Source: Planctomycetota bacterium (GTDB lineage: Bacteria > Planctomycetota > Phycisphaerae > UBA1845). From it: DNA of 64,000 nucleotides. Each line of letters opens with the position of its first letter. The stretch's first letter is position 1. The position numbers and the translations under genes are program-made. The notes beneath the pieces were generated by a model. It searched no databases. It saw nothing but the letters and a program-made list of their open reading frames with translations, and was not told where the DNA came from. The DNA lies in the NCBI GenBank assembly GCA_029558835.1, contig JAKQDH010000063.1, positions 20,332-84,331 of the forward strand, given 5' to 3'. Shown here piece by piece: positions 1 to 64,000 of this stretch.

Positions 1-1403
1 TTGGCGTCCTTGGCCCGCGCGGCGAACGCCTCCGCCTTGGCGCGGGCCTCAATCAGGTCCTCCATCAGGCTCAGCAAGGCCTCGCGGTTCTGCCTCAGGT
101 CGCGGTTCGACTGGGTCAGACTGGCGTGCCCGACCCCCAGCGTGCTTACGAGAACGGCAAACTCGCGCAGGAAGCCCAGAATGAACTCCAGCTTCTCGCG
201 CTCGACGACGCGTATCTCCGCCAGGGCCGCCAGGTACTCTTCCTCGGGAAAACCGTACTGGGACGCCTGCCTCCGGAAGAAGTCCAGGTCCGGCGGCTCC
301 AGCAGAAACTGTCCGACAAAGAGGTTCGCCACGTGCTTACCGTGCACGATGATGGGACAGGCCGCGTCCGCCAGGCCGTTCTTGCAAGTGTAAACGGAGA
401 AGCCGTCTGTCGCGCGCAGTTGATTCACGAGCAGCGTGTCGCTTTCGACGCACTTGCTGGACGTCTGGGGGTTTTTCCGATGGAAGTGCGTGCAGATCTT
501 CTTCCACTTCGCGCTTACCAACACCTCGCCGTTCAGGTCAATGATGGCGGCGGCCGTGCCCACCAGTTCACAGAGACTCTCCAACAGCCCCTGCAATTCC
601 TTGATCTGCCTGAGACTGGCGAGTATCTCCTCGGACGTGGGCGTCTGTTCCGTGGGCGTCTGCCGCCGCGAGTCATCCAGTTCCGGTCGCGGCGCCTCCA
701 TTCCCCCAAAGGCATGCGCACGCCCCAGCTCCTGCGACAACCTGTTGACCTGCGCCTTCAGCTCACTGATCCTCTGTTCGCGCCCGACCATGGCGGCGTT
801 TTGCCGCGCGAGTGCATCAAGTGATTGCTTCAAGGACCGCAGGGCCTGCACGCGCTGCAGAATCATGCCCGCCAGATTCATGTACGTGTCGACCATGTCC
901 TTGAGCTTCAGCCGGGCGCCCTGCGGGAAGTACACCTTCGCCACGGCGATGAGGGTGCCCTCGCGGATGCAGGAGAGACAGAATGGAACCGTGTTCTCGA
1001 TATCGACCCCACCGGGGAGCAGCGGGGCGGCCAGGGCATCTATCGGGCAGTCGGCGTGCCGCGTGCAGCTCCGCACCTGCCGGCCCAGGTAGCGCTCCAA
1101 CATCTCCCCAGTGACGTGGGTGCCGCCCGACTTTCCCGCTTCCGCGACGGCGGTGGCCGCCGCTTCTTCCCAATCGACGGCCTTCAAGGTCAGCGTGTTG
1201 GTCACGGGATCGTATTCACTGAGCGCCGCGCCGCGCGCCGCACAGATGCGTCGGACGTTGCGGCAGAGGACTGCATAGACGCGGTCCTCGGAGGCGCCCT
1301 CGACCTCCATGACCGTGTCATACAGGATCCGGAACGCCCGGTTGCGCTCCTCCAGCACGTGCGCGGCCGGGTCTATAGAAGGTGTTGTTTGACCTGCGCT
1401 CAT
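1..1403 (-). CDS. GAF + PocR-domain sensory protein, C-terminus cut by window edge
   Basis: The open frame runs from ATG at 1403 to the left edge without a stop, about 467 residues. Residues about 20-165 look like a GAF-type module containing several Cys (CTRHADCP, CLSC). A coiled-coil stretch follows (about 165-235), then a PocR-type ligand-binding domain (about 240-400), recognised from LVGTAAAIIDLNGEVLVSA, CVESDTLL and CKNGLADAACPIIVHGKHVA. The visible end is another predicted helix (NREALLSLMEDLIEARAKAE), the usual linker before a histidine kinase or similar output domain, which lies outside the window. The start overlaps the stop of the upstream permease by four bases (ATGA), so it is probably translationally coupled and senses something linked to the sulfur transport operon. 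Output type is unknown. Confidence 0.8.
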   Translation of the reverse strand, partial: MSAGQTTPSIDPAAHVLEERNRAFRILYDTVMEVEGASEDRVYAVLCRNVRRICAARGAALSEYDPVTNTLTLKAVDWEEAAATAVAEAGKSGGTHVTGEMLERYLGRQVRSCTRHADCPIDALAAPLLPGGVDIENTVPFCLSCIREGTLIAVAKVYFPQGARLKLKDMVDTYMNLAGMILQRVQALRSLKQSLDALARQNAAMVGREQRISELKAQVNRLSQELGRAHAFGGMEAPRPELDDSRRQTPTEQTPTSEEILASLRQIKELQGLLESLCELVGTAAAIIDLNGEVLVSAKWKKICTHFHRKNPQTSSKCVESDTLLVNQLRATDGFSVYTCKNGLADAACPIIVHGKHVANLFVGQFLLEPPDLDFFRRQASQYGFPEEEYLAALAEIRVVEREKLEFILGFLREFAVLVSTLGVGHASLTQSNRDLRQNREALLSLMEDLIEARAKAEAFAARAKDA

Positions 1404-1948
1404 CGTGTCCGAGGAGTCCGCTTGCGGATGGCCAGGAACCAGATCACGGCACCGGCTGCCAGCGTGGCCGTCACGTACGGCGCCGCGACGCCCAACAGTC
1501 CGGGAAGCAGGAGCTTCTCCACGTGGTAACCCTTCTCCAGGAGCGGATCGAGGCCGTACACGACCAGGGCCATTCCCGGAATCAAGGCAACCAGCACGAC
1601 CAGGTACATGAGGTTCCCCTCGCCGAGCTGGCGCAGGGTACCCAGAATGCAGCCGCCGCACAGGGCAATCCCCGCCCCAAACAGAATGCCGGACAGCACG
1701 TTGTAGAACCCAAAGCCGCGCAGTTGGCCGACGGCCTTCAGCCCCAGCGCGTCAGAAACATACCCGCTCAGGAGGAAGCCCACGCTGGTGATCGTAAACA
1801 CCACCAGGAACATCCGGGTAATACGCTTGCCTCTGCCTAAGTAGATCTCCCCCAGGCCGTGGGCGAAGCAGAGCCCCGCCCGCTGCACGAAGTAGCCGAA
1901 GCCGATCCCGAACAACACGCCCAGCGTTGCCAGCAGTGGAAATGACAT
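1400..1948 (-). CDS. YeeE/YedE family sulfur-compound permease, second half-size subunit
   Basis: 182-residue integral membrane protein with about five hydrophobic segments. The family signature is visible as GAGIALCGGCILGTLRQLGE, the Gly-rich loop with paired Cys positions of the YeeE/YedE (DUF395) thiosulfate/sulfur transporter family. The longer in-frame extension upstream was rejected: ATG at 1948 is preceded by GGGGAGG at good spacing and starts directly with a membrane helix (MSFPLLATLGVLFGIGFGYF). It is two bases downstream of the first half-subunit and is expected to act with it, as in other split YeeE/YedE systems. Substrate (thiosulfate, other sulfur species, or a selenium compound) cannot be told from sequence. 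Confidence 0.85.
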   Translation of the reverse strand: MSFPLLATLGVLFGIGFGYFVQRAGLCFAHGLGEIYLGRGKRITRMFLVVFTITSVGFLLSGYVSDALGLKAVGQLRGFGFYNVLSGILFGAGIALCGGCILGTLRQLGEGNLMYLVVLVALIPGMALVVYGLDPLLEKGYHVEKLLLPGLLGVAAPYVTATLAAGAVIWFLAIRKRTPRTR

Positions 1949-1950
1949 GT

Positions 1951-2562
1951 CTATTGCCTCCCCAGGGTGTGGCCGTATATCAGATGAGCGCCGATGAAGA
2001 TGCCCGCCACCGACAGAAACGAGGACACCGAGAGCATCGGTATGCCGGTGACAAAGGCGGTGGTGCACGTGCCCGGCGCCACCGTGATACCCATTCCGAT
2101 CAGGAACCCGCCCACGATCGCTTTGGCCAAATCCCTTTTCCGGGGAAGCCGCAGGCGGAACTCACCACTGCTGAGTGCACCCACCAGGGCCCCCGCCACG
2201 ACACCGACGTTCACCAGGAAAGCGAAGAGGAAGCCGTGGTTGTCTCCCAGGATCCCGATCAACGGCAGGAAGCTGCTGCCGCCGATCCAGAACTTCTGGA
2301 TGGTCAGGTACATGATGACGTTGAGGACGGCGAAGCAGCCCACGAGGAACAGGGGGTTGCTCAGCTTGCGCCGCGTCGTGCGGCGGGGCTCAGGAGAGGC
2401 GGGCTCGGTCAGACGGCCGGTCTCTCCCCGCCCGGGTTGCCCGGTGGGAATCTGCCGGAGGCGTTCCTCAACATCGGGACGAGTGGCGCCCCCTGCCCGC
2501 TCCGTGACACCGCGGGTGCCGGGAGTCGGCGCGTTATGGCCCGTGGTCTCGTTCATGTTCAT
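1951..2562 (-). CDS. YeeE/YedE family sulfur-compound permease, first half-size subunit
   Basis: 203 residues. The first about 65 are a hydrophilic, Arg/Pro-rich cytoplasmic leader, unusual for this family; the rest is membrane protein with about four or five helices. The family Gly/Cys loop is seen as GGFLIGMGITVAPGTCTTAF. It overlaps the end of the TusA-like gene by 29 bases and is followed after two bases by the other half-subunit, so the three form one transcription and translation unit. Two adjacent half-size proteins of this family are common in sulfur-metabolising bacteria and presumably associate into one channel. A second in-frame ATG lies two codons downstream. Confidence 0.85.
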   Translation of the reverse strand: MNMNETTGHNAPTPGTRGVTERAGGATRPDVEERLRQIPTGQPGRGETGRLTEPASPEPRRTTRRKLSNPLFLVGCFAVLNVIMYLTIQKFWIGGSSFLPLIGILGDNHGFLFAFLVNVGVVAGALVGALSSGEFRLRLPRKRDLAKAIVGGFLIGMGITVAPGTCTTAFVTGIPMLSVSSFLSVAGIFIGAHLIYGHTLGRQ

Positions 2563-2803
2563 GGTCCTGGTTGCCTTTCAACTGTCTCTTCACGATCACT
2601 TCCCACACGCTGCCACGGCTGCTGATCGTGAGGGATACATCGGGAAACTCTTCCAGTTCCTCGGGCACCGACTTCAGGGCGAGCGGATCGTCCACCATGC
2701 ACCGGAGCTTCTGGCCCGGTCGCAGCCGCGCCACTTCCCGGACGATCGCCACCACGGGATACGGGCAGATCTTCCCGCAAAGGTCGAGCGCATCGTCGTC
2801 CAT
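2534..2803 (-). CDS. TusA-family sulfur carrier protein
   Basis: 89-residue cytoplasmic protein with the TusA/SirA fold signature DLCGKICPYPVVAIVREV; Cys13 in the CPxP motif is the persulfide-carrying residue in the family. ATG at 2803 has GGAG about nine bases upstream. It is the first gene of the minus-strand operon and overlaps the permease start. TusA-like proteins next to YeeE/YedE channels are known to accept imported thiosulfate-sulfur; the same two families (YedF/YedE) also accompany selenium metabolism in some bacteria. The role here, taking sulfur or selenium from the two permeases, is inferred from context. Confidence 0.88.
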   Translation of the reverse strand: MDDDALDLCGKICPYPVVAIVREVARLRPGQKLRCMVDDPLALKSVPEELEEFPDVSLTISSRGSVWEVIVKRQLKGNQDHEHERDHGP

Positions 2804-3391
2804 CGTGCGATCTCCGTCGGTCTGAGAAACGAGCGCAGCGTATCAGCATCCTCTCCCGCAAGACCTGCCCGGAAGACACTCGGGGTAGTCCCTGTCCCCG
2901 CATCGCCACGAATTGGCACCAGGGCAAGTGGGCCCCGTCCCCGCAGTCCGTTCTACACGGTGAATCGGGACGACAACCATGTGCGTTGAGCAGTTCTTCC
3001 ACCCCATCCGCTGCCGCGGGCGCGTCCGCTAATGCGACTGGTGGGACGTCGGCGCGGGCTCGAAGATCGGACCGCCAGGCAGGTCGTGTGCAGATCGGAT
3101 GGGAACCGCTGCTTGCCTTTGGTTGTGCAACACGCCACGTCCCGGTATCGGCAGGAGATCTGATGCACGCCGGACTGGCCGTGCGGGCTCGTGCCCCCGT
3201 CAGGGCAGCCCAGCCCCGCCCGGATTGCAGCTCGGGCCCGCGGAACCGGAAACCCTGTCGGATCCAGCGTCACTGAAGTGCAGTGGCAGGCAGTCACTTG
3301 ACGACGCCGAAGACGCCTCGATAACATGCCCACCGGGAAGCGGGCGCCCTGCGGGCGCCGTGACACGCTGGCACACCGGTCGGGGGCGATC
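2804..3391. other. 588-bp intergenic region, divergent promoters expected
   Basis: This lies between the divergently transcribed TusA-like gene (minus) and the radical SAM gene (plus), so it must hold promoters for both. I see no convincing coding frame, RNA gene or strong hairpin; reading frames here have no family resemblance and no plausible ribosome binding sites. Confidence 0.5.
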
Positions 3392-4687
3392 ATGTGGTTG
3401 CAGCGGTCCATAAAACGCGCAGTAGGGAGACGGCTGACCGGGGCGCGCCGGCTGGTTCTGCGCCGCGAAGTCCCCGCGCTGGAGAGCAGGCTCGACGCCC
3501 TCCCTGAACTGGGCCTCTACCTGCACGTCCCGTTCTGTCGCCAGATCTGTCCCTACTGCCCCTACAACAAAGAGCTCTTCGATGCCGATCTGGCGCAGCG
3601 TTATACCCAGGCTGCCCTGCGCGAGATCGACATCTACGCCGATCTCGTCGGTCACAAGCCCGTCACCTCCTTCTACATCGGCGGAGGTACGCCGACGACG
3701 CTGCTCCATGCCGGGCTCGACCGGATCCTGGAACACGTCTACGCCTCCTTCCCCATGCAATGCGACGTCCACCTGGAGAGCCACGTCAACGACCTGAGCC
3801 ACGACAACCTCGGCTTGCTTCTCTCCCTGGGGGTCAAGCACCTGAGCATTGGCGTGGAGGCCCTCCAGGACCGGCACCTGAGGACTCTCTGCCGACCGTA
3901 CACTGTTGACCAGGCTATGGCCGCCGTCAATCGAGCGGTGCACGCGGGCTTCGACTGTGTCAACGTGGACGCCATCTTCGCCTTGCCGGGCCAGACGCTC
4001 GCCGAGATCGAGGAACTGGGCCACCGCATGGTTGCTTTGGGCGCAGACCAGGTAACCACGTATCCGCTCTTCGAGTTCCCCTATACCCGTTGGCCCCAGC
4101 TTGCCCGCCAGAACGGCTACCGACGCTTCGGTGCCCTGCGCAAGCGGAGGATGTTGCGAACGCTGGAGCACATCTTCTACGACGCCGGATTCCGCAGAAG
4201 CTCGGTGTGGGCGTTTACGCGCAGCGGCGTGCCGCGGTACTGCTCGGTGACGGTCCCGCTGTACCTCGGCCTGGGCGCCAGCGGCAGCTCGTATCTAAGA
4301 GACGTATTCTACGTCAATACGTTCAACGTGCGGGCCTATTGCGAGGCGCTTGAGCAGGGGCGTTTGCCGATCGCCTTGTCGCTCGATCTGTCCCCGGACA
4401 TGCAAATGGCCGGCTGGCTCTACTGGCGCCTCTACGAGACCAGATTCCGCAAGTCGCGCTTCTACGAGCGCTTCGGAAGATCATTCGACGAGGTATTCGG
4501 CAAGTACTTCAAGCTGTTAGCGCTGGCCGGCTTCCTCACGGATGACGGAGACGAGATCGTTTGTTCGGATCGCGGCACCTACTGGCTGCACTGGGTGGAG
4601 GACCTGTTCTCCATCGACTATGTAGGTGCCCTCTGGGGCACCTCCGGCCAACAACCCTGGCCGCAGGAGGTCGTTTTGACGGTGTGA
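3392..4687 (+). CDS. HemN/HemW-like radical SAM protein
   Basis: 431 residues from ATG 3392 (an upstream in-frame start adds 22 low-complexity residues and was rejected). The radical SAM cluster motif CRQICPYC (Cys49, Cys53, Cys56, spacing CxxxCxxC) sits in LYLHVPFCRQICPYC, typical of the coproporphyrinogen III oxidase-like HemN/HemW group. SFYIGGGTPTTL is the SAM-binding Gly motif, and LSIGVEALQDRHLRTL and ALPGQTLAEIEELGHRMVAL are also typical of the group. The C-terminal about 130 residues (from about 300) correspond to the HemN C-terminal region but are divergent. It could be a heme chaperone (HemW), a methyltransferase-like member, or a specialised oxidase; true HemN is not demonstrated. 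It appears monocistronic. Confidence 0.85.
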   Translation: MWLQRSIKRAVGRRLTGARRLVLRREVPALESRLDALPELGLYLHVPFCRQICPYCPYNKELFDADLAQRYTQAALREIDIYADLVGHKPVTSFYIGGGTPTTLLHAGLDRILEHVYASFPMQCDVHLESHVNDLSHDNLGLLLSLGVKHLSIGVEALQDRHLRTLCRPYTVDQAMAAVNRAVHAGFDCVNVDAIFALPGQTLAEIEELGHRMVALGADQVTTYPLFEFPYTRWPQLARQNGYRRFGALRKRRMLRTLEHIFYDAGFRRSSVWAFTRSGVPRYCSVTVPLYLGLGASGSSYLRDVFYVNTFNVRAYCEALEQGRLPIALSLDLSPDMQMAGWLYWRLYETRFRKSRFYERFGRSFDEVFGKYFKLLALAGFLTDDGDEIVCSDRGTYWLHWVEDLFSIDYVGALWGTSGQQPWPQEVVLTV

Positions 4688-5006
4688 AGGCCGTCCCGCG
4701 TCCATCGTCACCGGTGCGCTCCCCGGCCGGAGCAGTCTTCGAACGGGCCGAACTGGATGCCGAGCACGTCGTCACCCGGCAGTCATTTCCCGCGCGTGTC
4801 TGTTACGTCCGACCGCCGAGGCGGAAAGCGAGCAGCAGACGTTCCCCTGGGTTGCCATCCCCGCGCCCAAGCGGGCCGGTTCGATGCTCGACCTTGAACC
4901 GACCTGACCCCCAGGTTACGATTCGCCACATGAGCCCGCGCGACGCGTTAGCCCTGTCGAGGTGTTTCCTTTGCGTCGTCGTGGCACTCCCGGAGGTACT
5001 CATCCC
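4688..5006. other. 319-bp intergenic region
   Basis: Between the radical SAM gene and the HsdR remnant. No convincing gene, RNA or hairpin is visible. Confidence 0.4.
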
Positions 5007-5204
5007 ATGCAGCAGCTCATCAAAGAGATCGAGGACCTGCGCGCCCGCCTTCCCAGGCTCCGCCGCGAGCAGCTCAAGGAGACCCCCACGCGCAGCAAGG
5101 TGATCAATCCGTTACTAAGGGCCCTGGGCTGGGACGTGCTCGACCAGGAGGAAGCAGAGGAACCACTCGACCTGCCGCGCAGTACGTCGTATGATGGTGG
5201 GTAG
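5007..5204 (+). pseudogene. Remnant of an HsdR N-terminal (type I restriction R subunit-like) protein
   Basis: 65 codons from ATG 5007 (GGAGG lies about 13 bases upstream). MQQLIKEIEDLRARLPRL followed by KETPTRSKVINPLLRALGWD is the classic opening of proteins with the type I restriction R-protein N-terminal nuclease domain (HSDR_N). In intact members this continues into the PD-(D/E)xK core; here the frame breaks off after LDQEEAEEPLD and ends at 5204. It is therefore most likely a decayed or deleted defence gene, or less likely a free-standing small ORF. The gene that follows is also an anti-phage family. Confidence 0.5.
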
Positions 5205-5262
5205 TTGGGGTCCCCACAGCCGAGCGGCGCTGAGACGCAAAGCCAGCTAACCGAGGCAACAC

Positions 5263-7116
5263 ATGAACGTACGGTTTACCGGCAGCTACGAGGAGTTCAG
5301 GGAGAAGCTCCAGCACATCAGTGGTGTGTGGCGCGATTTGAACCCGAACCAGAAGCAACTCCGAACGCCCGCAGGCGGAGTCCTGAACTGGTACCCGTCG
5401 ACCGGATCGCTCACCTTCCAAGGCAACTCGCCTGGTGCGGAGAAGTTGCGTGACGAGGTCATTGCCGCTCTCACGGGTACGCCCGTCGATGCTGCGCCCG
5501 GCTTGACGCCGCAGAGGGAAACTGTCCCGGAGAGACACGGTGCTGAAGTCACAGTCCCCGTGCCCATGGCAACAGCAGAGTCAGGGGCAGGTCGGTCTGG
5601 GCTGTTGCAGAGGGCCTTCTCCGAGTCCGAGTTGGTGTTTGCACTGATTGGAGCGGTCGGCACAGAGCTGCAGAAGGTGCGGGGTATTCTCGACGACTGG
5701 CTAAGAAAGGCTGGCTACTCGGTCAGACAGATCCGGATCACGCAAGACGTGATCCCGAAGATCGTCGAGAACATCCCACGTTCCGGAAGCTCCGAATACG
5801 ATCGGCTCAGTGGCCTCATGGATGCGGGGAACGAGGCGCGCGCTACATCAGGTGACAACTCGATACTGGCTCTTGGCGCTGCCGCGTACATCAACTCCCA
5901 AAGGAGCAAGGACGAGAACGGGTGCCCGCAACATGTACCCAGGTGTGCGTACGTCATCAGTTCGCTCAAACACCCCGACGAGGTTGGTCGTCTGCGCGAG
6001 ATCTATCCGCAGGGGTTCTACCTCATCGGTGTGCATGCTGACGAAAAACGGCGGTTTGACTACCTGACCAAAGACAAATCGATATCCGACGCCAAGGCGA
6101 ACGAGCTCATCGACCGCGATGAGAACGAGCACCTACCCCACGGCCAGAGAGTTGCCGACACGTTTCACCTCTCCGACTTCTTCGTGCGGATCGATGGGCA
6201 GGACGACCATCTGAAAGACAGCGTGTGGCGGATTCTCGAACTCCTCTTCGGGAACCCGTACGTGACCCCGACTTTCGATGAGTACGCCATGTTTCTCGCC
6301 TTCGCGGCTTCACTCAGCTCCGCCGACCTGTCCCGTCAAGTCGGCGCCGTCGTGGCGGTCGACGAGCAGGTCGTCGCCACCGGTGCCAATGACTGCCCTC
6401 GTGCAAACGGCGGACGATATTGGCCCGTGCGCAATCCCAAGACGCACCGGATCGAGGACCAGGAGGACGGGCGCGATTACATGAGGGGCGAAGATTCCAA
6501 CAAGGTCGAACAGCAGAAGATCATCGATGAGATCCTAGACCGCGCGGAGAAGACTGGGCTTGACCGCGAGAAGGTCCGTGAGGCCCTCGACGCAAGCCGT
6601 ATCCGCGACTTGACCGAGTTTGGGCGCGTAGTGCACGCGGAAATGGACGCTCTGCTTTCCTGCGGTCGAATCCGAGCGCCTACCCAAGGCGGCACACTCT
6701 ACTGCACCACCTTCCCGTGCCACAACTGCGCCAAGCACATTGTGGGGGCTGGAATCCACCGTGTTGTGTTCATCGAGCCGTACGAGAAGTCGAAGGCTGC
6801 CGAGTTTCATTCGGACTCGATCCAGGTCGGTTTTGCCGACCTGGGGTCCCCGCCTGATGACCGCCGGATGGTATGCTTCGAGCCCTTCGTCGGCGTTGGT
6901 CCCCGGCGGTTTTTCGACCTCTTTTCAATCCGGCTCGGTTCCGGGTATCCTGTGGAGCGGAAGAACGTAGCGGGGCGGGTGATGGAGTGGAAGGCTGGGC
7001 AAAGCGGGCTCCGGCTCCAGATGTTGCCCGCGTCGTACCTGGACCTGGAGTTCGTCGCCGGAGACATGTTCAACAAAGCCCGCAGCGCGGTCACGGAGCT
7101 TGGCAATGGAGGTTGA
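5263..7116 (+). CDS. Anti-phage dCTP/dCMP deaminase (AvcD-like) with extra N-terminal domain
   Basis: 617 residues. Residues 1-70 form an additional small domain with WYPSTGSLTFQG. Residues about 122-340 are the P-loop-like nucleotide-kinase-fold region that opens FALIGAVGTELQKV, as in AvcD-type proteins. From about 345 to 560 is the zinc-dependent cytidine/deoxycytidylate deaminase domain: His458-Ala-Glu460 (VHAEMDALLSCGR) and Cys486/Cys489 (TFPCHNCAKHI) give the zinc ligands and proton shuttle. Family members degrade the cytosine deoxynucleotide pool on phage infection. The known system has an antisense or inhibitory RNA beside it (avcI); only 58 bases separate this start from the upstream remnant and I cannot recognise such an RNA. 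Length exceeds typical AvcD (about 530) because of the N-terminal domain. Confidence 0.85.
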   Translation: MNVRFTGSYEEFREKLQHISGVWRDLNPNQKQLRTPAGGVLNWYPSTGSLTFQGNSPGAEKLRDEVIAALTGTPVDAAPGLTPQRETVPERHGAEVTVPVPMATAESGAGRSGLLQRAFSESELVFALIGAVGTELQKVRGILDDWLRKAGYSVRQIRITQDVIPKIVENIPRSGSSEYDRLSGLMDAGNEARATSGDNSILALGAAAYINSQRSKDENGCPQHVPRCAYVISSLKHPDEVGRLREIYPQGFYLIGVHADEKRRFDYLTKDKSISDAKANELIDRDENEHLPHGQRVADTFHLSDFFVRIDGQDDHLKDSVWRILELLFGNPYVTPTFDEYAMFLAFAASLSSADLSRQVGAVVAVDEQVVATGANDCPRANGGRYWPVRNPKTHRIEDQEDGRDYMRGEDSNKVEQQKIIDEILDRAEKTGLDREKVREALDASRIRDLTEFGRVVHAEMDALLSCGRIRAPTQGGTLYCTTFPCHNCAKHIVGAGIHRVVFIEPYEKSKAAEFHSDSIQVGFADLGSPPDDRRMVCFEPFVGVGPRRFFDLFSIRLGSGYPVERKNVAGRVMEWKAGQSGLRLQMLPASYLDLEFVAGDMFNKARSAVTELGNGG

Positions 7117-7324
7117 CAAGCAGAAAGCGAAGCAAATGCCGGTTCAAGCAAAGGCGCACCAAGGACAACGCGATGCGTTCGTCGAGCATTTGGAGCAGGC
7201 CAGTAGGGTGGTCGGAACTTGGCCGGATTGGAAGCAGCGAATCCTCGGGGGTACACCCGCTCCGCCTCAAGCGGTACCGCCCAAGGCGCCCGGATCATCT
7301 GGGTGTGCTGCGCCAGCGCAGTAG
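7106..7324 (+). CDS. Small protein overlapping the deaminase gene, WPDWKQ motif
   Basis: 72 residues from ATG 7106, with GGAG about eight bases upstream, inside the last codons of the deaminase gene (11-base overlap), so probably co-translated. The visible pattern is a helical segment DAFVEHLEQASRVVGTWPDW followed by KQRILGG and a Pro/Ala-rich tail. The TWPxWK motif resembles small uncharacterised proteins found in many genomes, but I cannot name a family. Role with the deaminase (partner, regulator, or unrelated passenger) is unknown. Confidence 0.5.
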   Translation: MEVDKQKAKQMPVQAKAHQGQRDAFVEHLEQASRVVGTWPDWKQRILGGTPAPPQAVPPKAPGSSGCAAPAQ

Positions 7325-7446
7325 CGATTCCCCGGGGAGGAACGGGTACGCAGCTAGTTTCAAAGATCGTGTGCGTCCCGGTTCCCGTGGTTCCTTGTCA
7401 GGTGCCGACGCAGTCTCCGTGGGGCAGCCGACCAGTGATGGGTGAC

Positions 7447-8091
7447 CTACGCGCAGGCCAGCAGCGCAACCAGGACGAAGACCAATTCGATGGCGCCCGC
7501 CACGATGCCCGCGGTCGCCAGGCCCCAGCCGCCCAGGTGCGGATTCCGCGCGATGTCACGCCGCGCGCGGATCCCCAACGCAATGGCGATGATCGCCAGG
7601 AACGGTTTGAACACGAACAGCCCGCACAATCCGACGATCAACGCCGCTATGGCATGCCCGCTCGTGCGTGCGGCAGACACCCCGGGCGGCGGCGGTTCGG
7701 GCACCCAGACAGGCGACCCGCACGCCACACCGCCCGGTGACACAGGGCCCCCGCCCGCCTGTGTCCCCGGCACGCCCGCCGAAGCAGGGTTCCACGCGGG
7801 CGGCCGGACCGCTGCCGAAGACGCCTGCGGTGACGACCCGGCCGACCCAGACCCCCAACCCCGCGACCCGGAGGCGGATGTGCCAGGCGCGGAAGACTGA
7901 CCGGCTCCGGCCCCAGGATTCCCCGGTTGGTCCGTGGTCGCAGGGGCACTCGGCGGAGCGGCAAAGAGCCCGTCGGGAACCACGAAGTCCTGGCGGCACC
8001 GGGGACACTCGACCTGCCTGCCGGCCACGCCTCGGCGGGCCCGCAGCCGCTCGCCACACTGCGGACAGAAGATCGGCCACTCCTTGTCCAT
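7447..8091 (-). CDS. Zinc-ribbon and DUF4190-like membrane protein
   Basis: 214 residues from ATG 8091 (GGAGG seven bases upstream); a ten-residue longer frame has no ribosome binding site. The N-terminus is a zinc ribbon (FCPQCGERLRARR and VECPRCRQDFVVP: two CxxC pairs). Residues about 45-145 are a Gly/Ser/Pro-rich low-complexity linker. The C-terminus has two membrane helices (HAIAALIVGLCGLFVFKPFL and ATAGIVAGAIELVFVLVALL) flanking a short cytoplasmic loop with Arg, the usual DUF4190 arrangement. Such proteins are frequent and uncharacterised in planctomycetes. Monocistronic, divergent from the next gene. Confidence 0.7.
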   Translation of the reverse strand: MDKEWPIFCPQCGERLRARRGVAGRQVECPRCRQDFVVPDGLFAAPPSAPATTDQPGNPGAGAGQSSAPGTSASGSRGWGSGSAGSSPQASSAAVRPPAWNPASAGVPGTQAGGGPVSPGGVACGSPVWVPEPPPPGVSAARTSGHAIAALIVGLCGLFVFKPFLAIIAIALGIRARRDIARNPHLGGWGLATAGIVAGAIELVFVLVALLACA

Positions 8092-8451
8092 CGTGCCTCC
8101 AGTCCGTCTTGCCCGGCACACCAGAGGTGTAGCCGTTGCTAACTCGCCTGCGCGGGGGCACTCGGGCGAGATACCTGTTTAGCCTGGGTGCCATGCCTTC
8201 AGCCGCCGCAGGCGGGGGTGGGCATGTGCCACGACTGCAAAGCCATGCTTACCCGCGACGGCGGTCGCGGGAAAGCACGGCACCCATAGCGCCGAACACG
8301 CTAAGCACCTGCTGGGCGGGACGCCCGAGCCACGGCGCCTCGGCGGTTGCAGCCGCTCCCGCAGGTGCCCGGCCGCCTCGTGGACACCCCAGCCCCCCCA
8401 GTGTACCATCCAGCCTCCTCGATCAACAACAACAACCGAGGAGTGCCGCGA
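8092..8451. other. 360-bp divergent intergenic region with a perfect hairpin
   Basis: The promoters for both flanking genes should lie here. The only structure I can point to is an eight-base-pair perfect stem (CCCGCGAC / GTCGCGGG, loop GGCG) at 8252-8271, preceded by CATGCTTA. A related sequence with the same CTTACCCGCGA lead occurs at 60551-60592, so this is probably an interspersed repeat and not a gene-specific signal. Confidence 0.4.
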
Positions 8452-9423
8452 ATGAAACGGACACTTCGTACAACAACGTGGGTCTGGATGCTGCTGGCGT
8501 GGGCGTGCGTCACCGCTGCCGCCGCCCAGGCCGCTGAACCGCCGGCCGAAGCAAGCCCCGCCAAACGCCAGACCACCGTGTCCTTCGACAGCGACTCACC
8601 CGGCCTCGTCTCCACCCCGTGGCGCTTGGAGGGCACCAACCAGGCCGGTCCCGTCGCCAAGTGGGAGGTGACGGCCGCGCAGGACGCTCCCTCGCCGCCG
8701 AACGTGCTCGCCCTCAGCGACCCGCGAGAGGGGGCCAGCGCGACGTTCAACCTCTGCTGGACCGACAAGCTGACGTTCGACAACGGCCGCATCGAGGTGA
8801 AATGCAAGTCCGTCGCCGGCAAGGAAGACCAGGGCGGCGGCCCCATGTGGCGCGCCCAGAATGCCAACAACTACTACATCTGCCGCGTCAATCCGCTCGA
8901 GGGCAACTTCCGCGTCTACTGCGTCAAGGACGGCGCGCGGAAGATGCTCGACGGAACCAAGGTGGACTCACCGGTCGGGCAGTGGCACACCATTGCCATC
9001 GAACAGCACGGCCAGCGTATCCGCTGCTTCCTGAACGGGCAGAAGCTCCTGGACGCGCGTGACTCCACGTTCCCGACGGCCGGTGGCGTGGGAGTCTGGA
9101 CCAAGGCGGACGCGGTCACCTGGTTCGATGACCTTGTCATCACGCCGGATACTGGTGATTCGCCGACTGGCGACGCGCCCGAGGCGGCCGCTCAGCCGGC
9201 CGCTTCCACGCCGGATGCGCCGCTCCACACCCTGCTGCCCCGCGCCGCGTTGACCCTGGCCGATGCCATCGCCAGGGCGGAACGCCACGTCGGCGGAGTC
9301 GGCGTCGCCGCTAGCTACCGGGCAACCGGCGAGACGCTCACGATCACCGTCACGGTCCTGGTGGGGTCCACGCCGCGCGAGGTGGAGTACGACGCCACGA
9401 CCGGGGCCTTGCTTTCCGAGTGA
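8452..9423 (+). CDS. Exported laminin-G/DUF1080-like protein
   Basis: 323 residues from ATG 8452, with GAGGAG upstream. N-terminal signal peptide (MKRTLRTTTWVWMLLAWACV, cleavage after about AQA). Residues about 45-260 look like a concanavalin/laminin-G type beta sandwich as in planctomycete DUF1080-like proteins: FDSDSPGLVSTPW, FDNGRIEVKCKS, NNYYICRVNPLEGNFRVY, GQWHTIAIEQHGQRIRCFLN and TWFDDLVITP. After an Ala/Pro-rich linker, residues about 270-323 resemble a single PepSY-like unit (TLADAIARAERHVGG, VEYDATTGALL). Probably periplasmic, binding carbohydrate or acting on it; no catalytic residues can be assigned. Confidence 0.72.
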   Translation: MKRTLRTTTWVWMLLAWACVTAAAAQAAEPPAEASPAKRQTTVSFDSDSPGLVSTPWRLEGTNQAGPVAKWEVTAAQDAPSPPNVLALSDPREGASATFNLCWTDKLTFDNGRIEVKCKSVAGKEDQGGGPMWRAQNANNYYICRVNPLEGNFRVYCVKDGARKMLDGTKVDSPVGQWHTIAIEQHGQRIRCFLNGQKLLDARDSTFPTAGGVGVWTKADAVTWFDDLVITPDTGDSPTGDAPEAAAQPAASTPDAPLHTLLPRAALTLADAIARAERHVGGVGVAASYRATGETLTITVTVLVGSTPREVEYDATTGALLSE

Positions 9424-9747
9424 CGTGAACGGCCGGCGCCGCGATCACTAACTGCCGGCGGCATTGCCCATTTTACCCATTTTTCCCTTGCGCTTCGCCC
9501 AAATGCATACATAGGAAGCTCAAGCGGCGCCGCTCGGGTGGCGTGCAAGCTAGCCTGATACCGATATCCAGTAGCAAGCGGCCGCAGCCGTTTCGCTCGA
9601 CCGGATCGTGCCCCGTCGCGCTCCGAGCACCGGGGTCCGTCGCTCTGCGCCCGGAGCGGAGGACGGCAGGTGCGGGAGGTCCGCGCGGTAGTCCGGCAAG
9701 GAGGCGGGAACGCGTGGCGACGGCCGCCCCAGCAAGGAGGCTGACCT
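9424..9747. other. 324-bp intergenic region, possible weak terminator
   Basis: Just after the stop, GCCGGC occurs twice about 22 bases apart (9432 and 9453) and is followed by a T-rich stretch (attttacccatttttccc), which might be a factor-independent terminator. The rest probably contains the promoter of the giant gene; AGCAAGGAGG before GTG 9748 is its ribosome binding site. Confidence 0.4.
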
Positions 9748-12700
9748 GTGGCTGCACGTTGGCGTGGCCTACCGACGCGGCGCAAGCCCGCCGTGGACGT
9801 CGCGATCGCGGCAGTACTTTGGGTCGTGGCTTCGACGCAAGCGGACCCGCCGGTCCCGCAGTTCACCTACGTCCCCGGACTTGATGGGCAACCCGGTGGG
9901 CCGGTGCACGACTTCCGCGTCGGCAGGCACGAGGTGACCAACGCCCAGTTCGCCGCGTTCCTCAATGACGCGCTCAACAACCTCAACAACGAGCGCGGCG
10001 CGTACCTGTACTTCGATACCGACAGCGGTGACGTGTACATCAACACCAGCAGCACCGGCCAGAAGGGTACGTCGGGGTCGGGGACGTTGATGTTCAGCGC
10101 GGCCGTCGGCGGCTGCCTCAGCTACAACGTCGGGCAGGGGGTCTACCTGATCGCGTCCGGCTGCGAGCAGCATCCGGTCATCGGCGTGTCATGGTATGGG
10201 GCGCTCAAGTACTGCAACTGGCTGACGCTAGCAACGGGGCTTACCGCTGCTGAACGCGTCTATGGCGAGGCTGCGAACACGAACTTGTCGGGCTGGCGCC
10301 CGGTCACGATCAGCGCTGCCAACTGGGCGGTGCGGGACCTGAACAGCGCGGAACGCGAGGCGTTGCTGGGCTATCTCGGCTATCGCCTGCCCATGGACGC
10401 CCGCACGGACGCGGCGGCCGTTTACAATGAGTGGTACAAGGCCGCCGCCTGGGACGAGAGCTGTCTGCCCGCCGGCTGCAACCATCTGTACGGCTTCGGG
10501 CGGGATGTGATTACGGGGCCGGACGCGAACTTCCGCTACAGCGGCGACCCGTTCGACAACGGCACCACGCCCGTCGCGTATTACGATGGTAGCGACCACG
10601 GCGGAACCTATCAAACCAACGCGGAGCAGAACTATTACGGTCTGTATGATGCCTCCGGGAACATATGGGAATGGATGCAGGATCAAGGCGTGGCCGCCAC
10701 CGACCGGCGCAATCGCGGCGGATCATGGAACAGCACGACGTCCTCGCTACGTACGGCACTCGGGGCCGACCGGGCGGCGAATTCGACCAGCAACGTCACG
10801 GGGTTCCGCGTCGTGCAGGCGGTGCACGATGACGTACTCGTGACGCCGCAGGCTGACTACGTCGTATCAGGACCGTGGGGCGGACCCTACAGTGATGCCG
10901 CCGGCGCGCGCGAGTACACCGTAACGAACGTGACGGACCAGGACGCGACGTTCAGCGTGACGCTGGACGCGGAGTGGCTGGAGGTCGAGGGCGGTCTGCC
11001 AGTCAACGTCACGCTGGTCCCCGGGGAGAGCTACGCGTTCACGGTGCGTGTCGCGCCGGCGTGCGCGACCGATGAACTGACGCTGGGCGAGAACATCGGC
11101 ACCGTGGGTATTGTGTATGGTCCGCCGCCGGGAACGGTCATCGAGCGTCTCCTGCGCCTGACGGTTACGGAGCCCCTGAACGTCGAGCCCTCCGGCGGCC
11201 TGGCGGCGTCGATGCGCTATCGTGGGACGCCGAATCCGGGGAGCAAGCTGTATACACTCACGAACGGTTCGGACCTGCCGGTGCTCTGGTCGGCCACCTG
11301 GGAGGAAACGACGGCGACGCCCTCGGGGCTGGATTGGCTGACGCTGAACGGTACCCAGCCGCCGGTCGGCGGGGAAGTCCCGGCGCAGGGCACCGCGCCG
11401 GTCACCATTGCGATCGACGCCGGTGCGGCCGCCGGCCTGGACCTCGGCACCTTCACTGCGGAGGTGACGTTCGCAGACGGCTGCACGGGGAGCGTCTGGG
11501 TCCGCGCGGTCAGTCTGCAAGTGTTGCCGTGGTTCTCGGTGGCACCATCAGGCACGCAACTGTTCAGCGGCCCGGCCGGGGGACCCTTCGCGCCGGCGCA
11601 ACACCAGTGGCAGATCAGCAACCTTGCGAGCGAGACGCTTCCCTGGCGCGTTGAGGTACAACCGACGTCGAGCTGGTTTGCCCTGAACACTTATCAGGGT
11701 ACGCTCCCCGCGCTGGGCAGCACGCAGGTCGCCGCGACGCTCACCTACGCGGCCGAGATCCTCGACATCGGCAGCTATGACAGCACGCTGCGGTTCCAGC
11801 ACGATCCAGGCAGCGGCTTCACCGTGGAGCGTACCATCGGACTGACCGTGAACGACTGGGTAACGCCGGCCGGCGATATCAGCTTCACGCGCCCGCTCGG
11901 GGGGGAGTTCACCCCGCCTTCGTCGTCCTGCACGCTGGCGGGCAATGCCCTCGGCGAGCGCTGGTGGTCAGCCGAGTTTGTCCCGGAGTCCGGCGCCGAC
12001 TGGCTCGACGTCAACCCGACCGAAGGGCTGATCCTGGAGCCCAACGGCAGCACCCTGGTGACCATCGAACCGAACGACGTGGCGGCGCAGTTGCCGGCGG
12101 GCGTGTACGTCGGCGACCTGATCTTCACGGACACCACCTTCGAACCGGCGTTCGAGAGCACCCGCCGCGTGACGCTCGTCATCACCGCGGCCGGCGTGGT
12201 CCTCGACCTGGCGCTGGTCACCGGCGACGCCGCGGCCCCCCCTGCGTACAATTTCCGCATCGGCCGCTTCGAGGTCACCAACCACGAATACTGCCTGTTC
12301 CTCAATGACGCGCTCGCCAACGTCAACAACGAACGCGGCGCGTGGCTGTATTTCGACGTGGACAGCGGCAACGTCTACCTGCACACGTCGCAGACCGGTA
12401 CCCAGGGAACCAGTGGAACGGGCACGGTCCTCTTCGATGCGGCCGCCAACGGTTACATCAGCTTCACCGGCGGTCGCTACGTCCCGCAGAGCGGCTTCGA
12501 GAACCACCCTGTCGGCGGCGTCTCGTGGTACGGCGCCTTGAAGTTCTGCAACTGGCTGACGCTCATTCACGGTATGTCCGGCCAGCGGGTGTATCACGAA
12601 GGCTACCCGGCCGATCAGTGGTGCCCCCTCGGCACGCCGGCGGAGCTGCGGCAATGGCGCGGCTTCCGCCTGCCCGTGGACGACGGAGCCGCGGCGGTCA

Positions 12701-15700
12701 GCACCTACAACGAATGGTACAAGGCGGCGGCCTGGCTGCCGGAGACCGTCCTGTACGCCGACTACGGTTTCGGGCGCAACGTGATTACCGTCGCCGATGC
12801 GAACTTCTACTTGAGTCTTGATCCCTTCGCCGACACCACACCGGTGGGGTTCTATGATGGGGTGCACGAGATCGCCGGGCCGATCATCACCAACGACACG
12901 GCCAACGGCTACGGCCTCTATGACATGACGGGCAACGTATCCGAATGGATGCAGGACGTGGGCGGCACCGCTTCGGAACGCGCCACGCGCGGCGGCAACT
13001 ACACCAACGCGATTCAAGCGCCGCTCCTGCGCGCGGACGGGCGCAACTCGCAGGCAGCAAGCGCGGCCTACCGGTTCCTCGGCTTTCGAGTGGCGCAGGC
13101 CCTCCCCGACACACTTACACAGTTCGATCTCACTCCCGTACCCCCCCAGCGTCTGGAGGCGTACGTCGGCGGCCCCTACGATCTTGCCGAGTTCGTTCTC
13201 GCCATCGAGAACGCGGGCGATTACACGCTGGACACGTTGTCCGTGACGGTTGACGCCGCCTGGCTGGCCCTGGACACCTCGGCCGGTCCGCGCGTTCCGC
13301 CCGGTGCCACCGCGGAGGCACGTTTGCGGGTGTCAGAAGCGGTGGATACGCTCGGTGTGTCACCCGCACCGCCGGGCAGCGGTGCCTGGGTGCCGGCAGA
13401 TGCCGCTCAGCCCGGCGGGCCCGCCTACGACTACTGGGTGGCGCAATTCGAGGTGCGCAACAGCGACTTCGCCGCCTTCCTCAACAACGCGTATCAGGAT
13501 GCCGTGGGGGTTGACCCGGGGCCACGCAGCGAGTACATGTATTTCGACACTGACTCCGGCAATGTGCATATACACGACACGCAGGAACCCGCCGCGGGTA
13601 CGGACGGGGCAGGACCGCTGCTCTACGATGCCGGCGCGGGCCATATACAGTTTGTCGGCGGCGCTTACGTGGTTGACGACGGGTACACGGATCACCCCGT
13701 TACCGGTGTAACCTGGTACGGAGCCCTCAAATATTGTAACTGGCTGACCCTGAACGCGGGCCTGCCGCCCGAGCTGCGCGTCTACACGGAAGCCCCGAGC
13801 ACGGCCTTGAGTAGCTGGCACCCCGTTACCGTAAGCGATGCCGACTGGATTGCCGGGGCATTCGACCCGGCAAACATAGTAGCCGAGACCATAGGCTATC
13901 GCCTGCCGCTGGATGCCGAGGCGGGCGCAAGTGGCTACAACGAGTGGTACAAGGCGGCCGCCTGGGACGACGCGACCGGTGGCGAGCACACCTACGGCTT
14001 CGGACGCGGTACCCTGACGGCCGCTGACGCGAACTTCCGGTGCAGCGGTGACCCGTTCGAGGACGAGGACGATTGTACAGTCGGCGGAACCACACCACGT
14101 GGTTTCTTCGATGGCGCAAACGTGCTCGGCGACGGCGAAACGCCGACGACCGCGTCCGGCAACGGGTTCGCTTTGTTCGACCTATGTGGTAACGCAGCCG
14201 AATGGGTGCAGGGAAATGCGTACCTGCAACAGGCGGCGCGCGGCGGTGGGTGGGATGACGCGCCGGAGTCGGCGTACTTGACCAACGCCACCCGCCAGCC
14301 GCTGGCGCCCGACCTCGCCGACGCCCAAGTCGGGTTTCGGGTGGTCCGCAACCCCGGCCGGGTGGCGGCGATCACGGTAACCGACTCTCTCAGCGGTGCC
14401 ACGCAGAAACGCTTTGTCCTACTGCATCTGCGCGAGCCGTTCCTGCTGACTCCGGGCGGCGGTATCAGTTACGCCGGTATGTACCGCTCCGGCCAGGCCG
14501 CGGGGACGACGCAGCTTTATGAGGTCACCAACCGCTCGGCTGCCGCGATGCCGTGGGCTCTGACTGCGGACAAGACCTGGCTGACCGTCACCGGGCCGAC
14601 GCCTGGGCAGGCGAGCGGCACGCTGGACGCCGGGCAACAGGGCGCCGTGACCCTCACGCTCAACAGTGAGGCCAACGCCCTCGGCCCCGGTACCCACGTG
14701 GCCGTCGCCACCTGGCGCAACACGCGGACCAATGAAGTCCGCACCCGCAACGCCACCGTGAACGTCGCCTGGCCCATCGCGGTCACGCCGCCGGACGACG
14801 CGGCCGTCTTCACCGGTTTCTACGGCGGCCCGTTTATCAACCCGAACCCGTGCACGTTTGCGTTGAGCAGCCTCGTAAGTTTCAACCTGCAATATCAGGT
14901 AAGCTGTGCCCAACCGTGGGTGTCCATCACGGGGCAGTACCCGCTCAGCGGGACGCTCACGCCGGGCGCCGGCCTGTCTTTCGACGTAAGCGTGGATGAG
15001 GACGCCGCCTCTCTGGCGGTGGGAGAATACGACGCCGTGCTGGTCTTTCGCTTCACTGACCCCGGCAACGACAACCTCTCGGCCACGCTCGAGGAGACGG
15101 TCACGGTGGTGGTCCAGGACCCGATCTTCATCACGCCGACCGAGGACCCCTGGGAGGTCGGGCCGGAGCTGGATCCGCTGCCCTTCCAAGTCTATACACT
15201 TACAAATGCCCGCACGGACAGGGGCATCGACGTTCACGTGGCGGCCGACGTGGATTGGCTGGATGTCGGTTCCGCCACCGTGACGGTGCTGCCCGGCGGC
15301 GCGCCTGCGACCATGACGGTCTCGGTGAACGAGCTGGCACTGCAGTTGTACCACGGTACGTATGTTGGCACCGTGCAGTTCACGGACACCTACACGGGTC
15401 ACGTGCAGACGCGGACGGTTCGCCTGCACATTGTGGAGACGCTTTCGGTTGGACCGCGAACCGGCTTGACCGCCTACGGCGTGCCCGGGGGGCCGATCCT
15501 GGATCCCACGGCGATCTACACGCTCGTGAATTACGACACGGGCGCGATCCAGTGGCGGGCCGAATCGTCGGAACCAAACAGTTGGGTGCTGCTGAACGGC
15601 GGGACCGGGCCGGTGGTCGATAGTCTCCCGTCTGCCGGCACGACGCACATCGTCGTCGCCATTGACGTGGGCAACGCCACCATCCCCCCCTTGCAGGAAG

Positions 15701-16995
15701 GCGAGAACCAGGCCGAAGTCGTGTTTACCGACCTCACCAACGCGGTAAGCTGCACGCGGCTCGTGAGCCTGACGCTGGTGAATCCACACTTCGCCGTGTC
15801 GTCGGCGCACGTCGCGGCGGACGTGCTCCAACCGGGCGGGCCGGCGTACAACTTCGAGATGTCCGCGTATCACACCACCAACGCCGAGTTCGCGGCGTTT
15901 CTGAACGACGCGCTAACCACGTCTGCGGCCCCGCGCGGTGCGTACATGTTCTTCCACACGACGACGGGCGACGTGTATGTGAACACGACCGCCGCGCGCG
16001 AAACCGGAGCCTCGCCCGGCACGCGCACGGTGAAGATGTTTGCGCCGGCCGCGGGGGGGCGGATCAGTTACGACGACGGCACGCAAATGTACTCGGTGCA
16101 GACCGGCTACGAAGCCCACCCCGTTACGGGCGCAAGCTGGTACGGGGCCCTGAAGTACTGCAACTGGCTCACGCTGGACCAGGGGATGAGCCCGGAGCAG
16201 CGTTGCTACAACGAAGCCAGCGACGCGGACCTGGCGGGCTGGCGCCCGGTCACCGCAACGGGCACGCTGTGGTCCACGCGTGACCTGAACGATGACGAAC
16301 GCCTTGCCCTGGTGGAGAACTACCGCGGGTACCGCCTGCCGATGGACGAAGGCTACAACAACCCGGACGTCAGCGTCGACTTCGCCGACGGCTACAACGA
16401 ATGGTATAAGGCCGCCGCCTGGAACAGCGTCCTCGCGCGCAACACCGTGTACGGCTGCGGACGCGACACGCTGACCGGCGCGGATGCCAACTACAAGAAC
16501 AGCGGCGACCCGTTCGACAACAGCACCACGCCGGTGGGCTACTACGACGGCTCGAACCACGGCGGTTCGTTCACCACGAACGCCAATGCCAATACGTTCC
16601 AGCTCTTCGACATGTCCGGCAACGTCTATCAGTGGTTACAGGGACGTTACACGCCGGGCAGCTTCGCCGTTCGTACCGTCCGCGGCGGCAGCTACAGCAC
16701 CGTGCATCCACCCACCGGTTCGGAGAGCCTGGCGACCAACCGGCGCAACTTCGCCGATCCGCGCTCGACGCTCGCTCAGATAGGCTTCCGAGTGGTGCGG
16801 GCGCTGCGGCGCGCCAACGGCGACGCGGACGGCGATGGACGCGTGGACTACGACGACCTGACCGCCCTTGCCGACTGCCTGACCGGCCCGCGGGGGGGCG
16901 TGTTTCCTGATTGCGGCACGCTGGACTTCGACGGCGATGACGACGTGGACCTGGCCGACGTGGCGGCCTTTCAGCAGGCGTTCACCGGTCCATGA
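9748..16995 (+). CDS. Giant exported SUMF1 / BACON-like repeat protein with dockerin-like C-terminus
   Basis: 2415 residues, GTG start with GGAGG at ideal spacing. Residues 1-33 look like a signal peptide. Four sulfatase-modifying-factor (FGE-sulfatase/SUMF1) domains lie at about 60-351, 834-1111, 1226-1530 and 2033-2346; each has EVTNxxFAAFLNDA-like openings, SWYGALKYCNWLT, YNEWYKAAAW, YGFGR and ends with GGSW...GFRVV. About nine beta-sandwich modules resembling BACON or Big domains start near 363, 478, 597, 705, 1130, 1567, 1680, 1795 and 1901, with consensus [V/L]TP...GGPF...YTLTN. The last 60 residues carry two calcium-type loops (DADGDGRVDYDDL, DFDGDDDVDLADV), dockerin-like. Probably a secreted or cell-surface binding/structural protein; real formylglycine-generating activity is doubtful. 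Neighbours are unrelated. Confidence 0.85.
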   Translation: MAARWRGLPTRRKPAVDVAIAAVLWVVASTQADPPVPQFTYVPGLDGQPGGPVHDFRVGRHEVTNAQFAAFLNDALNNLNNERGAYLYFDTDSGDVYINTSSTGQKGTSGSGTLMFSAAVGGCLSYNVGQGVYLIASGCEQHPVIGVSWYGALKYCNWLTLATGLTAAERVYGEAANTNLSGWRPVTISAANWAVRDLNSAEREALLGYLGYRLPMDARTDAAAVYNEWYKAAAWDESCLPAGCNHLYGFGRDVITGPDANFRYSGDPFDNGTTPVAYYDGSDHGGTYQTNAEQNYYGLYDASGNIWEWMQDQGVAATDRRNRGGSWNSTTSSLRTALGADRAANSTSNVTGFRVVQAVHDDVLVTPQADYVVSGPWGGPYSDAAGAREYTVTNVTDQDATFSVTLDAEWLEVEGGLPVNVTLVPGESYAFTVRVAPACATDELTLGENIGTVGIVYGPPPGTVIERLLRLTVTEPLNVEPSGGLAASMRYRGTPNPGSKLYTLTNGSDLPVLWSATWEETTATPSGLDWLTLNGTQPPVGGEVPAQGTAPVTIAIDAGAAAGLDLGTFTAEVTFADGCTGSVWVRAVSLQVLPWFSVAPSGTQLFSGPAGGPFAPAQHQWQISNLASETLPWRVEVQPTSSWFALNTYQGTLPALGSTQVAATLTYAAEILDIGSYDSTLRFQHDPGSGFTVERTIGLTVNDWVTPAGDISFTRPLGGEFTPPSSSCTLAGNALGERWWSAEFVPESGADWLDVNPTEGLILEPNGSTLVTIEPNDVAAQLPAGVYVGDLIFTDTTFEPAFESTRRVTLVITAAGVVLDLALVTGDAAAPPAYNFRIGRFEVTNHEYCLFLNDALANVNNERGAWLYFDVDSGNVYLHTSQTGTQGTSGTGTVLFDAAANGYISFTGGRYVPQSGFENHPVGGVSWYGALKFCNWLTLIHGMSGQRVYHEGYPADQWCPLGTPAELRQWRGFRLPVDDGAAAVSTYNEWYKAAAWLPETVLYADYGFGRNVITVADANFYLSLDPFADTTPVGFYDGVHEIAGPIITNDTANGYGLYDMTGNVSEWMQDVGGTASERATRGGNYTNAIQAPLLRADGRNSQAASAAYRFLGFRVAQALPDTLTQFDLTPVPPQRLEAYVGGPYDLAEFVLAIENAGDYTLDTLSVTVDAAWLALDTSAGPRVPPGATAEARLRVSEAVDTLGVSPAPPGSGAWVPADAAQPGGPAYDYWVAQFEVRNSDFAAFLNNAYQDAVGVDPGPRSEYMYFDTDSGNVHIHDTQEPAAGTDGAGPLLYDAGAGHIQFVGGAYVVDDGYTDHPVTGVTWYGALKYCNWLTLNAGLPPELRVYTEAPSTALSSWHPVTVSDADWIAGAFDPANIVAETIGYRLPLDAEAGASGYNEWYKAAAWDDATGGEHTYGFGRGTLTAADANFRCSGDPFEDEDDCTVGGTTPRGFFDGANVLGDGETPTTASGNGFALFDLCGNAAEWVQGNAYLQQAARGGGWDDAPESAYLTNATRQPLAPDLADAQVGFRVVRNPGRVAAITVTDSLSGATQKRFVLLHLREPFLLTPGGGISYAGMYRSGQAAGTTQLYEVTNRSAAAMPWALTADKTWLTVTGPTPGQASGTLDAGQQGAVTLTLNSEANALGPGTHVAVATWRNTRTNEVRTRNATVNVAWPIAVTPPDDAAVFTGFYGGPFINPNPCTFALSSLVSFNLQYQVSCAQPWVSITGQYPLSGTLTPGAGLSFDVSVDEDAASLAVGEYDAVLVFRFTDPGNDNLSATLEETVTVVVQDPIFITPTEDPWEVGPELDPLPFQVYTLTNARTDRGIDVHVAADVDWLDVGSATVTVLPGGAPATMTVSVNELALQLYHGTYVGTVQFTDTYTGHVQTRTVRLHIVETLSVGPRTGLTAYGVPGGPILDPTAIYTLVNYDTGAIQWRAESSEPNSWVLLNGGTGPVVDSLPSAGTTHIVVAIDVGNATIPPLQEGENQAEVVFTDLTNAVSCTRLVSLTLVNPHFAVSSAHVAADVLQPGGPAYNFEMSAYHTTNAEFAAFLNDALTTSAAPRGAYMFFHTTTGDVYVNTTAARETGASPGTRTVKMFAPAAGGRISYDDGTQMYSVQTGYEAHPVTGASWYGALKYCNWLTLDQGMSPEQRCYNEASDADLAGWRPVTATGTLWSTRDLNDDERLALVENYRGYRLPMDEGYNNPDVSVDFADGYNEWYKAAAWNSVLARNTVYGCGRDTLTGADANYKNSGDPFDNSTTPVGYYDGSNHGGSFTTNANANTFQLFDMSGNVYQWLQGRYTPGSFAVRTVRGGSYSTVHPPTGSESLATNRRNFADPRSTLAQIGFRVVRALRRANGDADGDGRVDYDDLTALADCLTGPRGGVFPDCGTLDFDGDDDVDLADVAAFQQAFTGP

Positions 16996-17200
16996 CCGGC
17001 TCAGCGTAACGCAACGTCAGCCCACCCGCGGGCGGTGTAGGCGTCGCCCGACCCCCGCTTTTCGAGGCTCTCGGTTCGGCCGTGGAGTTCTGCACCAGAC
17101 AGCTCCCGTGCCTCGAAAGCGAATCGGTTGACGCCGGCAGGCAGCGTCGTAAGATACTAGAAAGGACTGAGTCCAATCCCTCTTGCATGGAGGATGACCG

Positions 17201-17422
17201 ATGGCACGTACGGCGATTCGAGAGAAGGTAACCACCACCAGCACCATCAGCCGGGGCACCACCACCGCCCTGCGTTCGGTCCAGGTGACCGAAGACCAGA
17301 TTCGGGAGCGCGCCTACAAGATCTACCTGGGTCGCGCAGCGCGCGGGCGCGGCGGCGACGCGCTGGGCGACTGGAACCAGGCTAAAGAGGAGCTGCAACG
17401 CGAAGCAGCTCGGATGAAGTAG
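17201..17422 (+). CDS. DUF2934-type small protein
   Basis: 73 residues, ATG 17201 with GGAGG about eight bases upstream. The core IRERAYKIYLGRAARGRG...ALGDWNQAKEELQRE matches the short DUF2934 motif (IRxRAYEIYxxRG...DWxxAExEL). The N-terminal 27 residues are Thr/Ser-rich. Cytoplasmic, function unknown; such genes are common as solitary small ORFs in planctomycetes and proteobacteria. Confidence 0.7.
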   Translation: MARTAIREKVTTTSTISRGTTTALRSVQVTEDQIRERAYKIYLGRAARGRGGDALGDWNQAKEELQREAARMK

Positions 17423-18215
17423 GACCCTGATTCCCTCAGTGGGCACACGGTGGGGTGTGACATCCGGTTGCTGACACGACTTGGCAGCTCCGGTGCTTCT
17501 GACGGAACAGTCTGCGACGCGGCGGCCACGGGCCGGCGGGAACCCTACGGCGCGTCCGGCGGTTGTCGTGCGCGCGGAGTTGCTCCGCGCTCTCCTTGCG
17601 TTGCACCGGCCGCAGTCGGTCCACCCGCGTGCGCGTAAAGAAGCGTGGTGCGCCAGGGCGCACCACATCCGGCCGCCCCGTGGGGCAGCCACGCGTATGA
17701 TTGACCGTCGGGGGTTGTTCAATCGGTCCCAGGGAGGGCTAAGGACAGTGGTCCCCACGCGTTTGCCTACCCCCCGAGGCACGCGTGGGATGCCTCTTTC
17801 GACCCAGCCCGCCGAGCCAGCGGTCACGCGGGCCCGGAAGCACCGACACCGGAACTGGGTTCCGGTACTGATACTAGGACCGCTGCCAACGGCGGGTCAA
17901 AGAACAAACTGACCGATAATGTGGTTTCTTCTCGACGGAGGGCGTGACCATGCGCGGGGTCGCGCGGCCTTTGCCTACAGACCGAACTGCGCCGGGGCCG
18001 ATAACAGGACAAGCGCGTTCTCAGTAGCGCCAGGCAGGAGGCAAGGGCGCCGGCCGGTTTGACCACTACGCCGGGAAGCACGCAAGCGAAGTGCCCCTGT
18101 CAGTACTGGGAATCGGCGAGGACGGAGGGTGGCACCTCACTGGAGGCCCCGAGGGTACCCCGCTAAGTTGGGCACGAGACGGCTGCCCGACCTCCGCGAA
18201 GCTGAGTGGTAATGG
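17423..18215. other. 793-bp gap upstream of ftsK with two perfect inverted repeats
   Basis: No coding frame with family resemblance. There is a perfect 10-base-pair inverted repeat GTGGTGCGCC/GGCGCACCAC separated by two bases at 17645-17666, and a 7-base-pair hairpin CCGGAAC tgg GTTCCGG at 17849-17865. I looked for RNase P RNA, tmRNA and SRP RNA landmarks and did not find them. The ftsK promoter presumably lies at the right end. Confidence 0.4.
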
Positions 18216-21020
18216 ATGAGCGCATCGACCCAGACGACGTCCCACGGCCGGGTTCTGTGGCCGGTACTGACCGTTGGTGCATGTGCACTGCTCTGGCCGG
18301 CGTTGCTGACCTTCGACATAGGCGACTGGCCTAGCCCGCACCAGTTCCCGCTCAACGATCCGCCGCGCAATGCCTGTGGTACGGTCGGGGCGCTGGCTGC
18401 GTATTGCCTTCGCTACGCTTTGGGGGACGGAGCCTACCCGCTACTCCTTTTCGCCACGCTGGCCCTCGTGACGCGTCTGGTGCGCGGACAGGTGGGACAT
18501 CTCTGGGAGCGGCTCATCGGGCTGGCGTTGGTCGTTCCGGGCACGGCCGCTGCCGTGCATCTGGTGGCCGCCCCGAATGCCGATTCCCTGCCGGTGGGAG
18601 CCGGGGGGGTACTTGGGCATGTTCTGGGGCAGCTTCTTGCCCGCCACGTTTCACAGTTGGGAACCGTGATCGTGCTCGGCGCGGTCCTGTTCGTGGGGCT
18701 GGTCTTCGCGACGCACGGGTGGATACTGCGGCTGCCGCGTTTGATGCGACGGGCCGGCGAGGCGTCGGGGCAGGCTTTGGCGGCCGCCCGGGAGCGGATG
18801 GCGGAGCGGGCGGCGGCCCTGAAGCCGGCGCCGGTGGCCGTCCCCGCAGTGGTAGCGGAGACGGCCGTGCTCGAGCCGCGGATCAACCCCTCCCGGCCCA
18901 CCCGCAAGCCGGACCGCGTGGAGCCGCCTCCGCCGCCCGCCGAGGATAGGACGGACGATCGGGACGAAGCAACGGCCGAGGACCAGGAGGACACGCCGCG
19001 CAGCGGGGGCGAGACCGGGGCCCCGCCCGTGCGCACGGAACAGGCACCGCGGGTGCGGCACGCCGGGGCGAAGCGTGCCGGCCACAGCGGAGGCTCCGGG
19101 CGGGCGGCGTCGGCCGCGGCACACGATCGCGTCGCGGACGCGGGCGACGACGGCCGCGCGGAGAGTGCTAGCGACGCGGAAGACGACCAGCAGACGGGGT
19201 CCGGGGCGGCGCCCGCCGAGGCGTTGCTCACCGTGCCGGGGGCGGACCGGCCGCCCGAGCCGTACCCGCGTGAGTTGGGTGATTGGCCGCTGCCGCCGTT
19301 GTCGCTGCTCGATGAGCCGGAGCACGGTTTCACGGCCGAGCAGGAAGCGTTCGTCCGCGAGCAGGCCCGCATCCTCGAACGCACGCTCGAGGAGTTCCGC
19401 CTCGACGCCCGGGTGGTCGAGATCGACACCGGTCCAGTCATCACGATGTTCGAGCTGAAGCTGGGCGCGGGCGTGAAGGTGTCGCAGATCGCGTCGCTGT
19501 CCAACGATATTGCCCGGGCGCTGAAAGCCCATGCCATTCGTGTCGTCGCGCCGATCCCCGGCAAGAACACCGTCGGCATCGAAGTGCCCAACAGTCGCAA
19601 GGAGATCGTCCGGCTGAAGGAACTGATGTTCATGTCGGGCCCGAAGGCGGCCCGCATGTCGCTGCCGCTCTTTCTGGGCAAGGATGCCGCGGGTCAGGCG
19701 CTGGTCGCCGACCTGACCAAGATGCCGCACCTGCTGATCGCCGGCACGACCGGCTCCGGCAAGAGCGTCTGCCTCAACTCCGTCATCGCCAGCGTCCTGA
19801 TGACGCAGCGGCCCGACCGGGTGAAGATGATCCTGGTCGACCCGAAGATGGTGGAGCTCTGCCAGTTCAAGGGCATGCCGCACCTGATGTGCCCGATCGT
19901 CACCGACATGGCCCGCGCGGAGAAGATCCTGGAATGGGCAGTGACGAAGATGGAGGAGCGGTACGAGTTGCTGGCCGAGGCCCGCGTCCGCAACGTGGCC
20001 GACTTCAACGCGCTCGGTGCCGAGGCCATTTACGAGCGTTTTCAGCCGAGCAACGACCAGGAACGCGCGCTCATCCCCACCGCGTTGCCGTACATCGTCG
20101 TCATCATCGACGAGCTGGCGGACCTGATGATGACGGCCGCCAAGGAGGTGGAGCACCACCTTTCGCGTCTGGCGCAGAAGTCGCGGGCGGTGGGCATCCA
20201 CATCATCGTGGCGACGCAGCGGCCCGAGGCCCGCGTGGTCACCGGGCTCATCAAGTCCAACCTGCCCTGTCGGATCGCGTTCCGGGTCTCGTCGCGCATC
20301 GACTCGCGGATCGTGCTCGATCAGAACGGCGGCGAGGTGCTCATGGGTCAGGGCGACATGCTGTTCCTGCCCCCGGGGGTGCACAAGCTGGTCCGCGCGC
20401 AGGGCACCTATCTGGAGGACCACGAGATCCAGGCGGTGCTCGATTACCTCGCCGAGCGCGGGGGGCCGGAGTTCCACCCCGAGCTGGTGCGCCTGCGCCC
20501 CGACAATGCCGAGGGCGATCCCGGCACGCGCGATCCGCTGTTCGACCAAGCCGTGCGCATCGTGCTGGAGACCAAGCGGGGCAGTGTGTCCCTGTTGCAG
20601 CGGCGATTGATGGTCGGGTATTCGCGGGCGTCACGGTTGATCGACCAGATGGCCGACGCCGGGCTCGTCGGGGATTACAAGGGCTCGCAGGCCCGCGAGG
20701 TGCTCATGACGCTGGCCGACTGGGATGCTCTTCAGAAGCAACTGGCGGCCGACCTGCAATCTGGCTACGCGGCCGACCAGGACGACGAGGCTGAAGACGC
20801 CGAAGTTGAAGATGTCGCCGCCGCCGCCGAGGCTGGGGTTGCCGAGGATCCTGAGGGCGACTACGAAGAAGGCGAAGAGGACGAGGAGGACGAAGAAGAC
20901 GAGGATGAGGATGACGACGACGAGGAAGACGAGGATGCCGCGGAAGAGGAGGACGAAGAAGTCCGCCGTCCGGTCCCCGTCTCCCACCGCGGTCATCCGC
21001 CCACCCCCGGCCGGGCGTGA
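18216..21020 (+). CDS. ftsK: FtsK/SpoIIIE DNA translocase
   Basis: 934 residues. Residues about 10-190 hold four predicted membrane helices (for example VLWPVLTVGACALLWPALLT, TVIVLGAVLFVGLVFAT). A long charged Pro/Glu/Arg linker spans about 200-350. The motor follows: Walker A GTTGSGKSVCLNS near 510, Walker B VVIIDELADLMM near 628, and RIAFRVSSRIDSRIVLDQ. The gamma winged helix that reads KOPS-type DNA is at about 770-830 (TKRGSVSLLQRRLMVGYSRA, DQMADAGLVGDYKGSQAREV). Unusually the protein does not stop there: about 100 further residues include an almost purely acidic run (about 875-920). Divisome-associated chromosome segregation is the family role. The ribosome binding site is weak. Confidence 0.93.
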   Translation: MSASTQTTSHGRVLWPVLTVGACALLWPALLTFDIGDWPSPHQFPLNDPPRNACGTVGALAAYCLRYALGDGAYPLLLFATLALVTRLVRGQVGHLWERLIGLALVVPGTAAAVHLVAAPNADSLPVGAGGVLGHVLGQLLARHVSQLGTVIVLGAVLFVGLVFATHGWILRLPRLMRRAGEASGQALAAARERMAERAAALKPAPVAVPAVVAETAVLEPRINPSRPTRKPDRVEPPPPPAEDRTDDRDEATAEDQEDTPRSGGETGAPPVRTEQAPRVRHAGAKRAGHSGGSGRAASAAAHDRVADAGDDGRAESASDAEDDQQTGSGAAPAEALLTVPGADRPPEPYPRELGDWPLPPLSLLDEPEHGFTAEQEAFVREQARILERTLEEFRLDARVVEIDTGPVITMFELKLGAGVKVSQIASLSNDIARALKAHAIRVVAPIPGKNTVGIEVPNSRKEIVRLKELMFMSGPKAARMSLPLFLGKDAAGQALVADLTKMPHLLIAGTTGSGKSVCLNSVIASVLMTQRPDRVKMILVDPKMVELCQFKGMPHLMCPIVTDMARAEKILEWAVTKMEERYELLAEARVRNVADFNALGAEAIYERFQPSNDQERALIPTALPYIVVIIDELADLMMTAAKEVEHHLSRLAQKSRAVGIHIIVATQRPEARVVTGLIKSNLPCRIAFRVSSRIDSRIVLDQNGGEVLMGQGDMLFLPPGVHKLVRAQGTYLEDHEIQAVLDYLAERGGPEFHPELVRLRPDNAEGDPGTRDPLFDQAVRIVLETKRGSVSLLQRRLMVGYSRASRLIDQMADAGLVGDYKGSQAREVLMTLADWDALQKQLAADLQSGYAADQDDEAEDAEVEDVAAAAEAGVAEDPEGDYEEGEEDEEDEEDEDEDDDDEEDEDAAEEEDEEVRRPVPVSHRGHPPTPGRA

Positions 21021-21427
21021 CCTGCCAAACCACCTTCCCCATTCCGTGCCGACAGCCTGGCCTGAGCGGAAGGCGGCCGCTTGCTGCTTTGCGGGTTCAT
21101 GCAGTTTGCATTCTTCTCCACAGATTACGCAGATTACACAGATTGTGGACGCACCGTGCGAGGGCTGGCAGCCTGCCGAAGAACGGGCAGCCCGCAGTTG
21201 ATGCTCTGAAAATCAATATACTTAAAGCCCGCTGCCTCGGGCGCTGAGGCCCGCCCTACTCATCCAACAGGCTGCTGAGCAGAACCACGCGGATGGGATA
21301 CTGTAGCGAAATCCATGTAATCTGTGAAATCTGTGTAATCTGCGGACAAGAACACAGCGGTCTCGCGGACACTCGAATCACCGGCGCTTGCGGCGCGACG
21401 GGCACGCCGTCAGGGAACCACGCGCCC
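21021..21427. other. 407-bp gap carrying an inverted CAGATTACACAG repeat pair
   Basis: No gene. The copies of the repeat at 21119-21144 and 21317-21343 face each other across about 170 bases. See the repeat entry. Confidence 0.5.
21119..21343. repeat. Inverted repeat pair CACAGATTAC(G/A)CAGATTACACAGATT, MITE-like
   Basis: Left arm (21119-21144) reads CACAGATTACGCAGATTACA followed by CAGATT. The right arm (21317-21343) is its near-perfect reverse complement, beginning AATCTGTGAAATCTGTGTAA. The arms themselves are built of a roughly 9-base CAGATTACA unit. The 170-base interior has no ORF of note. The structure could be a small non-autonomous element or a bidirectional terminator between the converging ftsK and aminotransferase genes; similar units are widespread in unrelated bacterial genomes. 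Confidence 0.6.
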
Positions 21428-22576
21428 TCACCGGGCGCCCGCCCCGGTTGTTACTCCGAGGGCTTCGCTCAACGCCGTGGACACCCGTTCCACCTGCGCC
21501 TGCGTCAGTTCAGGGAAGACGGGCAGCGAGAGAATGTGCCGGCACAGGCCGTGCGTGATCGGCAGATCGTCGGGTCGGATGCCCAGGTACGCAAACGCCG
21601 GCTGCTCATGCACGGGGATGGGGTAGTGGATGCCCGTGGCGATGCCCTGCGCGTTGAGCGCCTGTTGCACCTCGTCGCGGTGCTCCACTTGAATGACATA
21701 CTGGTGGTACACGTGCTGCGCCCCGGGCATCAGGGCGGGCGTCACGCAACCGCCGACCTCGCCCAGTAACTCCTCGTACCAGCGTGCCACCTGCCGGCGG
21801 GCGCTATTCCAGCGGTCCAGGTGCGGCAGCTTCACGCGCAGCACGGCCGCCTGGAGCGCATCCATGCGGGCGTTGCAGCCGATGCGCGCGTGGCTGTACT
21901 TGTCGCCCCGCCCGTGGTCCACAAGCTGGCTGATCCGCCGGGCCGTGGGACCGTCGTCGGTAACCACCGCGCCGGCGTCGCCCCAGGCACCGAGGTTCTT
22001 GCCGGGGAAGAAGCTGAACGCGGCCGCGTGGCTGCGTTGGCCCGGCCCCATGCCGTTCATCCGCGCCCCGTGGGCTTGCGCCGCGTCCTCGATCACGGCA
22101 ATCCGGTAGCGGTCCGCCCAGTCCCGAAGCTGCTCCACGTCCACCATGTGCCCGTACAGGTGCACGGGGACGACGGCCACCGTGTTGCTGGTGCGCGCGG
22201 CCTCGACCGCCCGCAGGTCCATCAGAAACGTATGCGGGTCGACATCGACGAGCACGGGTCGGTACCCGGCCGCTACGATCGCCTCCGCCGTCGCCGCGAA
22301 CGTGTGCGAGACGGTGATGACCTCGCCCGAGCCGTCCCCCGGCCCCAGCACGCCGACGAGGGCCAGCCGCACTGCCTCCGTGCCGTTGGCGCAGGGAATG
22401 GCATGCTGCACGCCGCAATACGCGGCATACTCGCGGGCGAAGCCCTCGACTGCCGGCCCGCCGATGAACCGGCAGGACTCGACTACTTCGCGCACCGCCT
22501 CATCCAACTCCGCCTGCAAGGCCCGGTACTGCGCCTTCAGGTCCGACAAAGGTACCGACTCGCCGCTCTTACGCAT
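21428..22576 (-). CDS. DegT/DnrJ/EryC1/StrS family sugar aminotransferase
   Basis: 382-residue PLP enzyme. Typical landmarks: VPLSDLKAQYRALQAELDEA at the N-terminus, CANGTEAVRLAL (phosphate-binding), VITVSHTFAATAEAI, VPVHLYGHMVD, IEDAAQAHGA (Asp for the PLP pyridine N) and SFFPGKNLGAWGDAGAV with the Schiff-base Lys, then GCNARMDALQAAVLRVKLPH. Length is normal. Its start overlaps the end of the formyltransferase gene by eight bases. Family members aminate a keto-sugar nucleotide; together with the formyltransferase and the Gfo/Idh dehydrogenase this suggests synthesis of an N-formylated amino sugar for a surface glycan. Exact sugar unknown. Confidence 0.9.
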   Translation of the reverse strand: MRKSGESVPLSDLKAQYRALQAELDEAVREVVESCRFIGGPAVEGFAREYAAYCGVQHAIPCANGTEAVRLALVGVLGPGDGSGEVITVSHTFAATAEAIVAAGYRPVLVDVDPHTFLMDLRAVEAARTSNTVAVVPVHLYGHMVDVEQLRDWADRYRIAVIEDAAQAHGARMNGMGPGQRSHAAAFSFFPGKNLGAWGDAGAVVTDDGPTARRISQLVDHGRGDKYSHARIGCNARMDALQAAVLRVKLPHLDRWNSARRQVARWYEELLGEVGGCVTPALMPGAQHVYHQYVIQVEHRDEVQQALNAQGIATGIHYPIPVHEQPAFAYLGIRPDDLPITHGLCRHILSLPVFPELTQAQVERVSTALSEALGVTTGAGAR

Positions 22577-23414
22577 GGGTTGCGCTCACGGCCACCACGG
22601 GCGCGGTCGACACGATCGGCTCCGCCCCGCGGTAGCTCATACTCAAATACACTTTCCGTCCGTCCAGCAGTGCATACGCCGGCTCAAACGGTGGGAAATC
22701 CAGGGCCCGCACGTGCCGCAGAATCTTCTCCGCCGGCCAGTGCAAATCCACTTCCTTCATCCCCGGCCGTGCCAGCGACGTGCGCGGGTAATAGTAGGAC
22801 ACGATCCGCTCGCGCGCGATGATCCGCTCCTGCGGCTCGCCGCACAGGTCATTGGCCAGCAGGGCTGGCACTCGCGCCACGAAGAGCCGGTACGCGGCCT
22901 CCTCGGTCAACGTCATCAACTCGCGCGCGGTCGCCTGCGGCGGGATGTCAAACCACTCCACGGCGATCACCGGTCCGTGGTCCGGCTTCTCGTCCATGTA
23001 GTGCAGTGTCGCGCCGAAACGCGCCTCACCGTTGAGAATCGCGTGCGAGCCGACGTTGCAGCCGCGGTAGTGCGGCAACGGCGCGCAGTGCAGGTTGAGA
23101 AACCCATGCCGCGGATGGCCCACGATCCGCGCCGGCAGAATACAGTAATGCAGGACCGACAGACCCAGGTCCACCGGCATTTCCAACAGCTCATCCGCGT
23201 GCGTCAGCAACCGCAGCCCCAGCTCCTCGGCCGTCTCGTACATCTCCGGCACGCCGGGGCCCGACCACCAGCCGCGCTCCCCTTTCCCCCGCGTCAGCAC
23301 GGCCACAATCTCGATCTCTCCCCGCCGGTGGAACTCGTAGAGATGGCGCAGGCAACGCGCCGACAACGGCTTACCGCCGAAGAATGCAATCCGTCGATTC
23401 ACGGCCGTGGTCAT
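22569..23414 (-). CDS. Formyltransferase (sugar N-formyltransferase-like)
   Basis: 281 residues. The 10-formyl-THF formyltransferase core is seen as HGFLNLHCAPLPHYRGCN with the conserved Asn-x-His and LPxYRG, followed by HAILNGEARFGATLHYMDEK and DHGPVIAVEWFDIP. The C-terminal region (about 205-265) resembles a second, OB-like or sugar-binding part (YYYPRTSLARPGMKEVDL, ILRHVRALDFPPFEPA). It lacks the full tRNA formyltransferase context (no def gene nearby) and is translationally coupled to a DegT aminotransferase, so an amino-sugar nucleotide is the more likely substrate than Met-tRNA. Start ATG 23414. Confidence 0.82.
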   Translation of the reverse strand: MTTAVNRRIAFFGGKPLSARCLRHLYEFHRRGEIEIVAVLTRGKGERGWWSGPGVPEMYETAEELGLRLLTHADELLEMPVDLGLSVLHYCILPARIVGHPRHGFLNLHCAPLPHYRGCNVGSHAILNGEARFGATLHYMDEKPDHGPVIAVEWFDIPPQATARELMTLTEEAAYRLFVARVPALLANDLCGEPQERIIARERIVSYYYPRTSLARPGMKEVDLHWPAEKILRHVRALDFPPFEPAYALLDGRKVYLSMSYRGAEPIVSTAPVVAVSATHA

Positions 23415-23456
23415 TCCCTGTCACCCGTAACGTCCGCCCCATGCCGCCCCGCCATC

Positions 23457-23589
23457 GTAGGGCGGGCTCCGCCCGCCGGGCGGTCCACTGGGCCCGAAAC
23501 CCGGTCCACCTCCGCGGCGGGTAAAACCCGCCCTACACTTCGGCGGGTAGAACCCGCCCTACATCGCAGCGGGTGAAACCCGCCACGCC
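23457..23589. repeat. Cluster of short GC-rich GGGCGGGTT...CCCGCCCTA repeats
   Basis: Between the dehydrogenase and the formyltransferase the sequence GTAGGGCGGGCTCCGCCCGC and then three related units (gggtaaaacccgccctac, gggtagaacccgccctac, gggtgaaacccgccacg) follow one another. Each unit is a small palindrome (GGGT-n-ACCC). A related GTAGGGCGGGCTCTGCCCGC lies at 44285 at the end of the FecCD permease gene. Interspersed repeat, function unknown. Confidence 0.55.
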
Positions 23590-23591
23590 TT

Positions 23592-23627
23592 CATTCGCTA
23601 TTCGCTATTCGCCATTCGCTCTTCACT
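23592..23627. repeat. Heptamer tandem repeat (ATTCGCY) overlapping a stop codon, copy 1
   Basis: Units ATTCGCT, ATTCGCT, ATTCGCC, ATTCGCT follow directly, ending in CTTCACT. The Gfo/Idh gene stop codon (23623-23625, complement) is inside the unit. A second near-identical copy lies at 37039-37077 and also supplies a stop codon; a partial copy is at 58370-58386. Confidence 0.75.
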
Positions 23628-24732
23628 GCGTGGCCGCCCCCACCATCTCCGGCTCGGCCGCCGCGACCTCTCGCGCGCCGGCGGCGGCTTCCCGCGGGCC
23701 CCATGCTCCGTAATCCACCTCCACCTGCGCCCCGCGCTGCCGCATGGAGCGTGACATCGCCTCCAGCACGCTCACCACGCGCAGCCCGTTCACGCCGTCG
23801 CTCACCGGCCTCGCCCCGGTCCGGATGCACTCCGCAAAGTGCGTGATCTCCACGCCGAGCGGCTCGATCAGCCGCACGTTCGGCACCACAAGATCGCCCG
23901 CCCGCACCCGCGTCCGGAAGTCGGAGAAGTCCGTCGCGCAGCCCTGAAAGTCGCACTGCACCGACTTGTCGTAAATCTGGATGTGGTGCGCCGTATCGAT
24001 GTCATCGTAGACCAGCATCTTGCTGCTGCCCACCACGACCATGCGTCGCACCTTCTGCGGATCCAGCCACGACACGTGCCCACCGACGAACGCTCCCCCG
24101 TCAAAATCCATCTGGAAGAACGCCACGTCCGCCACGCCCTGCGCCGACTGCACGAACGACGCGCCGCGCGCGTTCACGCTCCGCGGCCAGCCATCCAGCA
24201 GATAGCACGCGATCGAGATGTCGTGCGGCGCGAAGTTCCACAGCGCGTCCACGTCGCTGCGCACCCGCCCGAGGTTAAGCCGCTGTCCGTAGATGCACAG
24301 CACCTCACCCAGTTCGCCCGAGACAACGCGCCGCCGCACGTCGTGCACCAAGTTGCTGTACAGAAACGTGTGCCCCACCATCAGCACCCGCCCGGCCTGC
24401 TCCGCCTGCCGGATCAGGGCCTCGGCCTCGACGCCCGTCATGCACATCGGCTTCTCGACGAGCACGTGCATGCCGGCCGCCAGGGCCTGCCGGGTTTGCT
24501 CGCAGTGAAGCCGTGACGGCGTGGCGATCACCACCGCCTGAAGGTCGCGGTGTGCCAGGAGCTGCTCGAACGTCTCGTACACCCGCGCGGCGGGATACGA
24601 CTTCGCCAGCGCCCGCCGGGCGGCAGCGTCCGTGTCGCACCCGGCCGCCAGCACCGTCTGCTCCCCCTCCGCGATATTCCGTGCCAGGTTCCTGCCCCAC
24701 GGACCCGCACCCACCAGACCTACGTTCACCAT
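23623..24732 (-). CDS. Gfo/Idh/MocA family dehydrogenase
   Basis: 369 residues. Rossmann fold at the N-terminus (VNVGLVGAGPWGRNLARNIA, GxGxxG), then AVVIATPSRLHCEQTRQALA and HVLVEKPMC (the conserved EKP of the family) and VGHTFLYSNLVHDVRRRV. NFAPHDISIACYLLDGWP carries the catalytic-region His/Asp typical of sugar-nucleotide oxidoreductases such as WlbA-like enzymes. It probably oxidises or reduces a UDP-sugar ahead of the aminotransferase and formyltransferase encoded downstream on the same strand, though about 208 bases with repeats intervene. The last residues are Ala/Glu-rich and the stop codon lies in a heptamer repeat. Confidence 0.87.
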   Translation of the reverse strand: MVNVGLVGAGPWGRNLARNIAEGEQTVLAAGCDTDAAARRALAKSYPAARVYETFEQLLAHRDLQAVVIATPSRLHCEQTRQALAAGMHVLVEKPMCMTGVEAEALIRQAEQAGRVLMVGHTFLYSNLVHDVRRRVVSGELGEVLCIYGQRLNLGRVRSDVDALWNFAPHDISIACYLLDGWPRSVNARGASFVQSAQGVADVAFFQMDFDGGAFVGGHVSWLDPQKVRRMVVVGSSKMLVYDDIDTAHHIQIYDKSVQCDFQGCATDFSDFRTRVRAGDLVVPNVRLIEPLGVEITHFAECIRTGARPVSDGVNGLRVVSVLEAMSRSMRQRGAQVEVDYGAWGPREAAAGAREVAAAEPEMVGAATQ

Positions 24733-25289
24733 GCGCTGTCCCCTGTAGCACCGGGCGCCATCCCGCGCCGCCGATCCGAACCGCGACCGTTAGGGAGCGG
24801 GCGATGATCAACGCGGGCATCGTTCGGCCTTGCCCGCCCGCGGGGAATCGTCCCGCGCGTCCCCGTCTGGGATTTGTTATCGGACAAAGGGGAGCCGGCC
24901 TCTACAAGATTCGCCCCGCACCCGCCCGCCGCACATGGGTCGCGCCACCGCGCGTGGGCCACGCCACCGTGCCTGGGTGCCGTCCCCTCACCCGCGCCCG
25001 CCAAGACCAAGCGTGTGGCCAGTGAACCCCTCTCCCCTCGGGAGAGGGGTAGGGGTGAGGGCGGGCGTGGTGATGAGGCCCACCGGATGCCTCAGAATGC
25101 TCGCCCGTCACGCGAAGAACGCCCAACCCATCCGCAGTCACAGACAGGTATGGCCCCCACCGCACGGAACGCGTCGAGCCCGCGCGGCTCCCCCTGGTCG
25201 ACACCGACGCGTCCCCGCCCGCCGGCCCGTGCGGCTTCGGCCGCGCAATCGCGAGTTCGACAACAGGAGGCCGCGTGCCAAAGGCACTC
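24733..25289. other. 557-bp gap with one CCCCTCTCCC hairpin repeat
   Basis: No convincing gene. The gap holds the promoter of the Gfo/Idh gene (left end) and a copy of the CCCCTCTCCC repeat at 25027-25061, close to the 3' end of dnaB. Confidence 0.45.
25027..25061. repeat. CCCCTCTCCC hairpin repeat, copy 1
   Basis: Structure CCCCTCTCCC-n-GGGAGAGGGG followed by TAGGGGTGAGGG. The same unit occurs at 44136-44170, 45573-45611, 46600-46634 (inverted), 52361-52398 (inverted) and 60483-60519. The hairpin is strong and could act as a terminator or mRNA stabiliser, but copies lie on both strands and one is inside a coding sequence. Confidence 0.8.
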
Positions 25290-26711
25290 TCAGAACGGCG
25301 CGTCGTCGCGGTAGGTACCCGGCGGCGGCTCGGCTTCCACCGCGGCCGGCGTGAAGATCGCAAATGACTTATGGAAGTGCAGCGGCACGACGTCCGTCGG
25401 CCCGTTGCGCTGCTTGGCGATGATGAGCTCCGCCTGCCCCTTCACCTCCTCGCGCTTCTGCGGGTCGTACTCGTAGTACTCCTCGCGGTGCAGCAGCAGG
25501 ATCACGTCGGCGTCCTGCTCAATGGCGCCCGACTCACGCAGGTCGCTCATCATCGGGCGGTTGTCCTTGCGGTCGGCCGGCTTGCGGTTGAGCTGGGCCA
25601 TCGCGATCACCGGGACCTTCAACTCCCGCGCCAGGCTCTTGAGATGACGGCTGATCGTGGCGATCTCGACCTGCCGGCTCTCCGCTCCCGGCAGATGCAT
25701 GAGTTGCAGGTAATCCACGAACACCGCCTGGATGTCATGGCGCTGCTTGAGCCGGCGCGCCTTGGCACGCAACTCCAGCGGCGTCATCCCCGGCGTGTCG
25801 TCCACGTACAGCGGCGCCTTGTCCAGCTCATCGCACGCGCCCAGCAGATCACGCACGTCCTCCTCCGACAGCATCCGCCGGCGCAGACGCTGCATGTCGA
25901 AATGCGCCTCCGCGCACAGCAGCCGCTGCGCGAGCTGGTCCACGCTCATCTCCAGCGAGAAGAACACCACGGGCGTCCGGTCGCGCACGGCCGCGTGATG
26001 CGCGATGGTCAGCCCCAGCGCCGTCTTGCCCATCGACGGCCGACCCGCGACGATCACCAGGTCGCCGCGCTGAAAACCCGTCGTAAGTTGATCCAGATTG
26101 ACGAACCCCGTCCCCAGCCCGGTGATGATTCCCTGGTCATGGCGTTCGATCTGCTGGGCCAGCCGCCGTAGCGGCTCCCGAATCGGCACCGCCTGCCCGG
26201 ACACGCGCCGTTCCGCGACGGCGAAGAACCGCTGCTCCGATTCCTCGAGAATCTCGCCGGGTTCGGCCAGACCGGCATAGGCCAGGTCGTTGATTTCCCC
26301 CACGCAGCGAATCAGGTCCCGCAGCATGCCCTTGCCGCGGACGAGCCGTGCGTAGTGCTCGGCGTTCGCCCAGTCCGCGAAGCTCTCCGCGAGTTGCACC
26401 AGGTAGTCAACCCCGCCGATTTCCTCCAGCAACTCGCGCCGCCGCAGCTCCTCGCGCATCACGATCAGGTCGATCGGCTTGCTCGGGTCTTCATAAAGGT
26501 CGAGAAGGATCTCGAAGATGCGTTGGTGGGCCGGCAGGTAGAACCACGCGCTCTCGCTGCGCGAAATGATGGTGACCACGTCGCCGATGGCGTCCCGGCT
26601 CATCAGCATCGAGCCGAGCAGGGCACGCTCCGCGTCGAGGTCCTGCGGCGGCTTGCGCTCCCCGGCCACCGGCGGTGTCGGTCCCGGTCGCATCGTCCCG
26701 GCCGTGGTCAT
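25290..26711 (-). CDS. dnaB: Replicative DNA helicase DnaB
   Basis: 473 residues from ATG 26711, preceded by AAGGAGG; longer in-frame upstream sequence is Arg-rich readthrough and was rejected. N-terminal DnaB domain (PPQDLDAERALLGSMLMS) and linker; C-terminal RecA-type motor with Walker A GRPSMGKTALGLTIAHHA near 222, VVFFSLEMSVDQLAQRLLCA, VFVDYLQLMHLPG (Walker B) and the end motifs SDLRESGAIEQDADVILLLHRE and ELIIAKQRNGPTDVV. Length is normal. It is the last gene of the prs-rplY-pth-rpsF-ssb-rplI-dnaB series, separated from rplI by 229 bases that include a repeat. Confidence 0.96.
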   Translation of the reverse strand: MTTAGTMRPGPTPPVAGERKPPQDLDAERALLGSMLMSRDAIGDVVTIISRSESAWFYLPAHQRIFEILLDLYEDPSKPIDLIVMREELRRRELLEEIGGVDYLVQLAESFADWANAEHYARLVRGKGMLRDLIRCVGEINDLAYAGLAEPGEILEESEQRFFAVAERRVSGQAVPIREPLRRLAQQIERHDQGIITGLGTGFVNLDQLTTGFQRGDLVIVAGRPSMGKTALGLTIAHHAAVRDRTPVVFFSLEMSVDQLAQRLLCAEAHFDMQRLRRRMLSEEDVRDLLGACDELDKAPLYVDDTPGMTPLELRAKARRLKQRHDIQAVFVDYLQLMHLPGAESRQVEIATISRHLKSLARELKVPVIAMAQLNRKPADRKDNRPMMSDLRESGAIEQDADVILLLHREEYYEYDPQKREEVKGQAELIIAKQRNGPTDVVPLHFHKSFAIFTPAAVEAEPPPGTYRDDAPF

Positions 26712-26791
26712 CTGCTTACGCCTCCTTGCCCACCGCGCTTCTGTCCCACGACGGCGACGGGACCGGCGACCCCGGGGGACAGGAGCAGGGT

Positions 26792-26820
26792 GGCATGGCC
26801 AAGCGCAGCGCCGCCATGCC
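26792..26820. repeat. GGCATGG 29-mer palindromic repeat, copy 1
   Basis: GGCATGG ccaagcgcagcgccg CCATGCC. Further copies at 56882-56910 and 56948-56976 (inverted orientation) and a threefold array at 58402-58508. Located in the rplI-dnaB gap. Confidence 0.7.
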
Positions 26821-26940
26821 CCTCCCGCGTCGAGCGGTCTAACGGCAGCATCGTATACGGTGCGGTTTGCGCCAGCCGGCAGGCGCCGGCCGCGTGGGCC
26901 TGTCACCCTCGCGGCGTCGGACGCGGGCGGCGCTGCCGCG

Positions 26941-27507
26941 CTACTCCTCCTCGTGTCGCTTGCGTGCCTTGCCGCCGTGCGGCTCGACCTTCTCGGGGTG
27001 CTCCGACTTGGCCGCGGGCTGCCCCTCGGCCGGCGGCTCCTCCGTCGCGCCCGCCTCCTCCCCACGCTCGCGCACTACCCAGACCTTCACCGTCGCCACC
27101 ACCTCGGGAAGCAGCTTCACCTCCACCTTCACGTTGTCGAGGTGGCGAATCGGCGTCTTCAGCACGACCTGCTCGGCCGTTACGTCGTGCCCCTCGGCAT
27201 TGAGCGCGGCCGCGATCTCGCGCGGCCCGACCGACCCGTACAGCACGCCCTCCGCGTTGGCCTTGACCGGGATCGTCACTTCCAGTTCCGCCAGCCGCTG
27301 CGCCACGCCCTCCATGCGGGCCCGCTCCGCCGCCCGTTCCAGCTCGGCCACCCGCCGGGCCTCGGCCAGTTGCCTGATGTTCGCCTCCGTCGGTTCGATG
27401 GCCAGTCGCTCCGGCAAGAGGTAATTCCGCGCATAACCCGCCGAAACCTCGACCACGTCGCCCACGATCCCCAGGTTCGGCACCGTCCGTCGCAGCAGCA
27501 CTTTCAT
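26941..27507 (-). CDS. rplI: 50S ribosomal protein L9
   Basis: 188 residues. The N-terminal L9 domain is clear: MKVLLRRTVPNLGIVGDVVE and VSAGYARNYLLPERLAIEPT; a long central helix follows, then the C-terminal domain (PVKANAEGVLYGSVGPREIA). About 40 residues longer than the usual L9, with a charged Glu/Lys/Pro tail (from about 150). 54 bases downstream of ssb on the same strand. Confidence 0.95.
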   Translation of the reverse strand: MKVLLRRTVPNLGIVGDVVEVSAGYARNYLLPERLAIEPTEANIRQLAEARRVAELERAAERARMEGVAQRLAELEVTIPVKANAEGVLYGSVGPREIAAALNAEGHDVTAEQVVLKTPIRHLDNVKVEVKLLPEVVATVKVWVVRERGEEAGATEEPPAEGQPAAKSEHPEKVEPHGGKARKRHEEE

Positions 27508-27561
27508 AATGCAGGTCCCTGCCGTTGAATCAGTCTCATTTCTACCCGAGCCGCCGCTCGC

Positions 27562-28038
27562 TCAAAACGGAATGTCGTTGTCATTCGGTGGCGGCGCGCC
27601 GCCGTCATCGTAATCCGGAACCGGGGCTTCCCGGCGACTGCCGGCCGCCGCACCCGTCCCCGCCCGGGTCTCGCTCCGACCACCACCACCGCCGCCACCG
27701 CTGCCCCGCCCGTCGCCGAGGAAGGTGAAGTTCTCCACCAGCACCTGGTGCTTGCTCTTCTTCTCGCCTTCCGGCGTCGTCCACTGGTCAAGCTGGAGGC
27801 GACCTTCGATCAGCACCGACCGCCCCTTGCTCATGTACTGGTTGAAGACCTCGCCGCCCTTGCCGAACAGGGTGCAGTCGATGAAGCACACGTCTTCGCG
27901 GTCCGCCCCGTCACGGTCACGCCACTTCCGGTTCGTGGCGATTCCGAACTTGCAGACCGGCACGTTCGCCGGCGTGTAGCTGAGCTGTGGATCACGCGTG
28001 AGGTTCCCCATCAGCACAATGCGGTTGTAACTCGCCAT
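27562..28038 (-). CDS. ssb: Single-stranded DNA-binding protein
   Basis: 158 residues from ATG 28038 (GGGAGAGG upstream); the five-residue longer frame is not needed. OB-fold: ASYNRIVLMGNLTRDPQLSY, FGIATNRKWRDRDG, VCFIDCTLFGKGGEVFNQYM, KGRSVLIEGRLQLDQWTT. A Gly/Arg-rich linker is followed by the acidic tip DNDIPF, the partner-binding C-terminus of SSB. Between rpsF and rplI as in the common rpsF-ssb-rplI order. Confidence 0.96.
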   Translation of the reverse strand: MASYNRIVLMGNLTRDPQLSYTPANVPVCKFGIATNRKWRDRDGADREDVCFIDCTLFGKGGEVFNQYMSKGRSVLIEGRLQLDQWTTPEGEKKSKHQVLVENFTFLGDGRGSGGGGGGGRSETRAGTGAAAGSRREAPVPDYDDGGAPPPNDNDIPF

Positions 28039-28077
28039 GACGCCCTCTCCCAAACGCCCGTCCGCGAGGGGCAGGCG

Positions 28078-28659
28078 TTACGCTTGTTCGTCGGCAGCAC
28101 CCGGAACGGCCTCGGGGGCCTCCCGGGAAGCCACCGGCGGTGCTTCCCCGCGTTCCCGACCCGCGCCATCCCCGCGTTCCCGGCCCGGGCCGTCCCCGCG
28201 CTCCCGGCCCGGACCGTCCCCGCGCCCGCCGCCCGAGCCACGGTCACCGCCGCCCTCCCGGCGCCCGCGCCGGAAACCGCCCGACCGCTCGCCCTCGGAC
28301 TCCTCGCCGCCGCCCGGCGCCCCCTCGCGTGCCTCGGAACGCAGGGCGGCCGCCCGTTCCATCATCTCCGGCGTCACCGCATCCGCGCGCAACACCAGCG
28401 CCCGCAGCACGTTCTCCGAGATCTCCACGTCGCGATGGAGCTGGCCAATCCGGGTGGGGCCCGCCTTGAAGTACACCAGCACGTACACGCCGCGCTTGCG
28501 ACCCTTGATCTTGTACGCCAGCCGGCGCTCATCCCACCGACGGCAGAACACGATCTCCGCGCCGACGCGCTCCATCAACCGCCGGATCTCCCCTTCACAC
28601 GCCTCAAACGACGCGCCGAAGGTCGGATCAAACAGAAACATCGCTTCGTATTGGTTCAA
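28078..28659 (-). CDS. rpsF: 30S ribosomal protein S6 with long repetitive C-terminal extension
   Basis: 193 residues. The S6 domain (about 1-95) is recognised from MNQYEAMFLFDPTF, RVGAEIVFCRRWDERRLAYK, KRGVYVLVYFKAGPTRIGQL and LRALVLR. Residues about 105-190 are an extension rich in Gly, Arg and Glu with the tandem unit GDGPGRER repeated about three times (GDGPGRER, GDGPGRER, GDGAGRER). Normal S6 is about 95-135 residues. First of the rpsF-ssb-rplI group, 39 bases downstream of pth. Confidence 0.93.
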   Translation of the reverse strand: MNQYEAMFLFDPTFGASFEACEGEIRRLMERVGAEIVFCRRWDERRLAYKIKGRKRGVYVLVYFKAGPTRIGQLHRDVEISENVLRALVLRADAVTPEMMERAAALRSEAREGAPGGGEESEGERSGGFRRGRREGGGDRGSGGGRGDGPGRERGDGPGRERGDGAGRERGEAPPVASREAPEAVPGAADEQA

Positions 28660-28698
28660 CGTCGGTTCACTCCTGCTCAGGGTCCCTCGCCCGTCCGG

Positions 28699-29268
28699 TT
28701 ACTTGCGGTCATCGCCCGCGTTGAAGCGGTTCATCGCCGCCTGTGGCCCGTGCTCGATCCAGCAACACACCGCCTCCGCCGCCCGCTCCCAGGCGGCCTC
28801 GATGAGCGGCTGCTCGTCCTCCGCAAACCGCCCCAGCACGTAGCCGGTCGCGTCGCCCACGGCCGTCCCGATTCCCACCCGCAGACGACACCACTGCTCA
28901 CTGCCCAGCATGTCGATGATGTCCTGCAGGCCATTGTGACCGCCGGCGGACCCCAGCGCTCGCAGGCGAAGTCGCCCCACCGGCAACGCCAGGTCGTCGG
29001 CCACGACCAGCAGGTCCTCAAACGACAACTTGTAAAACTGCCCCGCGGCCAGCACCGCCCGTCCGCTGCGGTTCATAAACGTCGTCGGCTTCAGCAGCAC
29101 CACCGGCTGACCCGCGAGCCTCCCCTGCCCGAACCAGCCGTGAAACTTCTCGCTCGCCAGGCTGATGCCGCCCTGCCGGGCCAGCACGTCCACCACGCGG
29201 AAACCCACGTTGTGCCGCGTCTCCGCATACTGCGGACCAGGATTGCCCAGACCCACGATCAGCTTCAC
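28699..29268 (-). CDS. pth: Peptidyl-tRNA hydrolase
   Basis: 189 residues with the Pth signature: MKLIVGLGNPGPQYAETRHN (catalytic His19 in TRHNVGF), FHGWFGQGRLAGQPVVLLKP, TTFMNRSG, VVADDLALPVGRLRLR, and GSAGGHNGLQDIIDMLGSEQ. Releases tRNA from prematurely dropped peptidyl-tRNA in the cytoplasm. Sits between rplY and rpsF with 38-39 base gaps, the frequent rplY-pth pairing. Confidence 0.95.
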   Translation of the reverse strand: MKLIVGLGNPGPQYAETRHNVGFRVVDVLARQGGISLASEKFHGWFGQGRLAGQPVVLLKPTTFMNRSGRAVLAAGQFYKLSFEDLLVVADDLALPVGRLRLRALGSAGGHNGLQDIIDMLGSEQWCRLRVGIGTAVGDATGYVLGRFAEDEQPLIEAAWERAAEAVCCWIEHGPQAAMNRFNAGDDRK

Positions 29269-29306
29269 GCCTGCTCAACCGGTCGACCGCGTCGCCGCTC
29301 GTTCCG

Positions 29307-29978
29307 CTACTCCTTCTTCTTGGCCTTCTGCCCCTCGTCCTCCGCGGGCTCCTCCGGTCGCACCCGGCCGATCCGTTCCGGCTCGGCAGCGGCCGCTTCG
29401 CCTTCCACCGCCGGCGCGGCTGCCTCCGGTGCCTCGACCAGCGCCTTGACCACGGCGACGCGATCTTCCGGCGGCGTCACTGCGACCACGCCCGGCGGAA
29501 GCTGGACGTCCTTTACGCACAACACGTGTCCCAACTCCATGTCCGTCACCACCGGACGCAGGGTCTCGGGAATGTCGGTCACGCGGCACTCGACCTCGAC
29601 CTCGCCCAGCAACTGCTCCAGAATGCCGCCCTCGGCCACCCCCTTGGGCACCCCGCGTAGCTCGATCGCCACCTTGACCCGCACCCGCTCGTGCATGTCC
29701 ACGCGGGCCAGATCGATGTGGATCGGCGCGAGGCCCAGATGATCGTACTGCACTTCCTTGATCAGGTACTGCTTGACCTCCCCGTTCAACTCAACCTGCA
29801 GGGTGCGCGCCCCGTGGCCGATGGCCACCTCCACCTCGTGTTCGTGGAGCGTCACCGGCTCCGGCGGTTCATGGTGTCCGTAGATGATGGCCGGCAAGGA
29901 GCCCTTCTCGCGCAGTGCGCGGGCCGTCCGGGTGCCTCCCGGCGTGCGCGGCTCGGCCTTCAGTGTCAGCATTTCCAT
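29307..29978 (-). CDS. rplY: 50S ribosomal protein L25 (CTC family)
   Basis: 223 residues from ATG 29978 (AAGGAA upstream). N-terminal 5S rRNA-binding L25 domain (LKAEPRTPGGTRTARALREK, GSLPAIIYGHHEPPEPVTLH, KQYLIKEVQYDHLGLAPIHI) and the C-terminal TL5/CTC domain (RVKVAIELRGVPKGVAEGG, VECRVTDIPETLRPVVTDM). The last about 40 residues are an Ala/Glu/Lys-rich tail. The start lies 25 bases after the prs stop. Confidence 0.93.
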   Translation of the reverse strand: MEMLTLKAEPRTPGGTRTARALREKGSLPAIIYGHHEPPEPVTLHEHEVEVAIGHGARTLQVELNGEVKQYLIKEVQYDHLGLAPIHIDLARVDMHERVRVKVAIELRGVPKGVAEGGILEQLLGEVEVECRVTDIPETLRPVVTDMELGHVLCVKDVQLPPGVVAVTPPEDRVAVVKALVEAPEAAAPAVEGEAAAAEPERIGRVRPEEPAEDEGQKAKKKE

Positions 29979-30003
29979 CGTCGGTTCCTTACGTGTGTCC
30001 GTC

Positions 30004-30984
30004 CTATCTGTCAAACAACGCACTTACGGATCGGTGCTCGTGAATCCGCCGGATCGCCTCTCCGATCAACTCGGCCACTGACAACACCGTCAGGTTCTTC
30101 AAACCCGCTGCCACGTCCGGGCGCAGCGGCACCGTATCGGTGACCACGATCTCCGCCAGCTCCGCCTCGCGCAAGCGCTGCAAGGCCGGGCCGGCGAACA
30201 ACCCGTGCGTCGCCCCGACGTAGATCGCCCGCGCACCGTGCGCCCGCACCAGGTGGGCCGCCTCCGCCACCGTGCCCGCCGTCGTGATCATGTCGTCGAA
30301 CATCACCGCCGTCTTGCCCGCCACGTCACCCACCAGTTTCACCGCGGTCGTCTTGTCACCCGACAACCGCCGCTTGTAGATGACCGCCAGTTCCGCCCCC
30401 AGCCGGGCCGCGAAGTCGTTGCCCAGCTTGAGATTCCCCACGTCCGGCGACACGAACACCGCGTCCGGGATCTTCCGCGACAGGCAGTGCCTGGCGAGCA
30501 CCGGGGCGGCCGTCAGGTGGTCCACCGGCAGATCGAAGAACCCCTGAATCTGGTCCGCGTGCAGGTTCATCGCCAGCACCCGGTCCGCCCCCGCCTGCGC
30601 GATCATGTTGGCCACCAGCTTGGCGGTAATCGGCGTGCGCCCCTCCGCCTTGCGGTCCTGCCGGGCATAACCGTAGTACGGGATGACGGCCGTGATCCGC
30701 TGCGCGCTCGCTCGCCGCAGGGAGTCGATGAAAATCAGCAACTCCATCAGGTTGTCGTTGACCGGCGGACACGTTGACTGAATCACGAAGCAGTCGCGCC
30801 CGCGCACGTCGTCTTCCAGCTTGATCAGCGTCTCGCCGTCCGGGAAGTGACTGCTGCTCGCCTTGCCCCGCGGCAGGTTGAGGTACTGACACACCTTGTC
30901 GGTCAGCGCCGAACTCGCGGAGCCCCCGAACACCTGGAGCCCGCCGACCGGTGAGTTCACCGCCTGCTCGCCATGCCTCGTCAT
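30004..30984 (-). CDS. prs: Ribose-phosphate pyrophosphokinase
   Basis: 326 residues from ATG 30984. Key motifs: SSHFPDGETLIKLEDDVRG, FVIQSTCPPVNDNLMELLIF, ITAVIPYYGYARQDRK, MNLHADQIQGFFDLPVDHLT, PDVGNLK and the PRPP loop MFDDMITTAGTVAEAA. Makes PRPP for nucleotide synthesis. First protein gene of the minus-strand cluster, downstream of tRNA-Gln. In the family binding loop the usual VSPDxGG is VSPDVGN, a minor variation. Confidence 0.95.
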   Translation of the reverse strand: MTRHGEQAVNSPVGGLQVFGGSASSALTDKVCQYLNLPRGKASSSHFPDGETLIKLEDDVRGRDCFVIQSTCPPVNDNLMELLIFIDSLRRASAQRITAVIPYYGYARQDRKAEGRTPITAKLVANMIAQAGADRVLAMNLHADQIQGFFDLPVDHLTAAPVLARHCLSRKIPDAVFVSPDVGNLKLGNDFAARLGAELAVIYKRRLSGDKTTAVKLVGDVAGKTAVMFDDMITTAGTVAEAAHLVRAHGARAIYVGATHGLFAGPALQRLREAELAEIVVTDTVPLRPDVAAGLKNLTVLSVAELIGEAIRRIHEHRSVSALFDR

Positions 30985-31061
30985 ATCGCCCTGACTCCGT
31001 TCGTCGCCGCCTGCCGGCTCAACCACGTGCTCACGCGGAGTGTTCCTGCCCCCGACGAACC

Positions 31062-31131
31062 TGCCCGGCCAGGATTCGAACCTGGAACGCCAGGACCAAA
31101 ACCTGGTGTGTTACCATTACACCACCGGGCA
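31062..31131 (-). tRNA. tRNA-Gln (TTG anticodon)
   Basis: 70 bases on the minus strand fold into a complete cloverleaf: acceptor TGCCCGG/CCGGGCA, D-stem GTGT/ACAC, anticodon stem CCAGG/CCTGG with loop TTTTGGT (anticodon TTG at loop positions 3-5, reading CAA/CAG), variable loop CGTT, T-arm CCAGG TTCGAAT CCTGG. CCA is not encoded. It precedes prs and may share a transcript with it. Confidence 0.95.
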
Positions 31132-31705
31132 ATCCACCGGGCGCATACCCGCACGCCTCGACCGCGGCAACGTTCCCTTGAAGCACCCGGGATAGCCGAG
31201 GGGCCCGTCCAGGCATCAGGAAGGAGTTGCGGCGGCCACTCACGACCGAGGCCTGGGCACCCTGCCGCCTTGCGAGAATGCCCAGCGTTCGCCCGCGCTG
31301 CAACGGCGCGGGCAAGAATCCGCCCCTCAGGGTCGTGAGACTCTCCACCGGCGCGCCCGTCCCCCGGTCGCGCTCGGAAGGGGGAAGGGTACGCCCTCAT
31401 CGCCCCAAAGTCAATAACTCACGTCGCGTGCCCCGGCCGGCGCTCCTCGGCCGACCAAGTCGCACGCCGGTACCGCAACGCGACCGTACTTGCCGCTCGC
31501 CCCCATCCAATGCAAGTGCGAGGCGATATTATAACGCAATTTTCGATAGTCATATGGGTAAATGTTGTCCGATAACATGGGATAATTGGAACGACTAGGA
31601 TCAGTAGTGGTCCAGCCGGAATCGGGCAGGATGCCCAGGTGCCGCTTGGCCGCCGCACACTCTGTCACGGAGGTCGGGCGCAGGCGCGAGTGGGAGGTAA
31701 CGAGC
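31132..31705. other. 574-bp gap with an AT-rich promoter-like patch
   Basis: No gene is evident. About 31520-31600 is notably AT-rich for this genome (gatattataacgcaatttt, gggataattgg) and contains the short inverted repeat ATGTT-n7-AACAT; it is the likely promoter of the small exported protein starting at 31706. Confidence 0.45.
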
Positions 31706-31903
31706 ATGACCCATACCCAAACCGGGCGGAGACTGGCGAAGGTTCTGGCGGGAGCGCTGCTGGCCACATTGGCGGAGACGACGTGCAGCCCCACCGATTT
31801 CCAGCGTCTCGTTGCCGGCGTCAACGCGGTGGTAAACTATGATGAGCACCGCGAGATCACGTTTGACGACTGGCTTGATCAGGAGCTGGACAAGTTGTTC
31901 TGA
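31706..31903 (+). CDS. Small exported or membrane-anchored protein
   Basis: 65 residues from ATG 31706 with GGGAGG about ten bases upstream. A positively charged start and hydrophobic segment (GRRLAKVLAGALLATLAE) look like a signal peptide or anchor. The short remainder contains one Cys, SPTDFQRLVAGVNAVVNYDE and an acidic end FDDWLDQELDKLF. No family recognised. An AT-rich promoter-like region precedes it. It lies convergent with the candidate selenoprotein gene. Confidence 0.55.
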   Translation: MTHTQTGRRLAKVLAGALLATLAETTCSPTDFQRLVAGVNAVVNYDEHREITFDDWLDQELDKLF

Positions 31904-32109
31904 GGCGTGAGCGCCGCCCTGCGGGGTTGCGCAGTAGCCGTCGCGCGGACCGCGGCCAGGTACGTCAGTTGAGCCGGAACGAAGCCGGCCCACGGAGTGA
32001 TCTCCGGGGGCCGGGGTTGCGTAGGGGTCGCGTGTGGATCATCCGCGCGTTACGCGCGCGTGCACCAGTCACCGCGTACTCGCGCTGCCCGACCGGGCAG
32101 CGCCTGCGT

Positions 32110-32667
32110 TCACGTGTGCCGTCGCCTGTGTCGGTGCCATATCGTGGCACTTCCACCCGCGGCGAGCCCGCTTGCCAGCAGCAGCACACCCCATGCGGCA
32201 ACCGCAGGCACCGGCGGATCCGCGCACCCATGAATGAGCTGGGCGTTTGGTCCGTCACAAACGTACCCGGGTTGGCACTGCTGGCTCGGCGTCCAGCGGC
32301 ACCAGGAGTACCGCCCGGCCTGGCAGGCAGCCACGCAGGCGTCGTACGTCGCATTGTTCATGCACCCATCCTGGGCGCCAATGACGCTGTCCCTTCACTC
32401 ACAACATCCGGTACCACAATAGAAGAAGATCGTGGGGTTAGGGCAGGTGTTGTCGGGATTGCAGACCGCGAACGGGTCCGGGTCCCACTCGCACCAGTCC
32501 CACCCGCCGGCCTGGCAGGCTTGTTGACACTGTTCGGCCGTCACCCAATCGGTATCGCAGGCAGACTGCCCGCTGTACCTGTGTCACCCTCAGCACGTAG
32601 CTTCCGCCCGGATGGTGGTGAACAGCACCACCCCGAGCATCCCCAGGAGCAGCCATGTACGGTTCAT
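32110..32667 (-). CDS. Candidate exported multi-selenocysteine protein with two Cys-rich repeats
   Basis: One frame of 185 codons from ATG 32667 (GGGAGG eight bases upstream) to TGA 32110, with no TAA, TAG or frameshift but three in-frame TGAs: codons 26, 28 and 91. Residues 1-23 are a signal peptide (MNRTWLLLGMLGVVLFTTIR, cleavage after AEA). Two repeats follow: Cys25-Cys75 and Cys88-Cys137. They align as C-U-G-U (25-28) with C-C-E-U (88-91), then Cys at 47/111, 51/115, 59/123, 69/131 and 75/137, with ACQAG and WC-x-W shared. So TGA 28 matches TGA 91, and TGA 26 matches Cys89. The end (PVPAVAAWGVLLLASGLAAG plus a basic tip) is a sorting/anchor-like tail. Read as selenoprotein: redox-active exported protein. 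Alternative: a pseudogene, whose third fragment could restart at Met103. Confidence 0.6.
32362..32378 (-). promoter_or_regulatory. Putative bacterial SECIS hairpin for TGA codon 91
   Basis: On the coding strand GCGCCC AGGAT GGGTGC forms six pairs (one G-U) with loop AGGAT. The loop begins 22 nucleotides after the TGA and has G at its second position. Known bacterial SECIS rules ask for a loop of 3-14 nucleotides about 16-37 nucleotides after UGA, with G among the first two loop bases. Confidence 0.5.
32557..32573 (-). promoter_or_regulatory. Putative bacterial SECIS hairpin for TGA codons 26 and 28
   Basis: Coding-strand GCGGGCA GTC TGCCTGC forms seven pairs (one G-U) with loop GTC, first base G. 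The loop starts 17 nucleotides after TGA 28 and 23 after TGA 26, both inside the bacterial SECIS window. A single element could serve both codons of the C-U-G-U motif. Confidence 0.5.
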
Positions 32668-33101
32668 GTTTCCATTCCTCCCAAATATGATGTGAGCACG
32701 TTCGCGTCAGCCCCCCACGCCTTCGCACCGCAGGCAACTGCGGTCGCACCTGGATGGCGTCCCCACCGCCGAGTGGGTGTTGCCATCCTGAACCAGAGTT
32801 GATAGACACCAGGATACCGTGGAGCCGGCACCGGGGGAAGGGGGTGCTTCCCATCCGGGGACTGCGTGAGCCCACGAGGGCCGGGCGGCGCGCGGTTCGC
32901 GGGGGGCCAGGCCCGGGCCCTGCGGCTGGACGCCGCCGCCGACACGGTTCCCCTGCTCACGTCTGCGCCGGCCACTGCGTCATGCCGGGATGCTGTATCA
33001 CCCCCTGGTCGAACACGCTACGATACGACAAGCGGCACCGGGGTGCAGGGCGCGGGCCCGGTTGACACTTGGGGGGATCCGGGAGAAAGCAGGCGACCGT
33101 C
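32668..33101. other. 434-bp divergent intergenic region
   Basis: Lies between the candidate selenoprotein (minus) and the GH31 gene (plus); promoters for both are expected. CATATT near 32683-32690 (complement) could be a -10 of the minus-strand gene. No other gene or structure seen. Confidence 0.4.
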
Positions 33102-35306
33102 ATGAAGAAGCCAAGCAGAACGGCCTCCGGGCGTGCCCATCCCGCTGCGATGGTCCAGGCCGGGCGGGCCCGCTTCACCGTGCTGACGCCTTCCCTGGTA
33201 CGCCTGGAGTACGACCCTACGGAGCGGTTCGAGGGGCGTCCCACCCTGTTCGCCGTGCGACGGCGCCTGCCGGTTCCGGCCATGACCGTCCAACGGGACG
33301 GCGAGGTTCTGACGATCCAGACGGACCGCCTGTGCGTACGCTACGCGCCGGGGCCCGAGGGGCTCGGCCAGGACAACCTCTCGATTGTCGTGCCCACACC
33401 AGCCGGCGAGGTTCGCTGGGTACCCGGGATGCGCAACACCGGGAGCCTCGGCGGCACCTTGCGCACGCTTGATGAGTGCAGCGGCCCGGCCCCGCTTGGT
33501 GACGGCGTGCTCTCCCGCGCGGGATGGTTCGTGCTGGACGACTCGCACGCTCCGGTGCTGACCAACGGCTGGATCGCGGCCCGCGCGGCCGACCCGGCCG
33601 CCGTGGACTGGTACTTCTTCGGCTACGGGCGCGACTACGAGACCGCCCTGCGCGACCTGCTGGCCGTGGCGGGCCCCGTGCCTCTGCCGCCGCGGTTTGC
33701 ATTCGGAAGCTGGTATTCCCGCTACTGGCCGTACCCGGCACGCGACTTCGTCAAGATCGCCGATCAGTACCGCGCCCACGCCTTTCCGCTGGACGTCATG
33801 GTGCTTGACATGGACTGGCACCTGGAAGGGTGGACGGGCTACACCTGGAACGCGAAGCTGATTCCCGACCCGACGGCGCTGCTGAAGGCCCTGCACGCGC
33901 GAGGTCTGCGGGTCACGCTGAACCTCCATCCGGCCGACGGCGTCCATCCGCACGAACGGGCGTACCCGGCCTTCGCGGAGGCGTTGGGACGCAACCCCAG
34001 CGAGCGACAACCCATCCCCTTCGATGTTACCGACCGCAACTACATGCGTGAGTACTTCCGGCTCCTGCATCATCCGCTGGAGCGGCAGGGCGTGGACTTC
34101 TGGTGGATCGACTGGCAACAGGAGCGTCGCTGCGCGGTGCCCGGGCTCGATCCGCTCCTGTGGCTGAATCACCTGCACGCCACCGACGCCGGGCGACCCG
34201 GAACGAACCGGCGCGGGCTGCTCCTGAGCCGCTGGGCCGGTTGGGGCAACCATCGCTACCCGTTGCACTTCTCCGGCGACACGCACGCGAGCTGGGAGGT
34301 GTTGCGTTTCCAGGTGCGGTTCACGGCAGCCGGCGGCAACGTCGGGGCGACCTACTGGTCGCACGATCTGGGCGGACACTACGCGGACGAGCGGACGGAT
34401 CCCGAGCTGTTCGTGCGCTGGCTGCAATTCGGGGCGTTCACGGCCGCGCTGAGGGTGCACAGCACGCGCTCGGCCCACAACGACCGCCGGCCCTGGCTGG
34501 ACGGACCGCCGTTTGACGAGGTCGCCCGACGCGCGTATGCCCTGCGTTATCGCCTGTTGCCGTATATCTACACGATGGCCCGCCGGACGTACGACACGGG
34601 CCTGCCGCTGGTACGACCAGTGTACCTGGCGTATCCCGACGAGGAACGCGCCTACCGGGCCGAGGGGCAGTTCCTGTTCGGCGATGACCTGCTCGTGGCG
34701 CCGGTGACCCAACCTGGCACCGGCCCGCAGCGCGTGGCCGACGTTACGGTCTGGCTGCCGCCGGGGACTTGGTGCCACCTGCTGACCGGCGCCGTGCACG
34801 TGGGGCCGGTGGAGCTCACGCTGAGCCTGCCGCTGGACATGATGGCCGTGTTCGTCCGCGCGGGCGTGCCGGTGCCGATGGCGCCGCCGGGTTGCCTGTA
34901 CAGCCGCCAGACCGAGCGGGCCCTACACGTACGCGTGCACGCCGGGCCGGCCGGGAGCGCCCGTTGTTACCACGATGACGGCGAGACCAATGCCTATCAG
35001 GGCGGGCGCTACGCCTGGACCCACCTGGAGTACGCCCCGCTGGACGGCGGCGCGCACGAAATCCACGTCGGGCCATTGGCAGGCGAACCGGCCGTCGTGC
35101 CCTTCCGCCGCGATACGGTGTTGGAACTGGTCGGCACCGCGCCCCCTCGCGAGGTGCGGGTTAATGAACGGGTGCTGAGCCCCCCGCAGTGGGTCTACCG
35201 GGCGGGGTCCGCCACGACGCTCGTGACCCTGCGGGCATTGCCGACGCGCGAGACCTGTATCATCCGGGTGGCTGCACCGGTGGACGCGAGCGTCCCGGCC
35301 GGCTGA
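33102..35306 (+). CDS. Glycoside hydrolase family 31 (alpha-glucosidase/xylosidase-like)
   Basis: 734 residues from ATG 33102 (an 11-residue longer frame was rejected). N-terminal beta domain (about 20-200), then the TIM barrel: PPRFAFGSWYSRYWPYPARD, DVMVLDMDWHLEGWTGYTWN, and the nucleophile motif FWWIDWQQ with Asp337. HFSGDTHASWEVLRFQV contains the expected acid/base Asp393. C-terminal beta-sandwich segments follow (FLFGDDLLVAPVTQPGTG; YHDDGETNAYQGG). No signal peptide is evident, so it is probably cytoplasmic, hydrolysing alpha-linked glucose or xylose oligosaccharides. The exact specificity is not set by these motifs. Stands alone. Confidence 0.92.
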   Translation: MKKPSRTASGRAHPAAMVQAGRARFTVLTPSLVRLEYDPTERFEGRPTLFAVRRRLPVPAMTVQRDGEVLTIQTDRLCVRYAPGPEGLGQDNLSIVVPTPAGEVRWVPGMRNTGSLGGTLRTLDECSGPAPLGDGVLSRAGWFVLDDSHAPVLTNGWIAARAADPAAVDWYFFGYGRDYETALRDLLAVAGPVPLPPRFAFGSWYSRYWPYPARDFVKIADQYRAHAFPLDVMVLDMDWHLEGWTGYTWNAKLIPDPTALLKALHARGLRVTLNLHPADGVHPHERAYPAFAEALGRNPSERQPIPFDVTDRNYMREYFRLLHHPLERQGVDFWWIDWQQERRCAVPGLDPLLWLNHLHATDAGRPGTNRRGLLLSRWAGWGNHRYPLHFSGDTHASWEVLRFQVRFTAAGGNVGATYWSHDLGGHYADERTDPELFVRWLQFGAFTAALRVHSTRSAHNDRRPWLDGPPFDEVARRAYALRYRLLPYIYTMARRTYDTGLPLVRPVYLAYPDEERAYRAEGQFLFGDDLLVAPVTQPGTGPQRVADVTVWLPPGTWCHLLTGAVHVGPVELTLSLPLDMMAVFVRAGVPVPMAPPGCLYSRQTERALHVRVHAGPAGSARCYHDDGETNAYQGGRYAWTHLEYAPLDGGAHEIHVGPLAGEPAVVPFRRDTVLELVGTAPPREVRVNERVLSPPQWVYRAGSATTLVTLRALPTRETCIIRVAAPVDASVPAG

Positions 35307-35559
35307 CGGGTGACAGTCCGATACTTCGCCGGTTTCCCAACGGTTCGCACGCGGCGCGAACGTACCCACCCAAGCCGACCCACGTTGACACCGATACAAC
35401 ACGGGCAGCCTGTTGAGGGTCTCGCGTCCGCAGTCGGTGCCGCGCGGACCGGTGTACCTGACACCTTCTACGTCGGCCCGGGGGGCCGACGCTGCTTCTC
35501 CAACGGGCTGCCGGGAGCACGCGTCAGGGGTCCATTGTCTCACAAGGTGCGGTCTTATC

Positions 35560-36471
35560 ATGCTCAGGCTTGATCCTTCCCAGCTTGCGCCGGAGGTGGC
35601 GTCCTTGCTGTTGTTGCGGGGGGCCGAACTGCCACCTTTGCAGTGGTCCGCCAAGCCGGTCCGCCTCGCCAAGGAAATGCTCAACGGACTCGGAGATGAC
35701 ACCAAGCTGCTCGGCTGTGCGTCCGTGGCGAGTCAGCCGATGGCGGCGGCCGTGCGGGCGCTGCTGTATCTCTGGAATGGGCACCTCGCCGACTGCGCCA
35801 CCTGGGGCCGGACCGCACCGCCGCAGGAGCGAATCTACCTTGACGCGCTGGCTGCTCGCCACGCGGGCCAGCCGGACAACAGCAAGACCCTCTACACCCA
35901 ACTCGGCGCCCACGTGATCCTGTCGGTGCTGCACCAGCAGTCCGGCGAACTGATCGGGCTAGGGGTGGATCCGCTGCTGGCCCGCTTCAAAGGCATTCTG
36001 GTGCAGGCCGGGGAGTGGGAGCCGTACATGTTCATTGACCTGTACGAGCAGGCCCGCGCCGGGAAGCTGTCGCAGGCCACCGAGCAGATCATCCGGCAAC
36101 TCCAGTCTCTGGAGTATGAATTGCTCTTCACGCACTGTTATGAGGCAGCGCGCGGCATGCCGCTGCCGGCGCGGCCCGCGGCCACCGCCCCGCCCCGTCG
36201 CAAGCCCGCGCTGGCGCCCGCCCGCCGTCCGGCGCGCAAGCCGCAGGACGACATCCTGCCGGCCGCTCGCGCCAAGACGCCCGCCCCCCCGCCGAAATGC
36301 CCCGCCGTGGCGTTGCCCAAGGACTGTGTCGGCATCATGTGCCCGAAGTGTGGCGAGACCAACGTCGTTCCCGACAATGCCCGGGGGCGGGGACACGTCT
36401 GTCGCAAGTGCCAGGCGCAGTTCCTCGTCCCGCCCAAGAAAGCCCCGGTCCCTGCCGCACGAAGCACCTGA
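35560..36471 (+). CDS. Uncharacterised protein with C-terminal zinc ribbon
   Basis: 303 residues from ATG 35560; a TTG-started frame 49 codons longer is low-quality sequence. Residues 1-205 are a mostly helical domain with no family I can name (for example LAKEMLNGLGDDTKLLGCAS, LYLWNGHLADCATWGR). Residues about 210-255 are a Pro/Arg/Ala linker, and the end is a zinc ribbon (IMCPKCGETNVVP, GHVCRKCQAQFLVP). It is likely a cytoplasmic protein. The N-terminal region might be tetratricopeptide-like, but the repeats are not clear. Confidence 0.65.
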   Translation: MLRLDPSQLAPEVASLLLLRGAELPPLQWSAKPVRLAKEMLNGLGDDTKLLGCASVASQPMAAAVRALLYLWNGHLADCATWGRTAPPQERIYLDALAARHAGQPDNSKTLYTQLGAHVILSVLHQQSGELIGLGVDPLLARFKGILVQAGEWEPYMFIDLYEQARAGKLSQATEQIIRQLQSLEYELLFTHCYEAARGMPLPARPAATAPPRRKPALAPARRPARKPQDDILPAARAKTPAPPPKCPAVALPKDCVGIMCPKCGETNVVPDNARGRGHVCRKCQAQFLVPPKKAPVPAARST

Positions 36472-36517
36472 CGAGCAACCGCCGAAGCAGCGTGGCGTTG
36501 GCCGCAGGGGGCGGATG

Positions 36518-36940
36518 CTACGCCGACGGGGCGGCGTCGAGGAAAGCCTGGAGCATGACTTGCGCCGCCAGGCGATCGCGCCGGCGTTTCTTCTGCTTAC
36601 GCGTCAACTCCGTGCCCTGCATCAGTTCATCGGCGGTGAGGCTGGAAAGACGCTCATCACAATAATGGACAGGCAAACCGCCGGCCGCCTCCAGGGCGGT
36701 GCCGAAGCGCCGGACGCTCTGCGCCTGGGGACCCTCCGTGTCGTCCATGTTCAGCGGCAAGCCGACCACAAAGGCATCCACCTCGTACTCCCGCGCGCAG
36801 GTGAGCACCGCCTCGACCTGGCGGTCCGGAGGCTCCGGTGCCTCCAGCGTAGCCAGCGGCGTGGCCAGGCGCCCGACCGTGTCGCCGATCGCCAGACCGA
36901 TGCGCTTCGTACCGTAGTCAATACCCAGAAACCGAGACAT
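36518..36940 (-). CDS. ruvX: Putative pre-16S rRNA nuclease / Holliday junction resolvase RuvX (YqgF)
   Basis: 140 residues from ATG 36940. RNase H-like fold with SRFLGIDYGTKRIGLAIGDT (first catalytic Asp), FVVGLPLNMDDTEGPQAQ and the end VHYCDERLSSLTADELMQ (second acidic residues). In other bacteria this protein matures the 5' end of 16S rRNA. The hydrophilic LTRKQKKRRRDRLAAQ near the end contains the family's last helix. The start is chosen because the longer frame runs through palindromic repeat DNA. Confidence 0.88.
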   Translation of the reverse strand: MSRFLGIDYGTKRIGLAIGDTVGRLATPLATLEAPEPPDRQVEAVLTCAREYEVDAFVVGLPLNMDDTEGPQAQSVRRFGTALEAAGGLPVHYCDERLSSLTADELMQGTELTRKQKKRRRDRLAAQVMLQAFLDAAPSA

Positions 36941-36970
36941 CGAAAGTAACAATCCGCCGGTGGACGGTCC

Positions 36971-37019
36971 GGTGGGCGATGCCCACCCCGCACGGCTGTC
37001 GTGGTGGGCGATGCCCACC
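36971..37019. repeat. Two GGTGGGC-GAT-GCCCACC palindromes, 32 bp apart
   Basis: GGTGGGC gat GCCCACC at 36971-36987 and again at 37003-37019. Each folds to a 7-base-pair hairpin with a three-base loop. They lie in the ruvX-guanylyltransferase gap and the longer ruvX frame would read through them. REP-like. Confidence 0.75.
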
Positions 37020-37038
37020 CTACACAGCCTGTCGCCCC

Positions 37039-37077
37039 CTTCATTTGCTATTCGCTATTCGCCATTCGCTATTCACG
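37039..37077. repeat. Heptamer tandem repeat (ATTCGCY), copy 2, at a stop codon
   Basis: Reads cttcatttgctattcgctat and continues tcgccattcgctattcacg. The guanylyltransferase stop codon (37073-37075, complement) is the first codon of the repeat as read on the minus strand, exactly as in copy 1 at 23592-23627. Confidence 0.75.
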
Positions 37078-38131
37078 TGCGCCCTTCGCCGATCAATCCC
37101 AACAGCTCCTTCAGGTTCGCCGCCTGATCCTTGTGGCAAATGAGCGTGGCATCGGCGGCATGCACGATCACCAGGTCCTGCACGCCCAGCGTGGCAATCA
37201 GGTGCGCCTGCTCGGAGACGACCAGGTTGCCGCGCGAGCGAAGCTGGACGACCTGCCCAGCAGCGTTCACATTGCCATCGGCGTCGGCCGGCAACGCTCG
37301 GGCCAGCGCCGCCCAGGAGCCCACGTCCTGCCACTGACAGTCCATCTCCACCACCAGCACCCGCGGCGCCTGCTCCAGCACGGCAAAGTCGATACTGATC
37401 TTCGGCAACGCGGGGTACGTTTCCGCCAACGCGCGCTGTCCCTGCGGCGTGCCCCAGGTCGCCGCGAGACGCACGCCCGCCTCATGTGCGGCCGGCAGAC
37501 GCTCCCGCAGTTGAGCCAGGATCGTTTCCGCCCGCCAGGCGAACATGCCGCTGTTCCAGTAATAGTTGCCGCTGCGAATATACTGCTCAGCCGTTTCGGC
37601 CGTCGGTTTCTCGGTGAACTTCTCAACCTCATACACACCCGGTGCCAGGGCCTTCCCGCGCCGCACGTAGCCGAACTGCGTCTCGGCCCGTTGCGGCCGG
37701 ATGCCGAACGTCACCAGCGCATCGGGGTATTCGCGCGCGAGCCGCAATCCCGTCTCGACCGCCCGGCGGAACTCAGCGAGCGGGCTGATAAGCTGGTCGG
37801 CCGTCAACACCGCCAGGACCGCGTCCGGATCGCGGCGCGCCAGGATGGCCGCGGACAACGCGACGGCATTGGCCGTGTCGCGCGGCACGGGCTCGTCGAG
37901 CAGGTTCTCGCCCGGCAGCTCGGGCAACTCCTCAGCCACCAGCGGCAGGTACCCGGCCAGCGTGATTACATAGATGCGCTCGGCAGGCAGCAGGGCGGCC
38001 GCCCGTTCATAAGAGAGCCGCAACAGACTGACCTTGTCGAACAGACGCAGCAGTTGCTTGGGGCGCTGCGCACGACTCAGCGGCCACAGCCGCGTCCCGC
38101 CCCCCCCGGCCATGATGACGGCATGTTCCAT
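37073..38131 (-). CDS. Mannose-1-phosphate guanylyltransferase
   Basis: 352 residues. Sugar nucleotidyltransferase motif HAVIMAGGGGTRLWPLSRAQ, RPKQLLRL, then PVPRDTANAVALSAA, VLTADQLISPLAEFRRAV, FGIRPQRAETQFGYV, VEKFTEKP and YYWNSGMFAWRAETIL. These match the ManC/GMP type without the fused PMI cupin domain (typical long form about 480). Makes GDP-mannose for glycans. Ten bases upstream lies the helicase stop codon, so it shares a transcript with that gene. Confidence 0.9.
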   Translation of the reverse strand: MEHAVIMAGGGGTRLWPLSRAQRPKQLLRLFDKVSLLRLSYERAAALLPAERIYVITLAGYLPLVAEELPELPGENLLDEPVPRDTANAVALSAAILARRDPDAVLAVLTADQLISPLAEFRRAVETGLRLAREYPDALVTFGIRPQRAETQFGYVRRGKALAPGVYEVEKFTEKPTAETAEQYIRSGNYYWNSGMFAWRAETILAQLRERLPAAHEAGVRLAATWGTPQGQRALAETYPALPKISIDFAVLEQAPRVLVVEMDCQWQDVGSWAALARALPADADGNVNAAGQVVQLRSRGNLVVSEQAHLIATLGVQDLVIVHAADATLICHKDQAANLKELLGLIGEGRT

Positions 38132-38141
38132 GACGGATTCC

Positions 38142-40310
38142 TCAGTCCACTTCGTGGAAGTCCACCCGCGTCAGGTCGGCAAACTCCAGCACCCACGCCT
38201 GCTCATGCCCGCTCTCGAAGAGCACCCGCACGTGCGTCCGCCGGGCGCCGCGCGCGATCTCCTCGATACGCCCCAGCCCGTAACGCGGGTGGCGCACCAG
38301 CGTGCCGACAGCCCACTCCTCCGCGTCCTCGGGCAACGCGCCCGCGTCCGGGTGCCGGCTCCGGCTTGGCGAGGTCGTCTCCGTGCTGATCCACTCCACG
38401 CCTGCCCGGCGTACCTCCTCCAGGAATTCGCTGCGCGTCGTGTACTCCGTCTTCCCCCGCAGCATGCGTCGGCGCGCCCGCGTCAGCGTCAGCACCTCGC
38501 GCGCCCGTGTCATCCCCACGAAGCACAGCCGCCGCTCCTCCTCGTCGTCAGCGGGCTGATCGTTCTCGCGACGGAACGGCAACAGCCCGTCCTCGAGCCC
38601 GATGATGAAGACAACCGGGAACTCCAGTCCCTTGGCCGCGTGCAACGTCATGAGCGTCACCGTCCCGGTCCCCTCGCGCACGGCATCCACGTCGCCGATG
38701 AGGGCCGTGTGTTCGAGCCAGTCGAGCACGGTGGCCTCCGGCTGCTGCAACTCGTACTCGCGGGCGGCATTGAGCAGCTCATCCAGGTTGCGGCGCCGCC
38801 CCTCGTCCGGGTCGTTCTCCTCGCCATAGTACGCCCGCAGCCCGCTTTCCCGCAGCACCGCGCCGAGGGCGGCAAACGGCGGGCCCTCCAGCAGCGGCCG
38901 TAACTGCGCCCACAGCACGCCGAACTCGCGCACCCGCGCCGCCACCCGCCCTACGGCTTGCAGATCGTCCGCCTGGATCACCTCCAGCACCGTCCGACCG
39001 GCAGCCCGCGCGTGCCCAACGAGCCGCTCCAGGGTCGTCTCGCCGATGCCCCGCGGCGGCACGTTGATCGCCCGCAACAGCGACACCTCATCGGCCGGGT
39101 TGACCAGCGCCCGCAGGTACGCCAGGACGTCCTTGATCTCCTTGCGGTTGTAAAACTCCACCCCGCGCGCGATCTGGTAAGGAATCCCCGCGCGCAGCAG
39201 CGCTTCCTCGAGCGCGCGGCTCAAGGCGTTGACGCGATAGAGCACCGCCACGTCGTCGAGGCGGGTGCCGGCCGTCTTTGCCTGCCCGATCTCCCGCGCC
39301 ACCAGTTCGGCCTCGTCCGCATACGTCTCACACTCGACGACGCGCACTGCCGCCCCGGCCGGGTTCTCCGTCCACAGCCGTTTCTGCTTGCGACGCACGT
39401 TGCCTGAAATCAGGGCGTCCGCCACCGCCAGGATGCGCTGCGTCGAGCGGTAGTTCTGCTCCAGCCGCACCACGCGGGCCTCCGGGTAGTCATGCTCAAA
39501 GGACAGGATGTTGCGTATGTCCGCCCCACGCCAGCCGTAGATGGACTGGTCCGGATCCCCCGTCGCGCACAGGTTGCGCCGCTGCTGGGTGAGCAGCCGG
39601 GCGATCTGGTACTGGGCCGCGTTCGTGTCCTGGTACTCGTCGATGAGCAGGTAGCGGTGCTGCTCCTCCAGCCGGTCGCGCAACTCGGCGTCCTCGGCCA
39701 GCAGCAGGGCCAGGCGCAGGAGCAGGTCGTCGAAATCCAGGCACGCCATCCGCCTCAGCAGCTTCTCATACGCCGCGTAAATGCGGGCCACCGCTCGCTG
39801 CTCCCAATCGACCGCCTGCTGTTCATAGCGGTCCGGCAGCCGCAGGGCGTTCTTGGCCTGCGAGATGAGGTTCTCGACCCGCGCCGGCGGGAAGTTCGTC
39901 GGGGACAACTCGGCCGCGAGGGTCGCGTCCTTGATGACCTTGCGTCGATCGTCGGTGTCCAGGATCGTGAACTCACGCGGCACGCCGGCCCGTTCGTGGT
40001 GGATACGCAGGGTGCGGGCGCACCAGGCGTGAAACGTCGCCACCGGCAGTCCGCCGGCCAACCTCAGGGCGTCGATGCGCTCGCGCATCTCGCGGGCGGC
40101 CTTGTTCGTGAACGTGATGGCCAGCACCTGCGCCGGCGTCGCGACCGTGCCGGCGAGGTAAGCCGCCCGCCGCGTAATCACCCGCGTCTTGCCGCTGCCC
40201 GCCCCGGCCAGTACCAGCAGCGGCCCGTCGGTACACGTGACGGCCTCCCGCTGCGGCTCCGTCAGGTCCGCGAGAAGCTGCTCCCGCAATTGTGCCTCCA
40301 ACGTCGGCAT
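38142..40310 (-). CDS. UvrD/PcrA family superfamily 1 DNA helicase
   Basis: 722 residues. Helicase motifs in order: Walker A AGAGSGKTRVITRRAAYL, Ia ITFTNKAAREM, II LIDEYQDTNAAQYQIARLL, III NLCATGDPDQSIYGWRGADI, IV ARVVRLEQNYRSTQRIL, then IPYQIARGVEFYNRKEIKD, V VTLMTLHAAKGLEFPVVFI and VI CFVGMTRAREVLTL. Functions in repair and in removing proteins from DNA. C-terminal Tudor-like segment (LVRHPRYGLGRIEEIA, VLFESGHEQAWVLEFADLTR) is normal for PcrA. UvrD and PcrA cannot be told apart by these motifs. Confidence 0.93.
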   Translation of the reverse strand: MPTLEAQLREQLLADLTEPQREAVTCTDGPLLVLAGAGSGKTRVITRRAAYLAGTVATPAQVLAITFTNKAAREMRERIDALRLAGGLPVATFHAWCARTLRIHHERAGVPREFTILDTDDRRKVIKDATLAAELSPTNFPPARVENLISQAKNALRLPDRYEQQAVDWEQRAVARIYAAYEKLLRRMACLDFDDLLLRLALLLAEDAELRDRLEEQHRYLLIDEYQDTNAAQYQIARLLTQQRRNLCATGDPDQSIYGWRGADIRNILSFEHDYPEARVVRLEQNYRSTQRILAVADALISGNVRRKQKRLWTENPAGAAVRVVECETYADEAELVAREIGQAKTAGTRLDDVAVLYRVNALSRALEEALLRAGIPYQIARGVEFYNRKEIKDVLAYLRALVNPADEVSLLRAINVPPRGIGETTLERLVGHARAAGRTVLEVIQADDLQAVGRVAARVREFGVLWAQLRPLLEGPPFAALGAVLRESGLRAYYGEENDPDEGRRRNLDELLNAAREYELQQPEATVLDWLEHTALIGDVDAVREGTGTVTLMTLHAAKGLEFPVVFIIGLEDGLLPFRRENDQPADDEEERRLCFVGMTRAREVLTLTRARRRMLRGKTEYTTRSEFLEEVRRAGVEWISTETTSPSRSRHPDAGALPEDAEEWAVGTLVRHPRYGLGRIEEIARGARRTHVRVLFESGHEQAWVLEFADLTRVDFHEVD

Positions 40311-40416
40311 CCCGGCTTCTATAGCCGCTCCGTGTTCCGCCGTCTACCACGACGACAAGCACGGACCGCATCCCGCGCGACCGGGCGCGATTCACGGGGA
40401 TTCATGGTGCGCCGCC

Positions 40417-42132
40417 TCAATGCCGGAAGTGCCGCGTGCCGGTGAAGATCATCGCCGCCCCGCGCTCTTTGCAGGAGGCTACCGTGTCGGCGTCGCGCTT
40501 GGAGCCGCCGGGCTGGATGAAGGCGGTAACGCCGGCCGCCAGCAGCAGGTCGGGACCGTCCCGGAAGGGGAAGAAGGCGTCGGAGGCCGCGGCCGCCCCG
40601 CCCAGCCGCTCCGCATGCCCATTCTCCTGCGCCAGCCAGGTGGCGATCCGACAGCTCATCACCCGCGACATCTGCCCCGCGCCGTTGCCGATGAGCATGC
40701 CATCTCTACACAGAGTGATCGCGTTGCTGCGCGTGTGTTTGCAGATCAGCCACGCCAGCCGCAGGTCCGCCAGCTCCCGCGCGGTGGGCGGGCGATCCGT
40801 CACCAGCTTCCACTCATCTTCGTTGAGTCCGACCAGGTCGGGCGTCTGCACGAGCATGCCGCCGGTAAGCTGGCGGCAATCGAGCTCGGCCGACTCGGAC
40901 TCCGTGTCGAGGTCGCCGACCGCCAGCAGGCGGGCCTTGCGGCCCCATTTCTTCGCATCGCGGACGTGACCAAGAGCATGGTCGTCGAAGGCCGGGGCTA
41001 CCCACACCTCCACGAAGAACCCGCCCGCGCCGGCCGCCTTGCCCCAGCGATCGTAGGAATCCATCACTGCCGCGGCGAACTGGGCGTCGACGGCGAAGTT
41101 GCACGCCAATACGCCGCCCATGGCCGCATTGGGATCACCCAGATACGCCCGGCGATACGCCTCGACCGGGTCGTCCGCCACGCCCGCGCCGCAGGCGTTG
41201 CCGTGCTTGATGAACACGCAGACAGACGGCGGCGGGCCTTCCTCCTCACCGAGCAGGCCACGGCCCGCGCAGGCAAGCTCCGTAGCCAGCCGCAGGGCGG
41301 CGTCCGCGTCGGCGAGGTTGTTGAAGGACACCTCGTCGCCCGCGACCTGAGACGCGGGGGCCACGCCCACCAGTTCGGCTCCGCACAGCGCCAGGTAGGC
41401 CGCCTGCTGATGCGGGTTCTCGCCGTAACGCAGCGGCTGCGACTCCTCCAGCACCTGGATGAGCCCCTGCCCCTTCTCGGTAAGAAACGGCGCTTCTTCA
41501 CTCTCGCCCGGCGCCGCCGGCTGTCGCCCCAGGGCCGCTTCGGTCAGGTAGGTGCAGACGGCCGCGTCGTATTCCTCCGTGCGGTTGAACGCCAACGCGG
41601 CCAGCTCCTGCCGCAACGTCAGCTCGTCGCCCGGTACTTCGCCGCGCAGGTACGCCAGGCACAGCTCCCGCCCGTGCGCGTCGGATGCCACCAGCACGTG
41701 CCGGTGGTTCTTGGCGGCCGCCCGCAGCATGCACGGACCCCCGATGTCGATCATCTCAATGGCCGTCGCCGGCGAGCAGCCCGGCTGCGCGACTGCTTCC
41801 TCGAACGGATAAAGATCGACGACCACCAGGTCGATCGGCACGACGTCCGCGGCCTCAAGCTGCCGCAGGTGCTCCGGGTTGTCACGGTCGGCCAGGATGC
41901 CCGCGTGGATCTTCGGATGCAGCGTCTTGACCCGCCCGTCCAGCATCTCCGGGAAACCCGTGATCTGCTCCACCAGCGTCACCGGCAACCGGTGCTGCTT
42001 CAGCAGGCGCGCGGTACCGCCCGTGGCGATCAGCTCCACGCCGAAGTCCACGCTCAGGGTTCGGGCGAACTCCACGATGCCCGATTTGTCATAGGTGCTC
42101 AGCAACGCCCGCCGTACTTGGGGATGAGTCAT
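40417..42132 (-). CDS. purH: Bifunctional AICAR transformylase / IMP cyclohydrolase
   Basis: 571 residues. N-terminal MGS-like IMP cyclohydrolase (RRALLSTYDKSGIVEFAR, ELIATGGTARLLK, PEMLDGRVKTLHPKIHAGIL, VDLYPFEE, IDIGGPCMLRAAAKNH). C-terminal AICAR transformylase with the LRYGENPHQQAAYL junction, SFNNLADADAALRL, CVFIKHGNACGAGVA (catalytic Lys-His), SRVMSCRIATWLAQ, SDAFFPFRDG and GGSKRDADTV. Last two steps of IMP synthesis. Slightly longer than the usual about 520 residues. Confidence 0.96.
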   Translation of the reverse strand: MTHPQVRRALLSTYDKSGIVEFARTLSVDFGVELIATGGTARLLKQHRLPVTLVEQITGFPEMLDGRVKTLHPKIHAGILADRDNPEHLRQLEAADVVPIDLVVVDLYPFEEAVAQPGCSPATAIEMIDIGGPCMLRAAAKNHRHVLVASDAHGRELCLAYLRGEVPGDELTLRQELAALAFNRTEEYDAAVCTYLTEAALGRQPAAPGESEEAPFLTEKGQGLIQVLEESQPLRYGENPHQQAAYLALCGAELVGVAPASQVAGDEVSFNNLADADAALRLATELACAGRGLLGEEEGPPPSVCVFIKHGNACGAGVADDPVEAYRRAYLGDPNAAMGGVLACNFAVDAQFAAAVMDSYDRWGKAAGAGGFFVEVWVAPAFDDHALGHVRDAKKWGRKARLLAVGDLDTESESAELDCRQLTGGMLVQTPDLVGLNEDEWKLVTDRPPTARELADLRLAWLICKHTRSNAITLCRDGMLIGNGAGQMSRVMSCRIATWLAQENGHAERLGGAAAASDAFFPFRDGPDLLLAAGVTAFIQPGGSKRDADTVASCKERGAAMIFTGTRHFRH

Positions 42133-42170
42133 GAGCCTGGGGGCCTCTCCTGATTAGCAACCGAGCCGCT

Positions 42171-43445
42171 CTACGGCCGGCGATCCACGGAACTGCGCAA
42201 CGGATCGGCATCGTGTGCCGGCGGCAGCGCGGGCGGCGGAGCGATCAGCTCGTCCGTCCCGCGCGGGGCCCGGTTAAGCTGGGCCCGCGAGGCCGCCACT
42301 TCCTGCTGCCGCAGGTACGGCACCCCCTCGGGACGCAGACACTCCACCCGTCCGTCACCCGCGGCCAGATAGACGGCCGAGTCGCGCAGGTTGCACGCCG
42401 CCACCCGCGCGTCCGACGCGTCAAACCCGCGCTGCGTCGCCCCGGTGGCCGCGTCGAGCACCTCAATCGCCCCGCCCGACGTGCGTACCACGACCTCGCC
42501 CGGAGCTGCGCCGACCACGCTCAAGCCGTCACCTCGTTGCCACCGAACCAGCCCCGTGTTGATGTCCACGGCGCTCAGTCCGTCGCGTTCGTTGAACTGG
42601 TAGCACGTCTCGTGCACGGTCACCGGGCTGCTGCGCAACGGGTCCGCAAACCGACACCGCCACAGGACCGCCCCGCTTGCCTCTTCGAGCCGATACAGCG
42701 AACGGTCGAGGCTGGCCGCGTAGACGCCCGTGTCATCCACGAAGACGTCCGCCACCACGTTGCCTCCCACGCGCTGCACCCAGCCGAACGACTTCTGGCG
42801 TGCCCCGCAACGCACCACCGCCCCCGTCTGCGTGGCAAAATACAGATCGTCCGGGGCCTGCCACACCAGTCCGCCGGCCACGGGACTACCCACCATCACC
42901 CGCCATCGCTCCTTGGGTTCCGTACCCAGGGCGTGCTTCCAGGCCAGTGAGTACACGTGCCCGTCCGTGCTGCCCAGGTACAGCCGACGCTCGTCGCCGA
43001 CCCCGCTGCCACTGGGCGGAAACGGCGTGGGCACCGACAGCAGCACGTCGCCGGAGTATCGGTCCAGCACCCACAGCCGAGTGGTCGTCACGAACAGCAC
43101 CGGCCCGTGGCCATCCGGCGTCTGCAGGTGTGTCGGCGGGTAGACCGTGTAGTCTCGTTCCGTCAGGCTGGCACCCCAGCGCAGCAGGCCGTGCTCCGCG
43201 TGCAGGGCAAACACATCCCCGCCGTGCGTAAGCACGTAGAGGTTGTCATCCACCAGGTAGCAGCTCTTCACGGCATCGCCGCGGCGCACGGGTGCCCGCG
43301 TCGCCCACTGCGTGCGATACGCCGCCGACTCAATCTGCTCCCTGTGCGTCACGCCGGCGCCGGGGTGTGGTCGCCCGCAACCGCCCAACCCGACCAGCAC
43401 CACCGCCGCCACGCCGGCCCCCACTAGCCCAACTGCCCACTTCAT
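42171..43445 (-). CDS. PQQ-type beta-propeller lipoprotein (BamB-like fold)
   Basis: 424 residues from ATG 43445; signal peptide with lipobox LVGLGGC followed by GRPHPGAG. WD40/PQQ-like blades are seen as repeated DNLYVLTHGGDVFALHAEHG, LLRWGASL, RLYLGSTDGHVYSLAWKH, VYAASLDRSLYRLEEASGAVLWRC and LSAVDINTGLVRWQ. Probably an outer-surface or periplasmic lipoprotein; the BamB-like fold does not prove a BAM role. The upstream small ORFs are close but unrelated. Confidence 0.78.
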   Translation of the reverse strand: MKWAVGLVGAGVAAVVLVGLGGCGRPHPGAGVTHREQIESAAYRTQWATRAPVRRGDAVKSCYLVDDNLYVLTHGGDVFALHAEHGLLRWGASLTERDYTVYPPTHLQTPDGHGPVLFVTTTRLWVLDRYSGDVLLSVPTPFPPSGSGVGDERRLYLGSTDGHVYSLAWKHALGTEPKERWRVMVGSPVAGGLVWQAPDDLYFATQTGAVVRCGARQKSFGWVQRVGGNVVADVFVDDTGVYAASLDRSLYRLEEASGAVLWRCRFADPLRSSPVTVHETCYQFNERDGLSAVDINTGLVRWQRGDGLSVVGAAPGEVVVRTSGGAIEVLDAATGATQRGFDASDARVAACNLRDSAVYLAAGDGRVECLRPEGVPYLRQQEVAASRAQLNRAPRGTDELIAPPPALPPAHDADPLRSSVDRRP

Positions 43446-43492
43446 GCCCGCATTCTCCGCGAGGAACCCACCGCCCCGCCGCCCGGCAGGGC

Positions 43493-43678
43493 CTACCGCG
43501 TCTTGCACCGCCCCGGCCGCAGCTTACTGACCCGAAGTCGCGTCGCCCCCCCCGTGGCCGACGGGGAATACCCCCGACGCACCGTTTCCCAGCCCCCCCG
43601 CTCCTCCTGGCTTGTTCCCCAGGCGGCTCCCGTCACGGGCGTCAGTGTAATCGACCCCGCCCCTCCGGCCAACCTCAC
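43493..43678 (-). CDS. Possible small ORF overlapping the upstream gene by GTGA
   Basis: 61 residues from GTG 43678, whose first bases overlap the stop codon of the preceding small gene (GTGA). RLAGGAGSITLTPVTGAAWG... is a Gly/Ser/Thr- and Arg-rich sequence with no recognised family. The tight overlap argues for expression, while the odd composition and lack of homology argue against. Weakly supported. Confidence 0.2.
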   Translation of the reverse strand: MRLAGGAGSITLTPVTGAAWGTSQEERGGWETVRRGYSPSATGGATRLRVSKLRPGRCKTR

Positions 43679-43935
43679 CCAGGCTTCAGTACTACGTCGT
43701 GGTCACGCTCCCAGGCCGCCATCTCCTCGATCAAGGCCAAGTGACCCGCAATCGTCGCCTTCATGGCGGGCGAGGGTGGCACGATCTCGAATACGTGCGG
43801 TTCGTCGTTCAGCCGGGCCCGCAGGTCGTGCACGAAGTCTTCCCAGTTTCCCTCGTAAAGCGTATCACGAATCTGCAACAGCAGCCTGTGCTCGGGCGTC
43901 AGGGGAAACCCGGATTCGCCAGCGCATTCGGCCAT
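43675..43935 (-). CDS. Conserved-looking small hypothetical protein
   Basis: 86 residues from ATG 43935 with GGAG eight bases upstream; the TTG-started frame to 44022 adds 29 residues without support. Sequence FPLTPEHRLLLQIRDTLYEG, NWEDFVHDLRARL, DEPHVFEIVPPSPAMKATIA, HLALIEEMAAWERDHDV looks like an all-helical soluble protein with regular amphipathic composition. No family name. It precedes the propeller lipoprotein gene on the same strand. Confidence 0.6.
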   Translation of the reverse strand: MAECAGESGFPLTPEHRLLLQIRDTLYEGNWEDFVHDLRARLNDEPHVFEIVPPSPAMKATIAGHLALIEEMAAWERDHDVVLKPG

Positions 43936-44135
43936 GCAACCGACTCCGGCAGCCAACCGACCCGCCTCGTACAGACAGACGACCCGTTCCCGGCGCGTGA
44001 GCGACCCGCGTCCAGGGGGCAAGCGAGCCGCCTCCGGCGGGCGCGCGATCCGCTTCTGAGGTTCACCAAACCCGGCGGCACCCTATTGGACGGGGACGCC
44101 ACCTACGGGTCAAGCCAACCCGCACGGGGCCTGAA

Positions 44136-44170
44136 CCCCTCTCCCCCCGTAAGAGGGGTAGGTGTGAGGG
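44136..44170. repeat. CCCCTCTCCC hairpin repeat, copy 2
   Basis: cccctctccccccgtaagag followed by gggtaggtgtgaggg; slightly degenerate stem. Located between the small helical protein and the FecCD permease on the minus strand. Confidence 0.75.
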
Positions 44171-44276
44171 CTGCGGTGGTGAAGACGCTCCCCGATGCCC
44201 AGGCATGCGTCTCCGCAACACCGGGAAGCGCTGAACGCGTAAGCGGGCCGCCGGTCCAACAACCACGCCCTACGCA

Positions 44277-45437
44277 TCACCGTCCGTAGGGCGGGCTCTG
44301 CCCGCCGCGACCCCGCCGTGCCCGCAGCAGCACCAGGAACACCGGCACGCCCACCGCGGCCGTCACCACCCCCACCGGAAGCACGGTTCCGCCCAACTCC
44401 CGCCCGGTGACCGCCCCGGCCGCCGTCATCGCCAACTGCGCACCCCAATCGCACACGATCAGGAACGCCCCCCCCAGCAGCGCCGACGCCGGCAGCACCA
44501 CCCGCCGGTCCGACCCGAACAGCAACGCCGCGATGTGCGGCACGACCAGCCCCACAAATCCGATCGGCCCGCACACGGCCGCCACCGCCGCTACCGCCAA
44601 CGTCGCCACCAGCACGCACCCAATCTGCAACCGGCGCACGTTGACCCCGCGCGTGGTCGCCAACTCATCCCCCAGGCGGTACTGATCGAGCGCCCGAGCG
44701 CTGACGATCAGCACGACCCACGCTGGCAGAATGAACGGCCAGAGCATTGCGCTGCGTGTCGTGGAGATCGCGTCGAGCGAACCCATCATCCAGCGGATGA
44801 CCTCGAAGACCTGTCGTTCGTCGGCCAGAACGGTCACCACCATCATCATGGCCGAGCAGAACAACCCCATCGTCACGCCCGCCAGCAGCATCTCGTTGGA
44901 GGTCAGCCCGCGCGCGCCGCGCGCCAGCCACAGCACCGCCCCCACGACCCCGAGCCCGCCGACGAAGGCGCACAGGGCCGTGCTCGAGACACCCCACACT
45001 GACAACTCCCAGCCGGCCTTGATGGCGATGAGCGCCCCTAACGCTCCGCCGCTGGCGATCCCCAGTGTGTACGGCGTCGCCAGCGGATTGCGGAACAGCG
45101 TCTGAAACGTCGCCCCGCACAACGCCAGCGTGATCCCCACTTGCAGCGCAAGCAGGCTCCGCGCGAAACGCAGCTCGAAGCCGATGTAGCGGGCCACGTC
45201 GGCATAGTCGGTCAGCTCCGCGGCCGAGACTTGCCCATCGCCGTCCACGTCCACCAGCGGCCGATCCGCAAGTTCCTCCGTGGCGATCGGCAACCCAAGC
45301 CGCGCCCGCCACGCATCGACCCAGCCGAACGACGCGCTGGTCACGCCGATCCCCGGACTGAGCACCAGCAGACCGGCCAGGCACACTCCGCAAAGTCCCA
45401 CTCGCCACGCATATCCCCCGGCCGACATCACTTTCAT
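44277..45437 (-). CDS. FecCD/BtuC family ABC transporter permease with inserted EF-hand loop
   Basis: 386 residues, about nine to ten membrane helices. FecCD/BtuC motifs: ARSLLALQVGITLALCGATF, FQTLFRNPLATPYTLGIASG, GALGALIAIKAG, ARGLTSNEMLLAGVTMGLFC, GPIGFVGLVVPHIAALLFGS (the family end motif). Unusually, between helix 1 and helix 2 there is DVDGDGQVSAAEL (Asp63-Glu74), a full 12-position EF-hand calcium loop, expected on the periplasmic side. Imports siderophore, heme or vitamin B12; no substrate-binding protein gene is nearby. Translationally coupled: the ATPase gene stops inside this start (overlap 45434-45437). Confidence 0.88.
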   Translation of the reverse strand: MKVMSAGGYAWRVGLCGVCLAGLLVLSPGIGVTSASFGWVDAWRARLGLPIATEELADRPLVDVDGDGQVSAAELTDYADVARYIGFELRFARSLLALQVGITLALCGATFQTLFRNPLATPYTLGIASGGALGALIAIKAGWELSVWGVSSTALCAFVGGLGVVGAVLWLARGARGLTSNEMLLAGVTMGLFCSAMMMVVTVLADERQVFEVIRWMMGSLDAISTTRSAMLWPFILPAWVVLIVSARALDQYRLGDELATTRGVNVRRLQIGCVLVATLAVAAVAAVCGPIGFVGLVVPHIAALLFGSDRRVVLPASALLGGAFLIVCDWGAQLAMTAAGAVTGRELGGTVLPVGVVTAAVGVPVFLVLLRARRGRGGQSPPYGR

Positions 45438-46447
45438 CCCCGGCCACCTCCCTTGGGGTGGCCCAGGTCGTCCCGTGGGTGGCCCAAGTCGTCCCGCGGG
45501 TGGCCCAGGTCTTTAGACCTGGGGGACTGATGAACCGAGGGGCGCCTCACGCTCTCAGGCGCCGTTTCAAGACCCCTCTCCCCCATCGGGGGAGGGGGCG
45601 GGGTGAGGGGGCCGCACCGGGGAGACTGGTCACCAACCTGCTCACCTGCGAGGACATGCGGCACCACCCAGCACACGGCCGGTGCCTCCGGCGCACACGC
45701 CTCCACCAGCGGCGTGTTGTAGATGGGACTCAGCACCTGCGCGCGAACCACCTCCGCCGGCGGGCCACAGGCGACAATCCGTCCGTTATCAAGCACCAGC
45801 ACGTGCGTGCAAAACTGCGCCGCCAGATTGACATCATGCGTCACCACCACCACCGTAACGCCTTCCCGCACCGCCTGCCCCCGCAGAATCCGGAAGATTG
45901 TGAGTTGATGCTGCACGTCGAGCGACGCCGTGGGCTCATCGGCCAGCAGCAGCCGCGGCTCCTGCGCCAGGGCGGCCGCCACGTGCACGCGCTGCGCCTC
46001 ACCGCCCGAGAGCGTGCACAAAGGACGCTCGGCGAAGTCCAGCGTCTCCGTCAGCGCCAACGCGCGTTCCGCGACGGCCAGGTCGTGTGCCGTCTCGAAG
46101 AGCCCGAACGAGCGATGCGGAAACCGCCCCAGCAGCACCAGTCCGCGGGCCGTGTCCTCGATGTCGCTGCGTACCTGCTGCGGGATCAGCGCCACCCGCC
46201 GGGCACGCTCCCGCGCGGACAGGGCCGCCAATGCCGCGCCTTCCAGCTCGATCGTACCCCGCCGCGGCCGCAGCAGCCCGGCCAGCAGACGCAGCAGCGT
46301 GCTCTTGCCCGCGCCGTTGGGCCCGACGATCGCCCAGCATTCACCCCGCCCCAAGCGCAGGTCGATGGGTCCCAGGAACTCCGGCCCCGCCGGATACCCG
46401 AACCGGACCCCCTTTACGCTCAGGAACGTGCCGACCTCAGCGCCCAC
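45434..46447 (-). CDS. FecE/BtuD family ABC transporter ATPase with repeat-derived C-terminus
   Basis: 337 residues; the ATPase core is about 1-260. Walker A WAIVGPNGAGKSTLLRLLAG, Q-loop ALIPQQV, signature LSGGEAQRVHVAAALAQEP, Walker B RLLLADEPTASLD, H-switch VVTHDVNLAAQF. After LVEACAPEAP the last about 80 residues are not ATPase sequence. They include a translated copy of the CCCCTCTCCC repeat (GPLTPPPPPMGERG) and three tandem heptapeptides LGHPRDD from a 21-bp DNA repeat. Pairs with the downstream FecCD permease, which it overlaps by four bases. Confidence 0.9.
   Translation of the reverse strand: MGAEVGTFLSVKGVRFGYPAGPEFLGPIDLRLGRGECWAIVGPNGAGKSTLLRLLAGLLRPRRGTIELEGAALAALSARERARRVALIPQQVRSDIEDTARGLVLLGRFPHRSFGLFETAHDLAVAERALALTETLDFAERPLCTLSGGEAQRVHVAAALAQEPRLLLADEPTASLDVQHQLTIFRILRGQAVREGVTVVVVTHDVNLAAQFCTHVLVLDNGRIVACGPPAEVVRAQVLSPIYNTPLVEACAPEAPAVCWVVPHVLAGEQVGDQSPRCGPLTPPPPPMGERGLETAPESVRRPSVHQSPRSKDLGHPRDDLGHPRDDLGHPKGGGRG
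45457..45521. repeat. 21-bp tandem repeat (GGTGGCCCAGGTCGTCCC...) inside coding sequence
   Basis: Two full units of GGTGGCCCAGGTCGTCCCG(T/C)G and a third partial unit ending in the palindrome AGGTCTTTAGACCT. Translates on the minus strand as LGHPRDD heptapeptides at the ATPase C-terminus. Confidence 0.75.
45573..45611. repeat. CCCCTCTCCC hairpin repeat, copy 3, within coding sequence
   Basis: cccctctcccccatcggggg followed by agggggcggggtgaggggg. Lies inside the 3' coding part of the ABC ATPase gene, encoding PLTPPPPPMGERG on the minus strand. Confidence 0.75.
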
Positions 46448-46482
46448 GCGTCGCTCTCCGGATTCACCAGCCGCTCCGCCCC

Positions 46483-46541
46483 GTGGCCCGGGCGTCCCGC
46501 CCGTGGCAACCTTCTCTCGTGGCCCGGGCGTCCCGCCCGTG
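46483..46541. repeat. Two GTGGCCCGGGCGTCCCGCCC repeats
   Basis: GTGGCCCGGGCGTCCCGCCC followed by GTG occurs at 46483-46505 and 46519-46541. Located between the ABC ATPase and the type IIG enzyme. Confidence 0.7.
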
Positions 46542-46599
46542 CGTGCTCAGCGCCTCCTGCGCGACGGGCGGGGAGTGGTGCCTCAGCGGAGCACCTTTG

Positions 46600-46634
46600 C
46601 CCTCACCCCTGCCCGTCTCCCGCGAGGCGAGGGG
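46600..46634. repeat. CCCCTCTCCC hairpin repeat, copy 4 (inverted)
   Basis: ccctcacccctgcccgtctc followed by ccgcgaggcgagggg. Downstream of the type IIG gene; opposite orientation to copies 1-3. Confidence 0.7.
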
Positions 46635-46675
46635 CGGCTCGCGGGCGCCACTGTTCGGCGCAAGGCGAGGGACCG

Positions 46676-49600
46676 TCAGGAGGCCGGGGGCTCGGCCAAC
46701 AACTCCACCACCAGGGCGTCGATTCGAGCGAGTTCGTCGGCGATCACTTCCCGACGAATCTGGGTGCGCAGGCGCCCAATCGGCATACTCATGGTCTTCT
46801 CGTCCGGCTCCGCGAGGAACCTGCCTACCAGGTCGTGGCAGCGCCGGCTGAGCTTCGCCAATTCGCGGTGCCGACCGTCGCTCCCCGAGAACTCCGGAAT
46901 TGGCAGAACCTCGAACGGCAGTCGGCAGATGTGTCGCTCACCGCCCCCGTGTTGCGCCCCAAACGCGCCTTTGGCCTGCAAGGGCTTGATGACCCTGTCC
47001 ACCGTGGCGGCATTGAGCACCGCGCAAAGGAAGTGCGCTTCGTTGGGTTTCACACTCTCATACCAGTAGGTTGTATGCTGCGCAACAAACCCACCAACCG
47101 GCAAGCCAGAGATCGTCTTCGGATACTCCGACCGGGCGTCCACGAGGCAGGCGCACAGATGTGTCCCGCTGGTGTTGTACAGCAGCTTGAGAACGCCGGA
47201 CGGGCGCTGCCGGGTCAAGCAGCGTCCGAAGTCGAGCCTGTCGGAAACCGACCGAATGCGCTGACTGTGTTTCCCGTGCTTCGCCCAGAGTCCGGCCGCG
47301 GCGCGCAGCCAGTCGGCGAGCCCCAGCTTCCCGAGTCGGACCGCTGCATCTGAATCGAGCAACCGGCGCTCGCCATCGGCGTTCTCTCCAAGTGGCAGGA
47401 CTACCACGGACAGACGGCGCCAGCCGAAGGGTACCATGTGGTCCGACAGCAACGTAGCGTAGAGGAAGTCCGCCTCGACGGGGCCCTCGACGTGCTTGCC
47501 CTTCCACGCCGGCTTGGCTTGGCGCTCAATCGTCGAGTCGGTCTGCAGGTAGGGACGCCGCTTGTCAACAAGCCGCGCCGTCGCGGGCGGGCAAACGAAC
47601 CAGAGGCAGCGGGGAACGATGCTCGCCCCTTGGGTGACTTGCTCCCAGTAAGGGCTCGGCGCTGTACTGCCCGGTGGATGGTGGACGCCTTCCGAGCGTT
47701 CCAGGTGTTTCATTGCCTGGGCAAGCGAGGCGTTGCGAACGGGGAACTCACCCTGGAGCCGAACGGTCGGGGCCCCCCGCCCGGCGTCCTTGCCACGCGC
47801 GGTCCGTGTTCGCTCCCAGATTACCGCGCATGCCGGAACGTGGAACAGCGGGGCCACGCGTTCGCAGTCAACGATGAGCCGTGCGCATCGCAGGTAGCGA
47901 TCGGCGAAGGCGACGTGTTGCTTCGCGCCGGTTATGATGCTCCGCGGCATGACGAACGCGAGCGTGCCGCGCTCGGCCAGGAAGCGCTCGGCACCGAGGG
48001 CGAAGAACACGGTGGCCAGCTCCATGTGCGTGAAGAGGTGGGCCTGGCGTTTCCCCAACAGCTCATAGAAGAACACCAGTTCCCGCACTCGTTGCTGGTA
48101 GTCGCGGCGCTCGATGTAACGGTAGGAGAGCCAGGGTGGATTCCCGACCACAAAGGCGAACTTCCGGCGGGCCAGCAGTTCGGGCTGGTAGGCGTTCTTC
48201 AGGATGAACCGCCAAACGCTGTCCGTAGCCGGCGGTTCGAGAAGCCAGCGCATCAGACGCAGATTGTCGCGCCAGAAGTGGCGGTGTGCCGGAGGGACCG
48301 TAAGTTCGTTCAATCGTTCATCGAGCCCCGCGAGCGCGTCCTTCTCCTCCACGCCCGGGTCTCCCAGGCCCACAATGTGGTCGACAAGTTGGTGGAGCAC
48401 TTCGGCCCGTTCGGGTGGTGCGGGTGGGATATGGAACTCAGGCGCGATCCGGGGCCGCGACTTGCCGGAACGCTTCACCAGGGCGTCCAGGTCGATGGGG
48501 ACGCGAATGGGTCGCCCCTCCGGGGCGGCTTGCATGCGAGGCAACTCAAGACCCAACGTGTTGGCCATGAAGATCGGCAGTGTGAACACCTGCTGGAACC
48601 GCGAGAGGTCGTCGCCCAGCGCCAGCACCAGGTTCGTCTTGGCGATGATGACGGCCAGGGGGTGGACATCGAGCCCGGCGAGGTGGTGGGCGCAGAAGTC
48701 CGCCAGGGCGGCGCCGTCGCGTCCGGACTCGCGCAGCAGGCGAATGGCCGTGAAAAGGAACGTACCGGACCCGCAGGCGGGGTCCAGCAGCGAGGGCACG
48801 CCGTCCGACGCACCGCCGGGGCCGGGGAAGCCTGCCTCGCGCAGCGTCAGTTCCGCCAGCCAGTCCGGTGTATAGAACTCACCGAGGTCGTGCCGGGTCT
48901 CCGGATCAACGAGTTCCTGGTAGAGTTCCTTGAGCAGGTCCTCCTTGATGGCGCTGAGGTCGTAGGCGACCGTCAGGCGCGTACCCAGGGCCGCCAGCAT
49001 GCCGTACGTCCGCGGGCGACACTCGGGCGCGTCGACCCAGGTGAAGAAATCATCCCCGACGAAGTTCTCCAGCCCCATCCGCTCGAACACCTCTCCGGTC
49101 ACCACCCCGGCCAGCGCGTCGCCGTCGGGGGCGCGGCGTCCGAGCGCCACGAATGCCAGCACCCGAGCGAACAAGGCGAGGTACGTGTGCCGCAGAAAGA
49201 GGTCCTCGTCGCCGACTCGGGAGCCGTAGACAATCGAGAGCAGGCTTTGCCACTCGGCGAGCTTGGTCTGCGTGGGCGCCGCGGCGCCGGCCTGTCGCCA
49301 GAGGGACTCCAGCACGCGCAGGGTGCGCCAGAAGCTCGGGCTGCGCTCGCCGAAGCGCAGGGCAACGTCGTTGGCGGTGGGGACCAGGTTCTTCTCGTGA
49401 AACAGGTAGCAGTCGAGCCAGAGGCTCGCCCGCTCGGCGTCGGACGCGGTCAGGCGTAGTTGGTCGATCTTCCCCAGCGATCCCTCGCGGAGGCCATAGA
49501 CTTCGAGCGTCTCCCCGTCGGTCAGGACGCCAAGGTATCGTTCGGGGTGTCTCTGGTTGGTGATGTAGCGGGTAAGTTCAGCCTGACCGTCCGCTCGGCC

Positions 49601-49849
49601 GACCTCGTCGAGTCGCCGCTTGAACTCCAGGATCAAGTCGCCGTACAGGGCGTCCGCGAACCCGCCGCGCACGCGCAGGCCCGGGATGTGCTTCTCGAGC
49701 ACGATCGGCTCGGCCTCCTCCACCCGCGGAAACGCGGCGCGCAGGAAGCTCAGGAACCCGTCACGGATGGAGTCCTCTGACGCCCCATGCCGGCGCAACT
49801 CGTGGAGACGTTCGAGGTAGTCGGTGAGTTGTTGCGTGGCCGCGCCCAT
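46676..49849 (-). CDS. Single-chain type IIG-like restriction-modification enzyme
   Basis: 1057 residues. N-terminal nuclease-like region with GGFADALYGDLILEFKRRL (about 62-80), whose D...EFK fits the PD-(D/E)xK pattern. Helical domain, then the N6-adenine methyltransferase: GEFYTPDWLAELTL, motif I DPACGSGTFLFTAIRLL near 350, and motif IV VVGNPPWLSYRYIERRDY near 570. The C-terminal part (about 700-1050) should be the target recognition domain (YNTSGTHLCACLVDARSEY, LSRRCHDLVGRFL). One polypeptide therefore covers recognition, methylation and probably cleavage, as in Eco57I/BREX PglX-like proteins; BREX partner genes are absent. Expected role: defence against foreign DNA. Confidence 0.88.
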   Translation of the reverse strand: MGAATQQLTDYLERLHELRRHGASEDSIRDGFLSFLRAAFPRVEEAEPIVLEKHIPGLRVRGGFADALYGDLILEFKRRLDEVGRADGQAELTRYITNQRHPERYLGVLTDGETLEVYGLREGSLGKIDQLRLTASDAERASLWLDCYLFHEKNLVPTANDVALRFGERSPSFWRTLRVLESLWRQAGAAAPTQTKLAEWQSLLSIVYGSRVGDEDLFLRHTYLALFARVLAFVALGRRAPDGDALAGVVTGEVFERMGLENFVGDDFFTWVDAPECRPRTYGMLAALGTRLTVAYDLSAIKEDLLKELYQELVDPETRHDLGEFYTPDWLAELTLREAGFPGPGGASDGVPSLLDPACGSGTFLFTAIRLLRESGRDGAALADFCAHHLAGLDVHPLAVIIAKTNLVLALGDDLSRFQQVFTLPIFMANTLGLELPRMQAAPEGRPIRVPIDLDALVKRSGKSRPRIAPEFHIPPAPPERAEVLHQLVDHIVGLGDPGVEEKDALAGLDERLNELTVPPAHRHFWRDNLRLMRWLLEPPATDSVWRFILKNAYQPELLARRKFAFVVGNPPWLSYRYIERRDYQQRVRELVFFYELLGKRQAHLFTHMELATVFFALGAERFLAERGTLAFVMPRSIITGAKQHVAFADRYLRCARLIVDCERVAPLFHVPACAVIWERTRTARGKDAGRGAPTVRLQGEFPVRNASLAQAMKHLERSEGVHHPPGSTAPSPYWEQVTQGASIVPRCLWFVCPPATARLVDKRRPYLQTDSTIERQAKPAWKGKHVEGPVEADFLYATLLSDHMVPFGWRRLSVVVLPLGENADGERRLLDSDAAVRLGKLGLADWLRAAAGLWAKHGKHSQRIRSVSDRLDFGRCLTRQRPSGVLKLLYNTSGTHLCACLVDARSEYPKTISGLPVGGFVAQHTTYWYESVKPNEAHFLCAVLNAATVDRVIKPLQAKGAFGAQHGGGERHICRLPFEVLPIPEFSGSDGRHRELAKLSRRCHDLVGRFLAEPDEKTMSMPIGRLRTQIRREVIADELARIDALVVELLAEPPAS

Positions 49850-50314
49850 GCATGCATCCGTGCCAAGTCGAGGTCCGGCTGCGAGCCTGCCCTGATCGGG
49901 GCACGATTATAGCCAGGCCACGTCGGCTCGATACAGAGGTCCCTATCTAGCCCCACCGTGGCGTGCGAGGCCGCCTTCTCGAAAGCCGCAAAGGCAGAGC
50001 GGCCCGCGAGTCCCAGGGCAGACCCCGAGCCGCTCCGCTGGGCGTGACGACGGAGCAGCAACCGCCGACGCCGGATGCTGACGGCGAGCCCTGCTGCCGC
50101 GTGGGGGAATATCGGACCATGCGTCGTGCGGACGGGGCGTCGGGGGGAACCGGGCCGTGAACATGCCCTTCGCGTAGCTGACGTGGGCCTCGCGTGGAGC
50201 CGATAAAACCGACGCGGCCGTGCGGTGCACAGGCCTGGGGGATTCCGCGCGGGCAGCCGTTGACGCTGGGCGTCACGGTGGGCAAGCCGGCGGCGCGCTG
50301 AGCGAAGAGCGCGA
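49850..50314. other. 465-bp divergent intergenic region
   Basis: Lies between the type IIG enzyme (minus) and the Ala/Pro-rich gene (plus). No gene, RNA or strong repeat seen; promoters for both genes are expected here. Confidence 0.4.
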
Positions 50315-52225
50315 ATGCTCGAGGACCAACAGGTCGAGGTGAGGCGCGTGGCATCACCACCGGATGCCAGCGGCGCGGGATTCCCGCGGACATGCGTGGT
50401 GCCGCGGGCGGGCCGCCTGGAAGAAGTAACCGTCGGGGATTACGAGGGCGCGCTACGCCTGCGGACGGAGCTCGAACTGCTGGACCGCATTGCCCAGGCG
50501 GTGGCGGGGGTGGCGTGTGAGACCTTGGTGACAGACTCGGGGCCCGATGTGGACGCCTCAAGAGCCGGTGCGTCCGGCAGCCTCCACATCGGCCGCGGGG
50601 GGCCGGCGCTACCTCAGGCCGCAAAGGCCGCTGCTTACACCACTGAGGACCGGGACGAGCTGGCGCGAATTCTGGAGGACGCTGGGCACCCGGCGGTGCG
50701 CACGGCCATGGCCGCCATCGACGAATCTGCTCCCGAGCTGCGAAAGGACATTGTCATGTCGCGTATTCAGCAAGAGGCTGAGAACATCGTCCAGGAGGCC
50801 ATCGCCAGCGGCGTGGCCGCACCGGCGTCGGGCGCAAGCCGCGCTGTGTCGGCGAAATCGGCAGCCGGGCAAGGCACGCCGGTGACCGCGTCGGCCCCCG
50901 CAGCTCCCGCACCGCCTCCCGTGCAGCCGGGGCAGGTACCTCCGGTAGCGAAGGTGCCGGCGGCGGCCGTCGCGTCACCGCAAAAGGCCGAACCCGGTAC
51001 GCGTGTAGAACCGCCGCGGCCGCCGGCTGCGCCTGCCCAGCAGGTTGCGGAGGTGACGCCTGCGGTCACGCCGACCGACCAATCCGGCGTGGGGGCGAGC
51101 CCAGCGGTCGAGACGAGTGTAGCAACGAGTGTGGAGGTCGTTGCGGCACCGGATGTTGAAGCCGCCACGCCGGTCGCGGTGGAACCTGCGGCGTCCGCGG
51201 CGGCAGGACCGCCCGCGTCGGTCCCGGAGTTTGACGCTATTGGGGAAGCAGCGGTTGCGGAATCATCAACGGCCAACGAGTGCCTTGCGGAGATGGAGCC
51301 GGCTGCCGGCCTCGAGGCCATGTCGTCAGCCGAAGCCCCAGCAGGCATGGAGACGGTTACCGAGGATGAGTTGGCTGCGGCGAGTGAGTTGACCGCGGCG
51401 GCGGAGCCGGCTGCGGCTGAGGCAGTCGATGGGGTCGCGGGTATGGTAGAGGAGGCCGTCGCGGACAGGGGTGCGGAGGCGACACCCGGCGAAGTGGTGT
51501 CGGCTGACGTGCTGCGTGCCCTGTCGAGCGCGGGGGCGGCATTGGCGAACGCGGTGGCGGAAGCATCCAGCCAAGGGCTCGGGGAACCGGGCGGGCCGAC
51601 TTCCTCCGCCGATGGTCTGCCCGTGGCGGCTGTCGGAGACGAGACCGTGAGGCTCGTCGAAGGTGGCGCCTCTGCGCTGAGCGAGTCACACGCGCCGGAG
51701 GATGGGGCGGCTCCCGGCGGACGGAGGCCCGAGACCACGCCGGCGCTCGACATGCTCGGAGCGGCGATGGGCGAGGCTGCCGGCATGCCGGCCGGGGATG
51801 CCCGGGCGCCGGGCATGGAAGCGGGCTCGGCCGAGGAGGCGGTGGCGCGCATTCAAACCCTCATCGAGCAACTCGCCCGGGCGTGCACCGGGGAATGGGC
51901 GGGTCAGTGGTCGCGCAGCCAGCAGGCCTTGGCAACGCTGGCGGACTTGCGGACGCAGGCGGAGCAGACGTTCACCCACATCACGATCCTGCTGCAGGAG
52001 GCTGAACGCGTGAAGCAGGAGGTTGAGCGTGTGAAGCAGGAAGTCGAGCGTGTGCAGCAGGAGGCGATCACGGCCGGTGCTGACGCCGATGCCGCGCGCC
52101 AGGAGTGCCGGGCGTATCGGGAGGATGCCCGTCGGGCGAAGGAGCGGGCGGAGGCGGCCGCCGACGCTGCCGAGCTGGCCGCCGGGCAGGCGGCCCTGGA
52201 CGCACCGGGCGCCCCCGCAGCTTGA
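50315..52225 (+). CDS. Ala/Pro-rich protein with C-terminal coiled coil
   Basis: 636 residues, the start position being uncertain. The first about 150 residues contain an ordered part (VTVGDYEGALRLRTELELLD, TTEDRDELARILEDAGHPAV). From about 160 to 500 the composition is almost entirely Ala, Pro, Glu and Val, disordered. The C-terminal about 130 residues form a long coiled coil with tandem QEVERVK heptads (AERVKQEVERVKQEVERVQQ) and Ala/Arg-rich helix, similar in style to TolA-like periplasmic or scaffold proteins. No signal peptide or membrane segment is obvious. Precise function not recognisable. Confidence 0.5.
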   Translation: MLEDQQVEVRRVASPPDASGAGFPRTCVVPRAGRLEEVTVGDYEGALRLRTELELLDRIAQAVAGVACETLVTDSGPDVDASRAGASGSLHIGRGGPALPQAAKAAAYTTEDRDELARILEDAGHPAVRTAMAAIDESAPELRKDIVMSRIQQEAENIVQEAIASGVAAPASGASRAVSAKSAAGQGTPVTASAPAAPAPPPVQPGQVPPVAKVPAAAVASPQKAEPGTRVEPPRPPAAPAQQVAEVTPAVTPTDQSGVGASPAVETSVATSVEVVAAPDVEAATPVAVEPAASAAAGPPASVPEFDAIGEAAVAESSTANECLAEMEPAAGLEAMSSAEAPAGMETVTEDELAAASELTAAAEPAAAEAVDGVAGMVEEAVADRGAEATPGEVVSADVLRALSSAGAALANAVAEASSQGLGEPGGPTSSADGLPVAAVGDETVRLVEGGASALSESHAPEDGAAPGGRRPETTPALDMLGAAMGEAAGMPAGDARAPGMEAGSAEEAVARIQTLIEQLARACTGEWAGQWSRSQQALATLADLRTQAEQTFTHITILLQEAERVKQEVERVKQEVERVQQEAITAGADADAARQECRAYREDARRAKERAEAAADAAELAAGQAALDAPGAPAA

Positions 52226-52633
52226 TTCACGGGGCGTCGGCCCCCTGCGCGCCCGGCGCAGCGCTTGAGACCGAACAGCGGCGTACCGCGGTGCGTGTTC
52301 AGTTCTTCCGGGTGACGGGTAAGCGCGTTTGCGTACCCGGGGGCGTCGTTGCGTCCGCCGCCCTCACCCCTGCCCCTCTCCCGAGGGGAGAGGGGTCGGG
52401 CACCGCAAGCCCGGCCTTGTCGCTGGACGTGGACATCCGGTTCCCATCATGCCATACTGCGAGCGGCGGTTCGTCCGGGCGACGCTCTGCCCCTATCCGC
52501 TACGGGTGGGCGCGGGCGTGCCGGCGCGGGGGGACCACTCTGCCCCGTGCCCGAGGTTGCGGGGAGGCAGGAGATCCAGCCGGCGTCACCGGCGCTGAAC
52601 GCCGGATCGCAGCGGCAAGGTGCGAGGAAGGTC
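52226..52633. other. 408-bp gap with inverted CCCCTCTCCC repeat
   Basis: No gene. The repeat copy is at 52361-52398; the ribosome binding site for sucD (GAGGAAGG) is at the right end. GGGCGTCGGCCCCC at 52228 resembles the CGTCGGCCCCCCGTGG repeat family near 60615. Confidence 0.45.
52361..52398. repeat. CCCCTCTCCC hairpin repeat, copy 5 (inverted)
   Basis: ccctcacccctgcccctctc followed by ccgaggggagaggggtcg. A strong hairpin upstream of sucD. Confidence 0.8.
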
Positions 52634-53518
<885 letters not shown>

Positions 53519-53620
53519 CGGGCGAAACGCTGGGCTGGACGAACCCGTTTGCCGATGGAAGGCAGGGAGCCTTCGTGAAGACCGGGCGGGAGGGGGCGGC
53601 GCAGCGGGGACAAGACGACC

Positions 53621-55192
53621 GTGGCCGAACTACGTCGCCAGTACCGGCACCGTCCTGCTCTTTATGCGCTGATCGCGGCGGCGATGGGGTGCGTTGGCGC
53701 AAGCGGCGGGGACGCGGGTGTCGCGGCGTCCCTGCAGGAAGTATACGACGCGGCCTATGCCCGGCTGACGCACGTCCGGGACGACAGGAAGCAGCGGCTG
53801 CTCGACTTCTGCAACGGCATGCACGCCCTGGCGACGCGGGCCGGCGCTGATCCCGTCCTGCGCGATTTCTTCCGCCTGAAGCAGGAGTATTACCGGTTGC
53901 AGCAGGAGGCTCCTCCGCCGGCGGACGCGGTGCGGGCGATCGACGAGTACAAGGCAACAATTGACAGCTACTACCTGGAAAACTACCGGCAGTTCTACGA
54001 CATCCTCTTCGTGGGACGCGCGGGAGACGTGTTCTACACGATTCGGAAGGAGGCGGAGTACCAACGGAACCTGTTGAGCGGGGAGCTTGCCCAGACCCAC
54101 CTGGCGCGGCTCTTGCGTGAGCAGCCCCAGGGCGCGTTTGTCGATTTCCAGTACTTCTTCCCCTCGGACGAGCCGGCGGCGTTCTTCGTGCAGCCCGTGC
54201 TCGCGGACGGGGAACACCTCGGCTGGCTGATCCTGCAATGTGCGATTAACAAGATCAACTCCATCTTCGCCGGGTCGGACGAACTGGGGGCGACCGGGGA
54301 GGTGTTCCTGGTCAACAAAGAGCAGTACATGCTCACCCAGTCGCGCTTCATCGGCCAGTCCACCATCCTCTCGATGCACCTGAACCCGGACAATATCCGC
54401 ACGAAGTTCGCCGAACGCGCGGGCAACCGGATCATCACCGACTACCGCGGCTGCCGGGCGCTCAGCTCCTTCGACGTGTTTCGCTTTCTAAGCAGTGAAT
54501 GGCTCATTATTGCCAAGATTGACGAGGCAGAGGTGCTCACGGATCACTTCCGGGAGCATCAGGCGGAATACCTCCCGCCCCTGCTGGCCCGGGCGGCGCA
54601 GCCCGCGCCACCGGGGGGGCCATGCGCCGCCCCGGCACCCCGCCTGCTGAAGGTCGATATGGACGAGTTCGTGAAGGCTCAGGCGGGTGAGGCCCTGCAA
54701 ACCCGAGGCGTCTCGACGTGCACGGCCCTCATCGCCGCGTATCCACGACGCTTCGCGTACCTGGCCCACATCAGCCCGTTCGACCGTGTCTACGGTGAGG
54801 GGTCCACGGACCTGCTGGGACACATCGTCAAGAACATCAAGACCTATGACATTTACAAGTATGAAAGGCGGCACGTGCGTTTCGTCGTGGTCGCCCGTGA
54901 CGCGCAGACGCTGCCGGCCGTGCTTGAGGAGCTGCTCCACGAGGGGTTTCTGCTGTCGCAGGTCGACGTGGTGTACAACCCGGCCGCCCAACGGGCCGAC
55001 GTGACCTATGACTACGTGGCCGACCAACTGTGTGTGTCATGGCGGGCCGTCGGGACCGAAGCCGGAGTCATCGAGACCAGCACCGCGGGCTACAACCTCG
55101 GTGCGGTTCTCCGCCAATTGATGGAGGCGGATAGTGCGTCTCGTGCCGGTGGAGGCGCCGCCGGGGGAACGGGCGCGCCCGCGTCTCGTTGA
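53621..55192 (+). CDS. Exported Cache-domain protein with CheD-like C-terminal domain
   Basis: 523 residues, GTG start. Residues 1-24 (RRQYRHRPALYALIAAAMGC) look like a signal peptide with a lipobox-like Cys24. Residues about 35-310 form a Cache-type ligand-binding region (helix LQEVYDAAYARLTHVRDDRK; YDILFVGRAGDVFYTIRKEA; TGEVFLVNKEQYMLTQSRF; end FLSSEWLIIAKIDEAEVL). After a Pro/Ala linker, residues about 341-470 resemble the chemoreceptor deamidase CheD: Thr361-x-Gly363...Cys367 and His383 in AYLAHISPFD, matching the CheD Thr/Cys/His spacing (CheD 6 and 17 residues; here 6 and 16), followed by DLLGHIVKNIKTYDIYKYER. Sensor linked to a deamidase-like domain is an inference; no methyl-accepting chemoreceptor is near. 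Confidence 0.65.
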   Translation: MAELRRQYRHRPALYALIAAAMGCVGASGGDAGVAASLQEVYDAAYARLTHVRDDRKQRLLDFCNGMHALATRAGADPVLRDFFRLKQEYYRLQQEAPPPADAVRAIDEYKATIDSYYLENYRQFYDILFVGRAGDVFYTIRKEAEYQRNLLSGELAQTHLARLLREQPQGAFVDFQYFFPSDEPAAFFVQPVLADGEHLGWLILQCAINKINSIFAGSDELGATGEVFLVNKEQYMLTQSRFIGQSTILSMHLNPDNIRTKFAERAGNRIITDYRGCRALSSFDVFRFLSSEWLIIAKIDEAEVLTDHFREHQAEYLPPLLARAAQPAPPGGPCAAPAPRLLKVDMDEFVKAQAGEALQTRGVSTCTALIAAYPRRFAYLAHISPFDRVYGEGSTDLLGHIVKNIKTYDIYKYERRHVRFVVVARDAQTLPAVLEELLHEGFLLSQVDVVYNPAAQRADVTYDYVADQLCVSWRAVGTEAGVIETSTAGYNLGAVLRQLMEADSASRAGGGAAGGTGAPASR

Positions 55193-55436
55193 GCAGGCCG
55201 CGCCACACGTCCGCGGGGAAGGGGGCTGCGTCACCTGCTCGACCTCGTCCGTGTGGTCACCGTGGACCGCCTGGCCAACGGGTGCGAGCGCGATGGCTGG
55301 GCATCTGCGCACGGACAGCACTCGCGTCCGCCGGGCGCGGGCCCACGTTCGCACCCCAGTGGAAACCGCGGCGACCGACCCTACAATGCGGGGCCATTGA
55401 CGCGGAGCCCCAGTCATCCACGGGGTAGCCAATCCG

Positions 55437-56285
55437 GTGCCGGACGAACAGGACCAGCATGAGGTGCACGCCTCGGCCGCGCAGACGCTTCCGGCCGTCG
55501 GCTGGGCGCGTCCGGTGGCGGCGCCGGTGGCAGTGGGCGGCACGCCGCCCAGCGTGGCCCATCCCATCCTGCTGGTGGGGTATCCACGGTGGGCGGCGCT
55601 GGGGGAGATTGTCCTGTTCGCGCTGTTGTTCCTGGGGCTCATCGTTCCCATGGAGCTCATGGTGGGGCTGGCGGTATCGTCCGACGAGGACTTGGTGGGG
55701 TTGGGTAAGTGGATGCTGCCGATCACGGCGTATCGGCTCGTCGCCACGGTCGGGGTGCTCGCGCTGCTGGTGCGCAGGCGGCCGAACCCGGCCGCGTCGC
55801 TGGGGTTGGAGAGCCGGGGCCTCGGCTTCAACGTGCTGGCGGGTGTGGCCGCGCTGGTGGCCGCCTACCTGCTGATCTACCCGCCTCTGCTCTTACTGCT
55901 GTGGGTCGTGCCCGGGCTGGCGGAGCAGATGGGCAGCAATGCCGAACGCCTCGGCGACCTGCTGCCGCCGGACATGCCGTGGACGCATCTGCTGCTCCTC
56001 ATGATCATGGTCGGCACTTGCGAGGAACTGATCTTCCGAAGCATGCTGATGACGCGACTGCGCCGCCTGACGGGAAGCTGGTGGGTCGCGGTGGTCGTCT
56101 CGACCGCGCTGTTTGCGGCCGCCCATCTGGGGGACCAGGTCCCGGCAGCGCTGCTGTTCATCGCGCCTCTGTCGGTGGTACTCAGCGTGGTGACGATCTG
56201 GCGGCGGTCGGTGGTACCGGCCATCGTGGCCCACGCCCTCTTCAACTTCTCGCAAATGATGGGCATGCGTTTCCTCCAGGGGTAG
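55437..56285 (+). CDS. CPBP family intramembrane metalloprotease (CAAX protease-like)
   Basis: 282 residues, GTG start. About six to eight membrane helices. The family motifs are EELIFRSML (EExxxR, near 195), FAAAHLG (FxxxH) and a third His in AHALFNFSQMMG. The first about 50 residues are a soluble leader. CPBP proteases process or modify membrane proteins, and some bacterial members confer bacteriocin self-immunity. No partner gene is obvious; the next gene follows after 25 bases. Confidence 0.8.
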   Translation: MPDEQDQHEVHASAAQTLPAVGWARPVAAPVAVGGTPPSVAHPILLVGYPRWAALGEIVLFALLFLGLIVPMELMVGLAVSSDEDLVGLGKWMLPITAYRLVATVGVLALLVRRRPNPAASLGLESRGLGFNVLAGVAALVAAYLLIYPPLLLLLWVVPGLAEQMGSNAERLGDLLPPDMPWTHLLLLMIMVGTCEELIFRSMLMTRLRRLTGSWWVAVVVSTALFAAAHLGDQVPAALLFIAPLSVVLSVVTIWRRSVVPAIVAHALFNFSQMMGMRFLQG

Positions 56286-56310
56286 GGCGCACCTGCGGCG
56301 GGAGCAACGG

Positions 56311-56766
56311 ATGAGCAACGCCCAGACGAGTGACGAAGTACGCATCCGTCCGGCCCGGACCGAAGACTATGATGCGATTGTCGCGGTCTGGCAGGCGGTC
56401 GGGCTCTCCTTCTGCCAGGAGGGGCGGGAGTCCCAGGAGGCGTTCGGCCGGCAGCTTGAGCACTTCCACGGCCTCTACCTGGTGGCCCAGCACGGCCGGC
56501 GGGTCGTGGGGGTCGTCCTCGGCTCTCACGACCAGCGCAAGGGATGGATCAACCGGTTGGCCGTGCTGCCAGCGTATCGCCGACAGGGGATCGCCCAGCA
56601 GCTTGTGCGCGCCTGTGAGGCCGCCCTGCTGGCTGCCGGCATCGAGATTTTCGCCGCCCTCATCGAGCCGGAGAACGACGCCTCGGCCGCCCTCTTCGAA
56701 CGCCTGGGGTACCGCAACGACGTGCCCGCCCGCTACTACCGCAAACGCCGCCGGCCTGACGTGTGA
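56311..56766 (+). CDS. GNAT family N-acetyltransferase
   Basis: 151 residues. GNAT motif A is seen as INRLAVLPAYRRQGIAQQLV (Q/RxxGxG/A acetyl-CoA loop), preceded by VVGVVLGSHDQRKGW and followed by LIEPENDASAALFERLGYRN. IRPARTEDYDAIVAVWQAVG starts the fold. Acetylates an unknown amine. Follows the CPBP protease gene by 25 bases, so they are probably co-transcribed. Confidence 0.88.
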   Translation: MSNAQTSDEVRIRPARTEDYDAIVAVWQAVGLSFCQEGRESQEAFGRQLEHFHGLYLVAQHGRRVVGVVLGSHDQRKGWINRLAVLPAYRRQGIAQQLVRACEAALLAAGIEIFAALIEPENDASAALFERLGYRNDVPARYYRKRRRPDV

Positions 56767-56881
56767 GGCGGGCCGCTCGTCCGCGACGCCCGCGCGGGGC
56801 AACCCGGCAGCAGCCCAAGCCGCAGGTGCCCGCCGGCCGGGCGGCGGACCATCGCATCCGCGGCTTGCTCGCCCGGCTGAC

Positions 56882-56976
56882 GGCATGGCGGCGCTGCGCT
56901 TGGCCATGCCACCCGCGGCCCACCGTTCACGCCCGCCACCCCCTGACGGCATGGCGGCGCTGGGCTTGACCATGCC
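56882..56976. repeat. Two GGCATGG 29-mer repeats (inverted orientation)
   Basis: GGCATGG cggcgctgcgcttgg CCATGCC at 56882-56910, and GGCATGG cggcgctgggcttga CCATGCC at 56948-56976. They are the reverse complement of the unit at 26792. Between the GNAT gene and the DEAD-box gene. Confidence 0.75.
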
Positions 56977-57053
56977 ACCCGCCATTTACAGTGGGCCCGG
57001 GACCCCGTATAGTGCGGCTCCGCGTGCCGCGGCATGCTGTTGCAAAGAGAATA

Positions 57054-58355
57054 ATGAAGAAGACACCTGAACTTCCAGCCGCTTTCGCCGATCTCGGGGT
57101 CGAGACCCGCTTCCTGCAAGCGCTGGCCAAGATGCAGTTCCAGGAGCCGACCGACATCCAGAAGGGCATGATCCCCCCGGCGCTGACGGGGCGGGACGTC
57201 ATGGGCCAGGCCCGGACGGGGACGGGCAAGACGGCCGCGTTCGCCCTGCCCGTGCTGCAGCAGCTTGACCCGGCCGGCGGGGTGCAGGCCCTGTGCCTGG
57301 TGCCCACCCGGGAGCTGGCCATCCAGGTGGCGGGGGAGGTGACCCGCTTCGCGGAGTTTACGCGCCTGCACGTGGCGGCCATCTACGGCGGGCAGCGGGT
57401 GGCCACCCAGTTGCACCACCTAGGCCGCAAGCCGCACTTCGTGGTGGGCACGCCGGGGCGCGTTATGGACTTCATGAGCCGCCGCGCGCTCGACGTAAGC
57501 AGCGTCCGCCACGTCATCCTCGACGAAGTGGACCGCATGCTGGACATCGGCTTTCGAGACGACATCCAGTGGATCCTCCAGCGCGTCACCCAGCGGCACC
57601 AGACGATCTTCACCTCGGCCACCATCGAGGATGACATCAAGCACCTGGCGAACCGCTATGCCACGGACCCGATGGAGGTGAACGTCTCGCGCGATGAACT
57701 CACCGTCGACAGCGTCGAGCAGTACTACATCACCGTCGATCCGTGGGACAAGTTTCGCCTGCTCTCGCTCTTCCTGAAGCAGGAGGACTACCCAACCTGC
57801 ATCATCTTCTGCAATACGCGTCACGCGGCGCGCAAGCTCGCCAAGAAACTGCACGACGCCGGCGTCAGCGCCCGGGAGATTCACGGCGACCTGGTCCAGC
57901 GCAAGCGCGACCAGGTCATGGACTGGTTCCGCAAACACCGCATCCGCGTGCTGGTGGCCACCGACTTAGCCTCCCGCGGCATCGACATCAGCGCCATCAC
58001 GCACATCATCAACTATGACATTCCCGCCGACTCCGAAGGCTATGTGCACCGCATCGGGCGCACCGCCCGCATGGGGGCCAAGGGGATAGCTGTCACGCTC
58101 ACCACGCGCGAGGAGGGCAAGCAGCTCACGGCCATCGAGAGCCTGATCAACAAGCAAATCCTCCCGCGGCAGATCGAGGGTTTCACCGCGTCGGGCCCGC
58201 CGCGCGACGCAGGCCCGCCACCAGCCCTACCGCCCCAGCGAGTCTCGCGCCTGCAAGCGCCGGTTTTCAGCGAAGCGGGCGGCTCGACGGAACGTAAGCT
58301 GCCCCCCAAGACCCTCGGCAGCCGGTTCCGACCCTCCCGCCGCCGTCGGCTATGA
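57054..58355 (+). CDS. DEAD-box family RNA helicase (motif II DEVD)
   Basis: 433 residues from ATG 57054. Motifs: Q motif MQFQEPTDIQKGMIPPAL, I ARTGTGKTAAF, Ia CLVPTRELAIQ, Ib VVGTPGRVMDFM, II VILDEVDRMLD (DEVD in place of DEAD), III FTSATIEDDIK, IV CIIFCNTRHAARKLA, V LVATDLASRGIDISAITHI, VI YVHRIGRTARMG. C-terminal tail is Pro/Arg-rich (GSRFRPSRRRRL). Probable role in ribosome assembly or RNA turnover. The start is chosen by homology; the longer frame is not supported. Confidence 0.92.
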   Translation: MKKTPELPAAFADLGVETRFLQALAKMQFQEPTDIQKGMIPPALTGRDVMGQARTGTGKTAAFALPVLQQLDPAGGVQALCLVPTRELAIQVAGEVTRFAEFTRLHVAAIYGGQRVATQLHHLGRKPHFVVGTPGRVMDFMSRRALDVSSVRHVILDEVDRMLDIGFRDDIQWILQRVTQRHQTIFTSATIEDDIKHLANRYATDPMEVNVSRDELTVDSVEQYYITVDPWDKFRLLSLFLKQEDYPTCIIFCNTRHAARKLAKKLHDAGVSAREIHGDLVQRKRDQVMDWFRKHRIRVLVATDLASRGIDISAITHIINYDIPADSEGYVHRIGRTARMGAKGIAVTLTTREEGKQLTAIESLINKQILPRQIEGFTASGPPRDAGPPPALPPQRVSRLQAPVFSEAGGSTERKLPPKTLGSRFRPSRRRRL

Positions 58356-58369
58356 GCCGAAGCACGGAT

Positions 58370-58386
58370 ACCGAATAGCGAATGCG
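58370..58386. repeat. Partial heptamer (GCGAATA) repeat, copy 3
   Basis: CCGAATAGCGAATGCGAG directly after the DEAD-box gene stop; a short version of the ATTCGCY arrays at 23592 and 37039, again next to a gene end. Confidence 0.55.
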
Positions 58387-58401
58387 AGAGGCCGGGGGCG
58401 T

Positions 58402-58508
58402 GGCATGGCCAAACGCAGCGCCGCCACGTCGGGACAGGGTGGCCTGGCCAAACGCAGCGCCGCCATGCCGGGGTAGTGTGGCCTGGCCAAGCACAGCGCC
58501 GCCATGCC
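58402..58508. repeat. Three GGCATGG/GGCCTGG 29-mers in a 39-bp-period tandem array
   Basis: Units begin at 58402, 58441 and 58480 (exactly 39-base spacing). Each is GGC(A/C)TGG ccaa(a/g)c(g/a)cagcgccg CC(A/G)... ending CCATGCC, CCACGTC in the first. The spacers between units are about ten bases. Same family as the unit in the rplI-dnaB gap. Confidence 0.8.
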
Positions 58509-58552
58509 CTTGGGGGATGGGTGTCAATTCTTGTCAGGACGGCGGACCCGAC

Positions 58553-58581
58553 TGGACAGGGCGGGGAGCATGGGTTATATT
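58553..58581 (+). promoter_or_regulatory. Promoter of the TetR gene
   Basis: A -35 TGGACA (58553-58558) and -10 TATATT (58576-58581) with 17 bases between them. The -10 touches the operator at 58581-58598, so a bound repressor would block it. Confidence 0.6.
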
Positions 58582-58598
58582 GTAAGCGTTTGCTTACA
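58581..58598. promoter_or_regulatory. TetR operator, copy 1
   Basis: TGTAAGC gttt GCTTACA, a 7-base-pair perfect inverted repeat 33 bases before the TetR start codon. An identical core lies downstream of the TetR gene at 59268-59284. Confidence 0.8.
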
Positions 58599-58631
58599 GT
58601 GCCGCCCCGCGGCCGGCTGCCGGAGCCGAGT

Positions 58632-59228
58632 ATGCCCCGACCGAGTCAGGTCAACCAGCGGCGCGAGGAGTTCATCCCCGTCGTCGCCGATGCCTTTGCG
58701 GAGTTGGGCTATCGGCGAACGACCACGGCCGAGCTGGCCCGCCGGTGCCGCGTGCGGCAGAACATCCTCTATCGTCTCTGGCCGGACAAGAAGGCGATGT
58801 TCATTGCCGCCCTCGATTTCGTCTACCGCGTTTCCTCCAATGCCTGGCAGGCGCTGCTGGCCCGGGGTGACGGCGGGCGGACGTCGGCGCGGCGCGTGCT
58901 CGCGTACGAGGCGGCCCATCACGGCGAACGCGGCTTGTACCGCATCGTGTTCGCCGGTCTGAGCGAAACGGACGATCCGGACATCCGGGCCGCCCTCCAG
59001 CGGGTGTTCGCACGCTACCAGGGTTTCGTGTGTGATCAGATTCGCACCCACCGGCAGGCACAGGCGGTCGAGGACGTGCCGAACGCCGAGCTGGCCGCCT
59101 GGGCGTTCGTGGGGCTGGGTACCATGGCCAACATCAGCCGCGAACTGACGTTGTTCGGTCCGCGGCGGCGCACCCGCCTGTTCGAGGAGGTCGGCGGGTA
59201 TCTGCTCGACGGGGCGCGGGAGGCATGA
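58632..59228 (+). CDS. TetR family transcriptional regulator
   Basis: 198 residues from ATG 58632. N-terminal TetR helix-turn-helix: RREEFIPVVADAFAELGYRR, TTTAELARRCRVRQNILYRL, WPDKKAMFIAALDF. The C-terminal ligand-binding region has no assignable effector. The gene is flanked by two copies of the operator TGTAAGC-gttt-GCTTAC, so it probably represses itself and the lipoprotein gene downstream. A factor-independent terminator lies between the two genes. Confidence 0.9.
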   Translation: MPRPSQVNQRREEFIPVVADAFAELGYRRTTTAELARRCRVRQNILYRLWPDKKAMFIAALDFVYRVSSNAWQALLARGDGGRTSARRVLAYEAAHHGERGLYRIVFAGLSETDDPDIRAALQRVFARYQGFVCDQIRTHRQAQAVEDVPNAELAAWAFVGLGTMANISRELTLFGPRRRTRLFEEVGGYLLDGAREA

Positions 59229-59230
59229 GG

Positions 59231-59259
59231 TCGGCCGCGGGCCGGCTTCTTCTTTTTTT
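59231..59259 (+). terminator. Factor-independent terminator after tetR-like gene
   Basis: Stem CGGCC gcg GGCCG (59232-59244) followed by a T-rich run (cttcttcttttttt, 59246-59259). It isolates the TetR gene from the downstream lipoprotein gene, which then needs its own operator-controlled promoter. Confidence 0.65.
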
Positions 59260-59267
59260 GTCGTTAA

Positions 59268-59284
59268 TGTAAGCGTTTGCTTAC
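59268..59284. promoter_or_regulatory. TetR operator, copy 2
   Basis: TGTAAGC gttt GCTTAC, the same inverted repeat as at 58581 except for one outer base. It lies 38 bases before the lipoprotein start codon, so the TetR protein probably controls that gene. Confidence 0.78.
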
Positions 59285-59322
59285 GTATCCGTAGCGAGTG
59301 TCCAACGTCAGGAGTCAAGACC

Positions 59323-60441
59323 ATGAGAGACCGGAACCTGTCACCCATCGTGGGGGTTGCCTGCTTCTGCCTGCTGGGAACCACCGCCTGCACCTTCGGC
59401 GGGCGGAACGCCGCAGTCACGCCGCCGGGAGCGGACGCGGAGGCGTACCAGACCTGGCGAACGCAGGGCGCCCAGGCAGCCATGACCGTCCTGCCCGTCG
59501 AGATGATGTCGGGCCCGCACCGGGACGCCGGGGACGTCATCGGCGCCTACCTCGAGAAACTCGGTATGCCCAACATCCAGCCGAACGAGCTGGTGTTCAA
59601 CGTGCCGAGCGGCACCGACTTCGAGCAGGTGCCGAAGTTGCTTGGCGAGTTCGTGCGCCAGCACCCGTTGCCCACGGACTACGCCGTGTACGCCCAGTTC
59701 GTCGGCACCCCGCAAACGAGCGTCCAGGAAATCCGGGCGGTCGTCGTGCACAAGGCCGGCACCTGCGTCTGGATCGACCGCCAGGGCCCTGACGACAAGG
59801 ACTTCCAGCGTCAGCGGCCGGGCAACCCGATGACCTGCTGCGTGCTGGTCGGTGACCGCCTTTCGGAACAGCTCAACCTGCCGGGCAAGCCCGCCGGCGA
59901 CCCCGAGGCCGGTACCATGGCCCAAGTCTGGGCGGCCAAGTCCGGCACCCCGCCGCCGGTGGAACGCGACGCCATGCAGGCGCGCGTGCAGAAGCTCCGG
60001 ACGGCCGGCGCGGACGCGACCCTCACGGTCTTCCCCGTGGCCGTCGGCGACCAAGTGGAACCCGAGGCGGCCGGCGGGCTCGCCAGACACTTGCAGCAGG
60101 ACAAGCTCTGCCGGGCGCGCGTCGCCCAGGACCAGCCGCGGTTCCAGATCGCCCCCAGCAGCAACGAGCAGCGTCGCCTCTGGGACCTGGCCCGCGCGTT
60201 CCAGGCGTACGTCAAAGAGCATCGCCCGGACACGGATTACAGTTTGTATGCCGAGTACACTTTCAAGCTGCCCGAGCAGGAGGTCTGGACGGTGCACTTC
60301 GTCGTCTGCGACCGCGACGGCGCCTGGGTGATCGTCGATTTCCAGAACAACCACCAGCCGGATTTCCAGCGGCTCGCGCCGAAGACACGCGACGACTGTA
60401 ATCGCCTGGTGGCCGAGCGCCTGAAGGGGTACGTGCGCTGA
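59323..60441 (+). CDS. Lipoprotein with internally duplicated domain, TetR-controlled
   Basis: 372 residues from ATG 59323. Signal sequence with lipobox LLGTTAC (Cys23). Two copies of one domain are visible, about 45-195 and 220-370: TVLPVEMMSG / TVFPVAVGDQ, TDYAVYAQF / TDYSLYAEY, VVVHKAGTCVWIDRQ / VVCDRDGAWVIVDFQ, DFQRQRPGNPMTC / DFQRLAPKTRDDC. No family recognised. Operator copy 2 just upstream suggests induction when the TetR protein is released by its ligand. Expected location is the membrane surface. Confidence 0.7.
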   Translation: MRDRNLSPIVGVACFCLLGTTACTFGGRNAAVTPPGADAEAYQTWRTQGAQAAMTVLPVEMMSGPHRDAGDVIGAYLEKLGMPNIQPNELVFNVPSGTDFEQVPKLLGEFVRQHPLPTDYAVYAQFVGTPQTSVQEIRAVVVHKAGTCVWIDRQGPDDKDFQRQRPGNPMTCCVLVGDRLSEQLNLPGKPAGDPEAGTMAQVWAAKSGTPPPVERDAMQARVQKLRTAGADATLTVFPVAVGDQVEPEAAGGLARHLQQDKLCRARVAQDQPRFQIAPSSNEQRRLWDLARAFQAYVKEHRPDTDYSLYAEYTFKLPEQEVWTVHFVVCDRDGAWVIVDFQNNHQPDFQRLAPKTRDDCNRLVAERLKGYVR

Positions 60442-60482
60442 CAATACGCTTGAAATCCCTCACCGCTTCGTAAGTGTTAAAA

Positions 60483-60519
60483 CCCCTCTCCCTTCCAGGG
60501 AGAGGGGCAGGGGTGAGGG
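60483..60519. repeat. CCCCTCTCCC hairpin repeat, copy 6
   Basis: cccctctcccttccagggag followed by aggggcaggggtgaggg. Confidence 0.8.
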
Positions 60520-60550
60520 TTGCGGAGCCAACGACGCGCACCTGGCGCAA

Positions 60551-60592
60551 AGGCCTGCTTACCCGCGATGGGCATCGTGGGCGAGCAGGCCT
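60551..60592. repeat. Long two-part hairpin element
   Basis: Outer stem AGGCCTGCT / AGCAGGCCT (nine pairs), inner stem CCCGCGAT / ATCGTGGG with loop GGGC. A shorter relative (CTTACCCGCGAC...GTCGCGGG) is at 8249-8271. Confidence 0.6.
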
Positions 60593-60614
60593 CCAACCGC
60601 CTGTTGAAGAGTAG

Positions 60615-60983
60615 CGTCGGCCCCCCGTGGCCGACGTAGACGCCCTCAACCCCACGCAAGGCACGGATGCATCCGTCGCGTCGGCCCCCCGTGACCTCCG
60701 CCCGGAGGGCGCACGGCCGTTGCCAGGGACTTCGAGTCCCTGGGATGCCGCGTGCTTCTTCTTGTTCTTCTTCTATTAGGTCCGCCCGGAGGGCGGACGA
60801 GCCCGCTGGAACCATTAGCACGTGCGCGGCCGACGTAGCACACGCTTGCTTGGCGCAGGCAAGAGCCGACACTCCGCCACACCTGAGGACACTAAACACA
60901 CAGTCCCCCAGGGGACAGAGAGGGTGCTGGGGGCTCTCACGCTCACCGCTTCCGCCCGTAGCGTCGGCCCCCCGCGGCCGACG
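60615..60983. repeat. CGTCGGCCCCCCGTGGCCGA repeats
   Basis: Palindromic unit CGTCGGCCCCCCGTGGCCGA plus CG at 60615-60636, a half unit near 60679, and the near-identical CGTCGGCCCCCCGCGGCCGA plus CG at 60962-60983 just before the PEP-CTERM gene end. Confidence 0.65.
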
Positions 60984-60998
60984 TCGGAGGGCCCATGC

Positions 60999-61931
60999 TT
61001 ACGCTCGCCGCTTGCGCCCCAGCAGCAGCGCCCCGCCCGCCAGCAGCAGCAGGCTCCCCGGCTCGGGGACAAAGGCGATGAATGCCGGATGCTCGCCGCC
61101 GGAGGCGAAGACGCCCAAGTACGCCCCGGTGACCCCGTCGTAACGCAGAATCTCGTTCTGTACGCGGCGTTCGTCGGCCACATAGAGGTTCCCGTCGGGG
61201 CCGAAGGCGAGACCGACCGGCCAGTTCAGCCCGCCGCTGCCGGGCTGCACAAACGTCCCCACGAAGTCGCCCGTCACCGGGTCGAACCGTACGACGCTGC
61301 CGGTGAGGTAGCTACTGACATACAACAACCCGTCCGGGCCAAGCAACAGATCGCTTGGACCGCCGAGGCTGCCCGGAGCCGTCAACGTGTCCGCAAGCTG
61401 CCCGGTTTGGCCGTCGTAGCGCAGGACGCTGTCGCTATAGGCACTACTGACGTAGAGATCGCCGTTGGAACCAAAACGCAGACCGTAGGGCCCGTCGAGA
61501 CCCTCGGTCGCAAACACGTCGAGGTACTGCCCAGTGTGTCCATCATAACGTACTACGTTGTCGGACCCAGCTCCACATACGTAGAGGTTCTGGTCCGGGC
61601 CGAAAACCAAGCCAGCGGGCCCGAGGAGAGGTCCACTCCCCGATGTCACGAACACATCAATCAGTTGCAGTCCCTGAGGATCGTAGCGCAGGACGCTGTG
61701 CCCGGACGTCACGTATACGTTTCCGTCGGGGCCAAAGGCGAAGCCGTTGTCGCTCCCCTGCGGAAACAGTGGCCCGAGCAGTTGTCCGGTGTAGCCGTCG
61801 AAGCGGGCGGGGTAGGCTCCGGTTGCCCACAGTTCGAGGTCCGCTTGCGCCGGCCCGGAAAGGCACAGGAGAGGCACGCACGCGAGTGTCAGCAGCCGTG
61901 CTAAGCCAATGCGAGTTAAGTACCGAATCAT
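60999..61931 (-). CDS. PEP-CTERM exported NHL/beta-propeller protein
   Basis: 310 residues from ATG 61931 with AGGAGG upstream. Signal peptide (ARLLTLACVPLLCLSGPAQA). Five or six propeller blades with GFAFGPDGNVYVTSG, GLVFGPDQNLYVCGA, GLRFGSNGDLYVSSA, DLLLGPDGLLYVSS, GLAFGPDGNLYVADE and intervening RYDxxTGQ. The C-terminus VPEPGSLLLLAGGALLLGRK is a PEP-CTERM exosortase sorting signal. Extracellular protein of unknown ligand. Sits 31 bases after the beta-helix gene on the same strand. Confidence 0.85.
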   Translation of the reverse strand: MIRYLTRIGLARLLTLACVPLLCLSGPAQADLELWATGAYPARFDGYTGQLLGPLFPQGSDNGFAFGPDGNVYVTSGHSVLRYDPQGLQLIDVFVTSGSGPLLGPAGLVFGPDQNLYVCGAGSDNVVRYDGHTGQYLDVFATEGLDGPYGLRFGSNGDLYVSSAYSDSVLRYDGQTGQLADTLTAPGSLGGPSDLLLGPDGLLYVSSYLTGSVVRFDPVTGDFVGTFVQPGSGGLNWPVGLAFGPDGNLYVADERRVQNEILRYDGVTGAYLGVFASGGEHPAFIAFVPEPGSLLLLAGGALLLGRKRRA

Positions 61932-61962
61932 CGGAGTCCTCCTTCAGGGGGTACTATGTAGC

Positions 61963-64000
61963 TTACGGGTCCAGGCGCGCCGCGATTTGCGGGACCTGTG
62001 CCTCCACCGTGGGACTAAAGAACACGAGTTGCGGATCGAGCAGCGCGCAGGCGATATCGTGGCGCTGCTCTTCGTCGAACACATTCAGCGCGACCTGCGT
62101 GAGGCCCTCCACCAGCAGCGGGAAGTACTCCGCCTCGGTGCCGTTCTCCAGGTCCACGCCCGTCAGATACAACGCGAAGGCCGCCCCGTAGCAGCCGGCA
62201 TCGACAATGTCACCCTGCCCCTCACCTTCGCCTCCGTCCCGCCCTTCACCTTCGCCCCCGCGACCCTCGGGGGCTTCAGGCTCTTCGGTGCAGATGCAGA
62301 AGTCCGGCGGCGACGGCGCACAGCCGTCCAGTTCGGGCTTGGCCGTGTTCATCCACCCCGGCGCAAAGAGCCCACTACCCTGGAGCAGGTTGATCTCGGT
62401 ATTCAGATCGCTTATCGCGTATCCGCCGGAGTGGTTGATGTCGCCCTTGTACACACCCGCCCCCTGGCAACTCGGATCGCCGGGGTTGGGGATGCAGATA
62501 TTAAGAAAATTGATGAGTTGGTTGATGTCGTTTACGTTGGCCGTAGGGCTGCCGTCCACGTTCGCGGGATGGGTATAGTACGTCACGAAGCTGTGATCGC
62601 CGAGGTACTCAATCGTCGTCACCGCGCCGGGCGTGATCGGGCGGGCGAGTTCGATCTGGTACACCCCGCTGCCCAGATGCGTGACACTCGTGATGGCGTT
62701 GGGCCCGCACGCCGTGCTGAGCGTCTCGCACAAGGCCCAGCAATCCAGCGTGTCCGCATTTTCGACGGGCGGTGCGAGGGCAATCAGAATCGGCTCGGGC
62801 GGCGAGGCCTGCCCGATGCCCTGCTGGGCCGCGCAGGAGTTGTCGTTGATCGGATGCGGTTGTCGCGCATCCACGGTCTGGTCGGGCGGGTAGGCGCCAC
62901 CAATGGTGGCCGGCGGGCAGCCCGCCACCGCCCCCGTCAGTTCATAGGTTCCCATGTCCACGATCAGGTTCAGGATGCGCGGGTTCGCGTCGAGATCGAG
63001 CGGCATGAGCTCGTTTGTGAATGTGTCCTCATCGACGTCCACGTCGTCGTCCGGGAGCAACTCGTTGCTGCCGGCATCGACAGTGGGCGAGGTCGGCCGC
63101 ACGTGGTAGTCGCAATGCACCGGGTCCCGGAATTGCGGATTGGCGTCGATGTCACCGTAACCAACTCCGAAGTGGAGTTCGCTCGCTGGTAACTCCGGAT
63201 TGACATACATCACACCTAAACCACCGTGCACATCCGAGTACCGAAACCGAAGATAGGCGCCATTGGTGAGGTAGGCCTCGTGGCCCCAAACCGCTGCCGT
63301 ATCGCCGGAGAGGATGCAGTTGTCCATGTAGACGCAGGCGTGCATGGCGTACAGCCCGCCGCCATACTCGCCGGCCACGTTGGCGCTGAGCGTGCAGTTA
63401 ATCACCGTCGGCTGGGTCCAGTCGTCGAAGTACAGCCCGCCACCCCGCCCATAGGCACCGACCGCGAGATTCGCGATGATCAAGCAGTCGTCAATGATGG
63501 GGCTGCGCTCGCCGTCCGCCACGCAGTCCACCGCCCGTTCGGGTTCCAGCGAGTTGACCATCTTCTGGAACACCCCGCCGCCCTTGGGGGCCGAGTTCCC
63601 TTCAACGAGGCAGTGGCTGATGCGCGGACGGGCCATGCCGGAGACCCAGATCCCGCCGCCCTCCGCGGCCGCCTCATTGCAGGCGATCGTGCACCAGACG
63701 ATCTTGGGCATGCACGTCTGGCCCTGCCCGGCCTCGCAGTAGATTCCCCCACCGCAGCCGCCTTGCGGGCCGGTGGCCGTGTTGGCGGTGATCACGTTCC
63801 CCCAGAGCAGGGGCGAACTGCCGGAGATATAGACTCCGCCGCCGCACCCACCCGAGTTTCCGGTAATCACGTTGCCACGGATGACCGGGCTGGTACCACT
63901 GGAAATGTCAATGCCCGCGCCGAGCCCGCCGGTAATGGTGAATCCCTCTAGGAGGGTGCGGTCGTCCTGGCTACGATCGATGCGAAAGATGCAGCCGCCG
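61963..64000 (-). CDS. Right-handed beta-helix protein with dockerin-like segment, N-terminus cut by window edge
   Basis: The frame is open to the right edge (visible 679 residues). The N-terminal visible part is right-handed parallel beta-helix repeats (GFTITGGLGAGIDISSGTSP, NVITGNSGGCGGGVYISGSS, NCTLSANVAGEYGGGLY). A non-repetitive middle follows (ADTLDCWALCETLSTACGP), then ANVNDINQLINFLN and GVYKGDINHSGGYAISDLNT, a dockerin-like pair of calcium loops. After a Gly/Glu-rich segment (EGRGGEGEGRDGGEGEGQGD) the last about 80 residues form another small domain ending VPQIAARLDP. Probably secreted and polysaccharide-associated. Signal peptide not visible. Confidence 0.8.
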   Translation of the reverse strand, partial: GGCIFRIDRSQDDRTLLEGFTITGGLGAGIDISSGTSPVIRGNVITGNSGGCGGGVYISGSSPLLWGNVITANTATGPQGGCGGGIYCEAGQGQTCMPKIVWCTIACNEAAAEGGGIWVSGMARPRISHCLVEGNSAPKGGGVFQKMVNSLEPERAVDCVADGERSPIIDDCLIIANLAVGAYGRGGGLYFDDWTQPTVINCTLSANVAGEYGGGLYAMHACVYMDNCILSGDTAAVWGHEAYLTNGAYLRFRYSDVHGGLGVMYVNPELPASELHFGVGYGDIDANPQFRDPVHCDYHVRPTSPTVDAGSNELLPDDDVDVDEDTFTNELMPLDLDANPRILNLIVDMGTYELTGAVAGCPPATIGGAYPPDQTVDARQPHPINDNSCAAQQGIGQASPPEPILIALAPPVENADTLDCWALCETLSTACGPNAITSVTHLGSGVYQIELARPITPGAVTTIEYLGDHSFVTYYTHPANVDGSPTANVNDINQLINFLNICIPNPGDPSCQGAGVYKGDINHSGGYAISDLNTEINLLQGSGLFAPGWMNTAKPELDGCAPSPPDFCICTEEPEAPEGRGGEGEGRDGGEGEGQGDIVDAGCYGAAFALYLTGVDLENGTEAEYFPLLVEGLTQVALNVFDEEQRHDIACALLDPQLVFFSPTVEAQVPQIAARLDP

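Follow-up and report, generated by a model that had tools for sequence, protein, structure and literature searches.

A predicted exported protein with three in-frame UGA codons in a planctomycete, a candidate multi-selenocysteine family

Introduction

Does a frame that is broken by three in-frame TGA codons in a planctomycete genome encode a complete exported protein, in which these codons are read as selenocysteine (Sec), or do they mark a decayed or wrongly assembled gene? The frame lies in a stretch of 64,000 nucleotides of contig JAKQDH010000063.1 (assembly GCA_029558835.1), here called the window. A first-pass annotation, made from the sequence of the window, had read the three TGAs as Sec and proposed an undescribed exported selenoprotein. 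Genes for Sec have been reported in planctomycetes (available part of PMC4807772); no such protein is mentioned in that part, the paper's candidate table aside. The proposal is evaluated below by comparison with other genomes, by a survey of the Sec machinery, by a scan for candidate SECIS hairpins and by comparison with known families.

Reading frame and layout of the gene

The frame runs on the minus strand from 32667 to 32110, with TGA at codons 26, 28 and 91, and its end codon is also TGA, which the first-pass annotation leaves unmentioned (Table 1). The openness of the frame is by itself little evidence, because 205 stretches without TAA or TAG, each 186 codons long or longer, occur in the six frames of this GC-rich window. 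All the elements that had been annotated at first sight, namely a 185-codon minus-strand frame with these three TGAs, a ribosome binding site, a signal-peptide-like start and a hydrophobic, Arg/His-rich tail, were found again. Within the 185 codons there are 17 Cys and three UGAs, arranged in two modules. With U written for TGA, module 1 reads TCUGUHRYSGQSAC...CQQACQAGGWDWCEWDP and module 2 reads CCEURDSVIGAQDGC...CVAACQAGRYSWCRWTP. The motifs at the module starts are C-U-G-U and C-C-E-U, and the 'CxxU-like' description given earlier is replaced by CC-x-U and CU-x-U. On the other hand, the Cys spacings of 4, 8 and 6 that had been reported do recur in both repeats when counted by eye (C47-C51-C59 with C69-C75, and C110-C114-C122 with C131-C137). 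The upstream neighbour is a divergent alpha-glucosidase/xylosidase-like gene (33069-35306), and downstream there is a short, uncertain frame on the opposite strand followed by a tRNA-Gln; this context does not suggest an operon with the neighbours.

Table 1. Features of the gene and of its predicted product, in window coordinates.
Feature	Position	Strand	Basis
Whole frame, 185 codons and terminal TGA; TGA 26, 28 and 91 predicted Sec	32110..32667	minus	ATG start, homologue
Ribosome binding site GGAGG with 9-nt spacer before ATG	32668..32681	minus	sequence
Signal-peptide-like N-terminus, codons 1-23, cleavage predicted after AEA	32599..32667	minus	judged by eye
TGA codon 26; opposite Cys89 (module 2) and Cys27 (homologue)	32590..32592	minus	module alignment
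TGA codon 28; column of TGA91 and of homologue TGA29	32584..32586	minus	module alignment
Candidate SECIS hairpin GCGGGCAGTCTGCCTGC, common to TGA26 and TGA28	32557..32573	minus	model scan
TGA codon 91; P0005 and P0007, fragments in the protein database, stop at the residue before	32395..32397	minus	alignment
Candidate SECIS hairpin GCGCCCAGGATGGGTGC after TGA91	32362..32378	minus	model scan
C-terminal tail from VPAVAAWG: hydrophobic stretch, Arg/His-rich end; IPTL-CTERM-like, below cut-off	32110..32211	minus	sequence, profile score

A homologue in another genus

The search for homologues covered 51 genomes of the window's family and returned one clear homologue, which belongs to a different genus of that family (genome G003; contig JAUWWQ010000003.1 of the Planctomycetota MAG CSMAG_2662). 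At the DNA level the evidence comes from two genes, this one and the window gene. The homologue (P0002) has 129 residues, with an AGGAGG preceding its ATG, a signal-peptide-like start, a single module, the tail VPTVSAWG and a TAG stop. Its module reads CCQUDFKDGRSDC...CIQACHAGQYDFCQWSP and has one in-frame TGA, at codon 29. When the three modules are aligned with U written as C, all three prove to have TGA in the second TGA column, so this column offers no Sec/Cys pair. At the first column one module has TGA and the two others have Cys, and the Sec/Cys pairing that is expected of a bacterial selenoprotein is found there, at TGA26. The alignment bears out the repeat pairing proposed earlier (TGA28 in the column of TGA91, TGA26 opposite Cys89) and, as had been advised as a check, places TGA or Cys of the relative in these same columns. 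No homologue with Cys alone was established. A Cys-rich open frame of another genome (L022 of G043, contig C6) has an IPTL-CTERM-like tail, and its match (136-420) starts NCCFTRDVDFDGDLEC...AAACTAAGG...C, with CC at the module start and Thr, neither Sec nor Cys, at the U column. With an E-value of 0.003, this frame is possibly a remote relative of the module that lacks Sec.

The same pair of genes indicates whether the frame is coding through its TGAs. GC at third codon positions is high throughout, at 0.84 before the TGAs, 0.76 between them and 0.76 after them. When TGA is translated as Cys, the in-frame comparison with the homologue gives, for the two modules, E-values of 1.6e-17 and 7e-15; a BLASTP comparison of the proteins gives 3e-13 and 4e-13, with 42% and 38% identity over two aligned stretches. 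By contrast, the best that blastn finds with the same DNA is a match of 26 bases (E 0.049). Since the proteins are alike and the DNA hardly matches, it is the protein encoded in this frame, the part downstream of the TGAs included, that has been under selection. An antisense gene at the same place was considered and rejected, its best match being weaker (2.4e-9 versus 1.6e-17). On these comparisons, the window frame is coding through its TGAs and is conserved across them.

Fragments in the protein database and the C-terminal tail

A single-sequence search of the protein database with the full window protein gave no match at E 1e-3. Profile searches returned the protein's own two pieces (P0003 and P0004) together with pieces from three other contigs. 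Fragment P0005 (62 aa, 75% identical over the aligned part) and fragment P0007 (76 aa, from a public contig of 1214 bp) both have GCCE as their last residues and end exactly at the equivalent of codon 90; both are known as protein sequences. As the two end just before TGA91, they appear to be relatives cut by gene callers at the same point. The third piece, P0006 (86 aa), begins at the Met after TGA91 and covers the part beyond it. The longest contigs behind P0005 and P0006 have 2561 and 2112 bp. P0007 retains the signal peptide and the remainder of module 1 and lacks the segment with TGA26 and TGA28 (C-U-G-U), which may be a true deletion or an artefact of the gene model.

The tail resembles that of IPTL-CTERM proteins (PF18203/TIGR04174), which share with the window protein a signal-peptide-like start, an exported domain, a VPTVSAWG-like motif, a hydrophobic stretch and a basic end. 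The window protein differs in that its tail (P0003) scores 12.0 bits against PF18203, below the Pfam cut-off of 20.8 bits; the homologue scores 19.4 bits, and P0006, at 32.9 bits, lies above the cut-off. Tails of this kind (e.g. VPAVSAWG, IPAVSQWG) were seen in nine of the ten other matches from the search of the family genomes, the window's genome and locus L018 being excluded. Among the literature matches listed, no paper joins IPTL-CTERM to selenocysteine, selenoproteins or Planctomycetes.

Selenocysteine machinery

Earlier it had been advised to look for selA, selB, selC and selD in the same genome. The window's genome does harbour selA, selB (over its cut-off, at 360 bits), a tRNA-Sec (UCA; TCA anticodon in the gene) and two selD genes, both over cut-off. 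One of the latter has an in-frame TGA within ASCAGUAGKL, a UAGK motif. SelD is an experimentally verified selenoprotein family with the motif UxxK, according to the available part of PMC13188914. Because UAGK fits the listed UxxK, the TGA-containing SelD serves as an internal positive control and indicates that UGA is decoded as Sec in this lineage. Across the 51 family genomes, tRNA-Sec is over cut-off in 41, and selA in 44 (47 at E 1e-3). The genome of the homologue has selA, selB and a TGA-containing selD as well; no tRNA-Sec over cut-off was found in it (97% complete), the three best places being other tRNAs, and this is perhaps an assembly gap.

The second selD, with GCACK and without TGA, lies in an open frame of 779 residues in the window's genome (L081, contig C96) and of 741 residues in G003 (L080, contig C69). 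The same frame contains IYLDYNATTPLDP, which we take to be the start of a cysteine desulfurase, and its sequence suggests a NifS-SelD fusion that stands beside a separate Sec-containing SelD. A link of the locus to selenium had also been drawn from genes of TusA/YedE type near the start of the window. These genes are present (1400-2803, minus): one is TusA/YedF-like, and after it come two that resemble YedE/YeeE half-transporters. Their matches to the selenium-specific NCBIfam models fall far short of the cut-offs, and the link stays as weak as it was. Elsewhere in the window's genome, a YedE/TsuA-like frame (6764-7354, minus, locus L029) adjoins selB, with selA near the same selB (L029, 3893-5335).

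Candidate SECIS hairpins

In the bacterial SECIS model, as stated in the available part of PMC13188914, the loop has 3-9 nt with a G in its first two positions, the stem has 4-16 pairs, the loop lies 16-37 nt from the UGA, and the energy is -7.5 kcal/mol or better. A scan against this model, limited to perfect stems, found fitting hairpins after all three internal TGAs of the window gene, in the form of two distinct hairpins. The hairpin common to TGA26 and TGA28 has -9.8 kcal/mol and its loop lies 23 nt from the former and 17 nt from the latter; the hairpin after TGA91 has -10.1 kcal/mol, with the loop again at 23 nt. The hairpin of the homologue, GACGGTCGGTCCGACTGTT, also fits (-8.1 kcal/mol, 17 nt), and a further one, at 33 nt (-8.0 kcal/mol), is present in both SelD genes. 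In the same comparison the terminal TGA gave -3.7 kcal/mol, outside the model.

These hairpins give weak support because such structures are common in this GC-rich DNA. Fitting hairpins follow 375 of 2833 codons (13%) in ten gene frames picked by the analyst, 9.8% of all 1450 TGA triplets in the window, 57 of the 186 codons of the window gene's own frame (31%) and, in the homologue, 14 of 129 codons (11%). About 5% of gene codons are followed by a hairpin whose stability equals that of the hairpins at TGA26/28 and TGA91. Compared with shuffles, the single-strand folds after the TGAs are mildly better (z -1.96 and -1.52). A strong hairpin, CTGCCC-GGTC-GGGCAG, with GGU in its loop, follows the terminal TGA186 (window 32050-32112, minus); it has no T run for a terminator, and the next TAA comes 19 codons on. 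TGA186 was considered as a fourth Sec codon and rejected: the loop of this hairpin starts 15 nt after the TGA by a hand count, one base too near for the minimum of 16, and the homologue has TAG there. For both these reasons TGA186 is read as the stop.

Relation to known families

The modules fit none of the models in NCBIfam or Pfam. Among the NCBIfam models, the window protein (P0001) matched only HetP, at E 0.1, and the homologue matched tail models (2.6e-5 and 0.0029, below cut-off) besides chance matches; neither protein matched the named multi-Sec families. A fold search gave no match that would support any function. An inventory of 2026 counts 119 families or subfamilies of prokaryotic selenoproteins, of which the great majority have one Sec and a small minority two or three (available part of PMC13188914). 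Its motif column shows CxU, CU and UxxU, and neither C-U-x-U nor CC-x-U appears in that column. The multi-Sec families include NF041115 (UxxU, two Sec), MbdU NF045648 (CU, two Sec), the ferredoxin-thioredoxin reductase NF041072 (CxU, two Sec) and NF041537 (UxxG/CxxU, three Sec), as given in the same part of PMC13188914. Like the window gene, the bacterial multi-Sec families have several in-frame UGAs and a Cys adjacent to or one residue from Sec; they differ in motifs, the window protein matches none of their models, and the inventory table gives no signal peptides or tails.

Animal selenoprotein P, as described in the excerpts available, resembles the predicted product in being a secreted (plasma) protein with several Sec; it differs in being eukaryotic, with its SECIS in the 3' UTR, and no sequence relation to the window protein is claimed. 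UxU is mentioned once in the available part of PMC11818150, and the main text of PMC5029168 holds no mention of Planctomycet, multiple Sec, TusA or YedE. Among the literature matches listed, mostly as bare list entries, no description of the window protein was found. On its sequence, the protein is best read as belonging to a new and rare selenoprotein family that is exported, membrane-anchored and likely redox-active. The unusual features predicted for such a family are three Sec, U-x-U, export and module duplication.

Proposed mechanism and rival explanations

The columns of the UGAs hold UGA or Cys in the related modules and the Sec machinery is present in the genome, which together lead to the prediction of a new protein that is exported, is tethered to the membrane and carries three Sec, and uphold the Sec reading of the first-pass annotation. 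With high confidence, then, the gene is taken to encode a predicted exported Cys-rich protein with three internal UGAs that are likely read as Sec, at the start of two duplicated modules, and with putative C-x-U redox pairs. SelB and tRNA-Sec would insert Sec at all three UGAs, one hairpin serving both UGA26 and UGA28 and the second hairpin serving UGA91, and the terminal UGA would end translation. Once the signal peptide is cut off after AEA, the mature protein would start TCUGU, and the tail would anchor it in the membrane, facing outwards. Each Sec may form a reversible selenenylsulfide redox pair (C-x-U) with its neighbouring Cys, and the other invariant Cys of each module would form structural disulfides.

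In favour of the TGAs being true stops of a decayed gene or sequencing mistakes, the single-sequence search of the protein database found no homologue of this gene length. That account is nevertheless very improbable: a divergent homologue in a second genome has a TGA in the same column, which makes an assembly error less likely, conservation is specific to the frame downstream of the TGAs, and fragments come from other contigs, two of them ending at the same point. Scarcely any credence is given to read-through of UGA as Trp or a near-cognate residue, with no selenium involved. The conserved Trp of the modules is encoded by TGG and TGA terminates five of the 13 other gene frames in the window, so that TGA does not serve generally as a codon for Trp in this DNA; furthermore, TGA26 stands opposite Cys, not Trp, and the genome has the full Sec machinery. 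Improbable too, though less so, is a protein with fewer than three Sec, in which only UGA28 and UGA91 are efficiently decoded and UGA26, a recent change from Cys, mostly terminates or is poorly read. UGA26 does occur in one module of one genome, with Cys in the other two modules, and has to share a hairpin with UGA28; however, that hairpin lies at the same spacing from UGA26 as the second one from UGA91, and a stop at codon 26 would abolish the remainder of a conserved protein.

The main functional rival to a redox role is soft-metal binding, in which the decoding is the same and CC-x-U/CU-x-U would bind Cu(I), Hg(II) or a similar ion and would not act as a redox pair. COX17 binds copper via a CCxC motif. 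The two best PDB sequence matches of the window protein are COX17 copper chaperones, with a weak profile match over the N-terminal part of the module, and the density of Cys and UGA codons noted above would suit such a role; the matches, at E 0.12 and 0.68, are not significant, and by eye no metal-resistance gene was recognised in the neighbouring frames, some of which were scanned against families. Several selenoprotein families in the available part of the inventory are themselves named metal-binding or mercury-related (PMC13188914). Metal binding is accordingly held to be a serious but distinctly less probable role for the exported three-Sec protein.

Implications for the family

Such genes escape notice: the protein database searched contained only pieces of them. 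If an exported three-Sec protein with U-x-U is confirmed, it would raise the question of whether one bacterial hairpin can serve two UGAs that lie six bases apart. With moderate confidence, the family may be described as one in which the number of Sec grows by module duplication and Cys-to-Sec change, from one in the single-module relative to three in the window protein. In it, two UGAs separated by a single codon would be decoded by one SECIS hairpin, the mature N-terminus would carry C-U-G-U as a redox or metal site, and a fourth UGA of the frame would still terminate. The single-module and double-module forms would then offer a natural series for the change from Cys to Sec.
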